Shown piece by piece: positions 1 to 64,000 of a stretch of 64,000 nt of DNA. This stretch comes from Deltaproteobacteria bacterium (lineage in GTDB: Bacteria > Desulfobacterota > DSM-4660 > Desulfatiglandales > Desulfatiglandaceae). The stretch is from the NCBI GenBank assembly GCA_021737785.1, contig JAIPDI010000001.1, positions 186,001 through 250,000 on the forward strand. The letters are read 5' to 3'. The notes beneath the pieces were generated by a model that was not told where the DNA came from, searched no databases, and worked only from the letters and a program-made list of their open reading frames with translations. The first letter of the stretch is position 1; each line of letters begins with the position of its first letter. A program made the translations under genes and the position numbers.

Positions 1-639
1 AACCATCGCCTGATATTTTTCCCAGTCCTCCTCGGGCCCGGCCGGTTGGGCCAGGATATAGATCTCACCGCCCAGAAAACCGGACCCCGCGCTGATGGCC
101 CCGGCCGTGGCATCTCCGGCGGCGCCGGTGGCCACACCCACCCCGGCATTCAATACCAGGTTCACAAGATGGTAGACCCAGTCATGTCGCTCCGTTGCCC
201 GAACAGCGTTCCCATACAGGAGGTCCTCTGCCGCACCCAGTTTGGCCAGTTTTTCAGCGCGGGTCTCCTCCGGCATCCCGCGGATCGGATCGGCCCCGTA
301 ACGTGCCTCTAACGGCCGGAAAAGGAGATCCGCTACGCCGAGGCCCGCCAGCCCGGCCTGGGAGGCAAAATTGACACGGTCAGAGGTTTCGTCGGTGAGC
401 CCTGCGGCCAGGCTGAGGCCCACCACGGCCCCGCTGTTGACGACCATCCAGGACCAGTACCATATCTCGCCATGGCGTTTGTGTGCGTCCAGCCGCTCCT
501 CAATGTAACGGATACGTTTCTCTATTACCGCGTCTGAGAGCGTGACACTATCCATTTCCACCCTGTGCGGAGGTGTGGCACAGGCAGTTACATACATAAC
601 GAGAACCCCAACCAGAACCCCTACCCTGGCATGCCCCAC
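1..639 (-). CDS. Putative lipoprotein of unknown function (3' end outside window)
   Basis: An open frame of 213 codons runs off the left edge of the window, so the C-terminus is missing. I chose the GTG at 639 because GGAGG lies seven bases upstream; an in-frame ATG at 597 is an alternative. The N-terminus is hydrophobic and reads VLVMYVTAC, a plausible lipobox with the cysteine at residue 20, so the product is probably a membrane-anchored lipoprotein. After a charged stretch rich in E, R and K come alanine/glycine-rich segments that could be membrane-associated. I do not recognise a family. It lies 60 bases downstream of the cinA-like gene on the same strand and may be cotranscribed. Confidence 0.6.
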   Translation of the reverse strand, partial: MGHARVGVLVGVLVMYVTACATPPHRVEMDSVTLSDAVIEKRIRYIEERLDAHKRHGEIWYWSWMVVNSGAVVGLSLAAGLTDETSDRVNFASQAGLAGLGVADLLFRPLEARYGADPIRGMPEETRAEKLAKLGAAEDLLYGNAVRATERHDWVYHLVNLVLNAGVGVATGAAGDATAGAISAGSGFLGGEIYILAQPAGPEEDWEKYQAMV

Positions 640-673
640 ATGAAACCTCCGTGACAGTAACGGGTCTATCCCC

Positions 674-702
674 TAACCGGACCGCACCGGTCCGGCCGGT
701 TA
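674..702 (-). terminator. GC-rich hairpin overlapping the cinA-like stop codon
   Basis: The sequence is a near-palindrome built from AACCGG and CCGGTT arms with an inner CCGGACC/GGTCCGG stem. It overlaps the stop codon of the cinA-like gene. There is no T-run after it on the minus strand, so it is only a weak terminator candidate. Confidence 0.3.
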
Positions 703-1986
703 TGAGATTCCTTCCAACACCGCAAGCCGCAAGGTGTTGAGCCCGATCACCGCGCCTCTTGTCCGCAGGGTCAAAGGATCACCCCCCATTTCCCACGAAA
801 AGGTCTTGGCGATCCCCTCGCCTGCGGCCGCTGCGCACCCTTTCACCACAGGATGGGTGCCCTGATTTTCTTCAACAAACCCCAAAATTGCAAGACCCAC
901 ATCCGCTCCGCCCTTCTCCCTCACCCGGTGGGCCAGGTCCAGGGCGGATTCCGGTCCGGCAACGACCCGGTCCTGACCGAGATATTCCGCCACACGTCCC
1001 GGATCCGGGATAACGCAGCTCTGGCGCAGCCGCGACCCGGGGACGGCAAAAAGCCGTTCTGCTGCCAGCCCGCCGGTAAAGGTCTCCAGGAGGGCCAGGG
1101 TAAGCCCTCTCAGGCGCAGCAGCGAATGGATCACACCTTCAAGGGTGTCGTCGCCCTGGCCGAAGATCTTACTCCCCAGTCGGGACCGGATCTCGGCCGC
1201 CACCGGATCAATCAAGGCGGCTACCGCCTTATCTCCGGCCGCCACCGCCGCAATCCGGATCTTGATCTCCCCCTGAGCCGCCAGGAGCCCCACTTCAGGG
1301 TTCTCGCCCGGTTTAATGAGGTCCTGAATCAGCCTGTCCACCCCGCTTTCCCCCAGGCCCACCACCTTCAACACCTGATAGCTGACCCGGTGGTCCAGAA
1401 GATTAAACCGGTTCCGGATCCAGGGCAACACCTCGTGGGTCATGAGGTACCTGAGTTCCCTCGGGACCCCGGGGAGGCAAATGACCGGTCGTTGCGCGAT
1501 CTGCGTAATAAACGCGGGGGCCGTGCCCACCGGGTTGGATATGGCGATGCTGCCGGCCGGGACATAGGCCTGTCTCCGGTTGTTTTCAGGCATTTCATAG
1601 CCGTATCGACGAAACATCCCCACGATCTCGTCCATGAGGGTCTGCCGGTATTCGAGATCCACCCCGGCCACTGAGCACACCGCCTCCCGGGTCAGATCAT
1701 CCAGCGTCGGTCCAAGACCCCCTGTGGTGATCACCAGATCGCACCGGCCGGCCGCAGAACGGATCACCTTCTGCATTTCATCCATCCGGTCGCCCACCGT
1801 TGTCCTGAAGCGGACGGCAATACCCAGGCCGGACATTTCACGGGCCAGATAGACCGTATTGGTGTCTTCAATCTGGCCTAACAGCAACTCACTCCCGATG
1901 GTGATAATTTCGCATGTGGGAGCGTTGCCTGAATCGGTTCCGAATGAATTACCCCCCATGCCTGCGGGTCCCTCCTCACACCTCAC
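700..1986 (-). CDS. cinA: CinA-like protein with degenerate C-terminal amidase domain
   Basis: The N-terminal half (about residues 25-190) is a MoaB/MogA-type molybdopterin-binding domain. It has the conserved start IGSELLLGQIEDTN and the TTGGLGPT loop at 88-95. The family hydrolyses ADP-ribose/NMN in pyridine nucleotide recycling. The C-terminal half aligns with the PncC-type nicotinamide-nucleotide amidase, but the usual ESCTGG motif reads ETFTGG (301-306). The GIAGPxG segment is also gone (GFVEENQG), so amidase activity looks lost. The first ten to twenty residues are not conserved, and Met10 is a possible alternative start. It is the third gene of a minus-strand group after moaC and the SH3 gene, 24 bases behind the latter. 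Confidence 0.9.
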   Translation of the reverse strand: MRCEEGPAGMGGNSFGTDSGNAPTCEIITIGSELLLGQIEDTNTVYLAREMSGLGIAVRFRTTVGDRMDEMQKVIRSAAGRCDLVITTGGLGPTLDDLTREAVCSVAGVDLEYRQTLMDEIVGMFRRYGYEMPENNRRQAYVPAGSIAISNPVGTAPAFITQIAQRPVICLPGVPRELRYLMTHEVLPWIRNRFNLLDHRVSYQVLKVVGLGESGVDRLIQDLIKPGENPEVGLLAAQGEIKIRIAAVAAGDKAVAALIDPVAAEIRSRLGSKIFGQGDDTLEGVIHSLLRLRGLTLALLETFTGGLAAERLFAVPGSRLRQSCVIPDPGRVAEYLGQDRVVAGPESALDLAHRVREKGGADVGLAILGFVEENQGTHPVVKGCAAAAGEGIAKTFSWEMGGDPLTLRTRGAVIGLNTLRLAVLEGIS

Positions 1987-2010
1987 GCCTTGCGCCTCAC
2001 GCCTTATCCC

Positions 2011-2688
2011 TTAATAATAACTCGATTTCCGCCTTTTCTCTCTCTTTCCCAGGACAAGACCGAAGATGAGGCCCACCAGCATCACTGCGCCCCCCGTGAG
2101 AAACCATGTATTCCGCTGGGAGGACTTGAGCGTTTCGTTTTCCTTGCTCAGTTCTTTCGCGGTCGCAAGGGCATCCTGCATCCTCTCTTGTGCAATGTCA
2201 TACTTCTCTTTGAGTTGCAGGAATTCACCGGCCTCCTCTTTCAGGGTCCTGTATTTCTCCTGTATATCGGCCAACGCCCGCTCGGTTTCCTCCAGCTTTC
2301 TTCCCATCTCCTTTCGTTCATCGGTCAGGGTTTGCCATTCCGCCTCGAGACGGGTTGATTTCTCTTTAAGCCTTGCATTTTCCTTTTCCAAGGACGCGGC
2401 CCGGATTTCCCCCGGGACACGCGAAACCAGAAATCCGCTCACCACCCAGCCTTCCTTATTGTCCCATTTGGGTCCCAGGAGCCGGACACGGCTCCACCCC
2501 TCCTGGGAATCCAGGATCTCGACGGGCTCATCCTGGGGGAGCATGGCCAGGATCTTTTCCTGGGTGCCCGGACCGCTTCGCAAGGTAATCTTAGTGGGAT
2601 TCAGTACATAGGCCTTCTCAGCCCGGCAAGGGACCGAACCTACGAATATGCATAGACTTATACCAAAACCAATAATCCATCTAGTCAT
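2011..2688 (-). CDS. SH3-domain membrane protein (TIGR04211/YgiM-like)
   Basis: The 225-residue product has a signal peptide ending near residue 23 and a bacterial SH3 domain at about 26-90 (LRSGPGTQEKIL, EGWSRVRL, GWVVSGFL). A long coiled coil follows at about 98-190, then one transmembrane helix at 195-214 and a basic tail (KREKRRK). This order is the TIGR04211/YgiM architecture. The SH3 and coiled coil would face the periplasm with the anchor at the C-terminus. SH3b domains often bind cell-wall peptides; the exact role here is unknown. Its start overlaps the end of moaC by eight bases, so translation is probably coupled. Confidence 0.85.
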   Translation of the reverse strand: MTRWIIGFGISLCIFVGSVPCRAEKAYVLNPTKITLRSGPGTQEKILAMLPQDEPVEILDSQEGWSRVRLLGPKWDNKEGWVVSGFLVSRVPGEIRAASLEKENARLKEKSTRLEAEWQTLTDERKEMGRKLEETERALADIQEKYRTLKEEAGEFLQLKEKYDIAQERMQDALATAKELSKENETLKSSQRNTWFLTGGAVMLVGLIFGLVLGKREKRRKSSYY

Positions 2689-3124
2689 TTTGTCCGCCTT
2701 TTTCTTTTCGTATCACCCGGATATCGGTCATCAGGGTCCCGGGGTATTGTCCCCGCTCGTCTTTTTCAAGATATTTGACCATATCCCATACGGTATTTAA
2801 TGCAATGCTGACCCCTACCAGGGCCTCCATTTCAACCCCTGTCCGGGCCTGGGCTCGGACAAGACATCGGACCTCCACCCCGTCATCAATGATTTCAAAT
2901 CCCACCTTTACCGTGTCCAGCGGTATCTGATGACAGTGGGGAATCAAGAGATGGGTCTGCTTTGCCGCATTCATGGCAGCCACCTCAGCCACCAGAAACG
3001 GATCGCCCTTTTTGATCTCCCCCCCCGCTATCTTCCGAAGCGTACCCGAGGCCAGATGAATCCTCCCTCCGGCCTCTGCCTGGCGCCGGACCACCGGTTT
3101 CTCTGTGACATCCACCATGCCCAT
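2681..3124 (-). CDS. moaC: Cyclic pyranopterin monophosphate synthase MoaC
   Basis: MoaC converts the MoaA product to cyclic pyranopterin monophosphate in molybdenum cofactor synthesis. The 147 residues keep the family core: VDVTEKP at the start, KGDPFLVAEVAAMNAAKQT (39-57), the IPHCHQIPL substrate loop (61-69), and TGVEMEAL (95-102). The DMVK motif carries the conserved Asp114 and Lys117. The C-terminus departs from the usual LLxKSGGKSG ending and reads RKEKGGQND. The gene is followed by, and overlaps, the SH3 gene. A moaE-like gene lies 300 bases upstream on the same strand. Confidence 0.9.
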   Translation of the reverse strand: MGMVDVTEKPVVRRQAEAGGRIHLASGTLRKIAGGEIKKGDPFLVAEVAAMNAAKQTHLLIPHCHQIPLDTVKVGFEIIDDGVEVRCLVRAQARTGVEMEALVGVSIALNTVWDMVKYLEKDERGQYPGTLMTDIRVIRKEKGGQND

Positions 3125-3173
3125 GTTCTGTCATCTCCAAGTTATCGGTTAAAATTTAAAATCCTCTTCCCGG

Positions 3174-3301
3174 TTGGAATAATGGAATATTGGAATGTTG
3201 GAATACTGGAATAATGGAAGGTTGGAAAGGAACCTGGATCGCCCAGGAAAGGTTTTTTCCTTAAACCCATTATTCCATCATTCCATACTTCCATTATTCC
3301 A
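3174..3301. repeat. Inverted pair of 8-base-period tandem repeats
   Basis: From 3174 to 3230, units of the form GGAATAAT, GGAATATT, GGAATGTT follow each other with an eight-base period. From 3267 to 3301 the complementary form appears (CCATTATT, CCATCATT, CCATACTT). The two arms could fold into a long imperfect hairpin. The pair fills most of the 303-base gap upstream of moaC, where I see no gene. Related units occur at 16103-16166 and 45234-45366. Confidence 0.8.
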
Positions 3302-3308
3302 AATTAAA

Positions 3309-3356
3309 GACGTCACCCTCTCACAATCATCTTCTTGTTTTTCGCGACAGAAAACC
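3309..3356. repeat. 48-bp dispersed repeat, copy 1
   Basis: The stretch starting GACGTCACCCTCTCACAATC matches 13168-13215 at 47 of 48 positions, on the same strand. It is noncoding in both places and flanked by CTAAAGTGAGCTAA-type sequence at about 3368-3383. The function is unknown. Confidence 0.8.
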
Positions 3357-3427
3357 TGGCGATAAGCACCTAAAGTGAGCTAATGTGACCAAAATTGATC
3401 CCCGGGGTCCGGTATCCAGCATCCGGC

Positions 3428-3790
3428 TTAGATGGCGATATATTCCCTCTTACTGGCGCCGCGTTTCTTGATCCGGTCCACGGTATCGATCAGGGCAGGA
3501 AACACATGTTCCCGGGTGTCTCCCCCTACGACCACGGCCATGATGTCGTCACCGACGGTCAATCGTCCGGGCTCCGCCGTCTCAATCAACACGTCCACGA
3601 TACCCGGCATTTTCTTTGTTTCATCGGCGATTTTTTTGATTTCATCCTCATCGAACTCGATTTCGATGGCATTCACCCGGTCCCCGCTCAGAGAGGTCGC
3701 CCTCACCACGCCCAGATGGGTTGCGATCATCCCCATATCCGGATAAAGGGAGTGTTTCTTCATGGCTTGAATCATTCCGGTCAGGTCCAT
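3428..3790 (-). CDS. moaE: MoaE-like molybdopterin synthase catalytic subunit
   Basis: The 120-residue product resembles the MoaE family, which transfers sulfur to cyclic pyranopterin monophosphate together with MoaD. Visible matches are RLTVGDDIMAVVVGGDTREHVFPALIDT in the middle (the GD-I-V-V-x-HR-x-F segment of MoaE) and IKKRGASKRE at the end, where the basic residues correspond to the catalytic lysines of the WKRE region. It is shorter than E. coli MoaE (150 residues), mostly at the N-terminus, so it may be a divergent family member. RBS-like AGGAGG lies just before the start. The context with moaC supports the call. Confidence 0.75.
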   Translation of the reverse strand: MDLTGMIQAMKKHSLYPDMGMIATHLGVVRATSLSGDRVNAIEIEFDEDEIKKIADETKKMPGIVDVLIETAEPGRLTVGDDIMAVVVGGDTREHVFPALIDTVDRIKKRGASKREYIAI

Positions 3791-3862
3791 GGCATCCTCC
3801 TTTTTGGTAAAAATAATGTGAAATAAATGAACTACCCCGCCGCAAGCAGCGGGGTATCAAAT

Positions 3863-3936
3863 AAATTCCTGAATCCCTCAATCCTTGAATTCCTCAACCC
3901 CTGAATTCCTAAATGCCTCAATTCCCGAATCCCGAT
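3863..3936. repeat. 8-base-period tandem repeat overlapping the hemA 3' end
   Basis: Units such as GAATTCCT, GAATCCCT and CAATTCCC follow each other with a strict eight-base period. The last 59 bases lie inside the hemA reading frame, where three units (24 bases) give an eight-residue protein repeat. The same family appears at 6931-6966, 43211-43247, 45385-45414 and 53206-53266. Confidence 0.85.
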
Positions 3937-5233
3937 GTTCTGCCTCTCCAGTCCTATCCGAGTCCATCCCATTTAATCGAAACAACCTTTTTGTCAAATC
4001 CAGATAGGTGTTCAGCGTTGATCGTCCTGCCTTTGCCTTCAAGAAGACGATCGGATCATTCAGCACCTTTTCGACGATGGATCGGGTGAGGGTTTCTACG
4101 GCCTCGTGCTGGATCGGCGTGAGCTGATCCAGGGCAGAACGGCTCTTGGCGAATTCCGCCTGAATAATCGATTCCGCCTTGTCACGCAACGAAACGATCG
4201 TGGGAACCACGGCCAGCGTCTTGAGCCATTTTTCAAATTTGCCGATCTCTTCCTCGACGATGCGTCCGGCTTTTACCGCCTCTTCCTTCCGCTGCGCCAT
4301 GTTCAGCGCAACCACGCCCCTGAGGTCGTCGATATCATAGAGATAAACATTGGTCAGGTCATTGACTTCCGGCTGAACATCTCTCGGAACCGCAATATCA
4401 ATAAAGAAGAGGGGGCGGTTGCGCCGTTTCCTGAGACATTTTTTCACCTGCCCCTGGGTGATGACATATTCCTTGGAGGCGGTGGAGGTGATCACAATGT
4501 CCACGTTCAGAAGTTCTGAATCGATTTCCTCAAAGGAGACCGCCTTGCCATTGAAATTCCCTGCCACCTCAACCGCCCGTTCAAAGGTCCTGTTGGCCAC
4601 GATGAGGGAACTGACGCCGTTCGTCAGGAGGTGTCTGGCCGCCAGTTCCGCCATTTCGCCGGCCCCCACAAGGAGGACCTTTTTCCCCTCCAACACGTGA
4701 AAGATCTTCTTGGCCAGTTCAACGGCCGCATAACTGATGGAGACCGCGGCCCCGCAGATCCCGGTCTCGGATCTCACCCGTTTTGCCACATGAAAGGCCC
4801 TGTGCATCAGCCGGTTGAGGATAACTCCGGAAGTCTTTTCCCTGGTGGCCAGGGCATAGGCCTCTTTGATCTGGCCCAGGATCTGCGGCTCTCCCACCAC
4901 CATAGAGTCAAGGCTCGAGGCTACATTAAAGATATGCCTGACCGCATTCATATCTTCCAGGGCATAGAGGCACGGCACAAGGTCCTGGATATTGACCCCG
5001 CCCAGTTCGGCCATTAGTGTAATAACCGATTCCTTGGCCGCGTCTGCCTCATCGACTACGAACAGGGCCTCCACCCGGTTGCATGTAGAGAGGAAAAGCC
5101 CTTCCCGGACAACCTCCAGATTGCGCATCCGGGTCAAGACCTCTCGGGTGTTGTCCGCATCTCCACCGAGACACTCTCTCAAATCAACAGGGGCAGTCTC
5201 ATGATTCATCCCGATGTCGATAATTTTGAGCAT
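3878..5233 (-). CDS. hemA: Glutamyl-tRNA reductase HemA
   Basis: HemA reduces glutamyl-tRNA to glutamate-1-semialdehyde, the first committed step of tetrapyrrole synthesis in the C5 pathway; hemL at 50.5 kb does the next. The nucleophilic cysteine is Cys51 in LSTCNRVE. The signature SSLDSMVVGEPQILGQIKEAY region spans 107-127, and the NADPH loop GAGEMAE is at 190-196. I start at the ATG at 5233 (MLKIIDIGMNHETAPV), which matches the family N-terminus; an upstream in-frame extension would overlap the ccsA gene. The C-terminus (about residues 433-451) is an unusual tail, RDSGIEAF then RNSGVEEF, encoded by the octamer repeat. The gene starts six bases after the ccsA stop, so the two form an operon. 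Confidence 0.95.
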   Translation of the reverse strand: MLKIIDIGMNHETAPVDLRECLGGDADNTREVLTRMRNLEVVREGLFLSTCNRVEALFVVDEADAAKESVITLMAELGGVNIQDLVPCLYALEDMNAVRHIFNVASSLDSMVVGEPQILGQIKEAYALATREKTSGVILNRLMHRAFHVAKRVRSETGICGAAVSISYAAVELAKKIFHVLEGKKVLLVGAGEMAELAARHLLTNGVSSLIVANRTFERAVEVAGNFNGKAVSFEEIDSELLNVDIVITSTASKEYVITQGQVKKCLRKRRNRPLFFIDIAVPRDVQPEVNDLTNVYLYDIDDLRGVVALNMAQRKEEAVKAGRIVEEEIGKFEKWLKTLAVVPTIVSLRDKAESIIQAEFAKSRSALDQLTPIQHEAVETLTRSIVEKVLNDPIVFLKAKAGRSTLNTYLDLTKRLFRLNGMDSDRTGEAEHRDSGIEAFRNSGVEEFKD

Positions 5234-5238
5234 GGTGC

Positions 5239-6069
5239 TCACCGCGCCCCCATGCTGCTGAAACTGTGATATCCCCCCATCAGGAGACTGGCCCCCACAA
5301 AGGTAAAAATCAATACGCCGAAACAGACAATCGACATAACGGCCGCCCGTCGACCCTGCCACCCTACGGCAAGCCTCTGGTGAAGAAGGGCCGCATAGAA
5401 CAACCAGGAGATCAGGGACCACACCTCCTTGGGGTCCCACTGCCAGTAGCGCCCCAGGGCAACCTGGGCATAAATCGATCCGGTAATCATGCCGAGGGTC
5501 AGGAATGGAAACCCGTAGACGATGGAATTATAATTGATGGCGTCGAGCGTGGCCAGAGAAGGGAGCCGGCTGTACATGGAACCCAGACGCTTCTGTTTGA
5601 TCTGCCGTTCCTGGATCAGGTACATGACGGCTGCCAGAAACGCGATAGCCAGGAGCGCATCCCCTATAAACACGGTCCCCACATGGATCGTGAGCCAGAT
5701 GCTCTTGAAAAGGGGCTTTACCGGTCCCGCGGTCCAGGGCATGGCCGAAGAGATGATCATCAGGAAGGCCGCCAGAGGCGCGACAAATGACCCCAGGACC
5801 CTCAACTTGAACCGGGCCTGCACAATGAGATAAACACCCGCAAGAGTCCATGCAAAGAACGAGAGTGCCGACCTGAGATCCAGGACCGGGGCCGTCCCCA
5901 ATTGATAGTAGCCATATCCCAAAAACAGCGTATGGAACACAAATCCGGCCACCAGAATCCAGTAGGAACACCTGAAGGCCCATTTCTGCTGTTTGATGAT
6001 AAATACCGTAAATCCGCCTGCCGCCAGGAGGTAGAGGCCAAGGGCCAGGCTGAACCAGGGCGATATCAT
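5239..6069 (-). CDS. ccsA: Cytochrome c assembly protein, CcsA/ResC (HemX-like) family
   Basis: A 276-residue integral membrane protein with about eight hydrophobic helices. The tryptophan-rich haem-handling loop is visible as YWQWDPKEVWSLISWL in the C-terminal half, between two conserved histidine regions (TIHVGT and ALLHQR). CcsA proteins move haem across the membrane for attachment to c-type cytochromes in the CcsBA (system II) route. In Desulfobacterota the gene commonly lies beside hemA, as here, where some members are instead named HemX. No CcsB partner is visible in the window. Its start is preceded by a dispersed repeat that ends in TTAGGA, which serves as the ribosome binding site. 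Confidence 0.88.
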   Translation of the reverse strand: MISPWFSLALGLYLLAAGGFTVFIIKQQKWAFRCSYWILVAGFVFHTLFLGYGYYQLGTAPVLDLRSALSFFAWTLAGVYLIVQARFKLRVLGSFVAPLAAFLMIISSAMPWTAGPVKPLFKSIWLTIHVGTVFIGDALLAIAFLAAVMYLIQERQIKQKRLGSMYSRLPSLATLDAINYNSIVYGFPFLTLGMITGSIYAQVALGRYWQWDPKEVWSLISWLFYAALLHQRLAVGWQGRRAAVMSIVCFGVLIFTFVGASLLMGGYHSFSSMGAR

Positions 6070-6074
6070 GGGAA

Positions 6075-6160
6075 TCCTAACCCGGACAAACCGGAATCAA
6101 TCCCGCCAAGGCGGGACTCACACAAGGACGCGAAGACACAAAGTTTTTTGACCCCATACA
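6075..6160 (-). repeat. Dispersed repeat ending in an RBS-like module, copy before ccsA
   Basis: On the minus strand this reads as a GTGTCTTCGCGTCCTTGTG-type segment, a CCCGCC/GGCGGG hairpin, then ATTCCGGTTTGTCCGGGTTAGGA just before the ccsA ATG, in which CCGG pairs with CCGG. The similar sequence at 48036-48115 shares the CACACAA...AAGACACA part, and that at 39655-39721 shares the final module. The TTAGGA end lies six bases from the start codon. Confidence 0.65.
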
Positions 6161-6196
6161 TCTGGTGGTCTTCTTCTCTGTGGGCGCTGCTTGCCC

Positions 6197-6224
6197 AGTG
6201 AAACCTCTATCTGCATGTTTCACT
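6197..6224. other. Short perfect inverted repeat
   Basis: AGTGAAAC and GTTTCACT form an eight-base-pair stem with a 12-base loop in the gap between the precorrin-2 dehydrogenase and ccsA genes. It could be a protein-binding site or an RNA hairpin. No T-run follows. Confidence 0.4.
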
Positions 6225-6252
6225 CGGCGCGGCTCTGTGTGATAACATATGT

Positions 6253-6918
6253 TTATGCAATCCTCCCCGTAATGCATCCCATATCCATATCCGCCGGAAG
6301 GATCCGTCTGAGGGTTGCGGCGATGGTCTCCCTGTCCCCTTGAGCCAGGGCCTCGATAAGGTTGCTCTCAACCATCTCGTGAAATATCCGGCTGTTCTCC
6401 TCCTGGGGGAGTCCCTTGGCCAAGAGCCTCTTGCGCAGGTCGCCCATCAGGTTGAGAAAGTCCGCATACTCGTCCCCGAACTGGGTCTCGAGCCTTTTGC
6501 GGATCTTTTTGGAAAGGGCCGGGCTCTTCCCGGAGGTGGATATGGCGATCATGAGATCTCCCTTCCGGACAATGGACGGGACAATAAAGGTGCAATCGGC
6601 AGGCTGGTCCACGGCATTGATCAGAAGTCCCCTGCGGCGGGCCCCCTCGCTGACCCGGTGATTGAATTCCATGTCATCTGTGGCCGCGATCACCAGAGAG
6701 ACATCATCGAAAAAGCGATCCTCCATCTCCTCGCCTAAAAACTGTATTTTACCATTTTCAATCAACCGGTTGAGTTCCGGAGCCAGCTCCCTGCTGACGA
6801 TAGAGACCTTTGCCCCGAATGCCAGGAGGGTCTCCACCTTTCTCCGGGCCACGCCCCCGCCCCCCACCACAAGGCCCGCCATCCCTTCAAGCTGCAGAAA
6901 TATCGGATAATACGCCAT
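6253..6918 (-). CDS. Precorrin-2 dehydrogenase / sirohydrochlorin ferrochelatase (CysG N-terminal, Met8 family)
   Basis: The enzyme oxidises precorrin-2 to sirohydrochlorin with NAD+ and often inserts iron to give siroheme. The NAD-binding loop GLVVGGGGVARRKVE is near the N-terminus and NAVDQPADCTFIVPSIVRKGDL, typical of the family, is in the middle, followed by STSGKSPALSKKIR. I favour the ATG at 6918 (MAYYPIFLQL). The in-frame ATG at 6948 would add ten residues encoded by an octamer repeat. With hemA, hemL and the AhbB-like gene this fits the siroheme-based haem pathway of sulfate reducers. It lies 183 bases upstream of ccsA in the same direction. Confidence 0.92.
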   Translation of the reverse strand: MAYYPIFLQLEGMAGLVVGGGGVARRKVETLLAFGAKVSIVSRELAPELNRLIENGKIQFLGEEMEDRFFDDVSLVIAATDDMEFNHRVSEGARRRGLLINAVDQPADCTFIVPSIVRKGDLMIAISTSGKSPALSKKIRKRLETQFGDEYADFLNLMGDLRKRLLAKGLPQEENSRIFHEMVESNLIEALAQGDRETIAATLRRILPADMDMGCITGRIA

Positions 6919-6930
6919 TACGTTAACCCC

Positions 6931-6966
6931 AAATCCTGAATTCCTCATTCTTAATTCTTAATTCTA
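6931..6966. repeat. Short octamer-type repeat
   Basis: CCTGAATTCCTCATTCTTAA-type sequence separates the radical SAM gene from the precorrin-2 dehydrogenase gene. It belongs to the same family as the repeat at the hemA 3' end. Confidence 0.5.
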
Positions 6967-8124
6967 CACATACCGGTCCACCATGTCGGTAATCAGCTTT
7001 TCGACCCCCGTCATCCCCTCTTTGGCCTCGATATCCTGCAACAGACCCTTGAGCTTTCCATAGGTGATGGGATCGTGTTTCAGGTCATCGGTCGAGCCGT
7101 ACGTCCCCCCTCGCCTTCCCAGCCGGTAGATGAGCCGGTCCATATCTGAAAGATCCTGATATCGCCGGACCACGTCCAGCATCTTTTCCTTGTCTTCCGG
7201 CAACTTGCCCGAGACCTCCTCCAGGAGGTTCATGATATGGTCGCTGGTCACCATGCTGGTAATCCCGTCCAGCGTCTCGATAAAGAGCTTTATCTCCTCT
7301 GCGATCATGTCGTCGGTCTGCATGGTGAACGTCCCGTCCATGAGACTCTCGTACAAGGGAACCCGGCTGGGGATCCGCAGGCTTCTGAGCCGGATAAAAT
7401 GGGGATTGATCTGATTTAAGGCCTTTGCAGTGGCCAGGGCGTGCTCCCGCCACATCTCCTGCCCCCCCAGTCCGGGCATCACATATTCCGAGAGTTCCAT
7501 CCCCGCTGCCAGGACCTTCTGTCCGGCCTCTATGTGCTGGGCACCCGTGACCCCCTTCTTCATCAGCTTGAGCAGCGGGTCATAGGCGGTTTCGAGTCCG
7601 ATATGGATCCTGTCCAGACCGGCCTGACGTATTTCCGTCAACGACGCCACCGACTTGCGCACCACCGAACGCGATCGGGAATAGGTGGTGACGCGTATGA
7701 TCTCCGGCAGTGTCTGTCGCAGGAACTTGAGGACCTCCACCAGGTCGCTGGTCTTCATGACCATGTTGTCCGCATCCTGGAGAAAACAGGCGCCTGTCCC
7801 GTAATAGAGCCAGATGGCAACGCTCCGATAGGCGTCGCTGCGACCGCCGTTGCCAAGGATGGAATTGATCACCGCGTCATTGACAGCTCCGCTGTATCCC
7901 AGATTCCATGAAATCGCCCGGATATCATCCACGATATCCCGTACGGTCAGAATGTCTGCCTTGATCTCGTCCACTGTGCGGAGGGAAAATTTCCGCCCTT
8001 TATAGACCGGGCAGAATCGACACTGGTTCCATGGGCAGTTTCGGGTCACCCGCAGAAGAAGACTCCGCGCCTCGTTGGGCGGCCGTATCGGCCCCTGCTC
8101 AAAACGATATTCCTTTTGTCTCAT
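6964..8124 (-). CDS. Radical SAM protein
   Basis: A 386-residue protein with an N-terminal radical SAM core. The iron-sulfur ligands are Cys30, Cys35 and Cys38 in NCPWNQCRFC, a CX4CX2C spacing instead of the usual CX3CX2C. Downstream are features of the TIM-barrel core such as DRIHIGLETAYDPLLKLMKKGVT and YVMPGLGGQEMWREHA, which resemble the HemN/Elp3-like coproporphyrinogen oxidase superfamily in the middle of the fold. The C-terminal 100 residues are helical and charged. The substrate is unknown. It precedes the precorrin-2 dehydrogenase gene in the same direction, but I see nothing proving a tetrapyrrole role. It does not match AhbC or AhbD motifs that I know. Confidence 0.88.
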   Translation of the reverse strand: MRQKEYRFEQGPIRPPNEARSLLLRVTRNCPWNQCRFCPVYKGRKFSLRTVDEIKADILTVRDIVDDIRAISWNLGYSGAVNDAVINSILGNGGRSDAYRSVAIWLYYGTGACFLQDADNMVMKTSDLVEVLKFLRQTLPEIIRVTTYSRSRSVVRKSVASLTEIRQAGLDRIHIGLETAYDPLLKLMKKGVTGAQHIEAGQKVLAAGMELSEYVMPGLGGQEMWREHALATAKALNQINPHFIRLRSLRIPSRVPLYESLMDGTFTMQTDDMIAEEIKLFIETLDGITSMVTSDHIMNLLEEVSGKLPEDKEKMLDVVRRYQDLSDMDRLIYRLGRRGGTYGSTDDLKHDPITYGKLKGLLQDIEAKEGMTGVEKLITDMVDRYV

Positions 8125-8275
8125 TTTGCATAACCTCTCTATATTTCCGGGTCAAAACTTTATCACTTATGCGCCGACCTTTCAAGATATTACCTGTTTT
8201 CCATTTTTAAACCCTCTTCAGGAACCTGCCTCCGGACATTTCCGGCCATGAGCTCCATGAACAATTCTCATTTAG

Positions 8276-8494
8276 AAAACGCAACCGGCAGTTGAATCCT
8301 CAGACGCTGACCCTTCTGCCGATGAACACTGCGATTTTGTCTTTGTGAGAGCGCTTCGGGAAAGAGGCTTGGACGTGGATGGGATTGTGGAGGTGGTGCC
8401 TGGCTCATCGGATCTGAAGGTCCTGGGCGCAATCCATCCTCAACTCCACGGAAACGGGCTGTGGGATACCGGATGCAACCCGCCCTTTTCATAA
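8276..8494 (+). pseudogene. DUF5615 PIN-like toxin fragment
   Basis: An open frame between a TAG at 8273 and a TAA at 8492 has no usable start codon. About 8318-8410 reads ADEHCDFVFVRALRERGLDV then a segment with VEVVPGSSDLKVLGA. This resembles the DUF5615 (PIN-like, toxin-type) family, which usually starts MxxLADENxD and continues xVxxLRxxGHDVxxVxExxPGxSDxxVL. The N-terminal methionine and the rest of the domain are missing, so this is likely a remnant. The 315-base gap (8125-8439) holds nothing else that I recognise. The end overlaps the 3' end of the FAD oxidoreductase on the other strand. Confidence 0.4.
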
Positions 8495-9771
8495 CGGTCA
8501 AATCGGAAAGGTTCCAGCAGCCTCTGCTTCCGCCCCAGAACCTCTTTGGCCACCAATTGACCCACGCCGATCATCTTGTAGCCGTGATTGGAGTCGAGAA
8601 TCATGTAACAATTCTGCCTGAATACATCAAAAACAGGAAAATTGTCAGGCGTAAAGCAGCCCAGACCCCCGGAGGGCTCATCCTTGTAATAGCGGTACTT
8701 ATCCTCGTAGCGTTTTTGACAATGGGCCAGAGCAGATGTCCACATATGAACGAATTCCGGTCCCACCACAAAATCGGGGGAATCAATGCCATAGGGATCC
8801 ACATCCGGATCGCCTTCCACCACATAGGGCGCCGAACCACCCTGGATGCCACCAAAACGGCAGTCCGGCTTGTAATAAATTCCCCACGGTTCGTCAGTAA
8901 TTAGTGATCCGTCTTCACTGGAATAAAGGGGTGCATCCGTGTCCACATGGATAACCGGGGGTAGATTGCCCAGGTTATCATTGCCGAAGTCCGGGTCGAC
9001 TCCCAGGGTGCCTTCCACAAGACACCAGTAGGTCCACATCTTTACATTTTCGTGGATGACGCCGTCTTTATCCCGAACAACAATCCGGGAAGGGAGATCG
9101 AGCATATTCCAGAATGTCTGGGCCCAGGGCCCCGGTCCTATGATCAGGAACTCGCAATCAATGCTCCCCTTTACGGTCTCCACGGCGGTTACAGAACCCC
9201 CGTCTGTTTTGAGACCCGTGACCCCCACTCCTGTGAGAATCCGCACCCCTTCCGCTTCGGCCTTGTCTGCCAGCCTGTACAGAGATTGGGTGTTGTGGGC
9301 ATAGCCGCCTTTTTTTTCATGTAAGACGGACGTGATGTTCTGGGCCTGCCAGTCGTGGAACACATTATCCCGCATATACTTCATGCAGTCCTTTTCCCCT
9401 TCCACGAACTCGGAGGGATATCCGATGGCTTTTTGCTGACTGTAAATCCGCGCCACATCCTCGTGCATGGCCTCATAGGATATCTGCATGTATCCGATCG
9501 GATAGTATCCATAGGCTTCTTGATCCTCCTCCCACAGACCCACACTATGGGCCATAAGTTCCCGCATGGCCGGTTGGAAATAGTTGTTTCGGATGACGCC
9601 GCACGCTATGCCGGATGCCCCGGCCCCGATGGCAGACTTGTCTATGACCAGGACATCCTTCCCGGAGCCGGACCTCCCGCCTTTCAGTTCTTTTGCCAGG
9701 TGCCAGGCGGTGCTGAGCCCATGGATCCCCGCACCGATGACGATGTACTTGTAATGTGCTGGAAATGCCAT
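8440..9771 (-). CDS. FAD-dependent oxidoreductase, DAO (sarcosine/amino-acid oxidase) family
   Basis: The 443-residue product starts with a Rossmann FAD-binding motif, VIGAGIHGLSTAWHLA (11-26), followed by VLVIDKSAIGAGASG. The second conserved segment, containing FLIIGPGPWAQ, lies near the middle, and the C-terminal closing motif includes MILDSNHGYKMIGVGQLVAKEVL. This is the DAO family (PF01266), which oxidises sarcosine, dimethylglycine, glycine or D-amino acids. Conserved active-site residues are not enough to choose the substrate. It is transcribed away from the cupin/isochorismatase/M20 group, with a 1-kb gap between them. Confidence 0.88.
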   Translation of the reverse strand: MAFPAHYKYIVIGAGIHGLSTAWHLAKELKGGRSGSGKDVLVIDKSAIGAGASGIACGVIRNNYFQPAMRELMAHSVGLWEEDQEAYGYYPIGYMQISYEAMHEDVARIYSQQKAIGYPSEFVEGEKDCMKYMRDNVFHDWQAQNITSVLHEKKGGYAHNTQSLYRLADKAEAEGVRILTGVGVTGLKTDGGSVTAVETVKGSIDCEFLIIGPGPWAQTFWNMLDLPSRIVVRDKDGVIHENVKMWTYWCLVEGTLGVDPDFGNDNLGNLPPVIHVDTDAPLYSSEDGSLITDEPWGIYYKPDCRFGGIQGGSAPYVVEGDPDVDPYGIDSPDFVVGPEFVHMWTSALAHCQKRYEDKYRYYKDEPSGGLGCFTPDNFPVFDVFRQNCYMILDSNHGYKMIGVGQLVAKEVLGRKQRLLEPFRFDRYEKGGLHPVSHSPFPWS

Positions 9772-10419
9772 ATTCGGTTGCCTCTCTTTCTTTCTATGCA
9801 GATTGGGTTCAAAGATTCATGGTTTCCCGTTCAAAGCGCGGGGATTCCTAGCCAGGCCTTCTTAGGGCGGATCACGCTCGACGAAACTCGGCCAAAAGCG
9901 GTTCAGCAGTGAGCACAGGGCCGAATGGACGCTCGTCAAGGCCCCGCATCGGCAATTGGCCGTCAATCTGTCCTGTGACATCGCCGCCCCTGCTCACGGC
10001 CTTGGAAACATTGGGAAATCCGATAGCGCGGGTCAGACGAACGACGGCACGGGATCTCTCGTTGTCTTTGAGAAGACATCCCTCATGCCCATCATTCGTA
10101 TTAGGTTATGACGGTCATGACGGCAGGTAAATGGGGGCATTTGAGTATCTGGGTTGGGAAATGACGGTATTTCGATTGCGTGGGATATTGGGACATCCAT
10201 TTGTAATTAAATAACTTGATCAAGCGAATAGGGTTTGGTATCTCTTGAGAGAGTGACCTGTATAGCAGTGCCTGAACGAAAATCCCGTTCAGGCACTATT
10301 GAATATTCAAGAATTGAAAATTGATGGAACAAAATTTACATTAACAGAACCTCTTCTCATAGTTCACTGTTTCTTGATTTTTCGGGTTTCCGTTCGGGTA
10401 CCAATTATTAAAGGACACC
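9772..10419. other. Long intergenic region with one strong hairpin
   Basis: This is the first part of a 1-kb gap between divergent genes. I see no gene with a convincing start and RBS. At 10267-10297 a perfect 12-base-pair stem (AGTGCCTGAACG / CGTTCAGGCACT) with a seven-base loop stands out; no T-run follows. About 9840-10110 is GC-rich and could be decayed coding sequence, but I cannot identify it. Confidence 0.5.
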
Positions 10420-10770
10420 CCTGAGACGGCTTAACAGCCGCAGACAAAAACGCCTGGTGCAAAGCCCAAGAACCCAGGCGCGCATGGGGATCTCTTTTCA
10501 AGAAGCTGCATTAATATGCGTACTAACGCTCGGCGACCGCCCCAGGGCTTTCTATACCTGTTATGGAAAGGCAGCAAGAATGACCATTATATGAAAGCCT
10601 GTTCTTGGGGCTGTAACGAACGGCAGTTTAAGCCATGCTGCCGTTCCCATGAGCAGTTGCAGGTTGCTCTTGGAAAGAGACCCCACGCGGGCGGATGAGG
10701 CACCAACTCCTCCGCATCTTGCAGAGAAGTTATAAACAAGGGATCTAAAATTGGAAAGGAGGACCTTGCA
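10420..10770 (+). other. Hairpin-rich leader upstream of the cupin gene
   Basis: Several stems follow each other: CGGC/GCCG near 10426, CGCCTGG/CCAGGCG (10451-10480), ACGGCAG/CTGCCGT (10620-10644), GAGCA/TGCTC (10651-10669) and GCGGA..GAGG/CTCCTCCGC (10691-10715). They end about 55 bases before the cupin start. The density suggests a structured RNA, perhaps a leader or regulatory element. I do not match it to a riboswitch class that I know. Confidence 0.3.
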
Positions 10771-10771
10771 G

Positions 10772-11173
10772 ATGATTTCCGGATCTAAAGGCAATCATGC
10801 ATCGCTCTCGGAATTCGAGACAAAGGTTGCATCCGAAATAGCCGTCTGGAGGCAGGCCGAGTGGGGTGACATGCGCGTGGGTTACGAAACATATTTAGCG
10901 GATTTCGACGATGCGGAGCTGCTCAGAGGGCTCCCGGATGATCGATGTCAATGCCCTCACTGGGGATACCTCTTGACGGGACGAATGACGGTTCGCTATG
11001 CCGATCATGAAGAAGTGGTTAAGGCAGGAGAGGTGTATTACATGGCCCCGGGGCACACCATGGCGGTTGAGGCCGGCACCGTCCTCATTGAGTTTAGTCC
11101 CAAAGAGGAGTTCCGAAGGCTGACGGAGATTGCGGAAAAGAATTTTTCCCGGATGAAAAAGGCAGACGCCTAG
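10772..11173 (+). CDS. Cupin-domain protein
   Basis: A 133-residue protein whose centre (about 60-110) has the cupin barrel pattern: PHWGYLLTGRMTVRYADHEEVVKAGEVYYMAPGH. The start is the ATG at 10772, nine bases after a strong AAAGGAGG; an upstream in-frame TTG would overlap that RBS. The usual first cupin motif G(X)5HXH is reduced to one histidine (His63), so metal binding may differ. It is the first gene of a plus-strand group with an isochorismatase-like hydrolase and an M20 enzyme, preceded by a long structured leader. The substrate or ligand is unknown. Confidence 0.75.
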   Translation: MISGSKGNHASLSEFETKVASEIAVWRQAEWGDMRVGYETYLADFDDAELLRGLPDDRCQCPHWGYLLTGRMTVRYADHEEVVKAGEVYYMAPGHTMAVEAGTVLIEFSPKEEFRRLTEIAEKNFSRMKKADA

Positions 11174-11283
11174 CCCCGGTGATACGGCAAACCCATAGCG
11201 ATCCGACACCGCACTAATCCGAACCGGTAATTCCCTTTCGCGCCATTACCGTTTGGTGACCCCTTTTAAGGCTGAGGAACGAA

Positions 11284-11835
11284 ATGAATCGAGCATTACT
11301 TATCATAGATATTCAAAATGACTACTTCCCCGGTGGCCGAATGGCGCTTTCCGGCATGGAGAAGGCTGCCAATAATGCCCGGCATGCCCTTGAGCTGTTT
11401 CGTGCCGAGGATTTGCCGATCTTCCATGTCCAGCACGTATCAAATAGGGCCGGTGCAACTTTTTTCCTGCCGGAGACAGAGGGTGTTAAAATACACGAGA
11501 GTGTCACCCCTCAAGAAGGGGAGGCGATAATCCGCAAACATTTTCCAAATTCCTTCAGAGGGACTTCTTTAAATGAACAGCTGCAGGGTCTTAAGGTGGA
11601 AAACGTCGTTATTTGCGGTGCAATGACCCACATGTGTATCGATTCCACAGTAAGGGCCGCTTTCGATTTGGGCTTCGGCTGTCTTGTGATATCGGATGCT
11701 TGCGCAACAAAGGACATGGCGTTTGGCAGGGTAGCCGTTGAGGCATCGCAGGTGCATGCAGCGTTCATGGCGGCGCTTTCCAGTCCTTTTGCTCAAGTTA
11801 TCAGGACGAATGAGCTTGAAAGTCATCTGATATAA
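11284..11835 (+). CDS. Isochorismatase-family cysteine hydrolase
   Basis: The 183-residue product has the catalytic triad of the family: Asp9 in LLIIDIQNDYF, Lys85 in IIRKHFPNSF, and Cys118 in CGAMTHMCIDSTVRAAF. Members of this family include nicotinamidase, N-carbamoylsarcosine amidase, ureidoacrylate hydrolase and isochorismatase. The THMC motif with CIDSTVR fits the general cysteine amidohydrolase group more than true isochorismatases, which lack the cysteine. It lies 110 bases after the cupin gene and 65 before the M20 gene. Together these suggest a small catabolic operon for a C-N compound, which is inference. Confidence 0.85.
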   Translation: MNRALLIIDIQNDYFPGGRMALSGMEKAANNARHALELFRAEDLPIFHVQHVSNRAGATFFLPETEGVKIHESVTPQEGEAIIRKHFPNSFRGTSLNEQLQGLKVENVVICGAMTHMCIDSTVRAAFDLGFGCLVISDACATKDMAFGRVAVEASQVHAAFMAALSSPFAQVIRTNELESHLI

Positions 11836-11900
11836 TCGTTTCTTCCAGCGGATCGCATGCCGCGCCCGCTGAACATAGATTTTGACCCACAGGGTACACA

Positions 11901-13043
11901 ATGGCATCCGTTTCCGAAGAAGTCCTGTTACTGACGCAAGACCTGCTGCGCTTCAACACGATTAATCCCCCCGGACAAGAGAAAGCATGTGTGGATTTTC
12001 TCGCAGAACGCCTTGAAGGGTCGGGTTTCGAGGTGGGGACCTATGAGTTCAGTGCCGGAAGGCCCACCCTCGTTGCTCGCCTTCGGGGAGGCGGGGAAAA
12101 TCTGCCGCTCTGCTATGCCGGGCATATAGACACAGTCCCGCTGGGGGACTCACAATGGACCCGGGATCCTTTTTGCGGAGAAGTCGACGGAGACAAGCTC
12201 TATGGTCGCGGGGCCTCTGATATGAAGGGGGGCATCGCTGCGTGCGTGGTGAGTGCACTGGAAATGGCGAAACATCCCCATCGTCAGGCGGACATCCTTC
12301 TGGTGATAGCGGCGTCCGAAGAAACGGGCTGTGAAGGCTCGGCCTATGTGGCGTCGTTGAAGGACGTGCTCGGAGAAGCCGGCGGTCTCATCATTGCCGA
12401 ACCGACTTCCAACAGACTTTTCATCGGCCACAAAGGGGTATTGTGGCTCGAACTGAAAACAAGAGGTATTGCAGCGCACGGTTCCATGCCCGGACAAGGG
12501 GTAAATGCCATATATGCAGCGGCTGAGGCTGTACTCAAGCTAAGAGACGCCGACCTGGGGTATCCCTCCCATCCGGTTCTGGGCGCCGCTACGTTGAATG
12601 TGGGGACGATTGCCGGCGGAACACGGATAAACATTGTGCCCGACCAGGTTTCGATTCAGGTCGATATTCGTACGGTACCTGGAAGGACCTCAGATGAAAC
12701 CATCAGCGATCTCAAGAGGGTCCTGGGAGCGGACGTCGAGATAAATTCCCTGTTCGATCTTGATGCGGTAGCTACTGATCCGGACAACAGATGGATTCAA
12801 GAGGTGTCTGCAATCGTATCGCGCTATTCGGATAATCCTGCTCCGCCCAAGGGCCTCCCCTACTTCACGGATGCAGCCGTACTGACTCCGGCATTTAACT
12901 CGGTTCCGACGATCATCCTGGGTCCCGGCGAGGCCGAGATGGCTCATAGAACAGATGAATTTTGTTTCATTCCCAGGCTTTTTGAGGCGGTTGAGATCTA
13001 CTCGGAAATTTCCCGGCGCTGGTGCAAGGTGTCAGACGCATAG
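11901..13043 (+). CDS. M20 family metallopeptidase / ArgE-DapE-type deacylase
   Basis: A 380-residue di-zinc hydrolase. Metal and catalytic residues are visible: His75 and Asp77 in GHIDTVP, Asp107 in GRGASDMKGG, Glu140/Glu141 in ASEETG, the glutamate of IIAEPTS, and the late histidine in MAHRTDEF. The lid/dimerisation domain starts at FIGHKGVLWLELKTRGIAAHGSMP. Family members remove acyl or succinyl groups from amino acids or cleave small peptides. The sequence does not say which. It closes the cupin-isochorismatase-M20 group. It is clearly not broken and has the usual family length. Confidence 0.88.
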   Translation: MASVSEEVLLLTQDLLRFNTINPPGQEKACVDFLAERLEGSGFEVGTYEFSAGRPTLVARLRGGGENLPLCYAGHIDTVPLGDSQWTRDPFCGEVDGDKLYGRGASDMKGGIAACVVSALEMAKHPHRQADILLVIAASEETGCEGSAYVASLKDVLGEAGGLIIAEPTSNRLFIGHKGVLWLELKTRGIAAHGSMPGQGVNAIYAAAEAVLKLRDADLGYPSHPVLGAATLNVGTIAGGTRINIVPDQVSIQVDIRTVPGRTSDETISDLKRVLGADVEINSLFDLDAVATDPDNRWIQEVSAIVSRYSDNPAPPKGLPYFTDAAVLTPAFNSVPTIILGPGEAEMAHRTDEFCFIPRLFEAVEIYSEISRRWCKVSDA

Positions 13044-13130
13044 AAGACGGATCTCCCATTCACAGCCACACCGCGCAAAAATCACCGCGGGAATCCGGCA
13101 CCGGCGTCGCTGTTCAGCTTCTAAAAGTAT

Positions 13131-13215
13131 CTAAAGCGGATAACCCCAACCAAAGAGGCTCTCGAGTGACGTCACCCTCTCACAATCATCTTCTTGCTTT
13201 TCGCGACAGAAAACC
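13131..13215. repeat. Dispersed module plus 48-bp repeat copy 2
   Basis: 13131-13151 carries the CTAAAGCGGATAACCCCAACC module (minus-strand orientation: GGTT..TATCCGCTTTAG). 13168-13215 is the second copy of the 48-bp repeat found at 3309-3356 (47/48 identical). They fill much of the 324-base gap before the C_GCAxxG_C_C gene; I see no gene in it. Confidence 0.7.
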
Positions 13216-13367
13216 AGGGAAAAAGGTGCTAAAATGGGGATAACCTCTTGCTCGGAGAAGTAAACCCCCTGAATGTCATCGGACGGGAAACAATCCGTCT
13301 TTGGGCTGGGGGAGACATATTTGGGTCTTTACCATCTGAAGATGCAGCTTAAGAAGAAGGTGTTTCA

Positions 13368-13880
13368 ATGAAAAGAGACAAAAATGAGATCATGGATATG
13401 GCGTTTAGCATAGCCAAACAATATGAGATGACCTGCGGCGGATGCTCACAATGTACCCTATCGGGAATCTTAGATGCCCTGGGGATAAGAAATGACGACA
13501 TTTTCAAGGCGGCTACCGGTTTGGCGGACGGCGTCGGCCTGACAGGTGACGGCCATTGCGGCGCTCTTTCCGGCGGCGTCCTTGCTATCGGCTATTTTTT
13601 CGGGCGAGACAGAGGAGACTTCGACAATATAATGAAGTTGGTAAAAGCGAATCTTCTCTCGAAAAGACTGCATGATCGTTTTGTGGACAAATATGGGACC
13701 TGCAGATGTGCCGACTTGCAGACATCACTCTTGGGCCGTTTTTATAATCTGTATGACCCGGAGGAAATGAAGGCCGGCATCAAGGCCGGTTTGCTGGAGA
13801 CATGCTCCACGCTCGTAGGTGAAGTGGCAAGAATGACCACCGAAATAATTTTGGAAACACGGGAAAGGGATGCAGAATAA
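13368..13880 (+). CDS. C_GCAxxG_C_C family redox protein
   Basis: The 170-residue product has the cysteine pattern of PF09719: TCGGCSQC near residue 25, GHCGALSGG near residue 65, YGTCRC near 110 and a final ETCSTLVGE. Proteins of this family are found in anaerobes, are thought to be redox-active or metal-binding, and are often encoded near oxidoreductases. The exact function is not established. RBS AAGAAGG lies just before the ATG. A coding-like stretch in another frame follows directly after the stop. Confidence 0.85.
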   Translation: MKRDKNEIMDMAFSIAKQYEMTCGGCSQCTLSGILDALGIRNDDIFKAATGLADGVGLTGDGHCGALSGGVLAIGYFFGRDRGDFDNIMKLVKANLLSKRLHDRFVDKYGTCRCADLQTSLLGRFYNLYDPEEMKAGIKAGLLETCSTLVGEVARMTTEIILETRERDAE

Positions 13881-13891
13881 TCCATACCGCC

Positions 13892-14038
13892 CGAGAGCAT
13901 CCGGACGATGTATATTATTCGGCAGTTGACAGCGAAGCCGAACTGGCGGGAGCCAAAGAGCTTGTCGCCCTCCGAGAGGAACTGGTCGCCTTGCGCGAAG
14001 CCATTCACACATTGTCTCGACGGTCACCGGAGGTGTGA
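13892..14038 (+). pseudogene. Coding-like fragment without a start codon
   Basis: In the frame ending with the TGA at 14036, the stretch encodes about 48 residues rich in A, E, L and R (SEAELAGAKELVALREEL and further heptad-like sequence), typical of a coiled coil. No ATG, GTG or TTG precedes it in frame with an RBS. It may be the 3' end of a decayed or frameshifted gene. Homology could not be tested. Confidence 0.25.
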
Positions 14039-14146
14039 AGCGTGGTTACCATTGAAGCTTGAAGGCGTTTTTCAACATGTAAACCGGAGGTTCGCACCTC
14101 TGAATTGACCCGGAGGCGCAGATCCTCCCTGTCGGTACATTGAAAT

Positions 14147-14881
14147 ATGCGATACGCCAAGATCACCCTCTATGTCGGCACCAGCGGTTATTCATATAAG
14201 GAATGGAAGGGGATCTTCTACCCGGATTCTATTCAGGCCGGCCAGATGCTGCATTTTTACGGTGAGCATTTCAAGACTGTCGAAATCAATAATACCTTCT
14301 ATCGCATGCCGACCATCCCTCTCTTGGAATCCTGGGCCGATGCGGTTCCTGCGGATTTCAAATTCGCGCTGAAAGCCATGCGCCGGATCACGCATGTCCA
14401 GAGACTTATATCCGTGGAACAGCCACTGGCGCATCTGCTCGAGATTACAAAAACGCTCAAAGATCGTCTGGGTCCGCTGTTGTTTCAATTACCACCCGAT
14501 TTTAAAAAAGATACGGATCGTTTGCGTGATTTTATGGATCTGTTCCCAGCGGAATGCCGAGTTGCTTTTGAATTCAGACATGCATCCTGGTTTGATGATG
14601 AAACGCTTAGACTCCTCCATGATCATGGGAATGCGCTGTGCATTTCCGATGCCGGAGAGGACTTTGATACTTCTTTCGCACTTTTTGGAGATTGGGGTTA
14701 TCTGCGGTTGAGACAACCCGGTTATAGTGATGCGGACCTGAAGACATGGATTAACCGGATTCGGGATCAACACTGGCGGGAAGCATACGTCTACTTTAAA
14801 CACGAAACAGAGGGCCCTCTGATTGCCGAAAGGTTTCAGGAGCTGGCCGATCCGGCCTACACCCCTCCCGGGCGCCGGTGA
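14147..14881 (+). CDS. DUF72 (YecE-like) family protein
   Basis: A 244-residue TIM-barrel protein with the family opening YVGTSGYSYKEWKGIFYP and the conserved EINNTFYRMP at about 47-56. FALKAMRRITH follows, then LGPLLFQLPPDFKKD, VAFEFRHASWF and the late YVYFKHETEG. DUF72 proteins are widespread, and their biochemical role is unresolved. The stop overlaps a possible GTG of the next gene, so the two may be translationally coupled. Confidence 0.92.
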   Translation: MRYAKITLYVGTSGYSYKEWKGIFYPDSIQAGQMLHFYGEHFKTVEINNTFYRMPTIPLLESWADAVPADFKFALKAMRRITHVQRLISVEQPLAHLLEITKTLKDRLGPLLFQLPPDFKKDTDRLRDFMDLFPAECRVAFEFRHASWFDDETLRLLHDHGNALCISDAGEDFDTSFALFGDWGYLRLRQPGYSDADLKTWINRIRDQHWREAYVYFKHETEGPLIAERFQELADPAYTPPGRR

Positions 14882-14937
14882 CAGGCAGGATAAAAAACCG
14901 CGACTCCAAACCCACACAGGAGGGCATTTTCCCGTCA

Positions 14938-16050
14938 ATGCATATTACACTCATTGAACCGTTTTTTACCGGTTCTCACGCTGCTTGGGCGACAGGATAC
15001 GCTCGCCATAGTAAACACACTGTTGACATTCTGAGTCTTAGCGGGCACTTTTGGAAGTGGCGCATGCATGGAGGCGCTGTCACACTGGCACGGAAATTCT
15101 TGGCGTCCGACGCGGCACCGGATTTGTTGCTTGTTACCGACATGCTCGATCTGACAACTTTTCTGGCCTTGACGCGCCGAAAAACCGCCCACATCCCTGT
15201 GGTCCTCTATTTTCACGAAAATCAGATATGCTATCCCTGGTCGCCTACGGATCGAGATATTTTGCAGAAGCGCGATCACCATTATGGATTTATCAACTAT
15301 TGTTCTGCGCTGGCAGCAGATGCCGTGGTGTTCAACTCAGCATATCATTACAACGTCTTTTTCCGCGAATTGCCACGCTTTCTGAAACAGTTTCCTCCTC
15401 CTCATGAGGAAGGCACCGCAGACATCATCCGAACAAAAAGCAGCGTACTCCATCTGGGACTGGATCTGCAGAAATTTGATTATGCCGGGTCGCATCACAC
15501 GCGCGATGCAGACATGAATCAGGTCCCGCTCATTCTCTGGAATCATCGCTGGGAATATGATAAGAATCCCGAAGAGTTCTTCCGGGCCTTGTTCCTGCTT
15601 GATGAGCAAGGACTGGACTTTCGGGTGGCGATTCTTGGAAAATGTTTCGACCAACATCCCCCTATTTTTCGCACCACGCGCGAGAGGTTGCGGGACAAAA
15701 TCGTTCATTACGGATATGTCGAAGATTTTGCACACTATGCCCAGTGGCTGCAGGGTTCCGACATCGTCCCGGTGACATCGCACCAGGAGTTTTTCGGAGC
15801 AAGCCTTGTTGAAGCCGTATATTGCGGGGGGCACCCCATATTGCCGACGCGCCTGACCTATCCGGAGCTGATTCCGTATGAAACGTACCCTGACCTCTTT
15901 TATGAGACATTTGAGGAGCTGGTTGAGAAACTCACAGGGGCTCTGCACGGGATTGGCAAGATCCGGGAACAGTCTTTCCGTCACTGTGTTGAGCGATATT
16001 CCTGGCAGCATATGGCTCCGAAGTATGATAGGGTATTTGGTGCTGTCTGA
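14938..16050 (+). CDS. DUF3524 glycosyltransferase, tRNA-queuosine alpha-mannosyltransferase-like
   Basis: The N-terminus has EPFFTGSHAAWATGYARHS and SGHFWKWRMHGGAVTLARKF, which match the DUF3524 domain that defines animal QTMAN (GTDC1), the enzyme adding mannose to queuosine in tRNA-Asp. YFHENQICYPW and NSAYHYNVFF follow. The C-terminal half is a GT4-type GT-B domain (NHRWEYDKNPEEFFRAL, then SHQEFFGASLVEAVYCGGHPILP, ending ERYSW). I start at the ATG at 14938, after AGGAGGG, because the family motif begins there; a GTG at 14878 would add 20 unconserved residues. The length of 370 fits the family. Queuosine mannosylation in this bacterium is inference. Confidence 0.85.
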   Translation: MHITLIEPFFTGSHAAWATGYARHSKHTVDILSLSGHFWKWRMHGGAVTLARKFLASDAAPDLLLVTDMLDLTTFLALTRRKTAHIPVVLYFHENQICYPWSPTDRDILQKRDHHYGFINYCSALAADAVVFNSAYHYNVFFRELPRFLKQFPPPHEEGTADIIRTKSSVLHLGLDLQKFDYAGSHHTRDADMNQVPLILWNHRWEYDKNPEEFFRALFLLDEQGLDFRVAILGKCFDQHPPIFRTTRERLRDKIVHYGYVEDFAHYAQWLQGSDIVPVTSHQEFFGASLVEAVYCGGHPILPTRLTYPELIPYETYPDLFYETFEELVEKLTGALHGIGKIREQSFRHCVERYSWQHMAPKYDRVFGAV

Positions 16051-16102
16051 GTTCGCTGAATAAATAAAACGGCAAGCAATTTATGCAGATTGCAGGTTCG
16101 AT

Positions 16103-16166
16103 TGAAATGTTGGAAAAGTGGAGGAACGGGAAGAGATTCCATTACTCCATCCTTCCATTATTCCGG
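16103..16166. repeat. Octamer-type inverted repeat
   Basis: GAAATGTTGGAAAAGTGGAG-type units face CCATTACTCCATCCTTCCAT-type units. The pair is related to the inverted octamer repeats at 3174-3301. It lies in the 271-base gap before the kinase-like gene, which holds no other gene that I can see. Confidence 0.6.
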
Positions 16167-16321
16167 CCCGTTGTCCTCGCCGGGACTGTAGATCCTATTC
16201 AGGTCCACGGCTGCGCCCCGAACGACGCTTTTGCCAAAACCCCGGGACGCCTGTACGGCATCCGCCGGGAAGGTATGGTGCTCGGCCTGGATCACAACCC
16301 TGTTTGCATGGAGGAGAGACG

Positions 16322-17140
16322 ATGCCTTTGATTACCCTTACGGCCGGTATAGGATGCGGTATCACGGGTGTCGCCGGAGAGGTCGCCCGGCGACTTGAGA
16401 TCGATTTATTCGATGACGAACGTTTGCAAGAGGTGGCGGTGGACATGGAGTTTTCATCGCAGGACTTAAAGGCCTTCGATGTGAAGGCCCCGGGTCTGCT
16501 GGACCGGCTTTTTCGCCGCAGCCCCGAAATCTATGACGAACTGATGGCGGCCGTGATATACGAGGTTGCCCGGCGCGGCGACGGCGTCATTATCGGCCAT
16601 GGATCTTCTTTCTTTCTAAAAGATTTCAACTGCGCACTCCATGTTCGTCTGCGCGCTTCCGATGCATTCCGCACCCAGCGCGTTGCCTCCCAAAGAAAGA
16701 TCGAGCCCCAAACCGCCGCAAAACTCATTGCCAAGCGTGACACCGATCTCAAGGGATTTCTGCATTTTAACTTTAAAATCGACTGGGATGACCTTTCGTT
16801 GTACGATCTGGTGATCAATGTCGAAAAAATGGGGATTGACGCTGTCGCCGAAATGATCGTTCATCTGGCCGGAACGACCGCCATCGCTGCATGCAGCCTG
16901 AACGCGCAGCAAGCCATGGAGCGGCTGTCGCTCTTAAACAGGGTCGAGGCGGCCCTCAGGAAGGCAAACATCAACTTGCAGGAGCTTGAAATCGAGATTC
17001 CTGACCCCGGGGTGGTGAAACTGACCGGTTTGATCGACCCAATGCGAACCGTCGCCGGCGTGACCGAAGTGATTAGGCAAGTGCCCGGCGTGGCAAAGGT
17101 GATAAGCGACGCCAAAAGGCATCCGTTGCCCGAATTATGA
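16322..17140 (+). CDS. Cytidylate-kinase-like domain fused to a BON domain
   Basis: The 272-residue product starts at the ATG at 16322, after GGAGGAGAG. Residues 1-190 resemble the cytidylate-kinase-like family (PF13189): LTAGIGCGITGVAGEVARRL in place of the phosphate loop, FDDERLQEVA, GHGSSFFL, HVRLRASDAFRTQRV and DLVINVEKMG. The phosphate loop has no lysine, which is usual in this family. Residues about 200-272 form a BON domain (LNRVEAALRKANINLQELEI, VVKLTGLIDPMRTVAGVTEV, VPGVAKVISD). BON domains usually bind phospholipids or occur in envelope proteins. No signal peptide or membrane helix is seen, so the protein should be cytoplasmic. The fusion is unusual. Confidence 0.82.
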   Translation: MPLITLTAGIGCGITGVAGEVARRLEIDLFDDERLQEVAVDMEFSSQDLKAFDVKAPGLLDRLFRRSPEIYDELMAAVIYEVARRGDGVIIGHGSSFFLKDFNCALHVRLRASDAFRTQRVASQRKIEPQTAAKLIAKRDTDLKGFLHFNFKIDWDDLSLYDLVINVEKMGIDAVAEMIVHLAGTTAIAACSLNAQQAMERLSLLNRVEAALRKANINLQELEIEIPDPGVVKLTGLIDPMRTVAGVTEVIRQVPGVAKVISDAKRHPLPEL

Positions 17141-17282
17141 CAAGGTGTGCAGGCGGGCCCATACCCAAGTATCTTAAAGGTGCACAAGTCCAATCATTAG
17201 TCCAATTCAAGGTGCTAAATGAGAATGCATTGAGAGCCGATAATTCACAAAGCTAGGCTGGAAACACGTTATGGAGGATCTT

Positions 17283-17894
17283 ATGAAATTGTTAGTGGTT
17301 TACTATTCGATGTATGGGCACGTCTACCAGCTCGCACAAGCAGCCGCTGAAGGCGTTCGGTCGGTAAGTTCCTCGGAAGCTGAACTGCGCCGAGTTCCGG
17401 AGACGCTTTCTCAAGATGTGTTAAAAAAGATGGGCGCGATCGAAGCTCAAAAGCAGCAGGCCGATGTGCCTGTCTGCACCGTGGACGAATTAGGTCAAGC
17501 TGACGCCGTAATATTTGGGACCCCGACCCGATTCGGCAATATGTGCGGTCAGATGCGCCAGTTTCTTGATGCAACGGGACGGTTGTGGACCAGCAATGCA
17601 TTGGTGGGAAAGGTGGGAAGCGTTATCACGAGTTCTAACACCCAGCACGGAGGCCAGGAATCAACCCTCCTGAGTTTTCACATTACTCTTCTCCATCAAG
17701 GCATGATAATTGTTGGATTGCCCTATTCATTTCAGGGGCAAACGACTATGGAGGAAATCAGCGGTTGTTCTCCATACGGTGCGTCCACCATCGCCGGGGC
17801 TGACGGCAGCCGGCTGCCAAGTCCCAACGAACTGGCGGGCGCGCGCTATCAGGGCCGGCATGTGGCGGAAATCGCAAAGAAACTCGTGGCGTGA
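17283..17894 (+). CDS. wrbA: WrbA-type NAD(P)H:quinone oxidoreductase
   Basis: A 203-residue flavodoxin-fold enzyme of the WrbA (type IV) group. It uses FMN to reduce quinones by two electrons, avoiding semiquinone radicals. The FMN phosphate loop is [14 protein letters not shown] (7-20). [24 protein letters not shown] follows near the middle, and the late [19 protein letters not shown] is typical of the family. The start is the ATG at 17283, five bases after GGAGG; an ATG twelve bases earlier would leave no RBS. It stands alone, with noncoding gaps on both sides. Confidence 0.95.
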
Positions 17895-18166
17895 GCAAAT
17901 GACTCTTCAGACGTATGGCTGATTTTTTGTTCAGGAGGACACAGTGGTTCAAAAAGACAGCGGTTCAGGGCCATCCAGCCTCGCGGAGTGCGCATTCGCG
18001 GATCACGCGATAATGCCTAATCAGAGGACATCTCAGCCCGCGCAGTACTGGTTATTATGGCCTCACAGGGTTTGAAGCCCTTCGCAAGTGGCGGCTGTGT
18101 ACGGAAAATTCGCAAAATTGATACATTGGGTGTATGATATGAGGCCTGTATCTGAAAGGTGTGCGC

Positions 18167-20899
18167 ATGGACCCGTCAATGACAAGAGAAATCAGTTGCC
18201 GGATTACCCGAACCTTGCTGATGTATGTTCGCGAGGCCAACAACGGTTCTCTCGGCCATCTCCTGGATGGGCTGGAACTTGACGAAGCCTACCTCTTAGA
18301 CCATAACAATTGGGTTTCCCATGCTTTTCTGCAAATTCTCTACCATCGAATGATCCATATTCTGGGCGACGAAAACGCGGTCTATAATATGGCGCTCGCC
18401 TCCGAGCGTTTTCAGTCCCTCGGCATTCTGGATCGAATCGCCCGGCTGCTCGGGAGCCCAAAGCTCATCTATTCCCAGGCCCCCAAATATAATAAGATTT
18501 TGAAATTGAACGGGGACGTCCACATCCATGAACTGACTGATTCATGGGTGGTTCTGGAGGACCGATATCATAATAGTGCGCAGAAGACCCGGTATGACTG
18601 TGACTATACACGAGGTATATTAACCGGCATACCGACCATCTTGGGCATGCCGATTGCGCACGTGGAAGAAATCGAATGCCAGGTGTCCGCCGACACGTAC
18701 GGTACCCGGATATGGCCGGAAACGCCCGCCTACGGCTGTAAGGGATGTCTATACCGCGTCCGGTTTGATTCCCGCAGCCGGGCACCATTCTGGAAGCGGC
18801 TGTTCCACCGACAGCGGATCTACCGTAACGCCGTGCAGGATCTTCTGGATGTCAATAAGCGAATTCAGGAAAAATACGATGAGGTTAAAACGCTCGCATC
18901 CGATCTGGAGGCCGCTAACAAGCAACTGATTGAATCCAAGGGACAACTGGAATCCAAAACCGCTGATTTAGAGGCCTCGGAGCGTAGGTACCGACTCTTG
19001 GCGGAAAATGTGACGGACATTATCTGGACTCTCAGTCTGGAAACAATGGAGTTTAATTATGCCACTCCGTCGGTCCAGAGGATTACCGGATTCACTCCGG
19101 AAGAGACCGTAGGACTGACCATGAAAGATATCTTAGCGCCCCGATCGCTGGAAAAAGCGACTGAGGCCCTGCAGCAGGATCTGGACAGGGAGGGGAAGAA
19201 AGATGGCACTGCGAATAGATCGCGGACCATGGAATTCCAGCAATTGTGTAAGGACGGGACCTACGCCTGGGTGGAAACAACCATGTCCTTTATCCGGGAC
19301 AGAGAGGGACGAGCGGTGGGGGTCCAGGGCGTTTCACGGGATATTTCAGAGCGCAAGCGGGCCGAGGAAGCATTAAGCGCCGAGAAGGAACGGCTCAGGG
19401 TGACGTTACAAAGCATCCGCGACGGGGTGATTACCACTGGCCGGAATGGGCGCATTACCCTCATCAACCCTGTCGCTGAGAAACTCACCGGTTATACTGA
19501 AACCGAAGCCCTCGGAAAACCCCTGCAAGAGGTTTTCAAGACAGTGGACGATGGCACCGATCCTTTGCGCAACTCCCCCGTGCAGAGCAAAACCGACAGT
19601 CATACGTCCGTCGGTTTTGCCGATGATAGGGTCATGATGAACAAAGATGGCAGAGAATGTATCATCGCACACAGCGTCGCCCCCATATTGGATATTGAAA
19701 ACCGTACCCTCGGATCGGTACTGGTATTCAGAGACATCACCAAAAACCGAAAAATGGAAAAGGAAATTTTGAAGATCGAGAAACTTGAATCCCTGGGGGT
19801 ACTTGCAGGCGGGATCGCACACGATTTCAACAATTTCCTGTCCGGGATCATCGGGAATCTCTCTTTAGTAAAAAATGAGATCGACCCGGCGGACAAAATT
19901 TTTTCCAGATTGGAAAGGATGGAAAGGGCCGCCTTGCTTGCCAGGGATTTGACTCAGCAACTCCTTACCTTTTCCAAGGGGGGTGACCCCATAAGACGAC
20001 CCACGCGATTGGCGAATCTGATGAAGGAATCGGCCATGTTTGCCTTGAGGGGGTCGAATGTCCGATGCGATTTTTTCTTTCAGCCGGATTTGCTTGCCTC
20101 GGAAGTGGACGAAGGCCAGATATCCCAGGTTATCCATAACCTGATCCTCAATGCCGTTCAGGCCATGCCCGAAGGCGGGGTGATTCATGTGCGGGGAGAA
20201 AACATCCATCTCCCTCCCGCCAATGAATTGGCGCTGGCAGAAGGCGAATACGTGAAATTGACCATTCAAGACCAGGGGACAGGGATAAAGGAACAATATA
20301 TCAAAAAGGTCTTTGACCCTTATTTTACAACCAAAGAAAAAGGGAGCGGGCTGGGATTGACCGTGGTATATGCCATAATCGATAAGCATAAGGGCAGGAT
20401 CACCGTCGATTCGGAGCCTGGATCCGGAACAACATTCAGCATCTATTTAGCCGGCGTCCATGCAATAGCCTCCGAGTCCGAAGCTGCCAAACGGGTTGTC
20501 ACTTCGGGCATCGGCAAGATATTGGTTATGGACGACGAGGAATTTATTCAAGAGGTGGCAGCGGAAATGCTGCACCAGATGGGATACAGGGCAACGCCGG
20601 CAAAAAACGGCGAAGAAGCGATACGGGTGTACAAAGAGGCGTTACAATCCGGTCGGGCATTTGATGCCGTGATCCTGGATTTAACCGTTCCAGGGGGCAT
20701 GGGGGGAAAAGAAACCCTAAAGGCCCTTTTTGAAATGGATCATGACGTTAAAGCCATTGTATCAAGCGGGTATTCGAATGATCCCGTGATGTCCAATTAT
20801 CGCCGGTACGGGTTTCAAAATGCGTTGAAAAAGCCGTATCGAATGGCAGAAATGAGCGCAGCGTTGAATTCCATTTTGGTAAAATCGCCAACATCTTAA
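18167..20899 (+). CDS. Hybrid sensor histidine kinase with two PAS domains and receiver
   Basis: A 910-residue soluble kinase. An N-terminal sensory domain covers about 1-205, with a GIPTILGMPIAHVEEIECQV segment and a later cysteine pair, which recalls V4R/HNOBA-type ligand domains. A coiled coil follows (230-265), then PAS domains at about 268-390 and 395-515. The HisKA box LAGGIAHDFNNFL holds His552. The HATPase domain shows LILNAVQAMPEGG, DQGTGIKEQY and KGSGLGLTVV. The C-terminal receiver has DDEE and phosphoacceptor Asp838. No transmembrane helix is seen, so it should sense a cytoplasmic signal. Start ATG 18167 follows AAAGGTG. No cognate regulator gene is adjacent. Confidence 0.92.
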   Translation: MDPSMTREISCRITRTLLMYVREANNGSLGHLLDGLELDEAYLLDHNNWVSHAFLQILYHRMIHILGDENAVYNMALASERFQSLGILDRIARLLGSPKLIYSQAPKYNKILKLNGDVHIHELTDSWVVLEDRYHNSAQKTRYDCDYTRGILTGIPTILGMPIAHVEEIECQVSADTYGTRIWPETPAYGCKGCLYRVRFDSRSRAPFWKRLFHRQRIYRNAVQDLLDVNKRIQEKYDEVKTLASDLEAANKQLIESKGQLESKTADLEASERRYRLLAENVTDIIWTLSLETMEFNYATPSVQRITGFTPEETVGLTMKDILAPRSLEKATEALQQDLDREGKKDGTANRSRTMEFQQLCKDGTYAWVETTMSFIRDREGRAVGVQGVSRDISERKRAEEALSAEKERLRVTLQSIRDGVITTGRNGRITLINPVAEKLTGYTETEALGKPLQEVFKTVDDGTDPLRNSPVQSKTDSHTSVGFADDRVMMNKDGRECIIAHSVAPILDIENRTLGSVLVFRDITKNRKMEKEILKIEKLESLGVLAGGIAHDFNNFLSGIIGNLSLVKNEIDPADKIFSRLERMERAALLARDLTQQLLTFSKGGDPIRRPTRLANLMKESAMFALRGSNVRCDFFFQPDLLASEVDEGQISQVIHNLILNAVQAMPEGGVIHVRGENIHLPPANELALAEGEYVKLTIQDQGTGIKEQYIKKVFDPYFTTKEKGSGLGLTVVYAIIDKHKGRITVDSEPGSGTTFSIYLAGVHAIASESEAAKRVVTSGIGKILVMDDEEFIQEVAAEMLHQMGYRATPAKNGEEAIRVYKEALQSGRAFDAVILDLTVPGGMGGKETLKALFEMDHDVKAIVSSGYSNDPVMSNYRRYGFQNALKKPYRMAEMSAALNSILVKSPTS

Positions 20900-20916
20900 A
20901 AGGAGGAGTCTTATTT

Positions 20917-21696
20917 ATGGAGTACAAGAATATTATCGTTGAAATCGGGGATGATTTTGTGGCGGAGATCACGCTCAACCGGCCGAAAAACCTCAATACC
21001 TTCAATGTTCCGTTGGCCGTGGAACTCAGTAATGCCTTTCAAGAACTGGATTCAAAAAAGGAGGTGCGGGTCGTGCTTGTCAAAGGGGCGGGCAAGGCCT
21101 TCTGCGCCGGCATCGACGTGAGCGATTTTTCCCAGAAAAGCACCATGGAATATCGTGACTGGATAGACTGTATGGAAAACCCTCTGGTGACCATAAGCCG
21201 GATGAACAAACCGGTTATCGCCCAGGTGCACGGGGTTGCCACGGCAAACGGTGCAGGTCTGGTGGCGGCTGCCGATCTGGCTGTTGCGGGTGAAAACACA
21301 AGATTGGGTCTGACCGCCATCAATGTGGGGCTAAACTGCATTGGGCCGGTCGTTCCGGTGAGCCGGTCCATCGGGAGAAAGCGCGCCCTCGAACTGCTCT
21401 TCTACGGAAATTTGATCAGCGCCCAGGAGGCCTTGAATATGGGGCTTGTGAACAGGGTCATCCCCGAAGCCGACCTGGACAGGGAAACCCGCGACTGGGC
21501 CGCCCTTCTGGCCCAGAAAAGCCCCATAGGGCTTCAGATCGCCAAGAAGGCCTTTTATGCAGCGGCAGATCTGGATTACTATAAGGCGTTTGAATATATG
21601 AACGAGGCCTTTGCCCGTCTCTGCTCCACTGATGACGCCAAAGAAGGGATCAGCGCATTTTTGGAGAAGCGCAGCCCCCTCTGGAAAGAAAAATAG
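20917..21696 (+). CDS. Crotonase-fold (enoyl-CoA hydratase/isomerase family) protein lacking both catalytic glutamates
   Basis: A 259-residue crotonase-superfamily protein with strong RBS AAAAGGAGG. Oxyanion-hole segments are AFCAGID (61-67) and VHGVATANGAGL (104-115). Compared with rat mitochondrial enoyl-CoA hydratase, the position of Glu144 (GGGCEL) is Gly114 and that of Glu164 (QPE) is Ala134. A classical hydratase reaction is therefore unlikely. Other crotonase activities such as isomerase, hydrolase or decarboxylase remain possible. It follows the histidine kinase gene by 17 bases in the same direction and could be cotranscribed with it. Confidence 0.9.
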   Translation: MEYKNIIVEIGDDFVAEITLNRPKNLNTFNVPLAVELSNAFQELDSKKEVRVVLVKGAGKAFCAGIDVSDFSQKSTMEYRDWIDCMENPLVTISRMNKPVIAQVHGVATANGAGLVAAADLAVAGENTRLGLTAINVGLNCIGPVVPVSRSIGRKRALELLFYGNLISAQEALNMGLVNRVIPEADLDRETRDWAALLAQKSPIGLQIAKKAFYAAADLDYYKAFEYMNEAFARLCSTDDAKEGISAFLEKRSPLWKEK

Positions 21697-21719
21697 CGTT
21701 TACGGATAAGGTCCTCTAC

Positions 21720-21890
21720 AGTCCAAAGTTCTCGTAATGTATTGATTTTATTGAATGCATAAATTCCAGGCCGTCATTCCGGCGAAAGCCGGAATCCAGT
21801 ATCTTTTTGATAAGTTAAATGTTCTGGATGCCGGTCGAAGATCCTGCACTTACGGGGATCAAGTCCGGCATGACGTGAGAACTTTGGACT
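21720..21890. mobile_element. 171-bp MITE-like element with 14-bp terminal inverted repeats
   Basis: AGTCCAAAGTTCTC at 21720 is matched exactly by GAGAACTTTGGACT ending at 21890. Inside are CCGTCATTCCGGCGAAAGCC with GGAATCCAG, later CTGGATGCCGG and then CCGGCATGACG, giving nested palindromes. The element lies 23 bases after the crotonase-fold gene. It codes for nothing convincing. It shares the GTCATTCCGGC core with the 80-bp elements at 27729 and 34391. Confidence 0.7.
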
Positions 21891-22143
21891 CTCAAGATAA
21901 GGTCGCACTTCGCCGAAAAATCGAGGCCATGGAGGGATAGGAGGCGCACGCGCTGCAATTACACCGGAAAAGGCTCTCTCCCCGTCTCATGCGAAAACCG
22001 CTTCTGGGCGGCGAAGGGCCATGCGCTGGGTCACCGGAGGGCATTAGGGACCCCCTGGAACGAGAAAAACCTCTTACTCCCATCCCTGGTCGGATAAAAA
22101 ATCTTTGATTCGTCGGAGAAAATCGGAAGATTCCTTCAGGTGA

Positions 22144-24399
22144 TCAAATGGATTCCATGGCCGAGAGTTCGGCCGAGACAAGCCGAAGCCGCCGGCTCAA
22201 TCCTCTGGCCATGGCATGAAGTAATCGGGTTCCTACCTGAACGTCTTTCCGTATGAGTTCCTCAATATCGTCCATCTGAATCGCATATAATTCGCACTCC
22301 TCATCCGCCACTGCACGGGCCGACCGGACGGAACGTTCCAGCAGCGCCATTTCACCGAAATAAAGCCCCGGTCCCAGGCTCGTAAACCGGGTGTCCTTTT
22401 CCGATCCGGATGATCCCAGGATACTGACACACCCCGACGCGATCATGTACACCGTATCTCCTGGTTCCCCTGCTTCAAATATCGTTTCCCCGGCCGCGTA
22501 CACCTGCTTTTGCATAATGGCCCGGATCTTGATCAGATCTTCGGGCGTCATATCTTCAAGCAGCGCAAAATCTGAGAAATCCAATGGACCAAGGTCTGCG
22601 GTCGCTTGGGGAACGAATTTCCGGATCAACCGGTTTTCAGCCGCTTCCATGGCCCGATCCAGATCCGGAAAAATGTTTTCATCCCCGACACTTTTCATCA
22701 CCCCCAGGTCTTTGAGGTATAATATCATCTTCTCCCGTCTGCGGCTGCCTCGGATCAGACTGGAAAGCATGAAGGTGTCGCCGTCTGCCCTGATGTCGTC
22801 ACAGATGCGCTTGATCAGTTCGGCGCCCGTAATGTCGATGGAATCCACCCGTTTCAGGTCGAAAATGACCGTCCGGGTATCTTTCATCTCCGCTTCCACA
22901 TCGTCGGAGAGCCTGTCGGCCGTTCCAAAGAACAGATGCCCGGACAGTTCATACACCAGAATTTCGGTCCCATGTTCCTTCAGAACAAGGGATTCCGCTT
23001 CGGTCCGAATCCTTTTGGAATGGATGAGATCGCACCGAAACTTCTTTCGATAGACTTTGGCGTTGATCAGCTCCCGGATGAAAAGGATTGCAGCAATCAG
23101 AAAACCGATGCCGACGGCAATCATCAGGTCCAGTACCACGGTAATAATAGTGACCACGCCCACCACCACAAGGTCCTTCAACGCCGTCTTCTTCCGAATC
23201 AGGCTGAGACTGTAGGTGTCCAGCATGGATATGGCGGTCACCATCAGTATGGCGGCCAGGACACTCATCGGAATCCAGCCTGCGGCGGCTCCCAGGGCCA
23301 CCAGGATAAAAAGAAGAATTACCCCGTGAAGCATTCCCGAGAGACGTGTACGGCCGTTGTTTTGGATGTTCACCACCGTTCTCACCGTGGCTCCGGCGCC
23401 GGGCAGGCCGCCGAAAACGGCGCTGGCGATATTGCCGATACCCTGGCCAAACAATTCGCGGTTGGAGTGATGCTTGGTTTTAGTGCTGACATCCGCCACC
23501 AGGGAGGTGAGAAGCGAATCGATGGCGCCCAGTATCCCCAGGGCGATTGCGGGCCCGATAAACGTGACCGGGTGTTCAAGAATGAGTCCTGCAATGTCGG
23601 CAAGAGAGATGGCGACGAACCCGAAAGGGATGGGAAATCCGGTGGGAATCGCGCCGATGATGAAAGGATTTCCATCAAATTGGTCCAGTGCCGGCACCAT
23701 GGTCTTGGCAACCAGGAGAAAGATTCCGGTTCCCAGGATCAGGCCCGCGAGGGATGCCGGGATCTTTCGAGTGATTTTTGGAATGAGAAGAATTGCGGCA
23801 ATGGTTGCCAGGCCGATGCCCAGGATGGGAAGCACACCGATGTTATGGTCCAGGAGCGTGGGAGAAAAGGTTCCTTCAGGACCGAAAAACGATTTGATGC
23901 CCAGCATCGGCGCGATCTGTCCCATAAAAATGATGACGGCGATACCGTTCATGAACCCCGCAATCACAGGATAGGGAATGAATTTGATGAGGGTACCACA
24001 GCGCGACAGACCCATTAATATCTGGACCAGTCCCCCCATGCAAACAACCACGGCTGTCAGGGTCAGGATCGCGGAAAGGGGATCGGCGTGCCCGAGTATT
24101 GCCGGATGTTTCATCAACCCTACGATAAAATCGGTAATCACCACCGTCATGGGGCCTGTGGGGCCGGTAATCTGAGATGCGGTGCCGCCGAACAGGGCCG
24201 CAAAAATTCCGGTAAAGATGGCCCCGTACAGCCCGGCCGTCGCCCCCCTGGCCATGGCTTCAGGTGTTCCGATGGACGCAAAGGCAGATACGCCGAAGGC
24301 AAGGGCCAGGGGAAGGGCGATCACTGCTGCGGAAAGGCCTCCGGAGATATCCCCTTTCAGATTGTTGAACATGGCGTTTGGCATGATGCCTTTTAACAT
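22144..24399 (-). CDS. SulP-family anion transporter with STAS and cyclic-nucleotide-binding domains
   Basis: A 751-residue inner-membrane protein. About residues 10-425 form the SulP transmembrane domain (LKGDISGGLSAAVIALPLALAFG; SQITGPTGPMTVV; later GGLPGAGATVRTVVNIQNNGRTRLSG). A STAS domain follows (about 470-570; LSGHLFFGTADRLSDDVEAE, IFDLKRVDSIDITGAELI). The last 130 residues form a cNMP-binding domain (AAGETIFEAGEPGDTVYMIASG; YFGEMALLERSVRSARAVA). Many family members carry sulfate or bicarbonate; the added cNMP domain suggests control by a cyclic nucleotide. The usual Arg-Ala-x-Ala phosphate cassette is represented by SARAVAD. It is alone on this strand. Confidence 0.92.
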   Translation of the reverse strand: MLKGIMPNAMFNNLKGDISGGLSAAVIALPLALAFGVSAFASIGTPEAMARGATAGLYGAIFTGIFAALFGGTASQITGPTGPMTVVITDFIVGLMKHPAILGHADPLSAILTLTAVVVCMGGLVQILMGLSRCGTLIKFIPYPVIAGFMNGIAVIIFMGQIAPMLGIKSFFGPEGTFSPTLLDHNIGVLPILGIGLATIAAILLIPKITRKIPASLAGLILGTGIFLLVAKTMVPALDQFDGNPFIIGAIPTGFPIPFGFVAISLADIAGLILEHPVTFIGPAIALGILGAIDSLLTSLVADVSTKTKHHSNRELFGQGIGNIASAVFGGLPGAGATVRTVVNIQNNGRTRLSGMLHGVILLFILVALGAAAGWIPMSVLAAILMVTAISMLDTYSLSLIRKKTALKDLVVVGVVTIITVVLDLMIAVGIGFLIAAILFIRELINAKVYRKKFRCDLIHSKRIRTEAESLVLKEHGTEILVYELSGHLFFGTADRLSDDVEAEMKDTRTVIFDLKRVDSIDITGAELIKRICDDIRADGDTFMLSSLIRGSRRREKMILYLKDLGVMKSVGDENIFPDLDRAMEAAENRLIRKFVPQATADLGPLDFSDFALLEDMTPEDLIKIRAIMQKQVYAAGETIFEAGEPGDTVYMIASGCVSILGSSGSEKDTRFTSLGPGLYFGEMALLERSVRSARAVADEECELYAIQMDDIEELIRKDVQVGTRLLHAMARGLSRRLRLVSAELSAMESI

Positions 24400-24623
24400 A
24401 TCCCCAATACGCCCGCAATTACAAAACCTCCAGCAATACCATATTCGCTATTGCCCTTTTAGATAATCGGTATGCAAAATCCTGAAGCGGTCGCCGGGTG
24501 TCACGGTCCTAATCTTAATGCAACTTAGAAGGAGCGCTCAACCGCCTGCCACCAATTTTCACATGGCTGACGTGTTGCCCAATTTTCTTGAAAAATAGTG
24601 CCTTTTTGCAAAGAAAAAAATGA

Positions 24624-24652
24624 TTGACAAGTATCAAAACAAAATATAAATA
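24624..24652 (+). promoter_or_regulatory. Candidate sigma-70 promoter for the HTH/Cys gene
   Basis: TTGACA at 24624-24629 is followed by an AT-rich stretch with TATAAA (24645) and TAAATA (24647), spaced 15 or 17 bases. It lies in the only strongly AT-rich part of the region, 32 bases upstream of the ATG at 24684. Confidence 0.5.
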
Positions 24653-24683
24653 TATCAAACAAAAAAAACAAAAAACACAAATC

Positions 24684-25133
24684 ATGAAAAAAAAGGCCTT
24701 TTCAACTTCCGATATTGCCCGGATCTGTCACCACTCCAGAGAGACAGTGAAGCGATGGCTGGAAAAAGGGGAGATTAAGGGCTATCGGGTCGGCACATCA
24801 GGGCATTGGCGAGTCCTCCCCAAGGATCTTGCCGCCTTCCTCCATGATTACAACATCCCATTTCCAGACCCCTCAGAAACAGGATTCCATCTGAAAGACA
24901 TCACCGCCACGGATGCCTTTCCCACCTTTTGCTGGGAGTTTTTCAAGAACTCGATGAGCGATCACGTCCGCTCCGATGGAAGGTGTGAGGATTGCATGGT
25001 CTATAAGACCAAATCCCTCAACTGTCACACCCTAAGAAAGGAAATAGGCCACAAAAAGATCTTTTGCGACCATTCTTGTGACAACTGCGATTACTTTCTC
25101 TTTCAGCAAACGGAGATAGCACCCCAAGCCTGA
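24684..25133 (+). CDS. Helix-turn-helix DNA-binding protein with C-terminal cysteine cluster
   Basis: The 149-residue product starts with an excisionase/BldC-like helix-turn-helix (FSTSDIARICHHSRETVKRWLEKGEIKGYRVGTSGHWRV), the MerR-type fold used to bind DNA. After a linker, the C-terminal 60 residues hold about eight cysteines and several histidines (CEDCMVY, NCHTLRKEIGH, FCDHSCDNCDYF), which probably bind zinc or an iron-sulfur cluster. The start is the ATG at 24684; an in-frame TTG at 24624 is part of the -35 box. It lies 158 bases upstream of the Tat-exported hydrolase and could regulate it, which is inference. I do not know a named family for the full protein. Confidence 0.82.
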   Translation: MKKKAFSTSDIARICHHSRETVKRWLEKGEIKGYRVGTSGHWRVLPKDLAAFLHDYNIPFPDPSETGFHLKDITATDAFPTFCWEFFKNSMSDHVRSDGRCEDCMVYKTKSLNCHTLRKEIGHKKIFCDHSCDNCDYFLFQQTEIAPQA

Positions 25134-25291
25134 CCAACAATTTGGCATTGAATCAATGAACTGACAATCCATCCAACCAATAGGCAGGGATCAAAAGTCT
25201 GGGAGAGGAGGTGATGAATTCGTACTCCGGGCAGGGGGCCTGAATCGGTTCAGGCAGTGTGATAACTTCATTATGGGGAGGGGAAGGTATC

Positions 25292-26371
25292 ATGAAAGAA
25301 ATCAGCAGAAGAGAGTTTTTAATGGCATCCGCCGCGGCAGGCGCCACATTGATGGCAGGGCCGATCTTAAGAGGAGGCCCTTCAGTGGCACATGCGTCCG
25401 TAAACATCCCAGAGGTTGACAAGCTGGTCATCACCGTCATTACCGATAATTACTATGATTGTCTCAGGTGGAACTACAAGATCGCTAAAAGACAGGTGAA
25501 ATGTCCAGGTGCCGCCTCTATCTGGAAGGGATTTTCTTTCCACGCCGAGCACGGCCTCGCCTATCACATTGAGACGGTCGTCAATGGCAAATCCAACGCA
25601 TTCATGTTCGATTACGGCATGGATCTCGAAGGCGTCAGCAAGAATATGGAGATATTGGGGATCGACTTGAATAGGATAGAAGCCCTCGGATTAAGCCACG
25701 GCCATTTGGACCATTGGGCAAACCTGATCCCCATGCTTAAAGCCAATGGCAAAAAGATTCGAAAAGGGATTCACTTATATGTGGGAGGGGATGCCTTTGA
25801 CAACAAGTTCGTCAAACTCCCGCCGGTCTATACGCCCCTGGATGGAGTCGCCGATCTCGGACAGCTGAACCGACCGGAGTTAGAGTCCCTGGATCGTGTC
25901 AAGATTGTTGAGGTAAAGGAACCGACGCCCATTGTTCCCGGGGCCTATCTGACAGGAGATATCGAGCGGGTGACGGAATATGAAAAGGGCTCGCCTATTC
26001 TTATGGTCAAAAAAGGCGATCAGATGGAGCGTGATTACTTTGCGGGAGAGCAATCCATAATGTTTAATGCCAAAGGCAAAGGTTTGGTGGTCCTATCCTC
26101 CTGCGCCCATTCAGGGATCGTTAATACGGTAAAACATGCTCAGAAGGTCTCCGGGATAGATAAGGTTCATCTGGTGATCGGAGGGTTCCATTTGACCGGC
26201 GCCAAACCGGAGGTGATCCAGCAAACGATTGCCGACATCAAGGCCGTTTCCCCGGACTACATTGTCCCGATGCACTGCGCAGGGTTTGAGGCCATCGCAG
26301 GATTCCAGAGAGAGATGCCGGAGCAGTTCATCATTAATGTTGCAGGGACGCGGTATGTTATTGAAACTTAG
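25292..26371 (+). CDS. Tat-exported metallo-beta-lactamase-fold protein
   Basis: A 359-residue protein with a twin-arginine signal (SRREFLMASAAAGATLM), so it is probably exported folded to the periplasm. The metal site shows LSHGHLDHW in place of HxHxDH, then SSCAHSGIVN, IGGFHL and a final VPMHCAGFEA. This pattern belongs to the group often named 7,8-dihydropterin-6-methyl-4-(beta-D-ribofuranosyl)-aminobenzene-5'-phosphate synthase, whose names are poorly tested. The start is the ATG at 25292 after GGGGAAGG. A strong hairpin terminator follows. The substrate is unknown. Confidence 0.88.
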   Translation: MKEISRREFLMASAAAGATLMAGPILRGGPSVAHASVNIPEVDKLVITVITDNYYDCLRWNYKIAKRQVKCPGAASIWKGFSFHAEHGLAYHIETVVNGKSNAFMFDYGMDLEGVSKNMEILGIDLNRIEALGLSHGHLDHWANLIPMLKANGKKIRKGIHLYVGGDAFDNKFVKLPPVYTPLDGVADLGQLNRPELESLDRVKIVEVKEPTPIVPGAYLTGDIERVTEYEKGSPILMVKKGDQMERDYFAGEQSIMFNAKGKGLVVLSSCAHSGIVNTVKHAQKVSGIDKVHLVIGGFHLTGAKPEVIQQTIADIKAVSPDYIVPMHCAGFEAIAGFQREMPEQFIINVAGTRYVIET

Positions 26372-26386
26372 AACGGAATAAACAGG

Positions 26387-26422
26387 GGCGTTGAGGTTCT
26401 CCCTGCCTCAACGCCTTATCTT
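26387..26422 (+). terminator. Rho-independent terminator after the MBL gene
   Basis: GGCGTTGAGG and CCTCAACGCC form a perfect ten-base-pair stem with a nine-base loop, followed by TTATCTT. It lies 16 bases after the MBL stop codon. Confidence 0.65.
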
Positions 26423-26492
26423 AACGCAATGTTGGATGCAACGTCTGAAGTCAAAAATTGGAGGGAGTGTCTAAAATCGGTGTACCTGTGGG

Positions 26493-26750
26493 TCAGTGAA
26501 TCGCGGGGCTTCCGACCTCGTGCCCTTGGTCGTTTAACAGGAATGCCATGATGAGTTCCAAGGTGAACGGGTCGACACTTGTCTCATGCCAGCCCATTCC
26601 CTCTAACCTTCGGTTCACCTGATCGGTGGTAAATTCACCCCTGTCGCTGACAACGATGTGCACCACATCTTCAACGAGCCTGAGGGTCTCCGGTCCTGAA
26701 AATCCTTTGCAGAAAAGCGTGTAGAACAGGCAATCGACAATTTCTTCCAT
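26493..26750 (-). CDS. Small hypothetical protein
   Basis: An 85-residue acidic protein starting MEEIVDCLFYTLFCKGFSG. A strong RBS, AGGAGG, lies seven bases before the ATG, which supports a real gene. It contains a possible helical segment (ETLRLVEDVVHIVV) and a second one (PFTLELIMAFLLNDQG). I do not recognise a family. It may be cotranscribed with the response regulator gene that ends 79 bases upstream on the same strand; about 80 bases without a gene separate them. Confidence 0.6.
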   Translation of the reverse strand: MEEIVDCLFYTLFCKGFSGPETLRLVEDVVHIVVSDRGEFTTDQVNRRLEGMGWHETSVDPFTLELIMAFLLNDQGHEVGSPAIH

Positions 26751-26829
26751 TTTATGCCTCCTGGACAGCGATCAGCAGGACGGTCGCCTCACCCGCCACT
26801 CAATGAACCGTCTCACCGATCCAGAAGTT

Positions 26830-27237
26830 TTACTGGAATCTCATCTGCGACGGGACCATCGAAACGTCTGGAGATAGACGTCCCCCTCTATTTTTCAATA
26901 TTCCCTTGACCTTCCCTTTCAGCTCATCCAGATTTGCTTTTTTGATGACCATATCGTCTGCGAGCGACTGACACCCCCCTGTTGAGGCGGAGTAGGCGGT
27001 GCATAGAATGCCGGGCACCCGATACTTGGATTTCTGCACCTTTTTCAAGAACCTCTGTACATCCGGATCTTCCATTTCGCTGTCCATCACCACCAGGTCC
27101 GGGTTCTCTTGTTCAACCGCCGTCATTAAGGCATTCGGTCTGGTTACGCTCACCACGTCATAGCCTTCCTCAGTCAGCTCATCCTTATAGATTAAACAAA
27201 AGGCTTCTTCGCGATCTGCCACGAGGATCTTTATCAT
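26830..27237 (-). CDS. Single-domain response regulator (receiver)
   Basis: The 135-residue product is a receiver domain with no output domain. It starts MIKILVADREEAF, giving the acidic pocket. LVVMDSEMEDP carries the phosphoacceptor aspartate, LCTAYS the conserved threonine, and VIKKANLDEL the conserved lysine. About 15 extra residues at the C-terminus contain no known motif. The start is the ATG at 27237, preceded by GAGGTG; a longer in-frame extension is not conserved. The partner kinase is not adjacent. Single receivers often act in phosphorelays or chemotaxis-like switches. Confidence 0.85.
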   Translation of the reverse strand: MIKILVADREEAFCLIYKDELTEEGYDVVSVTRPNALMTAVEQENPDLVVMDSEMEDPDVQRFLKKVQKSKYRVPGILCTAYSASTGGCQSLADDMVIKKANLDELKGKVKGILKNRGGRLSPDVSMVPSQMRFQ

Positions 27238-27380
27238 AGCCCACCTCTTTCTCAAAGTCCGAACCCCCTCTACCTTTACAAGACAAGAGAAGAAGGAAGA
27301 TCGGAATGAAGACAAGACAGCTCTGTTGAGGCACATTGATGCACTTCGACGAGACAGGGCAGCTCCTGACTTTCTTACAA

Positions 27381-27398
27381 GCAAAGGACATACCAAGT
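27381..27398 (-). promoter_or_regulatory. Candidate sigma-54 promoter upstream of the response regulator
   Basis: On the minus strand the sequence TTGGTATGTCCTTTGCTT has GG and GC separated by ten bases, the spacing required at -24/-12. It is about 145 bases upstream of the start codon. The -24 box is imperfect. Confidence 0.3.
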
Positions 27399-27708
27399 CG
27401 ACACAAGTGGGTTAATCTATTGATATTAAAATGAAATTTTATTTTGCGGAGGGAAGGTAACGGGAAGGATGAAGGATTTTTCCTTCAAATTGAAGAAATC
27501 CGAATGGGGCGATAAATCTAACCCTTTGAGAACACAGTGGGTTTTATGTGAAGAGAATTTCCTACACCACGCCTTGCTTTCCTGAAAGGGGGGATGTAAA
27601 ATGGTGGTGAATGTGCATCTCGGAATCCCTGGAATGCCTTAAAGCGGGGCGGAATTTTGCCGGACTATTCACAATTTGCAACGGGCCACGCTCATCCTGA
27701 CCCGTTGT

Positions 27709-27850
27709 TCCACTGCACACTAACCCTTCCGTCATTCCGGCACGGTTTTGGCCGGAATCCAGGAATGCGCCGGAGTGGATTCCGGCTAAGGGCATGCCGG
27801 AATGACGGGACAGCAAACAGGCGTTTTGGTTGCGGGCATCCGTGTTAGGA
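27709..27850. repeat. MITE-like repeat with nested palindromes, copy A
   Basis: The core at 27729-27808 is bounded by CCGTCATTCCGGCA and its exact complement TGCCGGAATGACGG, with an inner pair GCCGGAATCC / GGATTCCGGC. The homology with copy B at 34370-34510 extends on both sides: TTCCACTGCAC on the left and CGTTTTGGTTGC then ATCCGTGTTAGGA on the right. It lies in the 666-base gap between the response regulator and the lipoprotein hydrolase. Apart from the possible sigma-54 site I see nothing else there. Confidence 0.75.
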
Positions 27851-27903
27851 GTTTATTTGGCCTCAATATGAGCAGGCTGAATACATAGCAAAAGAGATGA
27901 AAT

Positions 27904-28803
27904 GTGAAGCATGCCACCTTCCGGGCGACACTATGGCTTTGGATAGCCCTGTCCATGCTGCCGTGGATATCGGGGTGTTTTAACAGTAGTTTTTATTACC
28001 CCAATGATACTGTTTACGAAACCCCGGCCGCTTATGGCTTGCCCTATGAAGAGGTCTCATTTGAGAGCCCGGACAACACCCGGTTGCATGGATGGTTCAT
28101 CCCGGCGACAGGGACCCCGGCCGGGACCATCATCTATTTTTACGGCGATTTTGCGAATCGAACCTACTATCTAAGACACATCCACTGGTTTCCACGGCAC
28201 GGATTCAATGCCTTTACCTTTGACTATCGGGGATTCGGGGATTCTGAGGGCACTCCGCATCGATCCGGCATCTATAACGATTCTGTAGCCGCCATCCAAT
28301 ATGTTCTGGCCAGACCCGACATTGATCGCCGCAATGTCTTCCTCTACAGTCAGAGCCTCGGCGCTGTTTTCGCTATTGCAGCCGTGGCCCAAAACGACTT
28401 CTCCGGGATTCGAGCCGTGGCCGTAGAAGGCGCGTTTACCTCCTTCAGAGCGGAAGCCCGCTATATGATGATGCATGAGAGCCAAAAAGTTATCGGCCGG
28501 GCCTCCTGCCTTACCTGGCCGATCCGACCGGTCACCTTTATAGGGGTCAGTGATGCTTACAGTCCCATTGACCTCGTCGACCAGGTATCGCCCATTCCCC
28601 TGCTGATCATTCACTGCATCTCGGATACTGCCGTCCCCTTTGATCATGCTGAACAGCTTTTCGAACGGGCCAAGTCACCTAAATATCTCTGGTCTGTAGA
28701 AGGTTGTGAACATGTCCGACTATTTATTGAATCGGACTTATCAGACAAATACCGCCGGATGCTGGCGTCCTTTTTTAAAAGCCATCGCAGCGAATCCCCA
28801 TAG
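27904..28803 (+). CDS. Alpha/beta-hydrolase lipoprotein
   Basis: A 299-residue hydrolase with a signal peptide and lipobox WISGC (Cys25), so it is probably anchored in the outer membrane. The catalytic serine is in FLYSQSLGAVF (nucleophile elbow). The acid is probably Asp in CISDTAVPFDHAEQLF, and the histidine is in GCEHVRLF, giving a full triad. DYRGFGDSEG is the usual oxyanion-region motif. The closest described group is the YfhR/BEM46-like hydrolases of unknown substrate. The start is a GTG at 27904 with a weak GAGATG upstream. It is 54 bases downstream of repeat copy A. Confidence 0.82.
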   Translation: MKHATFRATLWLWIALSMLPWISGCFNSSFYYPNDTVYETPAAYGLPYEEVSFESPDNTRLHGWFIPATGTPAGTIIYFYGDFANRTYYLRHIHWFPRHGFNAFTFDYRGFGDSEGTPHRSGIYNDSVAAIQYVLARPDIDRRNVFLYSQSLGAVFAIAAVAQNDFSGIRAVAVEGAFTSFRAEARYMMMHESQKVIGRASCLTWPIRPVTFIGVSDAYSPIDLVDQVSPIPLLIIHCISDTAVPFDHAEQLFERAKSPKYLWSVEGCEHVRLFIESDLSDKYRRMLASFFKSHRSESP

Positions 28804-28929
28804 GTTCTCGAGGGCCTTTCCCCTTATTCTTTCTCACAACCAAAAATATCCACAAGGCGTGTACCAATATCTGCTTCATCCCCTCTGAGAGGGATATGAA
28901 AAGAAAATCGAGGATCCGGATCTTTTTCC

Positions 28930-28959
28930 TTGACTGAATAAAAAATATTCAGTTATATG
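28930..28959 (+). promoter_or_regulatory. TetR-gene promoter with overlapping operator palindrome
   Basis: A perfect palindrome, ACTGAATA-AAAAA-TATTCAGT (28933-28953), lies between a -35 TTGACT (28930-28935) and a -10-like TTATAT (28953-28958). A bound regulator would block RNA polymerase directly, which fits autorepression by the TetR-type product just downstream. Confidence 0.6.
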
Positions 28960-29007
28960 AATCTGACTCAGATAGCTGAACAATATTTAAGGCAGGGAGT
29001 GGCGTCC

Positions 29008-29652
29008 TTGGGCATTGCGGAAAGAAAAAAGCGCGAAAAGGAAACGCAGCAGCGGGTGCGCCGCGAGCAGATCCTGGATGCCGCCAAACGGGTCTTTCAC
29101 ACCAGGGGATTCAGCGTGGCGACGGTTGAAGATATCGCCAAAGAGGCCGAGCTGAGTCCTGCGGCCCTCTATCTCTATTTCAAGAATAAAGACGACATCT
29201 ATGTATCCCTGAACCTTCAACTCTTAGAATACCTCTCCGGCAGACTCGAAGGCCTTTCCCTTGAACCGGACATCGATGCAGAGGAAAAGATCGCGGTCCT
29301 GAAAGATCTCCTTTCCGATGTCTACGATTTCGACCCGCTTATCCTGATCAATCTCTTTCATCTCCAGGCCAGCGATGGCCTCGAAAACCTGCCGCCCGAG
29401 CGGCTTTCCCAGCTCAATGCATTGGCCGGCAAAAGTCTCCAGAGCCTGTCCAGGATATTTGACCAGGGCAAGGCTGCGGGTCGCCTTGCAGGCTATCCCT
29501 CCATCGCCCTGGCAGATATCGTGTGGATCATCTTTACGGGTGCGGTCCTGTGGGAAGAGAGCAAGCGAATGATCAATCCTGAGAAGAATTACCTGAAGTC
29601 AACCCTGGACATCGCCCTCGATATTTTCAGAAAAGGAATTATGAACCCATAA
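29008..29652 (+). CDS. TetR-family transcriptional regulator
   Basis: A 214-residue repressor-type protein. The HTH lies at about 25-70 (QILDAAKRVFHTRGFSVATVEDIAKEAELSPAALYLYFKNKDDIY). The ligand domain fills the rest. I prefer the TTG at 29008 (residues LGIAERKKREKE, a usual family start) preceded by GGGAG. The in-frame ATG at 28957 lies inside the promoter palindrome region and lacks an RBS. It is the first gene of the plus-strand Liv/acyl-CoA-ligase operon, 21 bases before livG. By analogy with FadR-type TetR proteins, an acyl-CoA may be the inducer, which is inference. Confidence 0.88.
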   Translation: MGIAERKKREKETQQRVRREQILDAAKRVFHTRGFSVATVEDIAKEAELSPAALYLYFKNKDDIYVSLNLQLLEYLSGRLEGLSLEPDIDAEEKIAVLKDLLSDVYDFDPLILINLFHLQASDGLENLPPERLSQLNALAGKSLQSLSRIFDQGKAAGRLAGYPSIALADIVWIIFTGAVLWEESKRMINPEKNYLKSTLDIALDIFRKGIMNP

Positions 29653-29673
29653 CACCGGCTGACAGGCTGTCTC

Positions 29674-30459
29674 ATGAGCCACCTGCAAAAAAAGTCCGAA
29701 CCGGTCATTCGCATCCGGCGCCTCTCCCTCAAATTCGGGGGATTGCAGGCCTTAAGCGATGTATCCGTTGACGTCCGGGCCGGAGAAATCCTGGCCATCA
29801 TCGGTCCCAACGGGGCCGGTAAGACCTGTTTTTTGAACTGCATCAACGGGTTCTACCATCCGTACGAGGGAGAGATCCTCTATCTCGGCAAGGACCTGAC
29901 CCGCCTCAAACCCCACCGGATAGCATCTTTGGGCATTGCGCGGACCTTTCAGAATATCGAACTCTTCTCCGGGCTCACGGCCCTGGACAATCTCATGTCG
30001 GCCCGGCACATCCACATGCGCCACGGTGCCCTCTTGGGGTGCCTGTTTTTCGGTCCCACCCGGAGGGAAGAGATCTCCCACCGGGAGCGGGTGGAGGAGG
30101 TCATCGATCTGCTTGAAATGGAATCTATCCGAAAAAAGACGGTCGGGTCACTCCCCTATGGACAACGAAAAAAGGTGGATCTGGCCAGGGCCCTCTGCAT
30201 GGATCCCTCTATCCTCCTCTTGGATGAACCGATGGCCGGGATGAACGTGGAGGAAAAGGAAGACATGGCCCGGTTTGTCCTGGATGTCTATGAACTCAAA
30301 AAACTCCCCATCGTCCTGATTGAACACGATATGGATGTGGTCATGGATATCTGCCACCGCATCGTGGTACTGGACTTCGGCCGCAAACTGGCGGAGGGCC
30401 GGCCCCAGGAGGTCAAGGACGATGAGCGGGTTATCCGCGCCTATCTGGGGGAAGAATAG
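29674..30459 (+). CDS. livG: Liv-type ABC transporter ATP-binding protein LivG
   Basis: A 261-residue ABC ATPase. The Walker A motif is GPNGAGKT, the signature segment is GSLPYGQRKKVDLARAL and Walker B is LLLDEP. It has the long LivG-type insert with ARTFQNIELFSG and the C-terminal IRAYLGEE. In the branched-chain amino acid type of importer it pairs with LivF to drive LivHM. The neighbouring gene is an acyl-CoA ligase and no canonical leucine binding protein is evident, so the substrate may be an organic acid. The gap to the ligase start is 28 bases. Confidence 0.93.
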   Translation: MSHLQKKSEPVIRIRRLSLKFGGLQALSDVSVDVRAGEILAIIGPNGAGKTCFLNCINGFYHPYEGEILYLGKDLTRLKPHRIASLGIARTFQNIELFSGLTALDNLMSARHIHMRHGALLGCLFFGPTRREEISHRERVEEVIDLLEMESIRKKTVGSLPYGQRKKVDLARALCMDPSILLLDEPMAGMNVEEKEDMARFVLDVYELKKLPIVLIEHDMDVVMDICHRIVVLDFGRKLAEGRPQEVKDDERVIRAYLGEE

Positions 30460-30487
30460 ATTGAAACAGAGTGAGGCGCCATCTCCG

Positions 30488-32389
30488 ATGACCGTGGATA
30501 CACTGCCCAAAGCCCTGAGGGAGAACGCACGTAAATACGGCGACCGCAGGGTGGCCATGCGGGAAAAGGACCGGGGCATCTGGAAGGAGTTCACCTGGAA
30601 AGACTATTTTCTCACGGTCAAGCACTTCTGCATGGGTCTGGTCCATCTCGGCCTGGAGCGTGGGGATAAGGTATCGATCCTGGGGGAGAATAAGCCGGAA
30701 TGGTTCTGGGCCGAATTGGCGGTCCAGTCGGCCGGCGGTGCGGCTGTCGGCATCTTCACGGACTGCCTCCCCGAGGAAGTGAAATTCTATGCGGCCCATT
30801 CGGATTCCGTCTTTGCCGTGGTGCACGACCAGGAACAGGTGGACAAGTTTCTGGAGATCAAGAAGGACGTTCCCAACATAAAAAAAGTCATCTACTGGGA
30901 CCCCAAGGGCCTTTGGTCCTACACCGACCCCATTCTTCTCTCGTTTGATGAGGTCGTGGAACTGGGAAAACAGTATGACGTCAAGGAGCCAGACCTCTTT
31001 GACCGGATGGTGGATCAGGGCCATGGGGACGAGATCGCCGCATTCTGCTACACCTCCGGGACCACCGGCCTCCCCAAAGGGGGTATGCTGAGCCAGAGAT
31101 GGCTGGTGGAATCCGTAAGGGAATGGGCCCGGCTGGACGGATGGTATGACAAGGGATACGAGTATCTCTCTTTTATCCCCCCCGCCTGGATCACAGAGCA
31201 GGGGATCGGGATCGCCGGGGCCATCCTGGCCCCCATGGTGGTCAATTTCCCGGAAGAACCGGAAACCGTCCAGGAAAATATCCGGGAAATCGGACCGGAT
31301 ATCCTCTTCTTCGGCGCCCGGTTGTGGGAGAACCTGAACCGGATGGTCCAGGCCAGGATGATCGACTCGACCTATTTGAGACGACTCATCTACCGCCTGG
31401 CCCTCCCGGTGGGGCTCCGAATGGCGGGGATGAAGGGGAGCCAAAAAGGGCCGGGACTCCATTGGCGGATCCTCTATTTCCTGGCCTATCAGGCGGTCTT
31501 CCGGCAGCTCAGGGACCGGATCGGCCTTTCCAACGTGAAAACGGTCTATTCGGCCGGTGCAGCGGTGAGCCCGGACATCATCCGGTATTTCAAGGCCCTC
31601 GGCATCGATATCCGTCTCTTCTATGGGAGCACCGAACAGGGGGTCATGAGCATGCCGAGAAAAGGGGACATCCGGCCGGAAACATCCGGTCCGCCGGTCC
31701 CCTGGGTCAAGGTGAAGTTGTCGGATGACGGAGAGATTCTTATTAAGAACAAATATCCCTATTCCGGCTACTACAAAAACCCTGAGGCCACGGAAAAAAT
31801 GATGCAGGACGGCTGGTTCCGCACCGGTGATTTCGGCCATCTGAACGAAGACGGTCACCTGATCGTCATCGACCGGATGGACGACCTGAAAGAGCTTGCG
31901 GGAGGAAAGAAATTTTCGCCCCAGTACACCGAGGTGAGACTCAGGTTCAGCCCCTATATCAAGGACGCCCTGATTATCGGGGGCCCGGACAAGGAGTATG
32001 TGACCGTTCTGATCAATATCGACCTGGACAACGTGGGGCGATTCGCCGAGGCGAACCATATCGCCTATACCACCTTTACCGACCTCTCCCAGAAGAAAGA
32101 GGTGATCGACCTGACTAAGAAAGAGATCGAAAAGGTCAACGCCACGCTGCCCGGCTGGACCCGTGTCAGGCGGTTCGTAAATCTGCACAAGGAATTTGAT
32201 GCGGATGAGGATGAACTCACCCGAACGAGGAAGATGAGAAGGACATTTGTGGAAGAGAGGTACAAAGACCTCATCAAGGCACTCTACGGGGATGAAGCGG
32301 CCTATGAGATAGAGGCCACCGTCACCTACCGGGACGGCCGCAAGGGTACGATGCACACCGCCATCCAGGTGACCAAGGTAGAAGGTTGA
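30488..32389 (+). CDS. Long-chain acyl-CoA ligase (AMP-binding), Liv-associated, module 1
   Basis: A 633-residue adenylate-forming enzyme that would couple a carboxylic acid to CoA with ATP. The P-loop is YTSGTTGLPKGG, the A5 motif is YGSTEQG, and the GDFGHLNEDGHLIVIDR hinge is present. The A8 loop reads DRMDDLKELAGGKKFSP, so the usual DRKKD lysines are replaced, unlike module 2. The start could also be a TTG at 30461; I chose the ATG at 30488. It sits between livG and livH, four bases before livH. Placing a ligase inside a transporter operon suggests vectorial or immediate activation of the imported acid. Confidence 0.9.
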   Translation: MTVDTLPKALRENARKYGDRRVAMREKDRGIWKEFTWKDYFLTVKHFCMGLVHLGLERGDKVSILGENKPEWFWAELAVQSAGGAAVGIFTDCLPEEVKFYAAHSDSVFAVVHDQEQVDKFLEIKKDVPNIKKVIYWDPKGLWSYTDPILLSFDEVVELGKQYDVKEPDLFDRMVDQGHGDEIAAFCYTSGTTGLPKGGMLSQRWLVESVREWARLDGWYDKGYEYLSFIPPAWITEQGIGIAGAILAPMVVNFPEEPETVQENIREIGPDILFFGARLWENLNRMVQARMIDSTYLRRLIYRLALPVGLRMAGMKGSQKGPGLHWRILYFLAYQAVFRQLRDRIGLSNVKTVYSAGAAVSPDIIRYFKALGIDIRLFYGSTEQGVMSMPRKGDIRPETSGPPVPWVKVKLSDDGEILIKNKYPYSGYYKNPEATEKMMQDGWFRTGDFGHLNEDGHLIVIDRMDDLKELAGGKKFSPQYTEVRLRFSPYIKDALIIGGPDKEYVTVLINIDLDNVGRFAEANHIAYTTFTDLSQKKEVIDLTKKEIEKVNATLPGWTRVRRFVNLHKEFDADEDELTRTRKMRRTFVEERYKDLIKALYGDEAAYEIEATVTYRDGRKGTMHTAIQVTKVEG

Positions 32390-32392
32390 CTC

Positions 32393-33277
32393 ATGATTGA
32401 ATTTATTCAGCAGACCGTCACCGGCCTCATGACAGGGAGCCTCTACGCCCTGGTGGCCGCGGGCATCGTCCTGGTGTACAAATCGACCCACGTGGTGAGC
32501 CTGGCCCACGGCCAGCTGGTGGCATTCGGCGCCCTTTTCTTCTGGCTTTTTTTGAGCGGGTTCGGTCTCCCCTTCTGGGTGGGACTCATCCCCGCCTTCA
32601 TCCTGACCGCCCTTCTGGGACTTGCCATCGAACGGGTCGCCCTGAGGCCCCTCATCGGGCAGCCCCTCCTTGCGGCGTTCCTCATGACCTTTGCCATCTT
32701 CATCGCCCTGGAGGGGGTCTTTGTCCTCTACCTCAAGGGTGAGACCCGGACACTTCCCCACTTTCTTCCCGGCGGAAATCTGGCCCTGTCCGGCCTCTCC
32801 ATCCCCATCAACCAGTTGATCGGTTTCTGCGTGGCCCTCCTCCTCTTCGGGCTCCTGTCCTTAATCTTCAAGTATACCAAGCTGGGGTTGGGAATGCGGG
32901 CCACGGCAGAGGATCATCGGCTCGCCCAGAGCACGGGGATCGTGGTCAAGAATATCTTCTCCTATATCTGGATCCTTTCGGGGATCGTTGCGGCCATCGC
33001 CGGGATCGCCACGGCCAATGTGATGGACATCTATTATATGCTCCCCTATATCGGGATCAACGGGCTGATCGTGGCCATCTGCGGGGGCCTCGATTCCCTG
33101 GCCGGGGCCCTGGTCGTGGGGCTCCTCCTGGGCGTGGTGGAAAACGTGGGCGCCGCCTACCTGGACCCCCTGGTGGGGGGCGGCATCAAGGATGTGGCGG
33201 GATATGCGGTGCTCCTTCTGGTATTGCTGATCAGGCCCTATGGCCTGTTCGGACTTGTGAAGATTGAAAGGATATAA
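32393..33277 (+). CDS. livH: Liv-type ABC transporter permease LivH
   Basis: A 294-residue inner-membrane permease with about eight hydrophobic helices. Family segments are GSLYALVAAGIVLVYKSTHVVSLAHGQ, FKYTKLGLGMRATAEDHRLAQSTGI, ATANVMDIYYMLPYIGINGLIVAICGGLDSLAGALVVGLLLGVVEN and the end LIRPYGLFG. It forms the channel with LivM. The stop is three bases before livM. The usual GxGxxxxxxxGGMGS-type coupling loop is CGGLDSLAGAL here. Confidence 0.93.
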   Translation: MIEFIQQTVTGLMTGSLYALVAAGIVLVYKSTHVVSLAHGQLVAFGALFFWLFLSGFGLPFWVGLIPAFILTALLGLAIERVALRPLIGQPLLAAFLMTFAIFIALEGVFVLYLKGETRTLPHFLPGGNLALSGLSIPINQLIGFCVALLLFGLLSLIFKYTKLGLGMRATAEDHRLAQSTGIVVKNIFSYIWILSGIVAAIAGIATANVMDIYYMLPYIGINGLIVAICGGLDSLAGALVVGLLLGVVENVGAAYLDPLVGGGIKDVAGYAVLLLVLLIRPYGLFGLVKIERI

Positions 33278-33280
33278 CCC

Positions 33281-34327
33281 ATGAGGCCCTGCGGCGTATT
33301 TGACAAAAGCTATGCCCTCGACATGGCTATCATCCGAACCTGGCAGCACTGGGCCATCCTCCTTTCGGCCCTCCTGACCCTCTACCTGTTCCCCCTGTTC
33401 GGATCCTATTATTTGGTCAGTTTTATCAATCTCCTCTCCATCAGCATTATTGTGGTGCTGGGGCTTCAGATCGTCAGCGGCTTCTGCGGCCAGATATCCT
33501 TCGGCCAGGCGGCCTTTATGGCGGTGGGGGCCTATACGTCCTCGATCCTCACCATCCGATACGGCGTCCCCTTCTGGGTGGCCCTCCCCCTGTCAGGCAT
33601 CATGGCCGGGGCCGTCGGCATCATCGGCGGGGCCCCGTCCCTTCGGATCAAGGGGATGTATCTGGCCATGGCCACCATTGCCATCCACTTTGTGGTCATC
33701 TGGCTGATCCTCCATATGCAGATCACCGGGTCCTTTAAGGGCCTCTATCCGATGCCCCCCAGCATCTGCGGTTTTGAATTCGATACGGATGAACGGATGT
33801 TCTACATTATCGTGACCGTCATGATCATCATGACCTATGGGGCCAGGAACCTCATGCGGTCCAAGGTGGGAAGGGCATTCGTGGCCATACGGGACAACGA
33901 CCTGGCCGGTGAGGTCATGGGGGTGAATCTCTATTATTACAAGCTGCTGGCCTTCTTCATCTCCTGCTTTTATGCGGGGGTGGCCGGGTCTTTGTGGGCC
34001 CATCTCATCACGGTGGTCAATACCGAGCAGTTCACTCTCCTCCATGCCCTGGAATATGTGGGCATGCTGATCATCGGCGGCATGGGAAGCGTCCCGGGGG
34101 TGTTTTTCGGGGTCCTTTTTATCAGGATCCTCAACGAGCTGGTCATGTTTGCGTCTCCTGCATTAGCCAAGGCAGTTCCCTGGCTGGGGTCGTCGCCGGC
34201 CGCGTCCCTTGGTCTGATTGCCTTCGGCCTTGCCATGGCGGTGTTTCTGGTCTTTGAACCGAGGGGTCTGGCCCATCGCTGGGAGATCTTTAAGTCGTCC
34301 TACCGGCTCTACCCCTTCGCGCATTAG
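33281..34327 (+). CDS. livM: Liv-type ABC transporter permease LivM
   Basis: A 348-residue permease. Recognisable segments are VSGFCGQISFGQAAFMAVGAYTSSILTIR, GAPSLRIKGMYLAMATIAIHF, FVAIRDNDLAGEVMGVNLYYYKLLAFFISCFYAGVAGSLWAH and LIIGGMGSVPGVFFGVLFI. It has an extended N-terminus of about 25 residues and nine or so membrane helices. It completes the LivHM pair. Repeat copy B follows it, so the operon may be interrupted or attenuated at that point. Confidence 0.93.
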   Translation: MRPCGVFDKSYALDMAIIRTWQHWAILLSALLTLYLFPLFGSYYLVSFINLLSISIIVVLGLQIVSGFCGQISFGQAAFMAVGAYTSSILTIRYGVPFWVALPLSGIMAGAVGIIGGAPSLRIKGMYLAMATIAIHFVVIWLILHMQITGSFKGLYPMPPSICGFEFDTDERMFYIIVTVMIIMTYGARNLMRSKVGRAFVAIRDNDLAGEVMGVNLYYYKLLAFFISCFYAGVAGSLWAHLITVVNTEQFTLLHALEYVGMLIIGGMGSVPGVFFGVLFIRILNELVMFASPALAKAVPWLGSSPAASLGLIAFGLAMAVFLVFEPRGLAHRWEIFKSSYRLYPFAH

Positions 34328-34369
34328 TACTGGTGTTCTGTGATGAAAAACAAGAGAATATGGCCATCC

Positions 34370-34510
34370 TTCCACTGCACGCTTAGCCTTCCGTCATTCC
34401 GGCACGATTCCAGCCGGAATCCAGAAATACGGGGGCCTGGATTCCGGCTAAGGGCATGCCGGAATGACGGGACAACACCAGCCGTTTTGGTTGCAGTTAT
34501 CCGCTTTAGA
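34370..34510. repeat. MITE-like repeat with nested palindromes, copy B
   Basis: The core at 34391-34470 has the same 14-base ends as copy A and the same inner GCCGGAATCC / GGATTCCGGC pair. Right of the core come CGTTTTGGTTGC and TTATCCGCTTTAGA. It fills much of the 343-base gap between livM and the binding-protein gene; degenerate AGTAACC repeats at about 34629-34650 are the only other feature that I see. Confidence 0.75.
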
Positions 34511-34670
34511 ATATTCGGCGGTAACTTCTCTGCACCCTGCGGAGAAGCTGGCGCCTTGTCGGTAAGCGCGCGGGGGTCTCTTTGAGAGATCTGCGCTTCG
34601 CTTCGAACGGAAACCATTAACGGGCAACGAGTAACCAGTAACCAGCAACCAGATACGAAAGGAGGATGTC

Positions 34671-35888
34671 ATGGGAAAACGATTGGGAATGTTTCTCACA
34701 GTGGTCCTGATTATCAGCCTGGGTGTAGCCGGCCTGACAGGGTTTGCGTCTGCAAAGGAGGTCGCCTACCTGAGCCTGGCCGATTACACAGGTCCGATTG
34801 CCGGACTGAATGTCCCGGCTGATATGGGACTCGAGGATTTTATCAAAGAGGTCAACGCCAAGGGCGGGGTTGACGGGGTGACCATCAAGTTCATCGGCAT
34901 CGACACCCGATACGATGTGGCACGGGCCGTGTCTGCCTATAAACGGTACCGGAGGACCCCCCGGCTCCTCATGGTCAACTCCATCAGCACCGGCATCGGC
35001 AAGGCCGTGGCCCGACTTATCGAACGGGACAAGAGGGCCCAGTTAGTCCCGGGAGACGGGGAGTTTCAGGCCCATATCGGCCGGACATTCCTCTGGGGAC
35101 CCGCCTATCAGGACGCCTTTGCCGCCACCCTGGACTGGATACTGGACGACTGGAAGAAAAAGGGGAAGTCAGGCCCCCCTGTGGTAGGATACATCAGCTG
35201 GGACAACCCCTTTGGACGGGAGCACCTCAGAGGCGGCAAAGAATATGCGGAACAAATCGGCATCAAGTTGCTTCCGCCCGAGTTCTTCCCCCCCGGCACC
35301 CTCAAACATGATGTCTATCTGACCCGGCTGGCCAATGCGGGCGCCAACTACATCCACACCGGAGGGGTCGATCCCACGCCCACCAATGTCATCCGGGACG
35401 GGTTCGGCCTGGGCCTGACAAAGACCATCCAGTTTACCACCGATTACTGGGGACCGACCGCACTGGGCATAGGGGTTCATGCCGAGGCCCTGGAAGGGAC
35501 GGTGATCACCTCATTCTTCCAGCGGGGGGAGGACGCCAGGAACAATGCTTTTGTCACGGATCAATGGAAAAAATACAGGGGCTCAATGGACAAGTTCAAT
35601 GAAGTGTATGGGATGGGGATGTCCTGGGGCATGACCTATGTGGCGGGCCTGGAAAAGGCCCTGAAGGCGGCAGGATACGACAAACTCGAGGCCGACGACA
35701 TGTACAAGGCCTACCAAAAACTGACCGGAATGGAAAAGAATGGCATCCAGGGGCCCTGCGCCTACAGTCCCAAATCCCGGTTAGGGAGCAAAGTGGTCAA
35801 GATCTACCAGGTCAAGGCCGGCAAGATCGTGCCGATTACGGATTGGCGGGAAGCTCCCAATGCCGTCGGCCTTCACAGTTTCAAATAA
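34671..35888 (+). CDS. Periplasmic binding protein of the Liv transporter, module 1
   Basis: A 405-residue protein with a signal peptide (MGKRLGMFLTVVLIISLGVAGLTGFASA) and a type I periplasmic binding fold (PF13458-like): VAYLSLADYTGPIAGLNVPADMG, FIKEVNAKGGVDGVTIKFIGIDTRYD, then GTLKHDVYLTRLANAGANYI. Residues of the branched-chain amino acid site are not evident, so the ligand may differ. AAGGAGG lies eight bases before the ATG. It is encoded between livM and the small exported protein. Confidence 0.88.
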   Translation: MGKRLGMFLTVVLIISLGVAGLTGFASAKEVAYLSLADYTGPIAGLNVPADMGLEDFIKEVNAKGGVDGVTIKFIGIDTRYDVARAVSAYKRYRRTPRLLMVNSISTGIGKAVARLIERDKRAQLVPGDGEFQAHIGRTFLWGPAYQDAFAATLDWILDDWKKKGKSGPPVVGYISWDNPFGREHLRGGKEYAEQIGIKLLPPEFFPPGTLKHDVYLTRLANAGANYIHTGGVDPTPTNVIRDGFGLGLTKTIQFTTDYWGPTALGIGVHAEALEGTVITSFFQRGEDARNNAFVTDQWKKYRGSMDKFNEVYGMGMSWGMTYVAGLEKALKAAGYDKLEADDMYKAYQKLTGMEKNGIQGPCAYSPKSRLGSKVVKIYQVKAGKIVPITDWREAPNAVGLHSFK

Positions 35889-35903
35889 TAAAAAAGGAGG
35901 CTC

Positions 35904-36398
35904 ATGATGAAAGCACTGAAAATCGTCACACTGACACTGATTTTGCCGGGCCTGGTCCTGGGCGCCCTCTCATGGGCGGGAACGGCATCTGCTGCAGATG
36001 CCTCCCTTGAGGTGGTTCCTGCGGAGACCTTTCTCTCCCCGGCCCTGATCAAACAGCCTGTCTCCTTCAAGGGGAGCGGATTCGCACCCAATGAAATGAT
36101 CACCATCGAAATGATCCTCCCGGAAGGGGTAGCGGTCAAGGGCGTCAACAAGGGAGAAGACGTGGGCATTGCTGTGGCCGACGCAGATGAAAAAGGTTCC
36201 TTTACCGCGGCCATGCAACCCACGGCGACCCTCAACTGGTTCTTTCAGGTCGGATGGACCCCGCTTCTGAAGCCTGACTTCAAGCAGGCGAAGCCACTCC
36301 CACCGGGCGACTACAAGATCCGGGCCACGGGGCTCGATTCCGATACGGTGGCCGTCTCAACCCTTAAAATCGTCCCCCCGCCCAAGAAGAAAGAATAG
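35904..36398 (+). CDS. Small exported protein, Liv-module accessory family, member 1
   Basis: A 164-residue protein with a signal peptide ending ASAAD. The mature part has a beta-rich pattern: SFKGSGFAPNEMITIEM, VGIAVADADEKGSFTAAMQP and LPPGDYKIRATGLDSDTVAVSTLKI. The same order of motifs occurs in the lipoprotein at 41036-41605 (FKGKGFQPGDSVFIEV; VPIADAEVGPNGEF; IAPGVYTVKAVSMDSDKTAECKW). This suggests an immunoglobulin-like or similar beta-sandwich. It lies between the binding protein and livF with four-base and 15-base gaps, so it is part of the transporter operon. I know no named family for it. Confidence 0.8.
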   Translation: MMKALKIVTLTLILPGLVLGALSWAGTASAADASLEVVPAETFLSPALIKQPVSFKGSGFAPNEMITIEMILPEGVAVKGVNKGEDVGIAVADADEKGSFTAAMQPTATLNWFFQVGWTPLLKPDFKQAKPLPPGDYKIRATGLDSDTVAVSTLKIVPPPKKKE

Positions 36399-36401
36399 GG
36401 A

Positions 36402-37196
36402 ATGCTGACGCTCAACAACATCGAGGTCATCTACAGCAATGTGATTCTGGTCCTTAAGGGGGTCTCGCTGACGGTCGACCCGGGTGCTGTGGTGGCCCTT
36501 TTGGGGGCCAACGGCGCCGGGAAGACCACGGCCCTCAAGGCCATGTCCGGACTCCTGAGGACGGAACTGGGCGAGGTCACGGACGGGTCCATTGAATTTG
36601 AAGGAACCCGGATCGATCACAAAGACCCCGAAGAGATCGTCCGGATGGGGATGGTGCAGGTCATGGAAGGCCGGCCCCTCTTTGAGCAACTGAGCGTTGA
36701 AGAGAATATCCGTGTCGGGGCCTACTCCCGAAACGACACGGCCGCCATTCGGTCGGATATGGAAGAAGTGTATCATTATTTTCCCACGCTGGCCCGGATG
36801 AAACATCGGGTCAGCGGCTATCTCTCCGGCGGCGAGCGGCAGATGCTGGTTATGGGAAGAGGGCTCATGGCGAGGCCCAAGCTGATGCTCCTGGATGAGC
36901 CCTCTTTGGGATTGAGTCCGGCCCTGGTCAAGGAGATCTTCAAAATCATTCAAAGGATCAATGAGGAGCAGCATACGTCCATACTGGTGGTGGAGCAAAA
37001 CGCGTTTATCGCCCTTTCCATATCCGACCACGCATATGTCATGGAGAATGGGAGGATTGTCCTGGACGGCCCGTCCGCCAAACTCAAGGAGAACGAGGAC
37101 ATCAAGGAATTCTATCTGGGACTGAGCCAGGTGGGAAAACGGAAGAGCTACAAGGAGGTCAAGCATTACAGGCGACGGAAGCGGTGGCTGTCCTAA
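36402..37196 (+). CDS. livF: Liv-type ABC transporter ATP-binding protein LivF, module 1
   Basis: A 264-residue ATPase. Walker A is GANGAGKT, the signature is YLSGGERQMLVMGRGLM, Walker B is LMLLDEPSLGLSP, and the LivF-type LVVEQNAFIAL histidine-switch region follows. The C-terminus has an extra basic tail (KRKSYKEVKHYRRRKRWLS) that is also present in module 2 (RWKRKKRWR). The start is three bases after the exported-protein gene, indicating translational coupling. Confidence 0.93.
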   Translation: MLTLNNIEVIYSNVILVLKGVSLTVDPGAVVALLGANGAGKTTALKAMSGLLRTELGEVTDGSIEFEGTRIDHKDPEEIVRMGMVQVMEGRPLFEQLSVEENIRVGAYSRNDTAAIRSDMEEVYHYFPTLARMKHRVSGYLSGGERQMLVMGRGLMARPKLMLLDEPSLGLSPALVKEIFKIIQRINEEQHTSILVVEQNAFIALSISDHAYVMENGRIVLDGPSAKLKENEDIKEFYLGLSQVGKRKSYKEVKHYRRRKRWLS

Positions 37197-37199
37197 AAA

Positions 37200-37240
37200 G
37201 AAGTGCCTAAAGTGTCTAAAGTGAGCTAAAGTGCCTAAAA
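37200..37240. repeat. Short CTAAAGTG tandem repeat
   Basis: AAGTGCCTAAAGTGTCTAAA and then AGTGAGCTAAAGTGCCTAAA run after livF. The same kind of sequence is found at 3367-3392 (CTAAAGTGAGCTAA). I see no gene in the 214-base gap. Confidence 0.55.
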
Positions 37241-37410
37241 TTGAGGGCTTCGCGTTATGTTGACATGCCAATTTCAGGCGTCAGGCTTTTCTGACGCCTT
37301 GGCACAGGCACCCTATTAATATCTGATGATCACGGGGGAGGCCTTTCAGGGCCTTTTGCGTATGCGTGCATGAGCATTGTAGCTTTCTTTTATGGGTTGG
37401 AGACAGAGGA

Positions 37411-38178
37411 ATGGATATCAAAAATTCTGTTGCGGTGGTAACCGGAGGCGCTTCGGGTCTGGGAGAGGCCTGTGTGAGGAATTTCATGGCATGGGGAGGC
37501 AAGGTGTCCATCCTCGATTTTGCAGAGGAACGGGGGCGACGGATTGCCTCTGAACTGGGGGAAGGCGCCCTCTTCTGCCTGACGGACATCACAAAGGAGG
37601 CGGATGTTCAGGCCGCAATCCACAAGACTGCTGAGACATTCGGCGCCATCCATATCGCGGTTAATTGCGCAGGCGTCGGGACCCCGGCCAAGGTCCTGGG
37701 CAGGGACGGCCCGATGGACATGGGACATTTCAACAAGGTTATTCAGATCAACCTGGTGGGGACCATGAATGTTGTCCGATTGGCGGCGGAACAGATGGTG
37801 AAGAACCAGGGGAACGAGGATGGTGAAAAGGGGGTCATGATCAACACGGCCTCGGTAGCCGCCTTTGACGGGCAGATCGGTCAGGCCGCCTACAGCGCGT
37901 CCAAGGCCGGGATCGTCGGCATGACCCTCCCCATCGCCCGTGAGTTCGCCGAGTACGGGATACGGCTTATGACCATTGCGCCCGGGATCTTCGGCACTCC
38001 CATGCTGAGGGGACTTCCGGAAAATGTGCAGGAGGCCCTCGGGAATATGGTGCCGTTCCCCAAACGACTGGGAGAACCCTTAGAATTTGCAGCACTGGTT
38101 CAGCATATCGTTGAAAACCCCATGCTCAACGGCGAGGTCATCCGCCTTGACGGCGCACTGCGCATGGCAGCGAAGTAG
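37411..38178 (+). CDS. SDR-family 3-hydroxyacyl-CoA dehydrogenase
   Basis: A 255-residue short-chain dehydrogenase. The NAD(P) loop is TGGASGLG (11-18), and catalytic residues are Ser148, Tyr161 and Lys165 in TASVAAFDGQIGQAAYSASKAG. The closest group is type-2 3-hydroxyacyl-CoA dehydrogenase (HSD17B10-like), which oxidises 3-hydroxyacyl-CoA. Start ATG 37411, with AGAGGA before it. With the following thiolase and DUF35 genes it forms a triad like bbsD-bbsB-bbsA of anaerobic toluene catabolism. Confidence 0.9.
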   Translation: MDIKNSVAVVTGGASGLGEACVRNFMAWGGKVSILDFAEERGRRIASELGEGALFCLTDITKEADVQAAIHKTAETFGAIHIAVNCAGVGTPAKVLGRDGPMDMGHFNKVIQINLVGTMNVVRLAAEQMVKNQGNEDGEKGVMINTASVAAFDGQIGQAAYSASKAGIVGMTLPIAREFAEYGIRLMTIAPGIFGTPMLRGLPENVQEALGNMVPFPKRLGEPLEFAALVQHIVENPMLNGEVIRLDGALRMAAK

Positions 38179-38255
38179 ATGCTGGAGGCTGGATACTTGA
38201 TGCTGGATACTTGATGCTGGATACTGGATGAATGGATGTGCGGATGAATAGGATG
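38179..38255. repeat. Degenerate TGCTGGATACT tandem repeat
   Basis: Units of about 14 bases, TGCTGGATACTTGA, are repeated directly after the SDR stop codon, then drift into GGATGAATGGATG. A second degenerate repeat, with TTCCGAC, TTCCGAG and TTCCGCG at seven-base period, is at 38304-38325. I see no gene in the 261-base gap. Confidence 0.65.
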
Positions 38256-38439
38256 ATTGGGGTGCTGGAATGCTCCGAGCTTTTTGCCCGTTGGTGACTC
38301 CACGTTCCGACTTCCGAGTTCCGCGTTTGCTTGGCGCTATTTGATGCAGGGCAGGTCCCGCGTCTAACGCCTTGCGCCTGGTACCACAATCTTCATTTTT
38401 CGTTATTCGCTTGCCAATATTCGTTTCACGGAGGTTATC

Positions 38440-39618
38440 ATGAGACCAGTCGCCATTCTGGGTGCGGCCATGACCAAATTCGGCGTATCGGAGAAAACCA
38501 ACCTGGAGATGTTTGCCGAGGCAGGACTGGAGGCCATCGCCCGGTCCCGCCTGGAACCCAGGGACATGGAGGCCTTGTTTTTCGGAAACTGTCTGGGGGA
38601 CTTTGAAGAGGGGCAGCTGCATATGGCCCCGTTTGCCCATGCTGAGTTGGGGCTCCCCGTGTCCGCGCCTGCCACCCGCTTCGAATCCGCGTGCGCCACT
38701 GCGACCGTGGCCACCCGCCATGCAGCACTCCTGGTGGGGGCCGGGGTTTACGACGTGGTGATCGCAGGCGGCACGGAAAGGGCCACCAAGATGGGGACCT
38801 CCCTCGCCACCCGGACCTTTGCCATGGCCTCCCAGGCCCAGCATGAGTCGGCCGCCGGCATTACCTTTCCCGGCGTCTTTGCCATGGCGACCCACCTTTA
38901 TGCCCATAAATACAACATCCCTCTCAAAGACCTGAAGCGGCACATGGCCGGCGTGGCGGTCAAGAATCATTCCCACGGATCCATGAACCCCAAGGCCCAC
39001 TTCCAGAAAAAGATCGACATCGACACGGTCCTGGGCGGGATGATGGTGGCCGACCCCCTCCAGCTTTTTGACTGCTGTCCCTTCTCCGACGGCGCTGCTG
39101 CGGTAATCGTGGCCGATGCCGCCAAAGCCAAAGACCTGATCAAGGATCCGGTCTATATCGCGGGCATGGGGCAGGCATCCTGCGGCCCCCTCTATGTCCA
39201 AAAGGATCTCACCCGGGTTCTGGCGCGGGAGGCCTCCATTGCCCAGGCCTACAAAGAGGCAGGCATCGGGCCAGACGATCTGGATGTCATTGAACTGCAC
39301 GACTGCTTTACCATTGCCGAGATCCTGGCCCTGGAGAGCTTCGGGGTCTATGGGTTCGGAAAGGCCTATGACGCGGCCACCAAAGGGGAAACCACCCTGA
39401 ACGGCTCCAGGGTCGTGGTAAATCCTTCGGGAGGGCTCAAGGCAAAAGGTCATCCCATCGGCGCCACCGGCGCGGCACAGCTCACCGAGATCGTGGAGCA
39501 ACTGCGCGGAGAAAGCGGCCCCAGACAGGTGGAAGGCGCCCGCATCGGCCTGGTGGATACCCTGGGCGGCGATCTCGGCACCGTATGCAACATCATCCTC
39601 ACAAATGGTGTGAATTAG
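38440..39618 (+). CDS. Thiolase / lipid-transfer-protein-type thiolase
   Basis: A 392-residue thiolase. The nucleophile is Cys85 in ESACATATVA. His287 lies in ELHDCFTIAE and His338 in GGLKAKGHPIGATG. The position of the second catalytic cysteine (CxGGGxG) reads DTLGGDLG, with leucine at 375, as seen in lipid-transfer/SCP2-like thiolases. Cys382 further on (GTVCNI) might compensate. It could cleave 3-ketoacyl-CoA. It is followed by a DUF35 protein, as in BbsB/BbsA, where a small zinc-finger subunit is part of the enzyme. RBS ACGGAGG precedes the ATG. Confidence 0.88.
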   Translation: MRPVAILGAAMTKFGVSEKTNLEMFAEAGLEAIARSRLEPRDMEALFFGNCLGDFEEGQLHMAPFAHAELGLPVSAPATRFESACATATVATRHAALLVGAGVYDVVIAGGTERATKMGTSLATRTFAMASQAQHESAAGITFPGVFAMATHLYAHKYNIPLKDLKRHMAGVAVKNHSHGSMNPKAHFQKKIDIDTVLGGMMVADPLQLFDCCPFSDGAAAVIVADAAKAKDLIKDPVYIAGMGQASCGPLYVQKDLTRVLAREASIAQAYKEAGIGPDDLDVIELHDCFTIAEILALESFGVYGFGKAYDAATKGETTLNGSRVVVNPSGGLKAKGHPIGATGAAQLTEIVEQLRGESGPRQVEGARIGLVDTLGGDLGTVCNIILTNGVN

Positions 39619-39654
39619 GGCTTGCGGTTTTGGGAAAAACAGACGCATTTTTCA

Positions 39655-39721
39655 ATATCATCTCCGTGTCTCTGTGTCTCCGTGTGATGCCTACTTTGGT
39701 TCCGGTTTATCCGGGTTAGGA
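39655..39721 (+). repeat. Dispersed repeat ending in an RBS-like module, copy before the DUF35 gene
   Basis: A CCGTGTCTCTGTGTCTCCGTG-type segment is followed by GGTTCCGGTTTATCCGGGTTAGGA, which ends eight bases before the DUF35 start codon. The last part matches the module before ccsA. Confidence 0.65.
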
Positions 39722-39729
39722 GTCAATGA

Positions 39730-40137
39730 ATGGAATATAAACTTACGTTTAATCACTATCAGCAGGGTCTGGAACAAGGGAAGTTTTTGGGCCTCAAATG
39801 CAATGCCTGTGATTCCGTCATATTCCCGCCCGCCGCGGTCTGCAGGGAATGCGGCAGTACCGATCTGACCCCCACTGAGTTGAGCGGCAAAGGCGCTATT
39901 CGGACGTTCACCGTCATACGGGTCGCCCCGGAGGGGAGGAAACCGCCTTACATTGTGGCCATGGCCGAACTGGATGAAGGCCCCTGGGCCTTGGGAAATC
40001 TGGTGGATATGGCCCCCGAGCAGGCCGACATGGGCCTTTTGGGCAAACGGGTGACCCTCGGGAGCCACGTGGTCAAAGGGGACACCTACGCCACCGATGA
40101 CACGCATGTCCTGACCTTCACATTAAAAGCGCCATAA
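39730..40137 (+). CDS. DUF35 (Zn-ribbon plus OB-fold) protein
   Basis: A 135-residue protein with four zinc ligands, Cys24, Cys27, Cys38 and Cys41 (CNACDS..CRECGS). An OB-fold follows: GAIRTFTVIRV, PPYIVAMAELDEGPWALGNLVD, GKRVTLG. DUF35 proteins usually partner with a thiolase-like enzyme, as BbsA with BbsB and ChsH2-type proteins with Ltp thiolases/aldolases. Encoded directly after the thiolase, it is probably its subunit. The ATG at 39730 is positioned after the TTAGGA of the dispersed module. Confidence 0.9.
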   Translation: MEYKLTFNHYQQGLEQGKFLGLKCNACDSVIFPPAAVCRECGSTDLTPTELSGKGAIRTFTVIRVAPEGRKPPYIVAMAELDEGPWALGNLVDMAPEQADMGLLGKRVTLGSHVVKGDTYATDDTHVLTFTLKAP

Positions 40138-40154
40138 GAAGCCGATTTCCCTTC

Positions 40155-40937
40155 ATGCTCGAACACACATTCATACATATACCGGGTATCGGTCCCAGGA
40201 CAGAACAGATGCTCTGGCAACGGGGGATTCTCACATGGCAGGGATTTCTCGACCATCAGGGCGCCATCATCTCCCCGAAGCGGGATGGATTTATCAGCAG
40301 GGAGCTGGAGGCATCTCTGGCACATAGCCAGGATATCGCATTTTTCAGCAAACGGCTTTGTGCGGGGGAAATGTGGCGGTTATTTCACACGTTCAAAGGG
40401 AGGGCGGTTTATCTGGACATTGAGACGAACGGCGGCTATCAGGATATGGATGAAATCACGGTCATCGGGATCTATGACGGCACCGACGTCCAGACCTTTG
40501 TCAGCGGAATCAATCTGGACGAGTTTGAAGTGGCCATCGCCGCCTATGATCTTGTCATCACCTTCAACGGCGCCTGCTTTGATCTCCCCATCATTCGCGC
40601 CCGGTTCCCCGGGATCACCCTTCCCGAGGGCCACATCGACCTCAGATTCCTTCTGAAAAAGCTGGGATATGCCGGCGGTCTCAAGAAGATCGAAAAAGAC
40701 CTGGGCATAGCCAGGGAAGCCGGGATCGACGGCATGGACGGATTTGAGGCGGTGCGGCTCTGGCAGGCCTACCAGTGGGGGGATAATGCGGCCCTTGACA
40801 CCCTGATCCGTTATAACCGCGCGGACATCGTCAACCTGAAGCCGCTTATGGAAATGGGATACCGGGGGATGAAGGCGCGATTGTTTCCACTCCTTGATGA
40901 AAGACCCCATGCCCGAGGGGAAATCCATTGTTTCTAA
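40155..40937 (+). CDS. RNase H-like exonuclease domain protein (RNase_H_2/YprB-like)
   Basis: A 260-residue protein. N-terminal residues 8-30 (IPGIGPRTEQMLWQRGILTW) resemble a helix-hairpin-helix. The DEDD-type exonuclease fold begins with VYLDIETNG (Asp88, Glu90). FNGACFDLPII and YNRADIVNL hold further acidic residues. This is PF13482, whose members include YprB. A cytoplasmic nuclease role is likely; the substrate is unknown. It is the last gene of this plus-strand group, and a strong bidirectional terminator follows. Confidence 0.85.
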   Translation: MLEHTFIHIPGIGPRTEQMLWQRGILTWQGFLDHQGAIISPKRDGFISRELEASLAHSQDIAFFSKRLCAGEMWRLFHTFKGRAVYLDIETNGGYQDMDEITVIGIYDGTDVQTFVSGINLDEFEVAIAAYDLVITFNGACFDLPIIRARFPGITLPEGHIDLRFLLKKLGYAGGLKKIEKDLGIAREAGIDGMDGFEAVRLWQAYQWGDNAALDTLIRYNRADIVNLKPLMEMGYRGMKARLFPLLDERPHARGEIHCF

Positions 40938-40985
40938 CGGCGGTCAGAAACCCGGGCCCGGGGGGATCCGGGATCATGATGAAAT

Positions 40986-41020
40986 AAAAAAAGCCCCTTC
41001 GGTTTCGAAGGGGCTTTTTT
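40986..41020. terminator. Bidirectional rho-independent terminator
   Basis: AAAAAGCCCCTTCG and CGAAGGGGCTTTTTT form a strong stem flanked by A and T runs. It lies between the converging RNase H-like gene and the lipoprotein gene, so it can end both transcripts. Confidence 0.9.
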
Positions 41021-41035
41021 CTGCGCTTGAGAAAT

Positions 41036-41605
41036 CTATTTCTTGACGATCTTTCCCTGCTTCTCTCCGATCCAATCCTTGAAGTTGCCCCAAAAAGACG
41101 GAGGTTCCAGGGTCCATTTGCATTCGGCCGTCTTGTCCGAATCCATGCTCACGGCCTTAACCGTATAAACGCCCGGGGCAATGGTCGGCTGGCTGATAAT
41201 GATGGTGGTTTCCATCTTTTCATTGGAACCGAGTGCGGCCCGCAGCAACTCGGTTGCCTTGGCCAACATGCTCACGGGGGCGGCAAATTCGCCGTTGGGT
41301 CCCACCTCTGCGTCGGCAATCGGAACCTTGATATCCTTGCCGTCCTTTTTAACCCCTAACACTTCGATAAAGACCGAATCACCGGGCTGAAACCCCTTGC
41401 CCTTGAACATGATCGGCGTGCCTGTCACCGTGGATACGTTCAGACCCACGCTTGCAGGGTCTACGATCAGCTGGGGACCCTTCATGTTCGGGTCGAACGA
41501 TGCGGGCGTGGTGGCACAGCCCGCCAACAGAAAGACCAGGAGGAGGCAAAGCAAGCCCCCCTTAAAATATCCGCTATTTGATAACCATCTTATCGTCCCA
41601 TTCAT
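41036..41605 (-). CDS. Exported lipoprotein, Liv-module accessory family, member 2
   Basis: A 189-residue protein with lipobox FLLAGC (Cys30). The mature domain shares its motif order with the protein at 35904-36398, including a GKGFQPGDSVFIEV strand, an ADAEVGPNGEF turn and a final PGVYTVKAVSMDSDK segment. A C-terminal helix follows (FKDWIGEKQGKI). It is the last gene of the minus-strand Liv/ligase module. Member 1 is soluble and this member is lipid-anchored. The function is unknown; a periplasmic accessory role in uptake is inference. Confidence 0.8.
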   Translation of the reverse strand: MNGTIRWLSNSGYFKGGLLCLLLVFLLAGCATTPASFDPNMKGPQLIVDPASVGLNVSTVTGTPIMFKGKGFQPGDSVFIEVLGVKKDGKDIKVPIADAEVGPNGEFAAPVSMLAKATELLRAALGSNEKMETTIIISQPTIAPGVYTVKAVSMDSDKTAECKWTLEPPSFWGNFKDWIGEKQGKIVKK

Positions 41606-41866
41606 CTTCCAACACCTCCCTATCCTTTCGTTAACCGTCTGTGACGAATCCTTCGTCGCCCCCGAGAATAAACGTGAGTGGGCGTCTCAACGCGTTATAA
41701 AAGGCTGACGCCTGAATTCCGAAGATCATGCCCTTATGGGCCCTACCTTTCGCGTTCCGCGCTCCGAATTCCGCGTTCTGAAACATATCGGGTTCTATTC
41801 ACGGAGCCGAAGCGGCATTTCCATGGTAAAAGGTCAATCAATGAGCGCCATCAGCCATCCAACCGT

Positions 41867-43075
41867 TTATCTGCCCACTCGCTTCAACACCTTTTGAACG
41901 TCGATATCAGAGGTCATCCAATCGGATATCTTTTCAATCTTTCCCCCTTCGAGGCACTTGGCAAGAAACACAGACCGGCTTCCCTGCCTGTTTTCCGCGC
42001 TGAAACTGATCTTGGGGCCGATCCCCTTGAAGTCTTTGATGCTGTCCATGGCCTTTACAAATTTTTCCACGGTGAGGTCCCTGCCGGCCCTTTTCAACCC
42101 CTCCACCATCGGTTCCACAAAATAAAATCCCGCATAGAAAAAGATCCCCCATCGGTCATTGGGGGCGAACTTCTTCTGGGCCGCCTCGTATTTCAGCATC
42201 AGGGGGTTCTGGGAACCGGGGAGCTCGGCAAAGGTCACGAAGATGACATCCTTGAATAGGCCCTTGCTGATCTTATACATAATCGGAATATCGCTAAGGG
42301 TACTCGTGGTCATCCACTGCGGTTTGAAACCCAATTTTGCCGCCGTACCCAGTATGATGGCCCCATGCTTGGGGAGGAGCCAGTTGATAACCACATCCGG
42401 TTCCGCGGCCTTCAGCTTCATGCAATGGGAGCTGAGATCCGTATCCAGGGGCTCTACGGATACTGCCGCCACCAGTTTCATGCCGAACTTTTCCAGCTCT
42501 TCTTCAGCACCGGCCAGCCCCTCCTTGCCGTAGTCGTCATTCTGATAAAAAAAGGCAATCTTCTTTTTCCCCAGGGTCTCAACAGCGTATCTGACCAGGA
42601 TGGCCGCTTCATCAAAATAGAGGGGATAATCGGCCCAGAGGTATTTGGTGGGCGGATACGCCCAGTGGCTGGAACCGGTGGCAGGTCCCACCCAGGGGAC
42701 CTTTTTGTTTTCCAGGTATTTCTTGACGGCCATACCGGGCGCCGTGCCCACGCCGGAGGCCAGGCCGAAGATCTCTTTGTCTTCCACCAGCTCTTTTACA
42801 ATGGCCTTTGTCTTCGGGGGCATATACCCATCGTCTCTCAGGAAATATTTGATTTTGCGCCCGTGGATCCCTCCCTCGGCATTGATCATGTCAAAAAAGC
42901 ATCCAGTCCCTCGGGCCACAGCTCCCCAGAGCGCTGCCGGACCCGTCTGCGGGCCGTACTGACCGATGCGGATCTCCGTATCGGTCACGCCCCTTTCGGC
43001 CAACGCAGAGGGGACAATCATCAGGGACATGCACATTGCAACACCCAACACCATCAGCCAGTTCCATCGTCTCAT
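41867..43075 (-). CDS. Periplasmic binding protein of the Liv transporter, module 2
   Basis: A 402-residue protein with a signal peptide ending PSALA. The type I periplasmic binding fold shows TDTEIRIGQYGPQTGPAALWG, DMINAEGGIHGRKIKYFLRDDGY, KKIAFFYQNDDYGKEGL and a late FVEPMVEGLKRAGRDLTVEKFVKA. This is the Liv-K/Leu-Ile-Val (PF13458) family. It is not closely similar to the module 1 protein, so the two modules probably carry different ligands. The 261-base gap to the lipoprotein gene holds degenerate TTCCGCG repeats near 41750-41782. Confidence 0.9.
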   Translation of the reverse strand: MRRWNWLMVLGVAMCMSLMIVPSALAERGVTDTEIRIGQYGPQTGPAALWGAVARGTGCFFDMINAEGGIHGRKIKYFLRDDGYMPPKTKAIVKELVEDKEIFGLASGVGTAPGMAVKKYLENKKVPWVGPATGSSHWAYPPTKYLWADYPLYFDEAAILVRYAVETLGKKKIAFFYQNDDYGKEGLAGAEEELEKFGMKLVAAVSVEPLDTDLSSHCMKLKAAEPDVVINWLLPKHGAIILGTAAKLGFKPQWMTTSTLSDIPIMYKISKGLFKDVIFVTFAELPGSQNPLMLKYEAAQKKFAPNDRWGIFFYAGFYFVEPMVEGLKRAGRDLTVEKFVKAMDSIKDFKGIGPKISFSAENRQGSRSVFLAKCLEGGKIEKISDWMTSDIDVQKVLKRVGR

Positions 43076-43210
43076 GTTACGCCTCCCTTTTTAAGTTTGT
43101 GATCCGTTAATATTTATTCGACATTCTTCAATCTTTAGTATTGATGGTTTCGCAGCAAATTGAAACCTTCGGATTTCGGGCATTGCTTTCAATTCCAACC
43201 AGCCAAAACA

Positions 43211-43247
43211 ATTCCTGAATTCCTCAATTCCCAATCCCTCAATTCAT
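43211..43247. repeat. Octamer-type repeat behind the module 2 ligase
   Basis: ATTCCTGAATTCCTCAATTC and related units, same family as at the hemA end. The last bases overlap the ligase stop codon. Confidence 0.6.
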
Positions 43248-45055
43248 GCCTGCTTTCTCTTATACATTGCTTCGATCAGGTCGCCGAATGCCTCATTTAC
43301 ATATTTCCGTTTGACCTTCATGGTAGGCGTCACCTCGCCGTCCTCTTCATAAAGCTTCTTGGGGAGGATGGTGAATTTCTTGACCTGTTCCACCCTTGCC
43401 AGGGTTTCATTCACCTGATCCACCTCTTTTTGAATCAGCTTGATGATTTCCGGGCTCTGGGTCAGGTCTTTATAGGTGGAAAACTGGATTTTGTTATCCT
43501 GGGCATACTTGACCACATTATCCTCATCGATCATGATGAGGCTGCTCAGGAACTTCCTTCGATCGCCGATGACCACCGCATCATTGATATACGGGCTGAA
43601 CTTCAACTTATTTTCAATATACTGCGGGGTGATGTTCTTGCCCCCCGCCGTCACGATGATGTCCTTCTTTCGATCCGTAATCTTGAGGTATCCGTCCTCG
43701 TCAAACTCTCCCACGTCTCCCGAGTAAAGCCACCCATCCTTCAGGGTCTCTGCCGTACTTTCCGGGTTTCTGTAATATCCTTTGAAAACGCTGGGAGATT
43801 TCACCAGGATCTCCCCGTCCTCGGCGATCTTCACCTCTGTACCGGTAATGGGGGGACCCACCGTTCCGAACTTGACCTTCCCCACCCTGGAAACGCACGT
43901 CACCCCCGTGCCTTCTGTCTGGCCATACCCCTCGATCAGGTTAACGCCGATGGACTGGAAAAAGTGGAGCACATCAGGCGAGATGGGCGCCGCCCCGGAG
44001 TAGGCGACCCTTAGCCGGTCGAACCCCAGTCTCTCTTTGAGTTTTCGAAAAACCGCGAGATGGGCGAGGTGGTAGAGCGCCTCCAAATAAGCAGGTACGG
44101 GCTTGAAGTTCATCTTGAGGGTGGCTCGGGTCTTTCCGATCTTGAGGGCCAGGCCGAAGACGACTTTCTTGAACCACGTGGCGTCGGACATCTTGATATA
44201 GACGGCGGAAAGATATTTTTCCCAGATACGCGGCACCGCATATCCGACGGTGGGCGATATCTCGGTCATGTTGTCTGTCACCGTGTCCAGACTCTCGATG
44301 AAATTGACCGTATACCCATGGGTAATCTGGGCAAAGACCGAAAAGAGCCGCTCGAAGATGTGACATAGGGGGAGAAAGGACATGACCTCATCGGTATCGT
44401 ATACCGGGTTGTCTTTGGAGATGGTCTTTCCCATCCACATGACGTTTCGATGGGTCAGCATGGCCCCCTTGGGCGGGCCGGTGGTCCCGGAGGTATAGAT
44501 GAGCACAGACAGATCCTCCGGCGTCACCTCGTCCATCCTTTTTTCGATCAGCTCCGGTTGTTTTTCCACCACCTGGCGACCCAGTTCCAGGATGTCCTCA
44601 AAGGTCATGACCATCGGATCTTCAAAATGTCTCAACCCTTCCAAATCCCACACAATGACCTTCTGAAGATTCGGTGCATTGTCCCTGAAGTTGAGCCACT
44701 TATCCAGCTGCTCTTCGTTTTCGACAAAGAAGAATTTCGATTCAGAGTCGGAGATGACATATTCCACCTGGGGCCATGCATTGGTGGAATAGACCCCTAC
44801 GGCCACGCCGCCCGCGCACTGAACGCCGAGGTCGATGATGACCCACTCAGGGCAGTTGTCGCCGATGATGGAGACGCACTCCCCTTTCTTAAGTCCCATG
44901 GAGATAAGCGCCGCCCCCACGTACTTGGCCCGGTTGAAATATTCCGTCCAGGAGATATCCTGCCAGAGGCCATATTCCTTTTTCCGCATGGCCGTTCGGT
45001 CGCCATATTTCTCTGCGGTCTTTTTGAAGATGCTGGGTACTGTTTCAAGGGTCAT
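43244..45055 (-). CDS. Long-chain acyl-CoA ligase (AMP-binding), Liv-associated, module 2
   Basis: A 603-residue ligase. The P-loop is IYTSGTTGPPKGA, A5 is YGQTEGTG, and the hinge is GDVGEFDEDGYLKITDRKKDIIV followed by GGKNITPQYIENKLKF. Unlike module 1 it keeps the standard DRKKD. It should activate a fatty or aryl acid to its CoA ester, releasing AMP and pyrophosphate. It lies downstream of livF, 373 bases away with a repeat cluster between, and 168 bases upstream of the binding-protein gene. Confidence 0.92.
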   Translation of the reverse strand: MTLETVPSIFKKTAEKYGDRTAMRKKEYGLWQDISWTEYFNRAKYVGAALISMGLKKGECVSIIGDNCPEWVIIDLGVQCAGGVAVGVYSTNAWPQVEYVISDSESKFFFVENEEQLDKWLNFRDNAPNLQKVIVWDLEGLRHFEDPMVMTFEDILELGRQVVEKQPELIEKRMDEVTPEDLSVLIYTSGTTGPPKGAMLTHRNVMWMGKTISKDNPVYDTDEVMSFLPLCHIFERLFSVFAQITHGYTVNFIESLDTVTDNMTEISPTVGYAVPRIWEKYLSAVYIKMSDATWFKKVVFGLALKIGKTRATLKMNFKPVPAYLEALYHLAHLAVFRKLKERLGFDRLRVAYSGAAPISPDVLHFFQSIGVNLIEGYGQTEGTGVTCVSRVGKVKFGTVGPPITGTEVKIAEDGEILVKSPSVFKGYYRNPESTAETLKDGWLYSGDVGEFDEDGYLKITDRKKDIIVTAGGKNITPQYIENKLKFSPYINDAVVIGDRRKFLSSLIMIDEDNVVKYAQDNKIQFSTYKDLTQSPEIIKLIQKEVDQVNETLARVEQVKKFTILPKKLYEEDGEVTPTMKVKRKYVNEAFGDLIEAMYKRKQA

Positions 45056-45233
45056 TGATCAGCCCCTTTGTAAATTGAATAGTGAGAATTGATGAGTGGA
45101 TATTGATGGTCTCGCAAAAAAACCGGGACATTCGGAGGGGCAAACACTGCTGCCAGGACTAACCAACGTCTCCGAATTCCTATAAGTTGATGTAATCATA
45201 TATCTTTCGCCGGCAGTTGGCTGTGCTGTTGAC

Positions 45234-45414
45234 CTGGAATGATGGAATCGTGGAATAATGGAATGATGGGCATGAGAAGCAGAAAATCATTTTTTCTAAT
45301 TGTCTCCATTCCGCTAAACCCATAATTCTCACGCCTGGGCGTGATTCCATCATTCCAACATTCCAATTGGGGCGAAGCCACTGAGTTCCAATCCCTCAAT
45401 TCCTGAATTCCCAA
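45234..45414. repeat. Mixed octamer repeat cluster
   Basis: GGAATGAT-type units (45238-45270) are followed by their complement (CCATCATTCCAACATTCC, 45346-45366) and then by CAATCCCTCAATTCCTGAAT-type units (45389-45414). Both octamer families are joined here. It occupies most of the 373-base gap between the module 2 ligase and livF; I see no gene in it. Confidence 0.7.
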
Positions 45415-45428
45415 AAATTGAATATTTC

Positions 45429-46214
45429 CTATCTCCACCGTTTTTTACGCTTCCAACGCTGAAATCCCTTTGCCGATTCCTCTGACCGCATGCCCATGTA
45501 AAACTCCTGCACATCCTTGTCTTCCATGAGTTCCCTGGACTTGCCTTTCATGACAAACCGGCCGCTTTCCAGAATAAGACCCACATGGGAAATGGTCAGG
45601 GCCATTCGCGCATTCTGTTCCACCAGCAGGATGGACACCCCCTTCTGGTTGATGGTCCGGATGATCCTGAAGATCTCCTTGACCAGGAGAGGAGACAGAC
45701 CTAAAGACGGCTCATCCAGAAAGAGGAGTTTCGGCCGGTTCATGAGGGCCCGGCCGATCGCCAGCATCTGCTGTTCGCCGCCAGACAGGGTTCCTGCCCA
45801 CTGAGCCTCTCTTTCCCTGAGAACGGGGAAATAGCCGTATATCAGTTCAAAATCCTTCTTGATGCCTGTCCGGTCCCGCCGGATATAGGCCCCCATGAGG
45901 AGGTTTTCCCTCACGCTCAGTTCGTCAAAGACTTCCCTCCCTTCAGGGACGTACGACAACCCCGCGCGGACAATCACCTCCGGATCTTTGCCGTCGATCC
46001 GTTTCCCCATGAATTCGATGGTCCCTTTATCCGGCTGATCATCCAACAGCCCCATCACGGTCTTTAAAATGGTCGATTTTCCGGCCCCGTTATTCCCTAA
46101 GATGGCGGTAATGGTGCCTTCTTCCACCGAAAGGGAGACTCCCCTGAGTGCATAGATCAAGCGGTAAAACGTCTCAATATTTTTTATCTCAAGCAATGTG
46201 CTCAATAGCTTCAT
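45429..46214 (-). CDS. livF: Liv-type ABC transporter ATP-binding protein LivF, module 2
   Basis: A 261-residue ATPase with Walker A GNNGAGKS, signature TLSGGEQQMLAIGRALM, Walker B LLFLDEPSLGLSP and the LLVEQNARMAL segment. It ends with a basic RWKRKKRWR tail like module 1. The start overlaps livG by 26 bases, so translation is coupled; a later in-frame TTG (LLEIKNIETF) is possible. Confidence 0.93.
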   Translation of the reverse strand: MKLLSTLLEIKNIETFYRLIYALRGVSLSVEEGTITAILGNNGAGKSTILKTVMGLLDDQPDKGTIEFMGKRIDGKDPEVIVRAGLSYVPEGREVFDELSVRENLLMGAYIRRDRTGIKKDFELIYGYFPVLREREAQWAGTLSGGEQQMLAIGRALMNRPKLLFLDEPSLGLSPLLVKEIFRIIRTINQKGVSILLVEQNARMALTISHVGLILESGRFVMKGKSRELMEDKDVQEFYMGMRSEESAKGFQRWKRKKRWR

Positions 46215-47004
46215 CCTCCCCCAGGTAGGCCTTTAGGACCTCGGGATGCTGCTGCACCTCTTCAGGGATCCCCTCGATAATCGGTTTGCCGAAGTTGATG
46301 GCCAGAATCCGGTCCGATATATCCATCACCATCTTCATGTCGTGCTCGATCAAGAGGATCGTGACGTCCAACTCATCCTGAATATCCTTGACCCAGAATA
46401 TCAGGTCCTGCTTTTCTTCGGAATTCATGCCTGCCGAAGGCTCATCCAAGAGGAGGAGCTGGGGTTCCAGGGCCAGGGCCCTCCCCAGTTCAATCAGCTT
46501 CTGCGTGCCGTAAGGGAGGCCTCCCACAAACTGGTTTCTGGCGGACTGGAGGTCAAGAAGATCAATGATCTGCTCAACCCTTTCCCGGTGCGCGATTTCC
46601 TCCCGGGCGGCGCTGGAGCCCTTCCTGAAGAAGGTGGCACCGGTCCAGACATTGGTCTTCATATGGATATGCCGGCCCAGCATAAGGTTTTCCATGGTGG
46701 TCATTCGTGAAAACAGCTCGATATTCTGAAAGGTCCTGGCGATTCCCTTCCTGGCGATCTGGTGGGGTTTGAGGCCGGTGATGTCTTCCCCCTTGAAGGT
46801 AATACTCCCGGAATCCGGTTTATAAAGGCCGCTGATGCAGTTGAAAATCGTGGTCTTGCCCGCCCCGTTGGGGCCGATAATGGAGAAGATAGTGCCCTTC
46901 GCCACCCCGAAATTGACCTGGTCTACCGCCCTGAGTCCGCCAAAGCTGATATTGAGACTTTCCACTGAAAAGAAGTTGTGATCCGTCATATTGTCACCGG
47001 TCAT
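46189..47004 (-). CDS. livG: Liv-type ABC transporter ATP-binding protein LivG, module 2
   Basis: A 271-residue ATPase: Walker A GPNGAGKT, ARTFQNIELFSRMTTMENLMLGRHIHMKT (the LivG insert), signature region GGLPYGTQKLIELGRALA, Walker B LLLLDEPSAGM, and the end LKAYLGEDEAIEHIA. An ATG at 46989 (residue 6) is an alternative start. It is 122 bases downstream of livH. Confidence 0.93.
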   Translation of the reverse strand: MTGDNMTDHNFFSVESLNISFGGLRAVDQVNFGVAKGTIFSIIGPNGAGKTTIFNCISGLYKPDSGSITFKGEDITGLKPHQIARKGIARTFQNIELFSRMTTMENLMLGRHIHMKTNVWTGATFFRKGSSAAREEIAHRERVEQIIDLLDLQSARNQFVGGLPYGTQKLIELGRALALEPQLLLLDEPSAGMNSEEKQDLIFWVKDIQDELDVTILLIEHDMKMVMDISDRILAINFGKPIIEGIPEEVQQHPEVLKAYLGEDEAIEHIA

Positions 47005-47126
47005 TGGTCAATTGCCATCGGTCTTCGGGATCTTCTCGCCCTGAATGGCGTTCCTGGATTCATTTTTTTCCGGGCCCCTTGGTCTTGGCTGATCTTCCCC
47101 GCCCATTTCTCATCCTTAATTCTTCT

Positions 47127-47999
47127 TTACACCTTTCTCACATAGTGCCTGGCAAAGAGTCCGCTGGGCTTGAAGCAGAGCACCAGCACAATAACCAGAA
47201 AGGCAACCACGGACTTGAATTCCAGAGAGACATATCCGCCGAAGAGGTTTTCGAGAACCCCGAGGATGTATCCTCCCAGGGCGGCCCCGACCAGCGTGGT
47301 CATTCCGCCCAACACAGCGGCGGCAAAACCTTTCAAAAGCGGTTCAAGCATTAGATTGGGATCCAGGGTCGCAATAGGCGCCAGCATCATGCCGGCCACG
47401 GCCCCGATCATGGAACTCAAGGCCCAGGTCAGGGCCAGGATGCGATTGGTCCTTATGCCGTTAATCCGCGCGGCCATGGCATTCTGCTGGGTGGCCTTCA
47501 TGGCAATGCCGACCTTGGTATATTTAAAAAAGAGAAAGAGGATAAACATCAGAAACAGGGTGATCAAAAGGGTCGCGATATTGAGATAACTGACCACTGC
47601 GGGGCCTATATTGACGATGTCGAAATCCGAGACCGGAAATGGAAAATTCATCTGTTCCGCACCCCATTTCCAGCTTGCCAGGCCATACAACACCATTTCG
47701 AACCCCAACGTGATCAGAATCAGGCTGAGGATATTGGGATCTTTGGCCCGTCGCAGAAAAACAAACTCCAGAAACATCCCCAGGGCCGCAGCAAAAGCAA
47801 GGGCGCCCGCAAAAGAAACGACAAAGGAATACCCATGGGTAACAAGCAGGGTATGGGCCACAAAGGTCGAAATCATGGCCATTTCACCCTGACCGAAATT
47901 GGGCACTTCCGAGGTCTTGTAGATAATCACCATGGCGAGGGCGATCAGGGCGTACAGACTCCCAAAAGCAAGACCGCTGATGATGAGTTGTAAAAACAT
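47127..47999 (-). CDS. livH: Liv-type ABC transporter permease LivH, module 2
   Basis: A 290-residue permease with about eight helices: GLAFGSLYALIALAMVIIYKTSEVPNFGQGEMAM, FKYTKVGIAMKATQQNAMAARINGI, MLAPIATLDPNLMLEPLLKGFAAAVLGGMTTLVGAALGGYILGVLEN. It pairs with LivM. The start lies 37 bases downstream of a copy of the dispersed module, which may affect its expression. Confidence 0.93.
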   Translation of the reverse strand: MFLQLIISGLAFGSLYALIALAMVIIYKTSEVPNFGQGEMAMISTFVAHTLLVTHGYSFVVSFAGALAFAAALGMFLEFVFLRRAKDPNILSLILITLGFEMVLYGLASWKWGAEQMNFPFPVSDFDIVNIGPAVVSYLNIATLLITLFLMFILFLFFKYTKVGIAMKATQQNAMAARINGIRTNRILALTWALSSMIGAVAGMMLAPIATLDPNLMLEPLLKGFAAAVLGGMTTLVGAALGGYILGVLENLFGGYVSLEFKSVVAFLVIVLVLCFKPSGLFARHYVRKV

Positions 48000-48035
48000 G
48001 ATGACAACCCCTGAGACGGAAAAAAGTGAGCAACA

Positions 48036-48115
48036 TGCCTAAAGCGGATACCCGAAACCAATCCCACCCATGCGGGACTCACACAAAGCCACCAAGACAC
48101 AGAGATTTTTTTGTC
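48036..48115. repeat. Dispersed repeat upstream of module 2 livH
   Basis: On the minus strand the sequence ends GGTTTCGGGTATCCGCTTTAGGCA (48036-48060), after a CCCGCATGGGTGGGATTGG-type segment and a CTTGGTGGCTTTGTGTGAG-type segment that recall the repeat before ccsA. The remaining gap (to 48293) holds a GCGTCCTTCGCGCCTTGGCG-type repeat and no gene that I can see. Confidence 0.6.
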
Positions 48116-48293
48116 TAAAGGCGATGATCGAATAACGATCTACCACCCGGCAGGGCTTGGTCTGTTCTGATCCTGAATCTTTCTTCCAGGATCAGAAAAG
48201 ACCCATCAAGCCTTCTTCGCGTCCTTCGCGCCTTGGCGGTTCAACAAAACTTCTCCGCAAATTGTCCCGCAGGGCGGGATTGCAAACAAGATT

Positions 48294-49343
48294 CTAAAAC
48301 GGCCAGGTCTTCCAGTAGATCTTGGTCCGTATCCAGAAGCCATACAGCCCCAGCGGTTCAAAAACCACCAGCAGAATAATAATGAGACCGAAAATAATGC
48401 TGGCGATATTGGGAAGCCCGGAAAGGTTCATCCATCGCTCTGAAAAAGATATCAGGGCCGTTCCTAAGTACGGAAGTTCCTGGACCTTGTCCAGGACCAG
48501 GAGGAGCCAGGTCATGACCACCCCTCCCATGATAGAGCCGAAAATAGACCCGAGTCCCCCGACAATGACAAACGCCAGAAAATAGATGGAGAGAATGAAG
48601 TTAAAGGAGTTGGGGCTGATAAATCCGAGGAGGAATGCCATGAGCCCCCCGGCAACGCCGGTGTAAAATGCACTCACCGCAAAGGCCAGCGTTTTATAAA
48701 GGGTCAGGTTGACTCCCATGGTTTCCGCCGCGATGTCGCTGTCCCGAATAGCGATAAACGCCCGCCCGACCCTTGTTTTCATCAGGTTCCGGGCCGCCAG
48801 GATCAGTAAAAAAGCGACGGAGACGATCACGAAATAGAGTTGTCTGTCGGTCCCCATCACATAAGGCCCGAATGAGAGTTTGGGGGCCTCGAGCCCCATA
48901 CGTCCGCCAAACACCTGCCACCGCCCGATCACCTGGGTAATGGCCATCCCAAAGCCCAGGGTGGCAATGGCCAGATATGGCCCTTCCAGTCGCAGGGCCG
49001 GCAATCCCAGAATAAAGCCGAAGAATGCCGCAATAAGGCCGCTCGAGATCAGGGCCAGCAGGAAAGGGAAATGGAGGTTCGTCATCAAGAGGACCGTACC
49101 ATAGGCCCCTATGGCAAAGAATCCGGCATGGCCGAGGGATATCTGACCCGTATATCCCACAAGGATGTTCAATCCTACGGTGACAATGACGTTGATGGCC
49201 ATATAGTTGGCCATGTAGATATGATAGTTTCGGGCCACAAAGGGAAAGGTAATAAGGGAAGCAATCAGCATGAGGAACCAGAACCAAAGGACCCTGCTGT
49301 CCAGAAGCTGAATATCCTCGTAGTAATCCCTTTTCATATCCAT
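48294..49343 (-). CDS. livM: Liv-type ABC transporter permease LivM, module 2
   Basis: A 349-residue permease: NILVGYTGQISLGHAGFFAIGAYGTVLLM, LPALRLEGPYLAIATLGFGMAITQV, FIAIRDSDIAAETMGVNLTLYKTLAFAVSAFYTGVAGGLMAFL, FVIVGGLGSIFGSIMGGVV. It is the first transporter gene of the minus-strand module, 36 bases after the DUF1992 gene. Confidence 0.93.
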   Translation of the reverse strand: MDMKRDYYEDIQLLDSRVLWFWFLMLIASLITFPFVARNYHIYMANYMAINVIVTVGLNILVGYTGQISLGHAGFFAIGAYGTVLLMTNLHFPFLLALISSGLIAAFFGFILGLPALRLEGPYLAIATLGFGMAITQVIGRWQVFGGRMGLEAPKLSFGPYVMGTDRQLYFVIVSVAFLLILAARNLMKTRVGRAFIAIRDSDIAAETMGVNLTLYKTLAFAVSAFYTGVAGGLMAFLLGFISPNSFNFILSIYFLAFVIVGGLGSIFGSIMGGVVMTWLLLVLDKVQELPYLGTALISFSERWMNLSGLPNIASIIFGLIIILLVVFEPLGLYGFWIRTKIYWKTWPF

Positions 49344-49379
49344 AGGCTGGTTCTCCCCGCACTCAGAGAGCAGTTAAGA

Positions 49380-49754
49380 TCATTTCCCTGCAAACTTGTC
49401 AAGCACCTTTTTGTAATAGATCTCCGTCTCCTCCAGAAGGGGGGATCGATTTCTCATCACATTAAGCTGCATGATCTTGTAGTTGATTTTCTTGATCTGG
49501 CGGTATTTTTCCTTCTCATCCGGGATGCCCTCCAGTATATCCTCCATCTGCCTGATCTCTTTTTGGAGCTGAAGTTCCGGAGGGATGCAGTCCGCATTTT
49601 TCAGGATCTTATACACCAGGCGGAGGTCTTCGGGAATATGGCTGTCATCTTCCAGGTGAATGGGCTGGCCATGGCCGGGGAGGTTATCAAAGTCCCCCCT
49701 CTCCTGAGCCTCCTTGATCCGCCTTTCCACGATGTTTTGTAAGGCAAGCATCAT
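49380..49754 (-). CDS. DUF1992 (DnaJ-homologue C28 conserved domain) protein
   Basis: A 124-residue helical protein with the family motif IVERRIKEAQERGDFDNLPGHGQPIHLEDDSHIPEDLRLVYKILKNAD near the N-terminus (residues 8-56), followed by PPELQLQKEIRQMEDIL and a charged coiled coil. Bacterial members are uncharacterised; the human protein carries the same domain with a J domain. It lies just upstream of livM on the same strand. Whether it belongs to the transport operon is uncertain. Confidence 0.88.
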   Translation of the reverse strand: MMLALQNIVERRIKEAQERGDFDNLPGHGQPIHLEDDSHIPEDLRLVYKILKNADCIPPELQLQKEIRQMEDILEGIPDEKEKYRQIKKINYKIMQLNVMRNRSPLLEETEIYYKKVLDKFAGK

Positions 49755-50049
49755 AATATTTTAAAAATCCTTCATTTCTTAACCGGTTCATGAAACTATA
49801 AAAACCGGGGGTCCGATACATTGACTACAACTTTCATACATGACAAACAAGATCATTTCAAGCGAAATGATATGGCAAACTCGAAATATCGCGCTTGACA
49901 AGCCAGGCCCTATTCGATATCTCCACAAATACGTGAGACGCAAGGGGGCCATAGGCATCGGGCGCAAGGCGCAAGGAGGGGAGTGTGCGTTTTAAACCCG
50001 AAACTCCAAATTTGGGAATACCGGCATCCAGCAACAAGTAACCCGCATC

Positions 50050-50535
50050 ATGATAGATCAAACAGATAAAAAGATCATCAGCGTCATTCAGGGCGATCTC
50101 CCCCTGCATGCCAAACCCTTTGCCGTATTGGCGGAAAAGATCGGGATGACGGAAAAGGCCTTTTTGAAAAGAATAAGGGACCTCAAAAAGGAGGGCATTA
50201 TCCGGCGATTCGGGGCGACCCTCCGTCATCAGGAAGCGGGCTTCAACTCCAATGCCATGATCGCCTGGTTGGCGCCTGATGAAAGGATAGACGAAATAGG
50301 AACCCTTTTTTCCCGGTCCCGAGAGGTATCCCATTGTTATCACAGGGCGCCTCAAAAAGATTGGCCTTACACTCTCTATACCATGGTTCACGGCAGGAAC
50401 CGGGAAGCATGCCGCCGGATTGCGGAAAGGCTGTCGCAGTCTGCGGGAATGAGCGACTATCTCCTCCTTTTCAGTGAAAAGGAGTTCAAGAAAACCAGTA
50501 TGGCGTATTTTTCGGAGAAAAGTCATGACCAATGA
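50050..50535 (+). CDS. ahbB: AhbB-like siroheme decarboxylase subunit (Lrp/AsnC-like)
   Basis: A 161-residue protein with an N-terminal winged helix (KIISVIQGDLPLHAKPFAVLAEKIGMTEKAFLKRIRDLKKEGIIRRFGATLRHQEAGF) and a ferredoxin-like domain. The features typical of AhbA/AhbB are RHQEAGFNSNAMIAWL and VSHCYHRAPQKDWPYTLYTMVHG. LFSEKEFKKTSMAYF ends the domain. The AhbA/B complex decarboxylates siroheme to 12,18-didecarboxysiroheme in the alternative haem pathway. It overlaps hemL by 11 bases. A typical partner AhbA is not in the window. Confidence 0.88.
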   Translation: MIDQTDKKIISVIQGDLPLHAKPFAVLAEKIGMTEKAFLKRIRDLKKEGIIRRFGATLRHQEAGFNSNAMIAWLAPDERIDEIGTLFSRSREVSHCYHRAPQKDWPYTLYTMVHGRNREACRRIAERLSQSAGMSDYLLLFSEKEFKKTSMAYFSEKSHDQ

Positions 50536-51811
50536 ATCTGAAGCCCTCTTTGAAAGGGCCCGGAAAACCATTCCCGGAGGGGTCAACAGCCCGGTGAGGG
50601 CCGGTAAATCAGTGGACATGGATCCCCTCTTTATTGCCGAGGCCAAAGGGGCGATCATCCGGGATGTGGACGGAAATGAGTATATCGACTATGTCGGATC
50701 ATGGGGGCCCATGATCCTGGGACATGCCCATCCCGAGGTGGTGGCTGCCATTCAGGAAAGACTCGGCCTGGGGACCAGCTATGGTGCGCCCACGGAGTTG
50801 GAGGTGATCATGGCGGAGGCCATTGTCCAGATGGTCCCCTCCATCGAGATGGTCCGGATGGTCAATTCCGGAACCGAGGCCGCCATGAGCGCCATTCGTC
50901 TTGCCAGGGGGGTCACGGGGAAAAAGATGATCGTCAAATTCGACGGCTGTTATCACGGACACGCAGACAGTCTCCTGGTATCCGCAGGGTCGGGCGTGGC
51001 TACCCTCGGGATTCCCGGCAGCCCGGGCGTCCCGGAAGACCTGGTCAGGCATACCCTCTCCCTCCCCTTTAATGACATTCAGGCCCTCAACATGGCTTTT
51101 GACCGGTACGGTTCCGACATCGCCTGCATCATTGCCGAGCCTGTCCCCGGCAACATGGGCGTGGTCATCCCGGATAAGGCCTTTCTGCAGAGGCTCAGGG
51201 ACATCACAGAGGGCTCCGGCGCCCTTCTCATATTTGACGAGGTCATCAGCGGCTTCAGGGTCGCCCCGGGAGGCGCGCAGGAACTGTATGGCGTACTCCC
51301 CGATCTCACCTGCCTGGGCAAGATCATCGGGGGCGGCCTCCCTGTGGGGGCATACGGGGGCAAACAGGAGATTATGCTCAATATGGCCCCTGAGGGGGAT
51401 ATCTATCAGGCCGGCACCCTGTCAGGAAACCCGTTGGCCATGGCCGCGGGAATTGCCGCGCTCACCCTTCTCAGGCAGGAGGGTCTCTATCAACGGCTTG
51501 AAAAAATGGGGAATGCCCTGTTCTCAGGGCTTGAAACCCTGGCGGTGAATGAAGGGGTCCCGGTGACGGTCAATCGGATCGGCTCGATGGGCTCCCTCTT
51601 TTTTACAGATACACCGGTTTCGGATTTCAGGACGGCGAGCGCGAGCGATGCAGGACGGTTTAAACGATATTACAGGGCCATGCGCGAGCAGGGCATCTAC
51701 CTGGCGCCGTCACCCTTTGAAGCCTGCTTTGTATCCGCGGCCCACACTGAAGAGATGATAGACAAGACACTGAATGCCGCCGAAAACGCCTTCAGGCAAA
51801 TCTTGCGCTGA
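50525..51811 (+). CDS. hemL: Glutamate-1-semialdehyde 2,1-aminomutase HemL
   Basis: A 428-residue PLP enzyme converting glutamate-1-semialdehyde to 5-aminolevulinate. The N-terminus is the family form ARKTIPGGVNSPVRAG. PLP contacts include NSGTEA and the internal aldimine lysine Lys266 in CLGKIIGGGLPVGAYGG. GTLSGNPLAMAAG follows. Start ATG 50525 lies inside the 3' end of the AhbB-like gene, so translation is coupled. With hemA, precorrin-2 dehydrogenase and AhbB-like genes, this covers part of haem synthesis via siroheme. Confidence 0.97.
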   Translation: MTNESEALFERARKTIPGGVNSPVRAGKSVDMDPLFIAEAKGAIIRDVDGNEYIDYVGSWGPMILGHAHPEVVAAIQERLGLGTSYGAPTELEVIMAEAIVQMVPSIEMVRMVNSGTEAAMSAIRLARGVTGKKMIVKFDGCYHGHADSLLVSAGSGVATLGIPGSPGVPEDLVRHTLSLPFNDIQALNMAFDRYGSDIACIIAEPVPGNMGVVIPDKAFLQRLRDITEGSGALLIFDEVISGFRVAPGGAQELYGVLPDLTCLGKIIGGGLPVGAYGGKQEIMLNMAPEGDIYQAGTLSGNPLAMAAGIAALTLLRQEGLYQRLEKMGNALFSGLETLAVNEGVPVTVNRIGSMGSLFFTDTPVSDFRTASASDAGRFKRYYRAMREQGIYLAPSPFEACFVSAAHTEEMIDKTLNAAENAFRQILR

Positions 51812-51904
51812 GCCGACAAAAACCTGTTGACTTTGCCGGAAAACCTGTGATACGAACGGCTCGTATCTGGTTCGCCGTGCTCACGGTCCCTGGAGGTGAC
51901 CCGA

Positions 51905-52123
51905 ATGGATAAAGACTTGAAAAAAACCTTCAAGGACCTGGGGTATATCAGCACGGTCGGCATGACCATGGCCTTTTCCATCGCCTTGGGGGCGTTGTTC
52001 GGCTATTATTTGGATAAGTGGCTGGGGACAAAGCCGTGGTTATTTTTCCTTTTTTTAGGATTCGGCATCGCCGCGGCGTTCAGGAACCTTTATATCCTGT
52101 ACAAAAAGGCAAAGGACCTATGA
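51905..52123 (+). CDS. atpZ: AtpZ/AtpI family membrane protein
   Basis: A 72-residue protein with two helices: GMTMAFSIALGALFGYYLDKWLG and LFFLFLGFGIAAAFRNLYILY. The GYYLDKWLGTKPW turn is typical of AtpZ (DUF/AtpQ-type) proteins of ATP synthase operons. GGAGGTG precedes the ATG at 51905 by about six bases. The stop overlaps the start of atpI by ATGA. It probably assists Fo assembly or Mg2+ supply. Confidence 0.85.
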   Translation: MDKDLKKTFKDLGYISTVGMTMAFSIALGALFGYYLDKWLGTKPWLFFLFLGFGIAAAFRNLYILYKKAKDL

Positions 52124-52512
52124 GGGACAGAGAACCGCTGATTAAGCACATCCGAACCAACAACTGGATCATCCTCTTGATCGTAGGATCGCTGAGTTCT
52201 GTCTTTATGAGCGCCTCATTTACCCTGGGGGTGATCATAGGGGGTCTTATGGTCATTGCCAACTTCAGCGTGCTGCAGCATACCATTCGCTATGCCTTCT
52301 CCGATCTGGGGGCATTCCAGGGAAGAAAGCTGGGTCTCATTGCAAAGTCATATTTAAGGCTTGCCTTTATGGGCCTTATTATTTATATGGTGATCACCAA
52401 AGGGTGGGTACATCCTCTAGGTTTGACCATCGGGCTGTCGGTCGTCATATTCAGCATCGTTGGATTTGGAATCCGTTCGGTCTGGAAAACATCATCGCGG
52501 GAGGCAATATAG
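52120..52512 (+). CDS. atpI: ATP synthase subunit I (AtpI-like)
   Basis: A 130-residue protein with four hydrophobic segments, starting MRDREPLIKHIRTNNWIILLIVGSLSSVFM. The pattern is that of the subunit I family (PF03899), an assembly chaperone of the c ring. The ATG at 52120 overlaps the atpZ stop. It is followed by atpB after four bases, so the four Fo genes form one operon. Confidence 0.82.
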   Translation: MRDREPLIKHIRTNNWIILLIVGSLSSVFMSASFTLGVIIGGLMVIANFSVLQHTIRYAFSDLGAFQGRKLGLIAKSYLRLAFMGLIIYMVITKGWVHPLGLTIGLSVVIFSIVGFGIRSVWKTSSREAI

Positions 52513-52516
52513 GACT

Positions 52517-53203
52517 ATGGATCATCCAATTTTCTTCATTGATGCCATCTTATCGGCCATGGGAGTTGCGCATGCTGCTGCGTATACACATGTCACCTAT
52601 ACATGGTTGGTGATGCTCATTCTGATCGTGAGTGCCCTTTTCCTTGCGAAAAAAATCAAGCTCGTCCCTGAAGGCAGACAGAATTTTTTTGAGGTTGTAA
52701 TTGACGGTCTTGAAAAGTTCATGGTGGATATCACCGGGCCTGAAGGGAGATTCTTTTTCCCCTTTGTCGCCACCCTCTTTCTCTTTATTTTCGTCTCAAA
52801 TCTCATCGGCCTCGTGCCAGGCTGCTTTTCACCCACAGCCAATCTGAATACCACGCTGGCCATGGCGCTTTGCACTTTCGTGCTCACCCATATCATCGGG
52901 ATCAAGTTCCACGGTGCCAAATATATCAAGCACTTTTTGGGCCCTGTATGGTGGTTGGCCCCTTTGATGTTCCCCATTGAATTAATAGGTCATTTTGCCA
53001 GGATCATGTCCCTGAGCGTTCGACTCTTCGGGAACATCTTCGGCAAAGAGATGGTGCTTGCAATCCTGTTCGGGCTGGCAGGTCTCTATCTTGCGCCCCT
53101 GCCGATCCTTTTCCTCGGGATATTGGTGTGCTTTATCCAGGCGCTTGTCTTTATGCTTCTGTCCATCATGTATTTTGTCGGCGCAATGGAGCATGCACAT
53201 TAG
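52517..53203 (+). CDS. atpB: F-type ATP synthase subunit a
   Basis: A 228-residue membrane protein with five or six helices. The essential arginine is Arg169 in ARIMSLSVRLFGNIFGKEMVLAILFGL. Further conserved parts are FPFVATLFLFIFVSNLIGLVPG and PTANLNTTLAMALCTFV. It forms the two ion half-channels next to the c ring. The start is the ATG at 52517 with only a weak RBS, suggesting coupling to atpI. Confidence 0.95.
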   Translation: MDHPIFFIDAILSAMGVAHAAAYTHVTYTWLVMLILIVSALFLAKKIKLVPEGRQNFFEVVIDGLEKFMVDITGPEGRFFFPFVATLFLFIFVSNLIGLVPGCFSPTANLNTTLAMALCTFVLTHIIGIKFHGAKYIKHFLGPVWWLAPLMFPIELIGHFARIMSLSVRLFGNIFGKEMVLAILFGLAGLYLAPLPILFLGILVCFIQALVFMLLSIMYFVGAMEHAH

Positions 53204-53205
53204 GC

Positions 53206-53266
53206 GAATTCAGGGATTCAGGAATTAAGGAATTGGGTAATTGGGTAATTGGAAATCAAGGAATTC
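53206..53266. repeat. Octamer-type repeat between atpB and atpE
   Basis: GAATTCAG, GGATTCAG, GAATTAAG, GAATTGGG and TAATTGGG run on with an eight-base period, directly after the atpB stop codon. It separates atpB from atpE and may form RNA structure there. Confidence 0.75.
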
Positions 53267-53353
53267 CGTCCAATTCGTAATCCCCAAATTTCGTTTCGTT
53301 TTTTAATCTTCGGAAGAAGGCCACAAACATAATTTTTGGGAAAGGAGGTCCAC

Positions 53354-53734
53354 ATGTCTAAGAGAACTTTAGTTGGCGTTTTGACACCGGTGTTTCTCCT
53401 CGGGATAGCCTCATTGGCCTTTGGCCAGGAAGACGCTGCAGCCAAGGCCGCAGGGTTATGGGTATATTTCGGAATCGCCATTGCCTGCGGAATCGGCATC
53501 GGAATGGCTTCTCTGGGTACCGGTCTCGGCATGGGCAATGCCATTAACGCCGCCCTGCAGGGAACAGCCAGGAATCCGGAAGCAGGAGGAAAGATCATGA
53601 CGACCATGATTATCGGTCTGGCACTGATCGAGTCCCTCTGTATTTATGCCCTGGTTATCTGTTTTATTCTTGTATTCAAGATCCCGGACCTGGGTGGCAT
53701 GCACGAACTCATCGTAAAATCCTTCGGCGCTTAA
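53354..53734 (+). CDS. atpE: F-type ATP synthase subunit c
   Basis: A 126-residue c subunit, longer than the usual 75-90 because of an N-terminal signal-like helix (MSKRTLVGVLTPVFLLGIASLAFGQ). The hairpin is GLWVYFGIAIACGIGIGMASLGTGLGMGNAI and IGLALIESLCIYALVICFIL; the ion-binding carboxylate is Glu93 with Ser94 next to it. The glutamine of the sodium-binding motif is replaced by Met60, so proton coupling is more likely. RBS AAAGGAGG precedes ATG 53354. Subunit b and all F1 genes are absent from the window. Confidence 0.95.
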   Translation: MSKRTLVGVLTPVFLLGIASLAFGQEDAAAKAAGLWVYFGIAIACGIGIGMASLGTGLGMGNAINAALQGTARNPEAGGKIMTTMIIGLALIESLCIYALVICFILVFKIPDLGGMHELIVKSFGA

Positions 53735-53750
53735 CAAACCTTCAAACCAA

Positions 53751-53780
53751 AAAAGAGGGCCTCATGGAGGTCCTCTTTTT
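53751..53780 (+). terminator. Rho-independent terminator after atpE
   Basis: AAAAGAGGGCCTC and GAGGTCCTCTTTTT pair into a strong stem with an ATG loop, followed by a T run. It ends the Fo operon. Confidence 0.85.
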
Positions 53781-53790
53781 AACGCAACTC

Positions 53791-53808
53791 ATGTGCATTA
53801 TTTCACAA
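53791..53808 (+). promoter_or_regulatory. Candidate Rex operator
   Basis: ATGTGCATTATTTCACAA resembles the 18-base Rex consensus TTGTGAANNNNTTCACAA; the right half is perfect. It lies about 120 bases upstream of rex, which fits autoregulation, and right after the Fo terminator. Confidence 0.5.
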
Positions 53809-53926
53809 AAGAGGCGCTTCGCAATAATGTCCTTGTCCATATCGAATTATCCCAGCCATACAGACGGGATTCATATTCAAAGCCTTCATCTATACTCAGT
53901 TTAAGGGCGTTGTCTTAGATAAACCG

Positions 53927-54577
53927 ATGACAAAGGAATCCAAAATACCCAATCCCACGATTGAGAGACTCGCCCTTTATTCAAGACCTCTCGAGGCCTT
54001 TGTGAAGGGCGATATGTTGATCGTTTCATCAGATAAGCTCGCCGAGCTGTGCGGGGTCAATCCTGCCCAAGTCAGAAAGGACCTGGCCTACTTCGGTGAA
54101 TTCGGCGTCCGCGGAGTGGGTTATGAAGCCCATGACCTGTTGAGGGAAATCAAACGGATATTGGGAACAGACAGAAAATGGTCCCTTTGTATCGTTGGCA
54201 TGGGGAACCTAGGGATAAGCCTGGTTGAAGACGACAACTTCAGGAAAAGAGGCTACCGGTTTGCCGCGGCCTTTGATCTAGACCCCAGAAAAGCAGGCAA
54301 AAGTCTCCCCTGTGGCCTGACTATCCAGCCGGCGGGCAACATACCGGAACAGGTCCGGGCACTGGGTATTGACTTAGGCATCATTACCACCCCCGCCCGT
54401 GAGGCGCAACGGGCAGCGGAACTTCTCCTTAAAGCGGATATTAAAGGGATTCTTAATTTTTCCGCCATCCAGGTGAGAACGCCCGAGTGCTGCATCGTTG
54501 AAAATGTCGACCTCTCCGTCAAGCTCGAGAATCTTGTTTACCATCTGGAAACGCTCTTTAAGAAAAAAGTGGGGTAA
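53927..54577 (+). CDS. rex: Redox-sensing transcriptional repressor Rex
   Basis: A 216-residue repressor that senses the NADH/NAD+ ratio. The N-terminal winged helix is TIERLALYSRPLEAF to GVNPAQVRKDLAYFGEFGVRGVGY (10-65). The Rossmann domain starts LCIVGMGNLGISLVED, with FAAAFDLDPRKAGKSL following. TTPAREAQRAAELLLKADIKGILNFSA is the dimer/NADH region. Rex represses fermentation and respiration genes at low NADH. A Rex-like site lies upstream. Confidence 0.96.
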   Translation: MTKESKIPNPTIERLALYSRPLEAFVKGDMLIVSSDKLAELCGVNPAQVRKDLAYFGEFGVRGVGYEAHDLLREIKRILGTDRKWSLCIVGMGNLGISLVEDDNFRKRGYRFAAAFDLDPRKAGKSLPCGLTIQPAGNIPEQVRALGIDLGIITTPAREAQRAAELLLKADIKGILNFSAIQVRTPECCIVENVDLSVKLENLVYHLETLFKKKVG

Positions 54578-54648
54578 GGTTTCATCAACACCGGGCACAT
54601 TCCCGTGGCCTTTTGTGAGACAGCTGCTTTCGCCTATTCGGCTCCAGC

Positions 54649-57465
54649 TTATTTTTTGAGGATATCTTTCAAGAACTGTCCGGTATAGGACCCCTTGATC
54701 ATCGCCACCTCCTCCGGGGATCCCGCCCCTACAATGGTGCCCCCTTTTTCACCCCCCTCCGGGCCGAGATCAATGATATGATCGGCCGTTTTGATAACAT
54801 CCAGGTTATGCTCGATCACCACAACCGTGTTTTTCATCTCCACCAGGTAATTGAGCACCTCCAGCAGCTTCTGAATATCGGCGAAATGGAGACCTGTTGT
54901 GGGTTCGTCAAGGAGATACAACGTCCTTCCGGTATTGCGCTTGCTCAACTCCTTTGAAAGCTTGATCCGCTGGGCCTCCCCTCCGGAGAGGGTCGTGGCC
55001 TGCTGCCCCAATCGAATATAGCCCAATCCCACTTCCACGAGGGTCTTGAGCTTGTTCCGTATGCTCGGAACATTCTCGAAAAAGGCAAAGGCCTGGTTGA
55101 CCGTCATATCCAGGATCTTGGCGATATGATATCCCTTGTAGGCGATCTCCAGGGTATCCCGGTTATACCGAAGCCCCTTGCACGCCTCACAGGTGACATA
55201 GACATCCGGGAGAAAATGCATTTCGATCTTGATGATCCCATCGCCCCTGCACGCCTCACATCTCCCCCCCTTGACGTTAAAACTGAATCGACCGGGCTTG
55301 TACCCCCGGGCCTTCGATTCGGGGAGCATGGAAAAGAGTTCCCGAATATGGGTAAATGCCCCCGTATAGGTGGCAGGGTTTGAACGGGGGGTCCTCCCGA
55401 TGGGACTCTGGTCGATATTGATGACCTTGTCGAGGTGTTCCATCCCCCTGATCGCCCTGACAGGCCCCACCCTTTCCTTTGAACGGTACAGCCGCTGACT
55501 GAGGGCCGGATAGAGGACCCCGTTGATAAGGCTGCTCTTCCCGGAACCCGATACCCCTGTGACACAGGTAAAGGTCCCCAGCGGGATGGCAGCAACCACA
55601 TCTTTCAGGTTGTTCTCCCGTGCACCATCTATGACTATCGCATTTCCGTTGCCCCGCCGCCGCTTCGCGGGAATAGGGATGGATTGCCTGCCGGACAGAT
55701 AGGCGCCGGTCAGAGATTCCTTGTGAGACATTAATGCACCAGGGGGACCGTCAAAGACCACCTCGCCCCCCTTCATTCCCGCGCCGGGACCCATGTCGAT
55801 GACATGGTCCGCCGACAGAATCGTCTCTGCGTCATGTTCCACCACCAAGACCGTGTTCCCCAATTCCTGGAGACGTCTCAGGTTCTGCAAAAGTCTCAAG
55901 TTATCTCTCTGGTGAAGACCGATGCTCGGTTCGTCCAGCACATAGAGTACCCCGGCAAGCCTCGAACTGATCTGAGTGGCGAGCCTGATCCGTTGATCCT
56001 CCCCCCCTGACAGGGTGCCGGATGAACGATCGAGGGTGAGGTAATCGAGTCCCACGCTCAACAAAAAACCGATCCGGTCCCGAATCTCCTTGAGCACCCT
56101 GCGGGCGATCAGCTCCTCCTTGGGATTCAGCTTCAGGACCTCGAAAAACCCATATGCCCCTTCAATGGAAAGGCCGGTCACCTCGTGGATGCCCTTTCCT
56201 CCCACCCTGACCGCCAGGCTGACCGGCTGCAGTCTCGCCCCCTGACAGACAGGACAGGGTCGGATACTCATATAGTTCTCGATCTCGTACCTCACCGGGT
56301 ACGAATCTGTCTCATGATACCGCCGGTCCAGATTGGGGATAATCCCCTCAAAAGGACGTTTATATGAATACCTCCGGTTTTCCCTTTCAAAATAGAACTG
56401 GATCTCCTCTGATCCGGATCCATGGAAAAAAACATTCTGAATCGCCTTGGGGAGGTCTCTGAAAGGGGTATGAATACGGATCCCATAATGCTGGCACAGG
56501 GAGTCGAGCATCTGCTGGAAATGCACCGAATGCCGGTTCGCCCATGGTGCAATAGCCCCCTCTCTCAGAGAAAGGTCGGGATTCGGGACGATGAGCTCCG
56601 GATCGAAATATCGCTTGGTCCCCAGGCCGCTACACGCCTCGCAGGCCCCCTGGGGATTGTTGAAGGAAAACATCTGGGGGGTCAGATCAGGAATGCTGAG
56701 ACCGCATTTGGGACAGACGGCCCTCTGGTTGAAGAAAAGGATCCTGCCGCCGACAACGTCCACAGCAGCCTTTCCACCTGAAAGGGAGAGGGTAAGCTCC
56801 AGCGAGTCGGTCAGACGTCTCCGAATATCCGGTTTAATGACGAGCCTGTCCACCACCACCCGGATCTCATGCTTCTTGTTCTTTTCAAGGGTGATCTCCT
56901 CGTCTAACGGCCTGACATCTCCGTCTATCATGACCCGGGTGAACCCATCCTTCCGGAGTCCCTGGAAAAGCTTCTGATAGGCGCCCTTCCGTCCCTCGAT
57001 CAGGGGCGCCAGGATCTGGACCCTGCTCCCCTCTTCCAGGGCCATGATCTGGTCGACGATCTCCTGGGTGGTCTGGGAGCGGATTTCCAGACCGCATTCG
57101 GGGCAGTATGGCTGCCCGACCCGTGCAAAAAGGATCCGAAGGTAGTCGTATATTTCAGTGACCGTCCCCACGGTGGAACGGGGATTTCGGCTGGCGCTCC
57201 GCTGGTCAATGGCAATGGCCGGGGACAGCCCTTCGATGGAGTCCACATCCGGTTTGTCCATCTGCTCCAGGAACTGTCTGGCATAGGCGGAGAGCGACTC
57301 CACATACCGCCGCTGGCCCTCTGCATAGATGGTGTCAAAGGCCAGAGAGGACTTGCCTGAACCGGACAAACCGGTAATCACCACAAACCGGTTCCTCGGG
57401 ATATCGAGGGAGATATCCTTGAGGTTGTGCTGTCTGGCCCCTCTGATTTTAATGGTGTCGGTCAT
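54649..57465 (-). CDS. uvrA: Excinuclease ABC subunit UvrA
   Basis: A 938-residue DNA damage sensor of nucleotide excision repair. The first ATPase has Walker [15 protein letters not shown] and the second [13 protein letters not shown]. Zinc modules show [16 protein letters not shown]...CEACSGLG and CEACRGDG...[11 protein letters not shown] signatures are [15 protein letters not shown] and [15 protein letters not shown], and DEPSIGLH and DEPTTGLHF are the Walker B segments. The length is as usual. It converges with rex and is read toward it. Confidence 0.97.
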
Positions 57466-57532
57466 AGGGTATTGGTCATGAGTTATCCGTTATCGGTGAT
57501 CGGTGATATGCAAGGTTTCAGGGGCATCGAAT

Positions 57533-58615
57533 TTATTGGGACACCGGATTTCTGAGTTTATCGGGTTTATTAAGATCGCAGAGGTCATCGGGTGCGCGGT
57601 TGCGCTCCCGGTTTTCGGCCATCAGCACCGCCGTTCGGATGGCGGCCTTGAGGCTGGAAGGATCGGCCTTTCCGGTCCCGGCGATATCATAGGCCGTGCC
57701 GTGGTCCACCGATGTTCGGATGATGGGAAGACCCAGGGTCACATTCACCGCATCGGAGAAATGGAGGAGCTTGAGGGGGATGAGCCCCTGATCGTGGTAC
57801 ATGGCCACCACTGCGTCGTATGCGCCGGATACCGCCTTGTGAAACAGGGTATCGGCGGGAAATGGCCCTTCCACCTGAAGGCCCTCTTTTTGGGCCTCCT
57901 CTACAGCGGGAGCAATGATGGTGGTCTCCTCATCCCCGAACAGCCCGGCCTCGCCCCCGTGGGGATTGAGGGCAGCTACGGCCAGGCGGGGACTCCGCAG
58001 CCCGAAATCCCGTCTCAGGGCCCTTTCGGTAATTCGAATCGTCTTGAGGACCCCGTCCCGGGTCAGAAGCTGCGGCACGTCCCTGACGGCGCAGTGGATG
58101 GTCACAAGGGTTACCCGAAGCCGATCTCCGGCCAGCATCATGACAACATCGGATGTGTCCGTCAGGTGGGCGATCAGTTGGGTGTGCCCCTCAAAGGCAT
58201 ATCCGGCCTCCTGCATCAACGCCTTGCTGATGGGGCAGGTAACCATACCGGCGATATCACCCCGCAGGGCCATTTCCACCGCCCGGATGATGTAGGCCAC
58301 CATGGCCCGGCCCCCGGCCGCCGACGGTCTGCCGGGCAGGAACGCCCCATCCTCCAATTGGGAAACGGCCATCAGATCCACCACCCCGGGCCTTCCCCCG
58401 GCCTGATCCGGTGTCGGGATCACGTTCACCGACAATCCTCGTACACCCCCGAGGGAACAGCGCGAAAGGGCGGACAGGAAGACCCCGGGATCCCCCAGGA
58501 CCACGGGCCGACAGCATTCATAGATGGTCTTGTCCACCAGGGTCATGGCAATGATCTCCGGACCGATTCCTGCAGGATCGCCCGTGGTAATCCCTATCAG
58601 CGGTAACCTATTCAA
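57533..58615 (-). CDS. pdxA: 4-hydroxythreonine-4-phosphate dehydrogenase PdxA
   Basis: PdxA oxidises 4-phosphohydroxy-threonine in DXP-dependent pyridoxal phosphate synthesis. TTGDPAGIGPEI is at the N-terminus, GHTQLIAHLT holds a metal ligand, NPHGGEAGLFGDEE and the YHDQGLIPLKLL segment follow, and GLPIIRTSVDHGTAYDIAGTGKAD ends the core. I start at a TTG at 58615 because GGAGGGAAA lies just upstream; a longer in-frame start at 58693 has no conserved residues. The 360-residue product has about 25 extra residues at its C-terminus. It is 67 bases after uvrA's start, same strand. Confidence 0.92.
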   Translation of the reverse strand: MNRLPLIGITTGDPAGIGPEIIAMTLVDKTIYECCRPVVLGDPGVFLSALSRCSLGGVRGLSVNVIPTPDQAGGRPGVVDLMAVSQLEDGAFLPGRPSAAGGRAMVAYIIRAVEMALRGDIAGMVTCPISKALMQEAGYAFEGHTQLIAHLTDTSDVVMMLAGDRLRVTLVTIHCAVRDVPQLLTRDGVLKTIRITERALRRDFGLRSPRLAVAALNPHGGEAGLFGDEETTIIAPAVEEAQKEGLQVEGPFPADTLFHKAVSGAYDAVVAMYHDQGLIPLKLLHFSDAVNVTLGLPIIRTSVDHGTAYDIAGTGKADPSSLKAAIRTAVLMAENRERNRAPDDLCDLNKPDKLRNPVSQ

Positions 58616-58697
58616 CCATTTCCCTCCATTGAAAACGCAGGTATGGCATTCGCGCGATTCATGTATGTTGAAGGCGTCTCGATTTTCACACACAACA

Positions 58698-58724
58698 AAG
58701 CCCGGCCAAAAAAAAAGACCGGGC
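58698..58724 (-). terminator. Hairpin with T-rich loop downstream of the small barrel-like gene
   Basis: On the minus strand GCCCGGTC and GGCCGGGC can pair across a run of nine T, followed by TTTGTTG. It lies 30 bases after the stop of the 58754-59080 gene. The T-run is in the loop, so it is only a possible terminator. Confidence 0.45.
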
Positions 58725-58753
58725 CCGGATCGAGTTGGATCTTGGCCGTTGCC

Positions 58754-59080
58754 TTACATCATGCCAAGTTCTTCCGGGGAGACCTCCTTTAATATGGAAA
58801 CCTCATGGCTTTCCACGGCCCCTGCCCACTCCTGCATCATCTGCATCATTTCCGGATCAGCGATCATCCTGTCCATCAATGTCTCCATGCGGGCAAGGCT
58901 GTCCCAGTCGCTTTCAAATGTGAGGGTCTGCACTGCATCCCCGCCGCTGATATACACATACATCTTGAATGGAGGGTAACCGTTCTTCTCTCCCACTTCC
59001 TTAAAGCGTTTCATCAGCGGGCCGGCCTCTTTCCACTTTCCAACGGCAAATTTTACCTTTTCAACGACCTTGACTTTCAT
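58754..59080 (-). CDS. Small dimeric alpha/beta-barrel-like protein
   Basis: A 108-residue protein (MKVKVVEKVKFAVGKWKEAGPLMKRFKEVG, then PPFKMYVYISGGDAVQTLTFESDWDSLARMETLMDRM). The alternation of strands and helices and the W/F-rich DWDSL segment resemble NIPSNAP or antibiotic-biosynthesis-monooxygenase-type dimeric ferredoxin-like folds. No catalytic residues are evident. The start is the ATG at 59080 after AGGAGG; a longer frame is not conserved. It is transcribed with the Mut7-C gene 176 bases upstream. Confidence 0.65.
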   Translation of the reverse strand: MKVKVVEKVKFAVGKWKEAGPLMKRFKEVGEKNGYPPFKMYVYISGGDAVQTLTFESDWDSLARMETLMDRMIADPEMMQMMQEWAGAVESHEVSILKEVSPEELGMM

Positions 59081-59256
59081 CCGTGCCTCCTGTGAATTAT
59101 AAGGTTGTCGGGTCTTGACATACCACGACCGACCCGATGGAGCCTGGATACCGTCCGATGCCAATCCCGTCATGTCGCCGTCGCCACATCTTGTATAGAA
59201 ACTACCAGTTTTGAGATCCGGTCTCAAGGGAAAAATAAGGGCTCGCCCGGGGTCTT

Positions 59257-59997
59257 TCATTCGACAAGAATCTCATCCACCTTCTTCTTGATCCTGGCAA
59301 AATGAGTCCCTTGCCAGTAGATCCTGTCACACCCGCTGCAATATGAATAGTCCTCGTGACAGGCCCTGGCCTTTGGGGGGATCCTGTCACATACGCTCTC
59401 CTTGGTGACCCTGGCGAGGGGGCTGTTGCACCGAAGACACCTTGAAAAAGGTACAATCACCCCACGCAGCGACAGCAAATCCATGATCCTCCTGATCTGC
59501 TCGACAGGGGTTCCGGGTCGCAGGAATATCCCCCGGGTGACGTCTCTGAATTTGAGGAGCTTTCTGCTCTTGGTCAGGATCGTCCTATTCTCTTCTCTGG
59601 ATATCCGGACGATATCGGCCGGGGACAACCTTGGATCACAATAGACGTCCAGCCCCAGGGCCCGCATATATTTCACGATATCGCCGATGTTGACATCTGC
59701 AATGAACCGGGTTTGCCTGAGGGGCAGATCCCTTAGACGGGTCGCGTCCCGGATATCAAGGGATTCAAACACCGGATATACACTGACCCGGTCCTTATCC
59801 TGCACCATATATCCGAAATCCACCGATATCCCGTTCACTAAAATAAGATCCACTTCCGTGTGCGGCACGCCGATGGCCTCAATCATGTCCTTTACAGATT
59901 GTCTCCCTTTGAACACCCCTTTAAACTCCCGCCTACGGCGTTCCGGCGGCAGAAAATCATTCAGCTCTTCATAAAAACGGAAAGTCGCGGCCGGCAT
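59257..59997 (-). CDS. Mut7-C RNase-fold protein with ubiquitin-like domain
   Basis: A 246-residue protein. The N-terminal 80 residues are a ubiquitin/ThiS-like domain (FRFYEELNDFLPPERRRREF, VDLILVNGISVDFGY, DRVSVYPVFES) of the Mut7-C ubiquitin family. Residues 95-246 form the Mut7-C RNase domain (PIN-related): FIADVNIGDIVKYMRALGLDVYC, REENRTILTKSRKLLKF, then a zinc ribbon with CLRCNSPL and CSGCDRIYWQGTH. Family members are predicted RNases; their substrate is unknown. Confidence 0.9.
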   Translation of the reverse strand: MPAATFRFYEELNDFLPPERRRREFKGVFKGRQSVKDMIEAIGVPHTEVDLILVNGISVDFGYMVQDKDRVSVYPVFESLDIRDATRLRDLPLRQTRFIADVNIGDIVKYMRALGLDVYCDPRLSPADIVRISREENRTILTKSRKLLKFRDVTRGIFLRPGTPVEQIRRIMDLLSLRGVIVPFSRCLRCNSPLARVTKESVCDRIPPKARACHEDYSYCSGCDRIYWQGTHFARIKKKVDEILVE

Positions 59998-60162
59998 CCT
60001 CTATCCCCTTCGCTTTAAGGCTTCATGGTCCCGTCTGATTCTGGTCCGAATCACACCCCATCATCTTGTATTCAGTATACACCCTTTTTCCTGCCACCCC
60101 CAAACAATGACCGGCATCAGGACAGTATGATCTGCCCACCCGGCTGTCCATCGGCTTTTTTC

Positions 60163-60192
60163 TTGACCGGATCAGGCGGTTTCTTATATATA
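60163..60192 (+). promoter_or_regulatory. Candidate sigma-70 promoter before the TPR genes
   Basis: TTGACC at 60163-60168 and TATATA at 60185-60190 (or 60187-60192) are spaced 16 or 18 bases. It lies 100 bases upstream of the first TPR gene, in the 294-base gap that holds no gene. Confidence 0.4.
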
Positions 60193-60291
60193 TATCCGGT
60201 AATTTCCGAATGGCCCGGAGACCTCAAACGGCAGTTAGGATCAGCGTTTGGTTTGTAATAGTGATTCTCCCATCACGGAAAAGGCCTCTTC

Positions 60292-60774
60292 ATGAAACGC
60301 TCTGCCCTGGCAGCAAGCCTGATCGCCACTGCCCTTCTCACCACGCTGGCCTACCATCTATTGAAGCCCGATTGGGTCCTGTTTCGTAAGGCGGAGGTCT
60401 ACTTTTCCAAAAAGGCCTATGCAGAGGCCATCCCCTGCTACACCCGACTGCTCAAAAACGGGTTTGAAACACCGAGGCTCCTGAACCACCTGGGGACCTC
60501 CTATGTCGCCACCGGTCAATTTGCAGAAGCCGCAACGATCTTCGAGAACATCCTCAATCAGACCCCGCATAAACTGCCGGTCTTGAAGGAACTGGCCAAT
60601 ATCTACGTGGCCTTCGGCCGATTTAAAAATGCCATCACCCTCTATCAGAAGTTCCTTCAAAAGGAACCCGAAGACAGATCCGTCCGTATCCTTTTAGCAA
60701 GGGTTTTGTCCTGGTCCGATCGTTTTGATGAGGCCATTGTTCAATACAGAAAAGCCCTGGGAGAAGAAAAATGA
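60292..60774 (+). CDS. TPR protein with N-terminal membrane anchor
   Basis: A 160-residue protein. The N-terminal helix MKRSALAASLIATALLTTLAYHLL is a signal anchor. It is followed by about three TPR units (KAEVYFSKKAYAEAIPCYTRLLKNG; LGTSYVATGQFAEAATIFENILNQT; LANIYVAFGRFKNAITLYQKFLQKEP; LARVLSWSDRFDEAIVQYRKAL). It is the first of three TPR genes with four-base and 53-base distances, probably one operon. No specific function is evident from it alone. Confidence 0.82.
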   Translation: MKRSALAASLIATALLTTLAYHLLKPDWVLFRKAEVYFSKKAYAEAIPCYTRLLKNGFETPRLLNHLGTSYVATGQFAEAATIFENILNQTPHKLPVLKELANIYVAFGRFKNAITLYQKFLQKEPEDRSVRILLARVLSWSDRFDEAIVQYRKALGEEK

Positions 60775-61463
60775 AAAGCTCAAAAGTCCGATGTCTTCTG
60801 TTTGCATGCGTATTGCTGTCATGGCTCTGTCTGTTGGGGACACCCCCTGCCTTTTCAGAGGAAGCTACGCCAAAATTCCCCATTCCACTCATCACTCAAG
60901 GCACTTCACCCCCCGAATCACAGGGGGCCAATCCGGAGCAGGTGAAACCCGGAGAGGATATCCCGGACTGGGTCGCCCGTTGGGAGCTGGCCCGGGTCCT
61001 CAGTTATGTGAAGCGATACGATGAGTCAATTGCCGAATACGAAAAGGTCCTGAAAGAAAAGCCCGGGCTTACGGAAGCAAGGGTCGAGATGGCCAAGGTC
61101 CTTTTCTGGAAGGGCGATCAAAAGGCGGCAGCCCATATCCTGGAGCAGGTCCCGCCAAAAGACATCACCGGAGACACAAAGGTCCTGATGGCCGATCTTT
61201 TTGTGGCGCAAAAAGATTATGCAAAGGCAGAACCCCTGTACAGGGCCTACCTGGAGAGCCACTCCGAGGACCAGGCCGTGAGGCTCAAGCTGGCGGAAAT
61301 GCTGAGCTGGCAGAGGAAATACGATGCATCCCTGGCTGAATTCCGAAAGATCCTGGAGGCACGGCCCGACGATATACAGGTGAGAAGGCGGTATGCCTTT
61401 GTGCTCATCTGGGCCGGTAAACATGCCGAAGCCGCTGCGGAACTGAAGAAAACCCTGGATTGA
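60771..61463 (+). CDS. Exported TPR protein
   Basis: A 230-residue protein with a signal peptide ending PAFSEE. After a proline-rich linker (SPPESQGANPEQ) come four or five TPR units: ELARVLSYVKRYDESIAEYEKVLKEKP; VEMAKVLFWKGDQKAAAHILEQV; MADLFVAQKDYAKAEPLYRAYLES; KLAEMLSWQRKYDASLAEFRKILEA. The ATG overlaps the stop of the preceding TPR gene (ATGA), so they are coupled. The role is probably as a periplasmic adaptor. Confidence 0.82.
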   Translation: MKSSKVRCLLFACVLLSWLCLLGTPPAFSEEATPKFPIPLITQGTSPPESQGANPEQVKPGEDIPDWVARWELARVLSYVKRYDESIAEYEKVLKEKPGLTEARVEMAKVLFWKGDQKAAAHILEQVPPKDITGDTKVLMADLFVAQKDYAKAEPLYRAYLESHSEDQAVRLKLAEMLSWQRKYDASLAEFRKILEARPDDIQVRRRYAFVLIWAGKHAEAAAELKKTLD

Positions 61464-61516
61464 GTCGGTGCTGCCAGGGAGCTTTCAACAATGACGGTCT
61501 TGATAGGACAATCCTC

Positions 61517-64000
61517 ATGGATCAGGCGGATGGATATATGGCATTGGTTCTCTTGACGACATTGCTGACGTGCCTCGGAAGGGCGACGTCTTTCCGCCTC
61601 CCAAAGGATCTGCCTCAGCGCACGCCAACATCAAGAATAGGACGGAGATACGGATACATCCTCTTCTTCACCATCCTGTGTACCTCCCTGATTGCTCCAT
61701 ACTCGGTATACGCGCTCCGGTCCCCCCGGTCGATGGTTGACTTGACCGGCCTGACATGGGAGAGAACCCCGCGGGGAATAGATGCCGTTATCTCTCTTTC
61801 CGGGCCGCTGAAATTCCAGGAAAACCGATTGCAGAACCCGGAGAGGGTTTTTCTTGACCTGAACCATGCAAAAATCCGGACCGGGGTCCAACGAAATTAC
61901 GGCATCAACCATCCTCTTCTGAAGGCCATCAGGGTGGGTCAGTTCGACCGAGAGACGGTAAGGATCGTGTTTGATCTTGGTGCAGACCATAACAGGATCA
62001 ATGCCGTTTTTCTCGAAGATCCATATCGAATTACGGTTCGCATCCACAACAAAATCGAAAAGGAGGAGACGGCGCATAAGCCGCCGGCGCACACCCCCGA
62101 TGGGCTGATCCCCAAAGACCAGTGGATCACCGATACGGACGCCCGACTGGCCCTTGCCAGGATTCTCTCCTACGACGATGCCACCCTGGATGAATCGCTC
62201 AACGCATACAGGATCCTTCTCCGTCAGAAACCTGAAGACCCCCTCATCGTCCTGGAGATGGCGCGTGTCCTCATCCGGAAAGGGGATACCCGAGAGGCCG
62301 TTTCCCTTGCCGGGAGTATTCAACGAACGGCCCTGAATAACCCTGAAACCCTGGTTGCCCTGGCTGACCTGGAGGCAAGTCTCGGACACGCTGCGCGATG
62401 CCGCGACCTCTATCTGGAGGCCATTCGACGTAGCGATCGGCCCGAGACCATCCGGCTCGAACTGGCGGACCGGATGAATATGTGGGGGGATTTTTACGGG
62501 GCCGAAAGGATTTACCGCGAGCATCTTCATGCCCACCCTCAAGACAGGGAGGCAGCCCTCCGGTTGGCCGCCCTTCTGAGAAGTCAGGAGCGGTTTGCCG
62601 AATCAGAAGGGATCTACAAACAAATGCTTCCGAAATCCCCTGATTCAGGCGAAATCCTCATGGGGCTTGCCCAGTTAAAACGCCTGGAGAAAAATTTCCG
62701 TACATCCGAGAAATATGTTGACCGACTGCTTGAGCGTGACCCCGATAATCCCCAAGGTCTTCTCCTGAAGGCGGATATCCTGTTCCTCCAAAAGCGATAT
62801 GAGGATGCACTGGCAATCTACTCGAGATTGTCAAAGATGCCGTGCTGCCGCGTCAAGGGCCTTATCGGCATGGGAAAGACCTATCTGGAACAGGGAAAAG
62901 ACGACCTTGCCCGCCCCTGCTTTAAAAAAGCCCTCGGGGTTGATCCACAGGATATAGAAGCCCGATTTTATGCGGTGGGGTCAAATACGGCCACATCCGA
63001 GGACTTTGTGAACGCCCTGTTGCGGGATAAGGACCTCTCGGCCATGACACTGGAAAGATGGGCGAGGCTGTATGCAATGCACGGGTTCAACGAAATTGCC
63101 ATCCAGTGTTACAATGCCTCTATAGAGCGCGACCCAGACTATTTCCCATCACAGATCGGCCTGGCTGAAGTCCTCGCCATCGATCACCGGTACGATCCGG
63201 CTGGGGAACGGTTCGATGCCCTCTCACAGGTATTTCCCGGCAACCGGAAGATTCTCATGGGCTGGGCCAGGGCCCTGGGGTGGGGCCGACAGTACAATAA
63301 ATCCATCGCGTTATATGACAACATCCATGATATGGCCCCCGCTGATCCGGTCCCTCAAATCGAAAAGGCCCGCACGGCCGTATGGGCCAAAAAGATGGAT
63401 CAGGCCTTCGATGCCTACAAGGCGCTTGTGACGCCCCCTGTTGACGCACAACTGGCCCAATCTCTGAGGCCTGTTGCTGAGGTATCCGGCAATCCTGAAT
63501 TGATTGCCGCTGTAAATCGCCTGGCTGAGAATGCGGCGCAGGGATCGGTCTTTCAAGGGTTTGAGGCGTTCAATAATGAGCTGACAAATCTGAAGTCTTC
63601 CCTCTCCCCGGATACAAACAGCCAGATCGACGCCATACGGGCCCGGCTTTACCCCGCGTTCGCCATCCAAAAGGCGGCATACCTCGAAGAAGAGAGCAAA
63701 CGTCTTACATGGAATCGACGGCCCACCCAGGCCATGGATGCCTATGAGGAATTACTCGCTTTTTCGCCGGGAAACCAGGAGGCGATCTTCGATTACGCCC
63801 AACTCCAGTGTGCCCTGGGCCTGTGCAATCGTGAAGAAACGACCTACCGGCGACTCCTGGATATGGACAAATTCCACAGCCTGGCAGGGAGGGCCATGAA
63901 ACGCCTGGAGATCCGTCGCAGCCCCTCTCTCAAATTGGGACAGATCTACTGGTCCGAACGCGGGAGAGACGGGCTGACCGAGATCGACCGGTATCGCACC
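61517..64000 (+). CDS. Large exported AMIN-domain and TPR-repeat protein (3' end outside window)
   Basis: An open frame of 828 codons runs to the right edge without a stop. The start is the ATG at 61517, after AGGA; an ATG at 61538 is an alternative. A hydrophobic helix (GYILFFTILCTSLIAP) is near residue 55. An AMIN domain follows (about 75-180; VDLTGLTWERTPRGIDAVISLSG, ERVFLDLNHAKI, GINHPLLKAIRVGQF, VRIVFDLG), which usually binds peptidoglycan. Then come many TPR units (about 15) from residue 205 onward. The last visible part, SLKLGQIYWSERGRDGLTEI, could start a beta-barrel. This suggests an envelope export or assembly system; which one is unknown. Confidence 0.85.
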   Translation, partial: MDQADGYMALVLLTTLLTCLGRATSFRLPKDLPQRTPTSRIGRRYGYILFFTILCTSLIAPYSVYALRSPRSMVDLTGLTWERTPRGIDAVISLSGPLKFQENRLQNPERVFLDLNHAKIRTGVQRNYGINHPLLKAIRVGQFDRETVRIVFDLGADHNRINAVFLEDPYRITVRIHNKIEKEETAHKPPAHTPDGLIPKDQWITDTDARLALARILSYDDATLDESLNAYRILLRQKPEDPLIVLEMARVLIRKGDTREAVSLAGSIQRTALNNPETLVALADLEASLGHAARCRDLYLEAIRRSDRPETIRLELADRMNMWGDFYGAERIYREHLHAHPQDREAALRLAALLRSQERFAESEGIYKQMLPKSPDSGEILMGLAQLKRLEKNFRTSEKYVDRLLERDPDNPQGLLLKADILFLQKRYEDALAIYSRLSKMPCCRVKGLIGMGKTYLEQGKDDLARPCFKKALGVDPQDIEARFYAVGSNTATSEDFVNALLRDKDLSAMTLERWARLYAMHGFNEIAIQCYNASIERDPDYFPSQIGLAEVLAIDHRYDPAGERFDALSQVFPGNRKILMGWARALGWGRQYNKSIALYDNIHDMAPADPVPQIEKARTAVWAKKMDQAFDAYKALVTPPVDAQLAQSLRPVAEVSGNPELIAAVNRLAENAAQGSVFQGFEAFNNELTNLKSSLSPDTNSQIDAIRARLYPAFAIQKAAYLEEESKRLTWNRRPTQAMDAYEELLAFSPGNQEAIFDYAQLQCALGLCNREETTYRRLLDMDKFHSLAGRAMKRLEIRRSPSLKLGQIYWSERGRDGLTEIDRYRT

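Follow-up and report, generated by a model that had tools for sequence, protein, structure and literature searches.

The gene at positions 14938-16050 on the forward strand of the 64,000-nucleotide stretch of Deltaproteobacteria DNA that was analyzed (the window) most likely encodes a bacterial Q-tRNA glycosyltransferase of the QTMAN family. A probability of about 0.7 is assigned to the proposal that the protein is a retaining GT4-type enzyme that acts on queuosine-34 of at least one tRNA with a GUN anticodon and transfers a hexose, most likely mannose, onto one of the cyclopentenediol hydroxyls. In this pathway, TGT, QueA, and QueG would first build Q on the tRNA, and the QTMAN-family enzyme would then transfer the hexose to the cyclopentenediol hydroxyl from an NDP-sugar, which for mannose may be GDP-mannose. 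The supporting observations are the family, the fold, an invariant Arg/Lys pair in the donor half of the protein, TGT, QueA, and QueG in the same genome, and the co-occurrence of the family with Q-tRNA genes across the sampled genomes. We infer both the acceptor, Q in tRNA, and the sugar; tRNA-Asp is the target expected by analogy, and mannose is the sugar expected from the animal enzyme.

The window protein is a QTMAN-family member with a predicted GT-B fold

Translation of 14938-16050 (+) is free of stops and gives a 370-residue protein that begins MHITLIEPFFTGSH... and contains the signature motif SGHFWKWRMHGGAVTLA. The features of this region are as follows.

14938-16050, + strand: QTMAN-family glycosyltransferase gene, proposed Q-tRNA hexosyltransferase; 370 aa, with PF12038, a GT4 domain, and a GT-B model
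14944-15462, + strand: QTMAN_N domain, residues 3-175 (Pfam); invariant S13 H14, W39 W41 R42, and H93 E94 Q96
15526-15873, + strand: C-terminal GT4 donor-binding domain, approximately residues 197-312 (Pfam and alignment); invariant R204, W205, D208, K209, F286, and G287
14147-14881, + strand: DUF72 gene (PF01904, 202.5 bits), 56 bases upstream of the QTMAN gene on the same strand

A Pfam search placed PF12038 (QTMAN_N) on residues 3-175 with an E-value of 2.6e-58 and 197 bits against a cut-off of 25, a match far beyond chance. The preliminary description had assigned the product to the QTMAN/GTDC1 family, and this match over the N-terminal half of the protein bears the assignment out. Bacterial proteins of this kind fall within the existing Pfam model, and the window gene is an added member of a known family. 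Glycosyltransferase group 1 domains follow QTMAN_N at about residues 197-312 (PF00534, 2.4e-09; PF13692, 1.3e-06). An in-frame GTG lies upstream at 14878 and overlaps the stop of the DUF72 gene. The originally proposed ATG at 14938 was retained as the better start because, counted from it, residue 3 is where the Pfam match starts.

Conservation was examined in an alignment of 112 rows including the window protein, in which seven places had been fetched twice, leaving 105 distinct places. Trp39, Trp41, and Arg42 of the signature motif are invariant, and the other residues listed above for the QTMAN_N and donor halves are likewise invariant or invariant except for a gap. At position 284, 61 rows have Glu and 51 have Asp, and at position 292 Glu is present in 105 of the 112.

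A search of PDB sequences returned no close relative. The proteins found there were linked solely through the C-terminal half, and the best match was a 218-residue glycosyltransferase group 1 protein (E = 0.0011). An AlphaFold2 model built with an input alignment of 38 family sequences had a mean pLDDT of 92.4 and a pTM of 0.90. Foldseek returned 363 PDB matches to this model at E ≤ 0.001, and the best 50 aligned by VIA-align had Z-scores of 24-30 to retaining GT4-type enzymes. Among them are MshA, BshA, and sucrose-phosphate synthase, as well as two users of GDP-mannose, GDP-Man-bound PimA and PimB'. The model identifies the window protein as a predicted GT-B protein of the GT4 type; a fold held in common shows no function.

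The window's genome encodes TGT, QueA, and QueG

A search for queuosine genes had been set beforehand as a check on the proposed function, with the lack of a queuosine pathway as the outcome that would count against it. TGT (G000:C68:8438-9490, 1.7e-164; TIGR00430, 533 bits), QueA (G000:C68:7181-8230, 7.5e-125), and QueG (G000:C27:10292-11167, 2.3e-77, above cut-off) were all found in the window's own genome, G000. QueA directly precedes TGT on the same strand. No match to QueH was detected in this genome. Laboratory E. coli, included as a control, gave matches to TGT and QueA, and likewise to the ManC model TIGR01479. The TGT pocket reads GGLSVGE and is of the preQ1 type. With TGT, QueA, and QueG the cell should be able to complete Q on its own tRNA, and judged by these genes Q-tRNA should be available as a substrate in the same cell. 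The three genes are common in relatives that lack QTMAN as well (TGT in 22/22 genomes, QueA in 21/22, and QueG in 22/22), so the link runs one way.

QTMAN genes are scattered and show no conserved partner

The QTMAN domain was found in 10 of 61 genomes (the window's own plus 60 relatives) and is missing from both same-genus genomes, G001 and G002. The relatives' QTMAN proteins are 37-42% identical to the window protein and form a clade of their own in the tree (14/14 tips, repeats included and fragments left out). The window gene clusters with L012 (a Deltaproteobacteria MAG, 74%), L013 (an Anammoxibacter MAG, 70%), and L014 (a Deltaproteobacteria MAG, 72%). Since the window gene falls outside its relatives' clade and groups with these three, the distribution and the tree point to horizontal movement of the QTMAN gene. 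The G+C content of the gene (0.509) is inside the spread of the window. Carriage by phages or plasmids was considered and rejected, as searches of viral contigs, plasmids, and phages gave no match.

QTMAN relatives are encoded by at least 565 of at least 589 candidate stretches from GTDB contigs in many phyla. Eighty of these loci were kept for later tests; their titles name Neomarinimicrobiota, Chloroflexi, Bacteroidetes groups, Deltaproteobacteria, Omnitrophota, KSB1, Opitutales, and named Firmicutes-type strains. Where a title gave a genus alone, the group is the one to which we take that genus to belong. Three named strains that carry the family, Geomesophilobacter sediminis Red875 (L061), Peptoclostridium litorale DSM 5388 (L031), and Thermohalobacter berrensis CTT3 (L023), also encode QueA.

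The DUF72 gene upstream had been put forward as the partner of the QTMAN gene, a suggestion that the comparison of neighborhoods did not support, and it was rejected. DUF72 lies near QTMAN at 1 of 90 distinct places, the window's own, and no match was detected at the other 89. The 90 places correspond to 98 loci, some of them with short flanking sequence, which were searched by phmmer with one window sequence at E = 1e-8, a search that a strongly diverged DUF72 could escape. No operon of QTMAN with Q genes was seen in the same loci, and QueG lies within 4 kb of QTMAN in just two of the 98 (L094, 2.2 kb; L024, 3.7 kb). Recurring neighbors, judged by clustering and mostly without a family search, are confined to single lineages. 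The absence of a conserved partner and the patchy distribution among relatives fit an accessory, horizontally moved tailoring step.

Other neighbors were recorded. In the window, a C_GCAxxG_C_C redox-type protein (PF09719) is encoded at 13368-13880, upstream of the QTMAN gene, and a cytidylate-kinase-like protein (PF13189) at 16118-17140, downstream of it. In the latter frame as listed, the PF13189 domain does not begin until residue 72, and translation probably starts at a point downstream of the listed start. Opposite-strand genes that by eye resemble smpB and tyrS adjoin QTMAN in 17 loci, nearly all from Neomarinimicrobiota/Marinimicrobia (L017, L019, L020, L022, L025, L029, L030, L032-L035, L037, L038, L041-L043, and L052).

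QTMAN accompanies TGT in Chloroflexota with and without QueA

QueA was present in 46 of 50 QTMAN-containing genomes that were hand-picked from the 80 kept loci to span groups. The four in which it was not found (G063, G073, G082, and G104) are perhaps incomplete MAGs. Chloroflexota were examined because QueA is common elsewhere but variable in this phylum, to which the genome of L040, titled Ardenticatenia, belongs. QTMAN occurs in 28 and QueA in 157 of 251 Chloroflexota genomes. QueA is rarer in genomes with QTMAN (9/28) than in those without (148/223; Fisher p = 7e-4), and a plain model in which QTMAN needs QueA fails in this phylum. TGT was found in all 28 QTMAN-containing genomes, including the 19 that lack QueA, versus 7 of 17 controls with neither QTMAN nor QueA. 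The comparison of 19/19 with 7/17 gives a Fisher p of 7.7e-5 with kinship ignored, and the 17 controls are those listed among 75 genomes lacking both genes. Four of the 19 (G220, G236, G268, and G334) are essentially one chromosome-sized contig each, and the absence of QueA from these is therefore not due to missing contigs. Of these 19 genomes, 17 are closely related, with TGTs 65-97% identical to one another, which reduces the pattern to few independent events; G190 and G230 alone stand apart. QTMAN thus goes with Q-tRNA genes both where Q is synthesized de novo and where it is apparently scavenged.

The TGT pocket of QueA-less Chloroflexota suggests direct queuine insertion

The TGT pocket reads GG-SLG in 19/19 genomes with QTMAN and without QueA. 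It reads GGL[SA]VGE in 9/9 Chloroflexota with both genes and in the window's genome. A second pocket site is DEL in 17 of the 19. The TGTs L110 and L111 from QueA-less genomes are full TIGR00430 Tgt proteins above the cut-off, and alignment of L110 to solved TGTs places the pocket change at the same position. Quaiyum et al. (PMC11570991) describe queuine-salvaging TGTs as typically GG[LS][AS]G and preQ1 users as GGLAVG, and state that the pocket valine of the preQ1 type likely or possibly prevents queuine binding. GG-SLG is without that valine, yet it is not a literal match to GG[LS][AS]G. A TGT of the GG-SLG type also occurs in G120 (L163), a genome without QTMAN. Because the TGTs of the 19 QueA-less genomes lack the valine reported to block queuine, these bacteria probably take up queuine from outside and exchange it straight into tRNA, as happens in animals. 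If so, QTMAN in QueA-less Chloroflexota would work on the same Q-tRNA as elsewhere.

A second TGT-like protein (L144-L153) occurs in 10 Chloroflexota (G156, G188, G196, G220, G238, G268, G299, G306, G327, and G334). Its pocket sites read GGWPLD and DDC or DQC, and FDSA replaces FDCV. Nine of these genomes have QTMAN and lack QueA, and G238 has QueA. L147, the sole one tested, scored 302.9 bits against TIGR00430, just below the cut-off of 306.75. The second protein may act as a partner subunit or as a different 7-deazaguanine enzyme.

The donor sugar and alternative functions

The donor sugar is the weakest part of the proposal. The ManC nucleotidyltransferase (TIGR01479) was not found in the window's genome, in which the match covers the C-terminal cupin alone. 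Across the 80 QTMAN-containing genomes TIGR01479 matched in 60, comprising 2 of 18 QueA-less Chloroflexota (G299 left out) and 58 of the 62 others; GDP-mannose supply is judged here by TIGR01479 alone, and other types of GDP-mannose pyrophosphorylase exist. Six of the 58 matches are incomplete: the C-terminal isomerase-like part alone is present in G000, G062, and G077, and partial matches occur in G057, G073, and G089. The lack of a ManC nucleotidyltransferase match in the window's genome, and of any match in 16 of the 18 QueA-less Chloroflexota, favors a Q-tRNA glycosyltransferase that uses a different sugar, such as glucose, galactose, or GlcNAc. The matches in most of the remaining genomes and the GDP-mannose users among the fold matches speak for mannose. 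A related variant keeps the enzyme on a Q-tRNA other than the one modified by animal QTMAN. Two genomes titled Geomesophilobacter (G083) and Geobacter (G086) carry QTMAN together with GluQRS above its cut-off, and the target may differ there. Taken together, another sugar or another Q-tRNA is a serious possibility, although the odds are against it.

The cupin matched by TIGR01479 in the window's genome belongs to a fusion protein encoded at L165 (G000:C7:120000-125000), in which a mannose-6-phosphate-isomerase-type cupin (PF01050) is joined to a GT4 glycosyltransferase. The fusion adjoins a GH130 beta-1,4-mannooligosaccharide phosphorylase, so the genome shows mannose metabolism without a ManC nucleotidyltransferase match.

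GluQRS charges Q34 of tRNA-Asp. Mutual exclusivity of QTMAN and GluQRS, expected on the ground that both would cap Q34, was considered and not borne out, as G083 and G086 carry both. The TIGR03838 cut-off was passed in 3 of 80 genomes (34 with and 46 without QTMAN), namely G083, G086, and G107, all with QTMAN. The G107 match lies in a 475-residue frame and is probably an ordinary GluRS, and short frames in G087 and G091 contain candidates that score below the threshold. TIGR03838 was above cut-off in none of the 46 genomes without QTMAN, all relatives of the window's, a set in which no contrast is possible.

An exopolysaccharide or small-molecule glycosyltransferase that happens to carry a QTMAN_N domain is unlikely. 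The NCBIfam matches of the window protein to HpsP (23.5 bits) and EpsE (19 bits) lean in that direction, but both are weak and far below their cut-offs, and the PDB sequence matches are general glycosyltransferase group 1 proteins. Set against these are the full-length QTMAN_N match and the presence of TGT in every QTMAN-containing genome of a phylum in which TGT is variable. No recurring polysaccharide cluster was seen around the gene, either in the 98 loci, with neighbors judged mostly by clustering, or in 40 Chloroflexota loci. In the surroundings of QTMAN and TGT in Chloroflexota, any one neighbor recurs in at most 7 of 40 loci, from close relatives, and none pointed to Q.

Glycosylation of free queuine or the Q nucleoside for storage, export, or detoxification would equally explain the co-occurrence with Q genes, QueA-less genomes included, but is less probable still: the animal sugars sit on Q in tRNA, as PMC12518689 describes, and the Q-salvage enzyme Qng1 is rather depleted in QTMAN-containing Chloroflexota (2/28 versus 62/223 without QTMAN). 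The same counts led to rejection of Qng1 salvage as a link to QTMAN. Separately, Qng1/Q_salvage (PF10343) lies about 1 kb or less from tgt in two QueA-less Chloroflexota (G230:C19, L111; G141:C276, L123), which suggests a queuine-salvage gene pair.

Discussion

A QTMAN-family Q-tRNA glycosyltransferase in this bacterium would mean that sugar-decorated queuosine is probably not confined to animals, as far as gene content can tell. We propose tentatively, at somewhat less than even odds, that glycosylation of queuosine is a tRNA modification widely distributed among bacteria and spread by horizontal movement, and that some Chloroflexota follow an animal-like route in which scavenged queuine is inserted by an open-pocket TGT and then receives a QTMAN sugar cap. 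Such a route would be a bacterial counterpart, and perhaps the source, of the animal pathway. In QueA-less Chloroflexota, direct queuine salvage and Q glycosylation would then be combined for the first time among bacteria, to our knowledge. If bacteria make hexosyl-Q, simple genetics would give access to its role, animal QTMAN could be followed back to its origin, and microbes might supply queuine, or keep it back, in the form of sugar-capped Q.

Zhao et al., writing in Cell in 2023, reportedly tied manQ and galQ to translation rate and growth. A literature search of titles and abstract openings found no report of a bacterial QTMAN, of hexosyl-Q in bacteria, or of a QTMAN-TGT link in QueA-less Chloroflexota. 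In animals, alpha-mannose is attached to the allylic hydroxyl of Q in tRNA-Asp, and PMC12518689 calls QTMAN and QTGAL the only enzymes responsible for Q sugars in animals and calls the role of manQ and galQ unclear. The literature covered describes manQ and galQ as animal modifications. A signal at m/z 572.2 has been used for manQ/galQ (PMC11705514).

The closest known system is animal QTMAN (GTDC1), the tRNA-queuosine alpha-mannosyltransferase, which has the same order of PF12038 followed by a GT4 domain; Q-tRNA genes are present here too. Unlike the animal case, the bacterial host apparently makes Q itself with QueA and QueG, ManC was not found, and the tie between the two proteins is the Pfam family profile that they have in common. 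MshA, PimA/PimB', BshA, and sucrose-phosphate synthase share the GT-B fold over the full length (Z = 24-30 in the best 50 entries) but are only 10-19% identical to the window protein in those alignments. The TGTs of QTMAN-containing, QueA-less Chloroflexota resemble the queuine-salvaging TGT of the Chlamydia trachomatis type in lacking the preQ1-type valine; they differ in carrying GG-SLG in place of GG[LS][AS]G, and the TGT of the window's genome is of the ordinary preQ1 type. GluQRS (YadB), the glutamyl-queuosine tRNA-Asp synthetase, likewise tailors Q34 in bacteria. It belongs to an unrelated family with a different chemistry, and at least two genomes carry both GluQRS and QTMAN.
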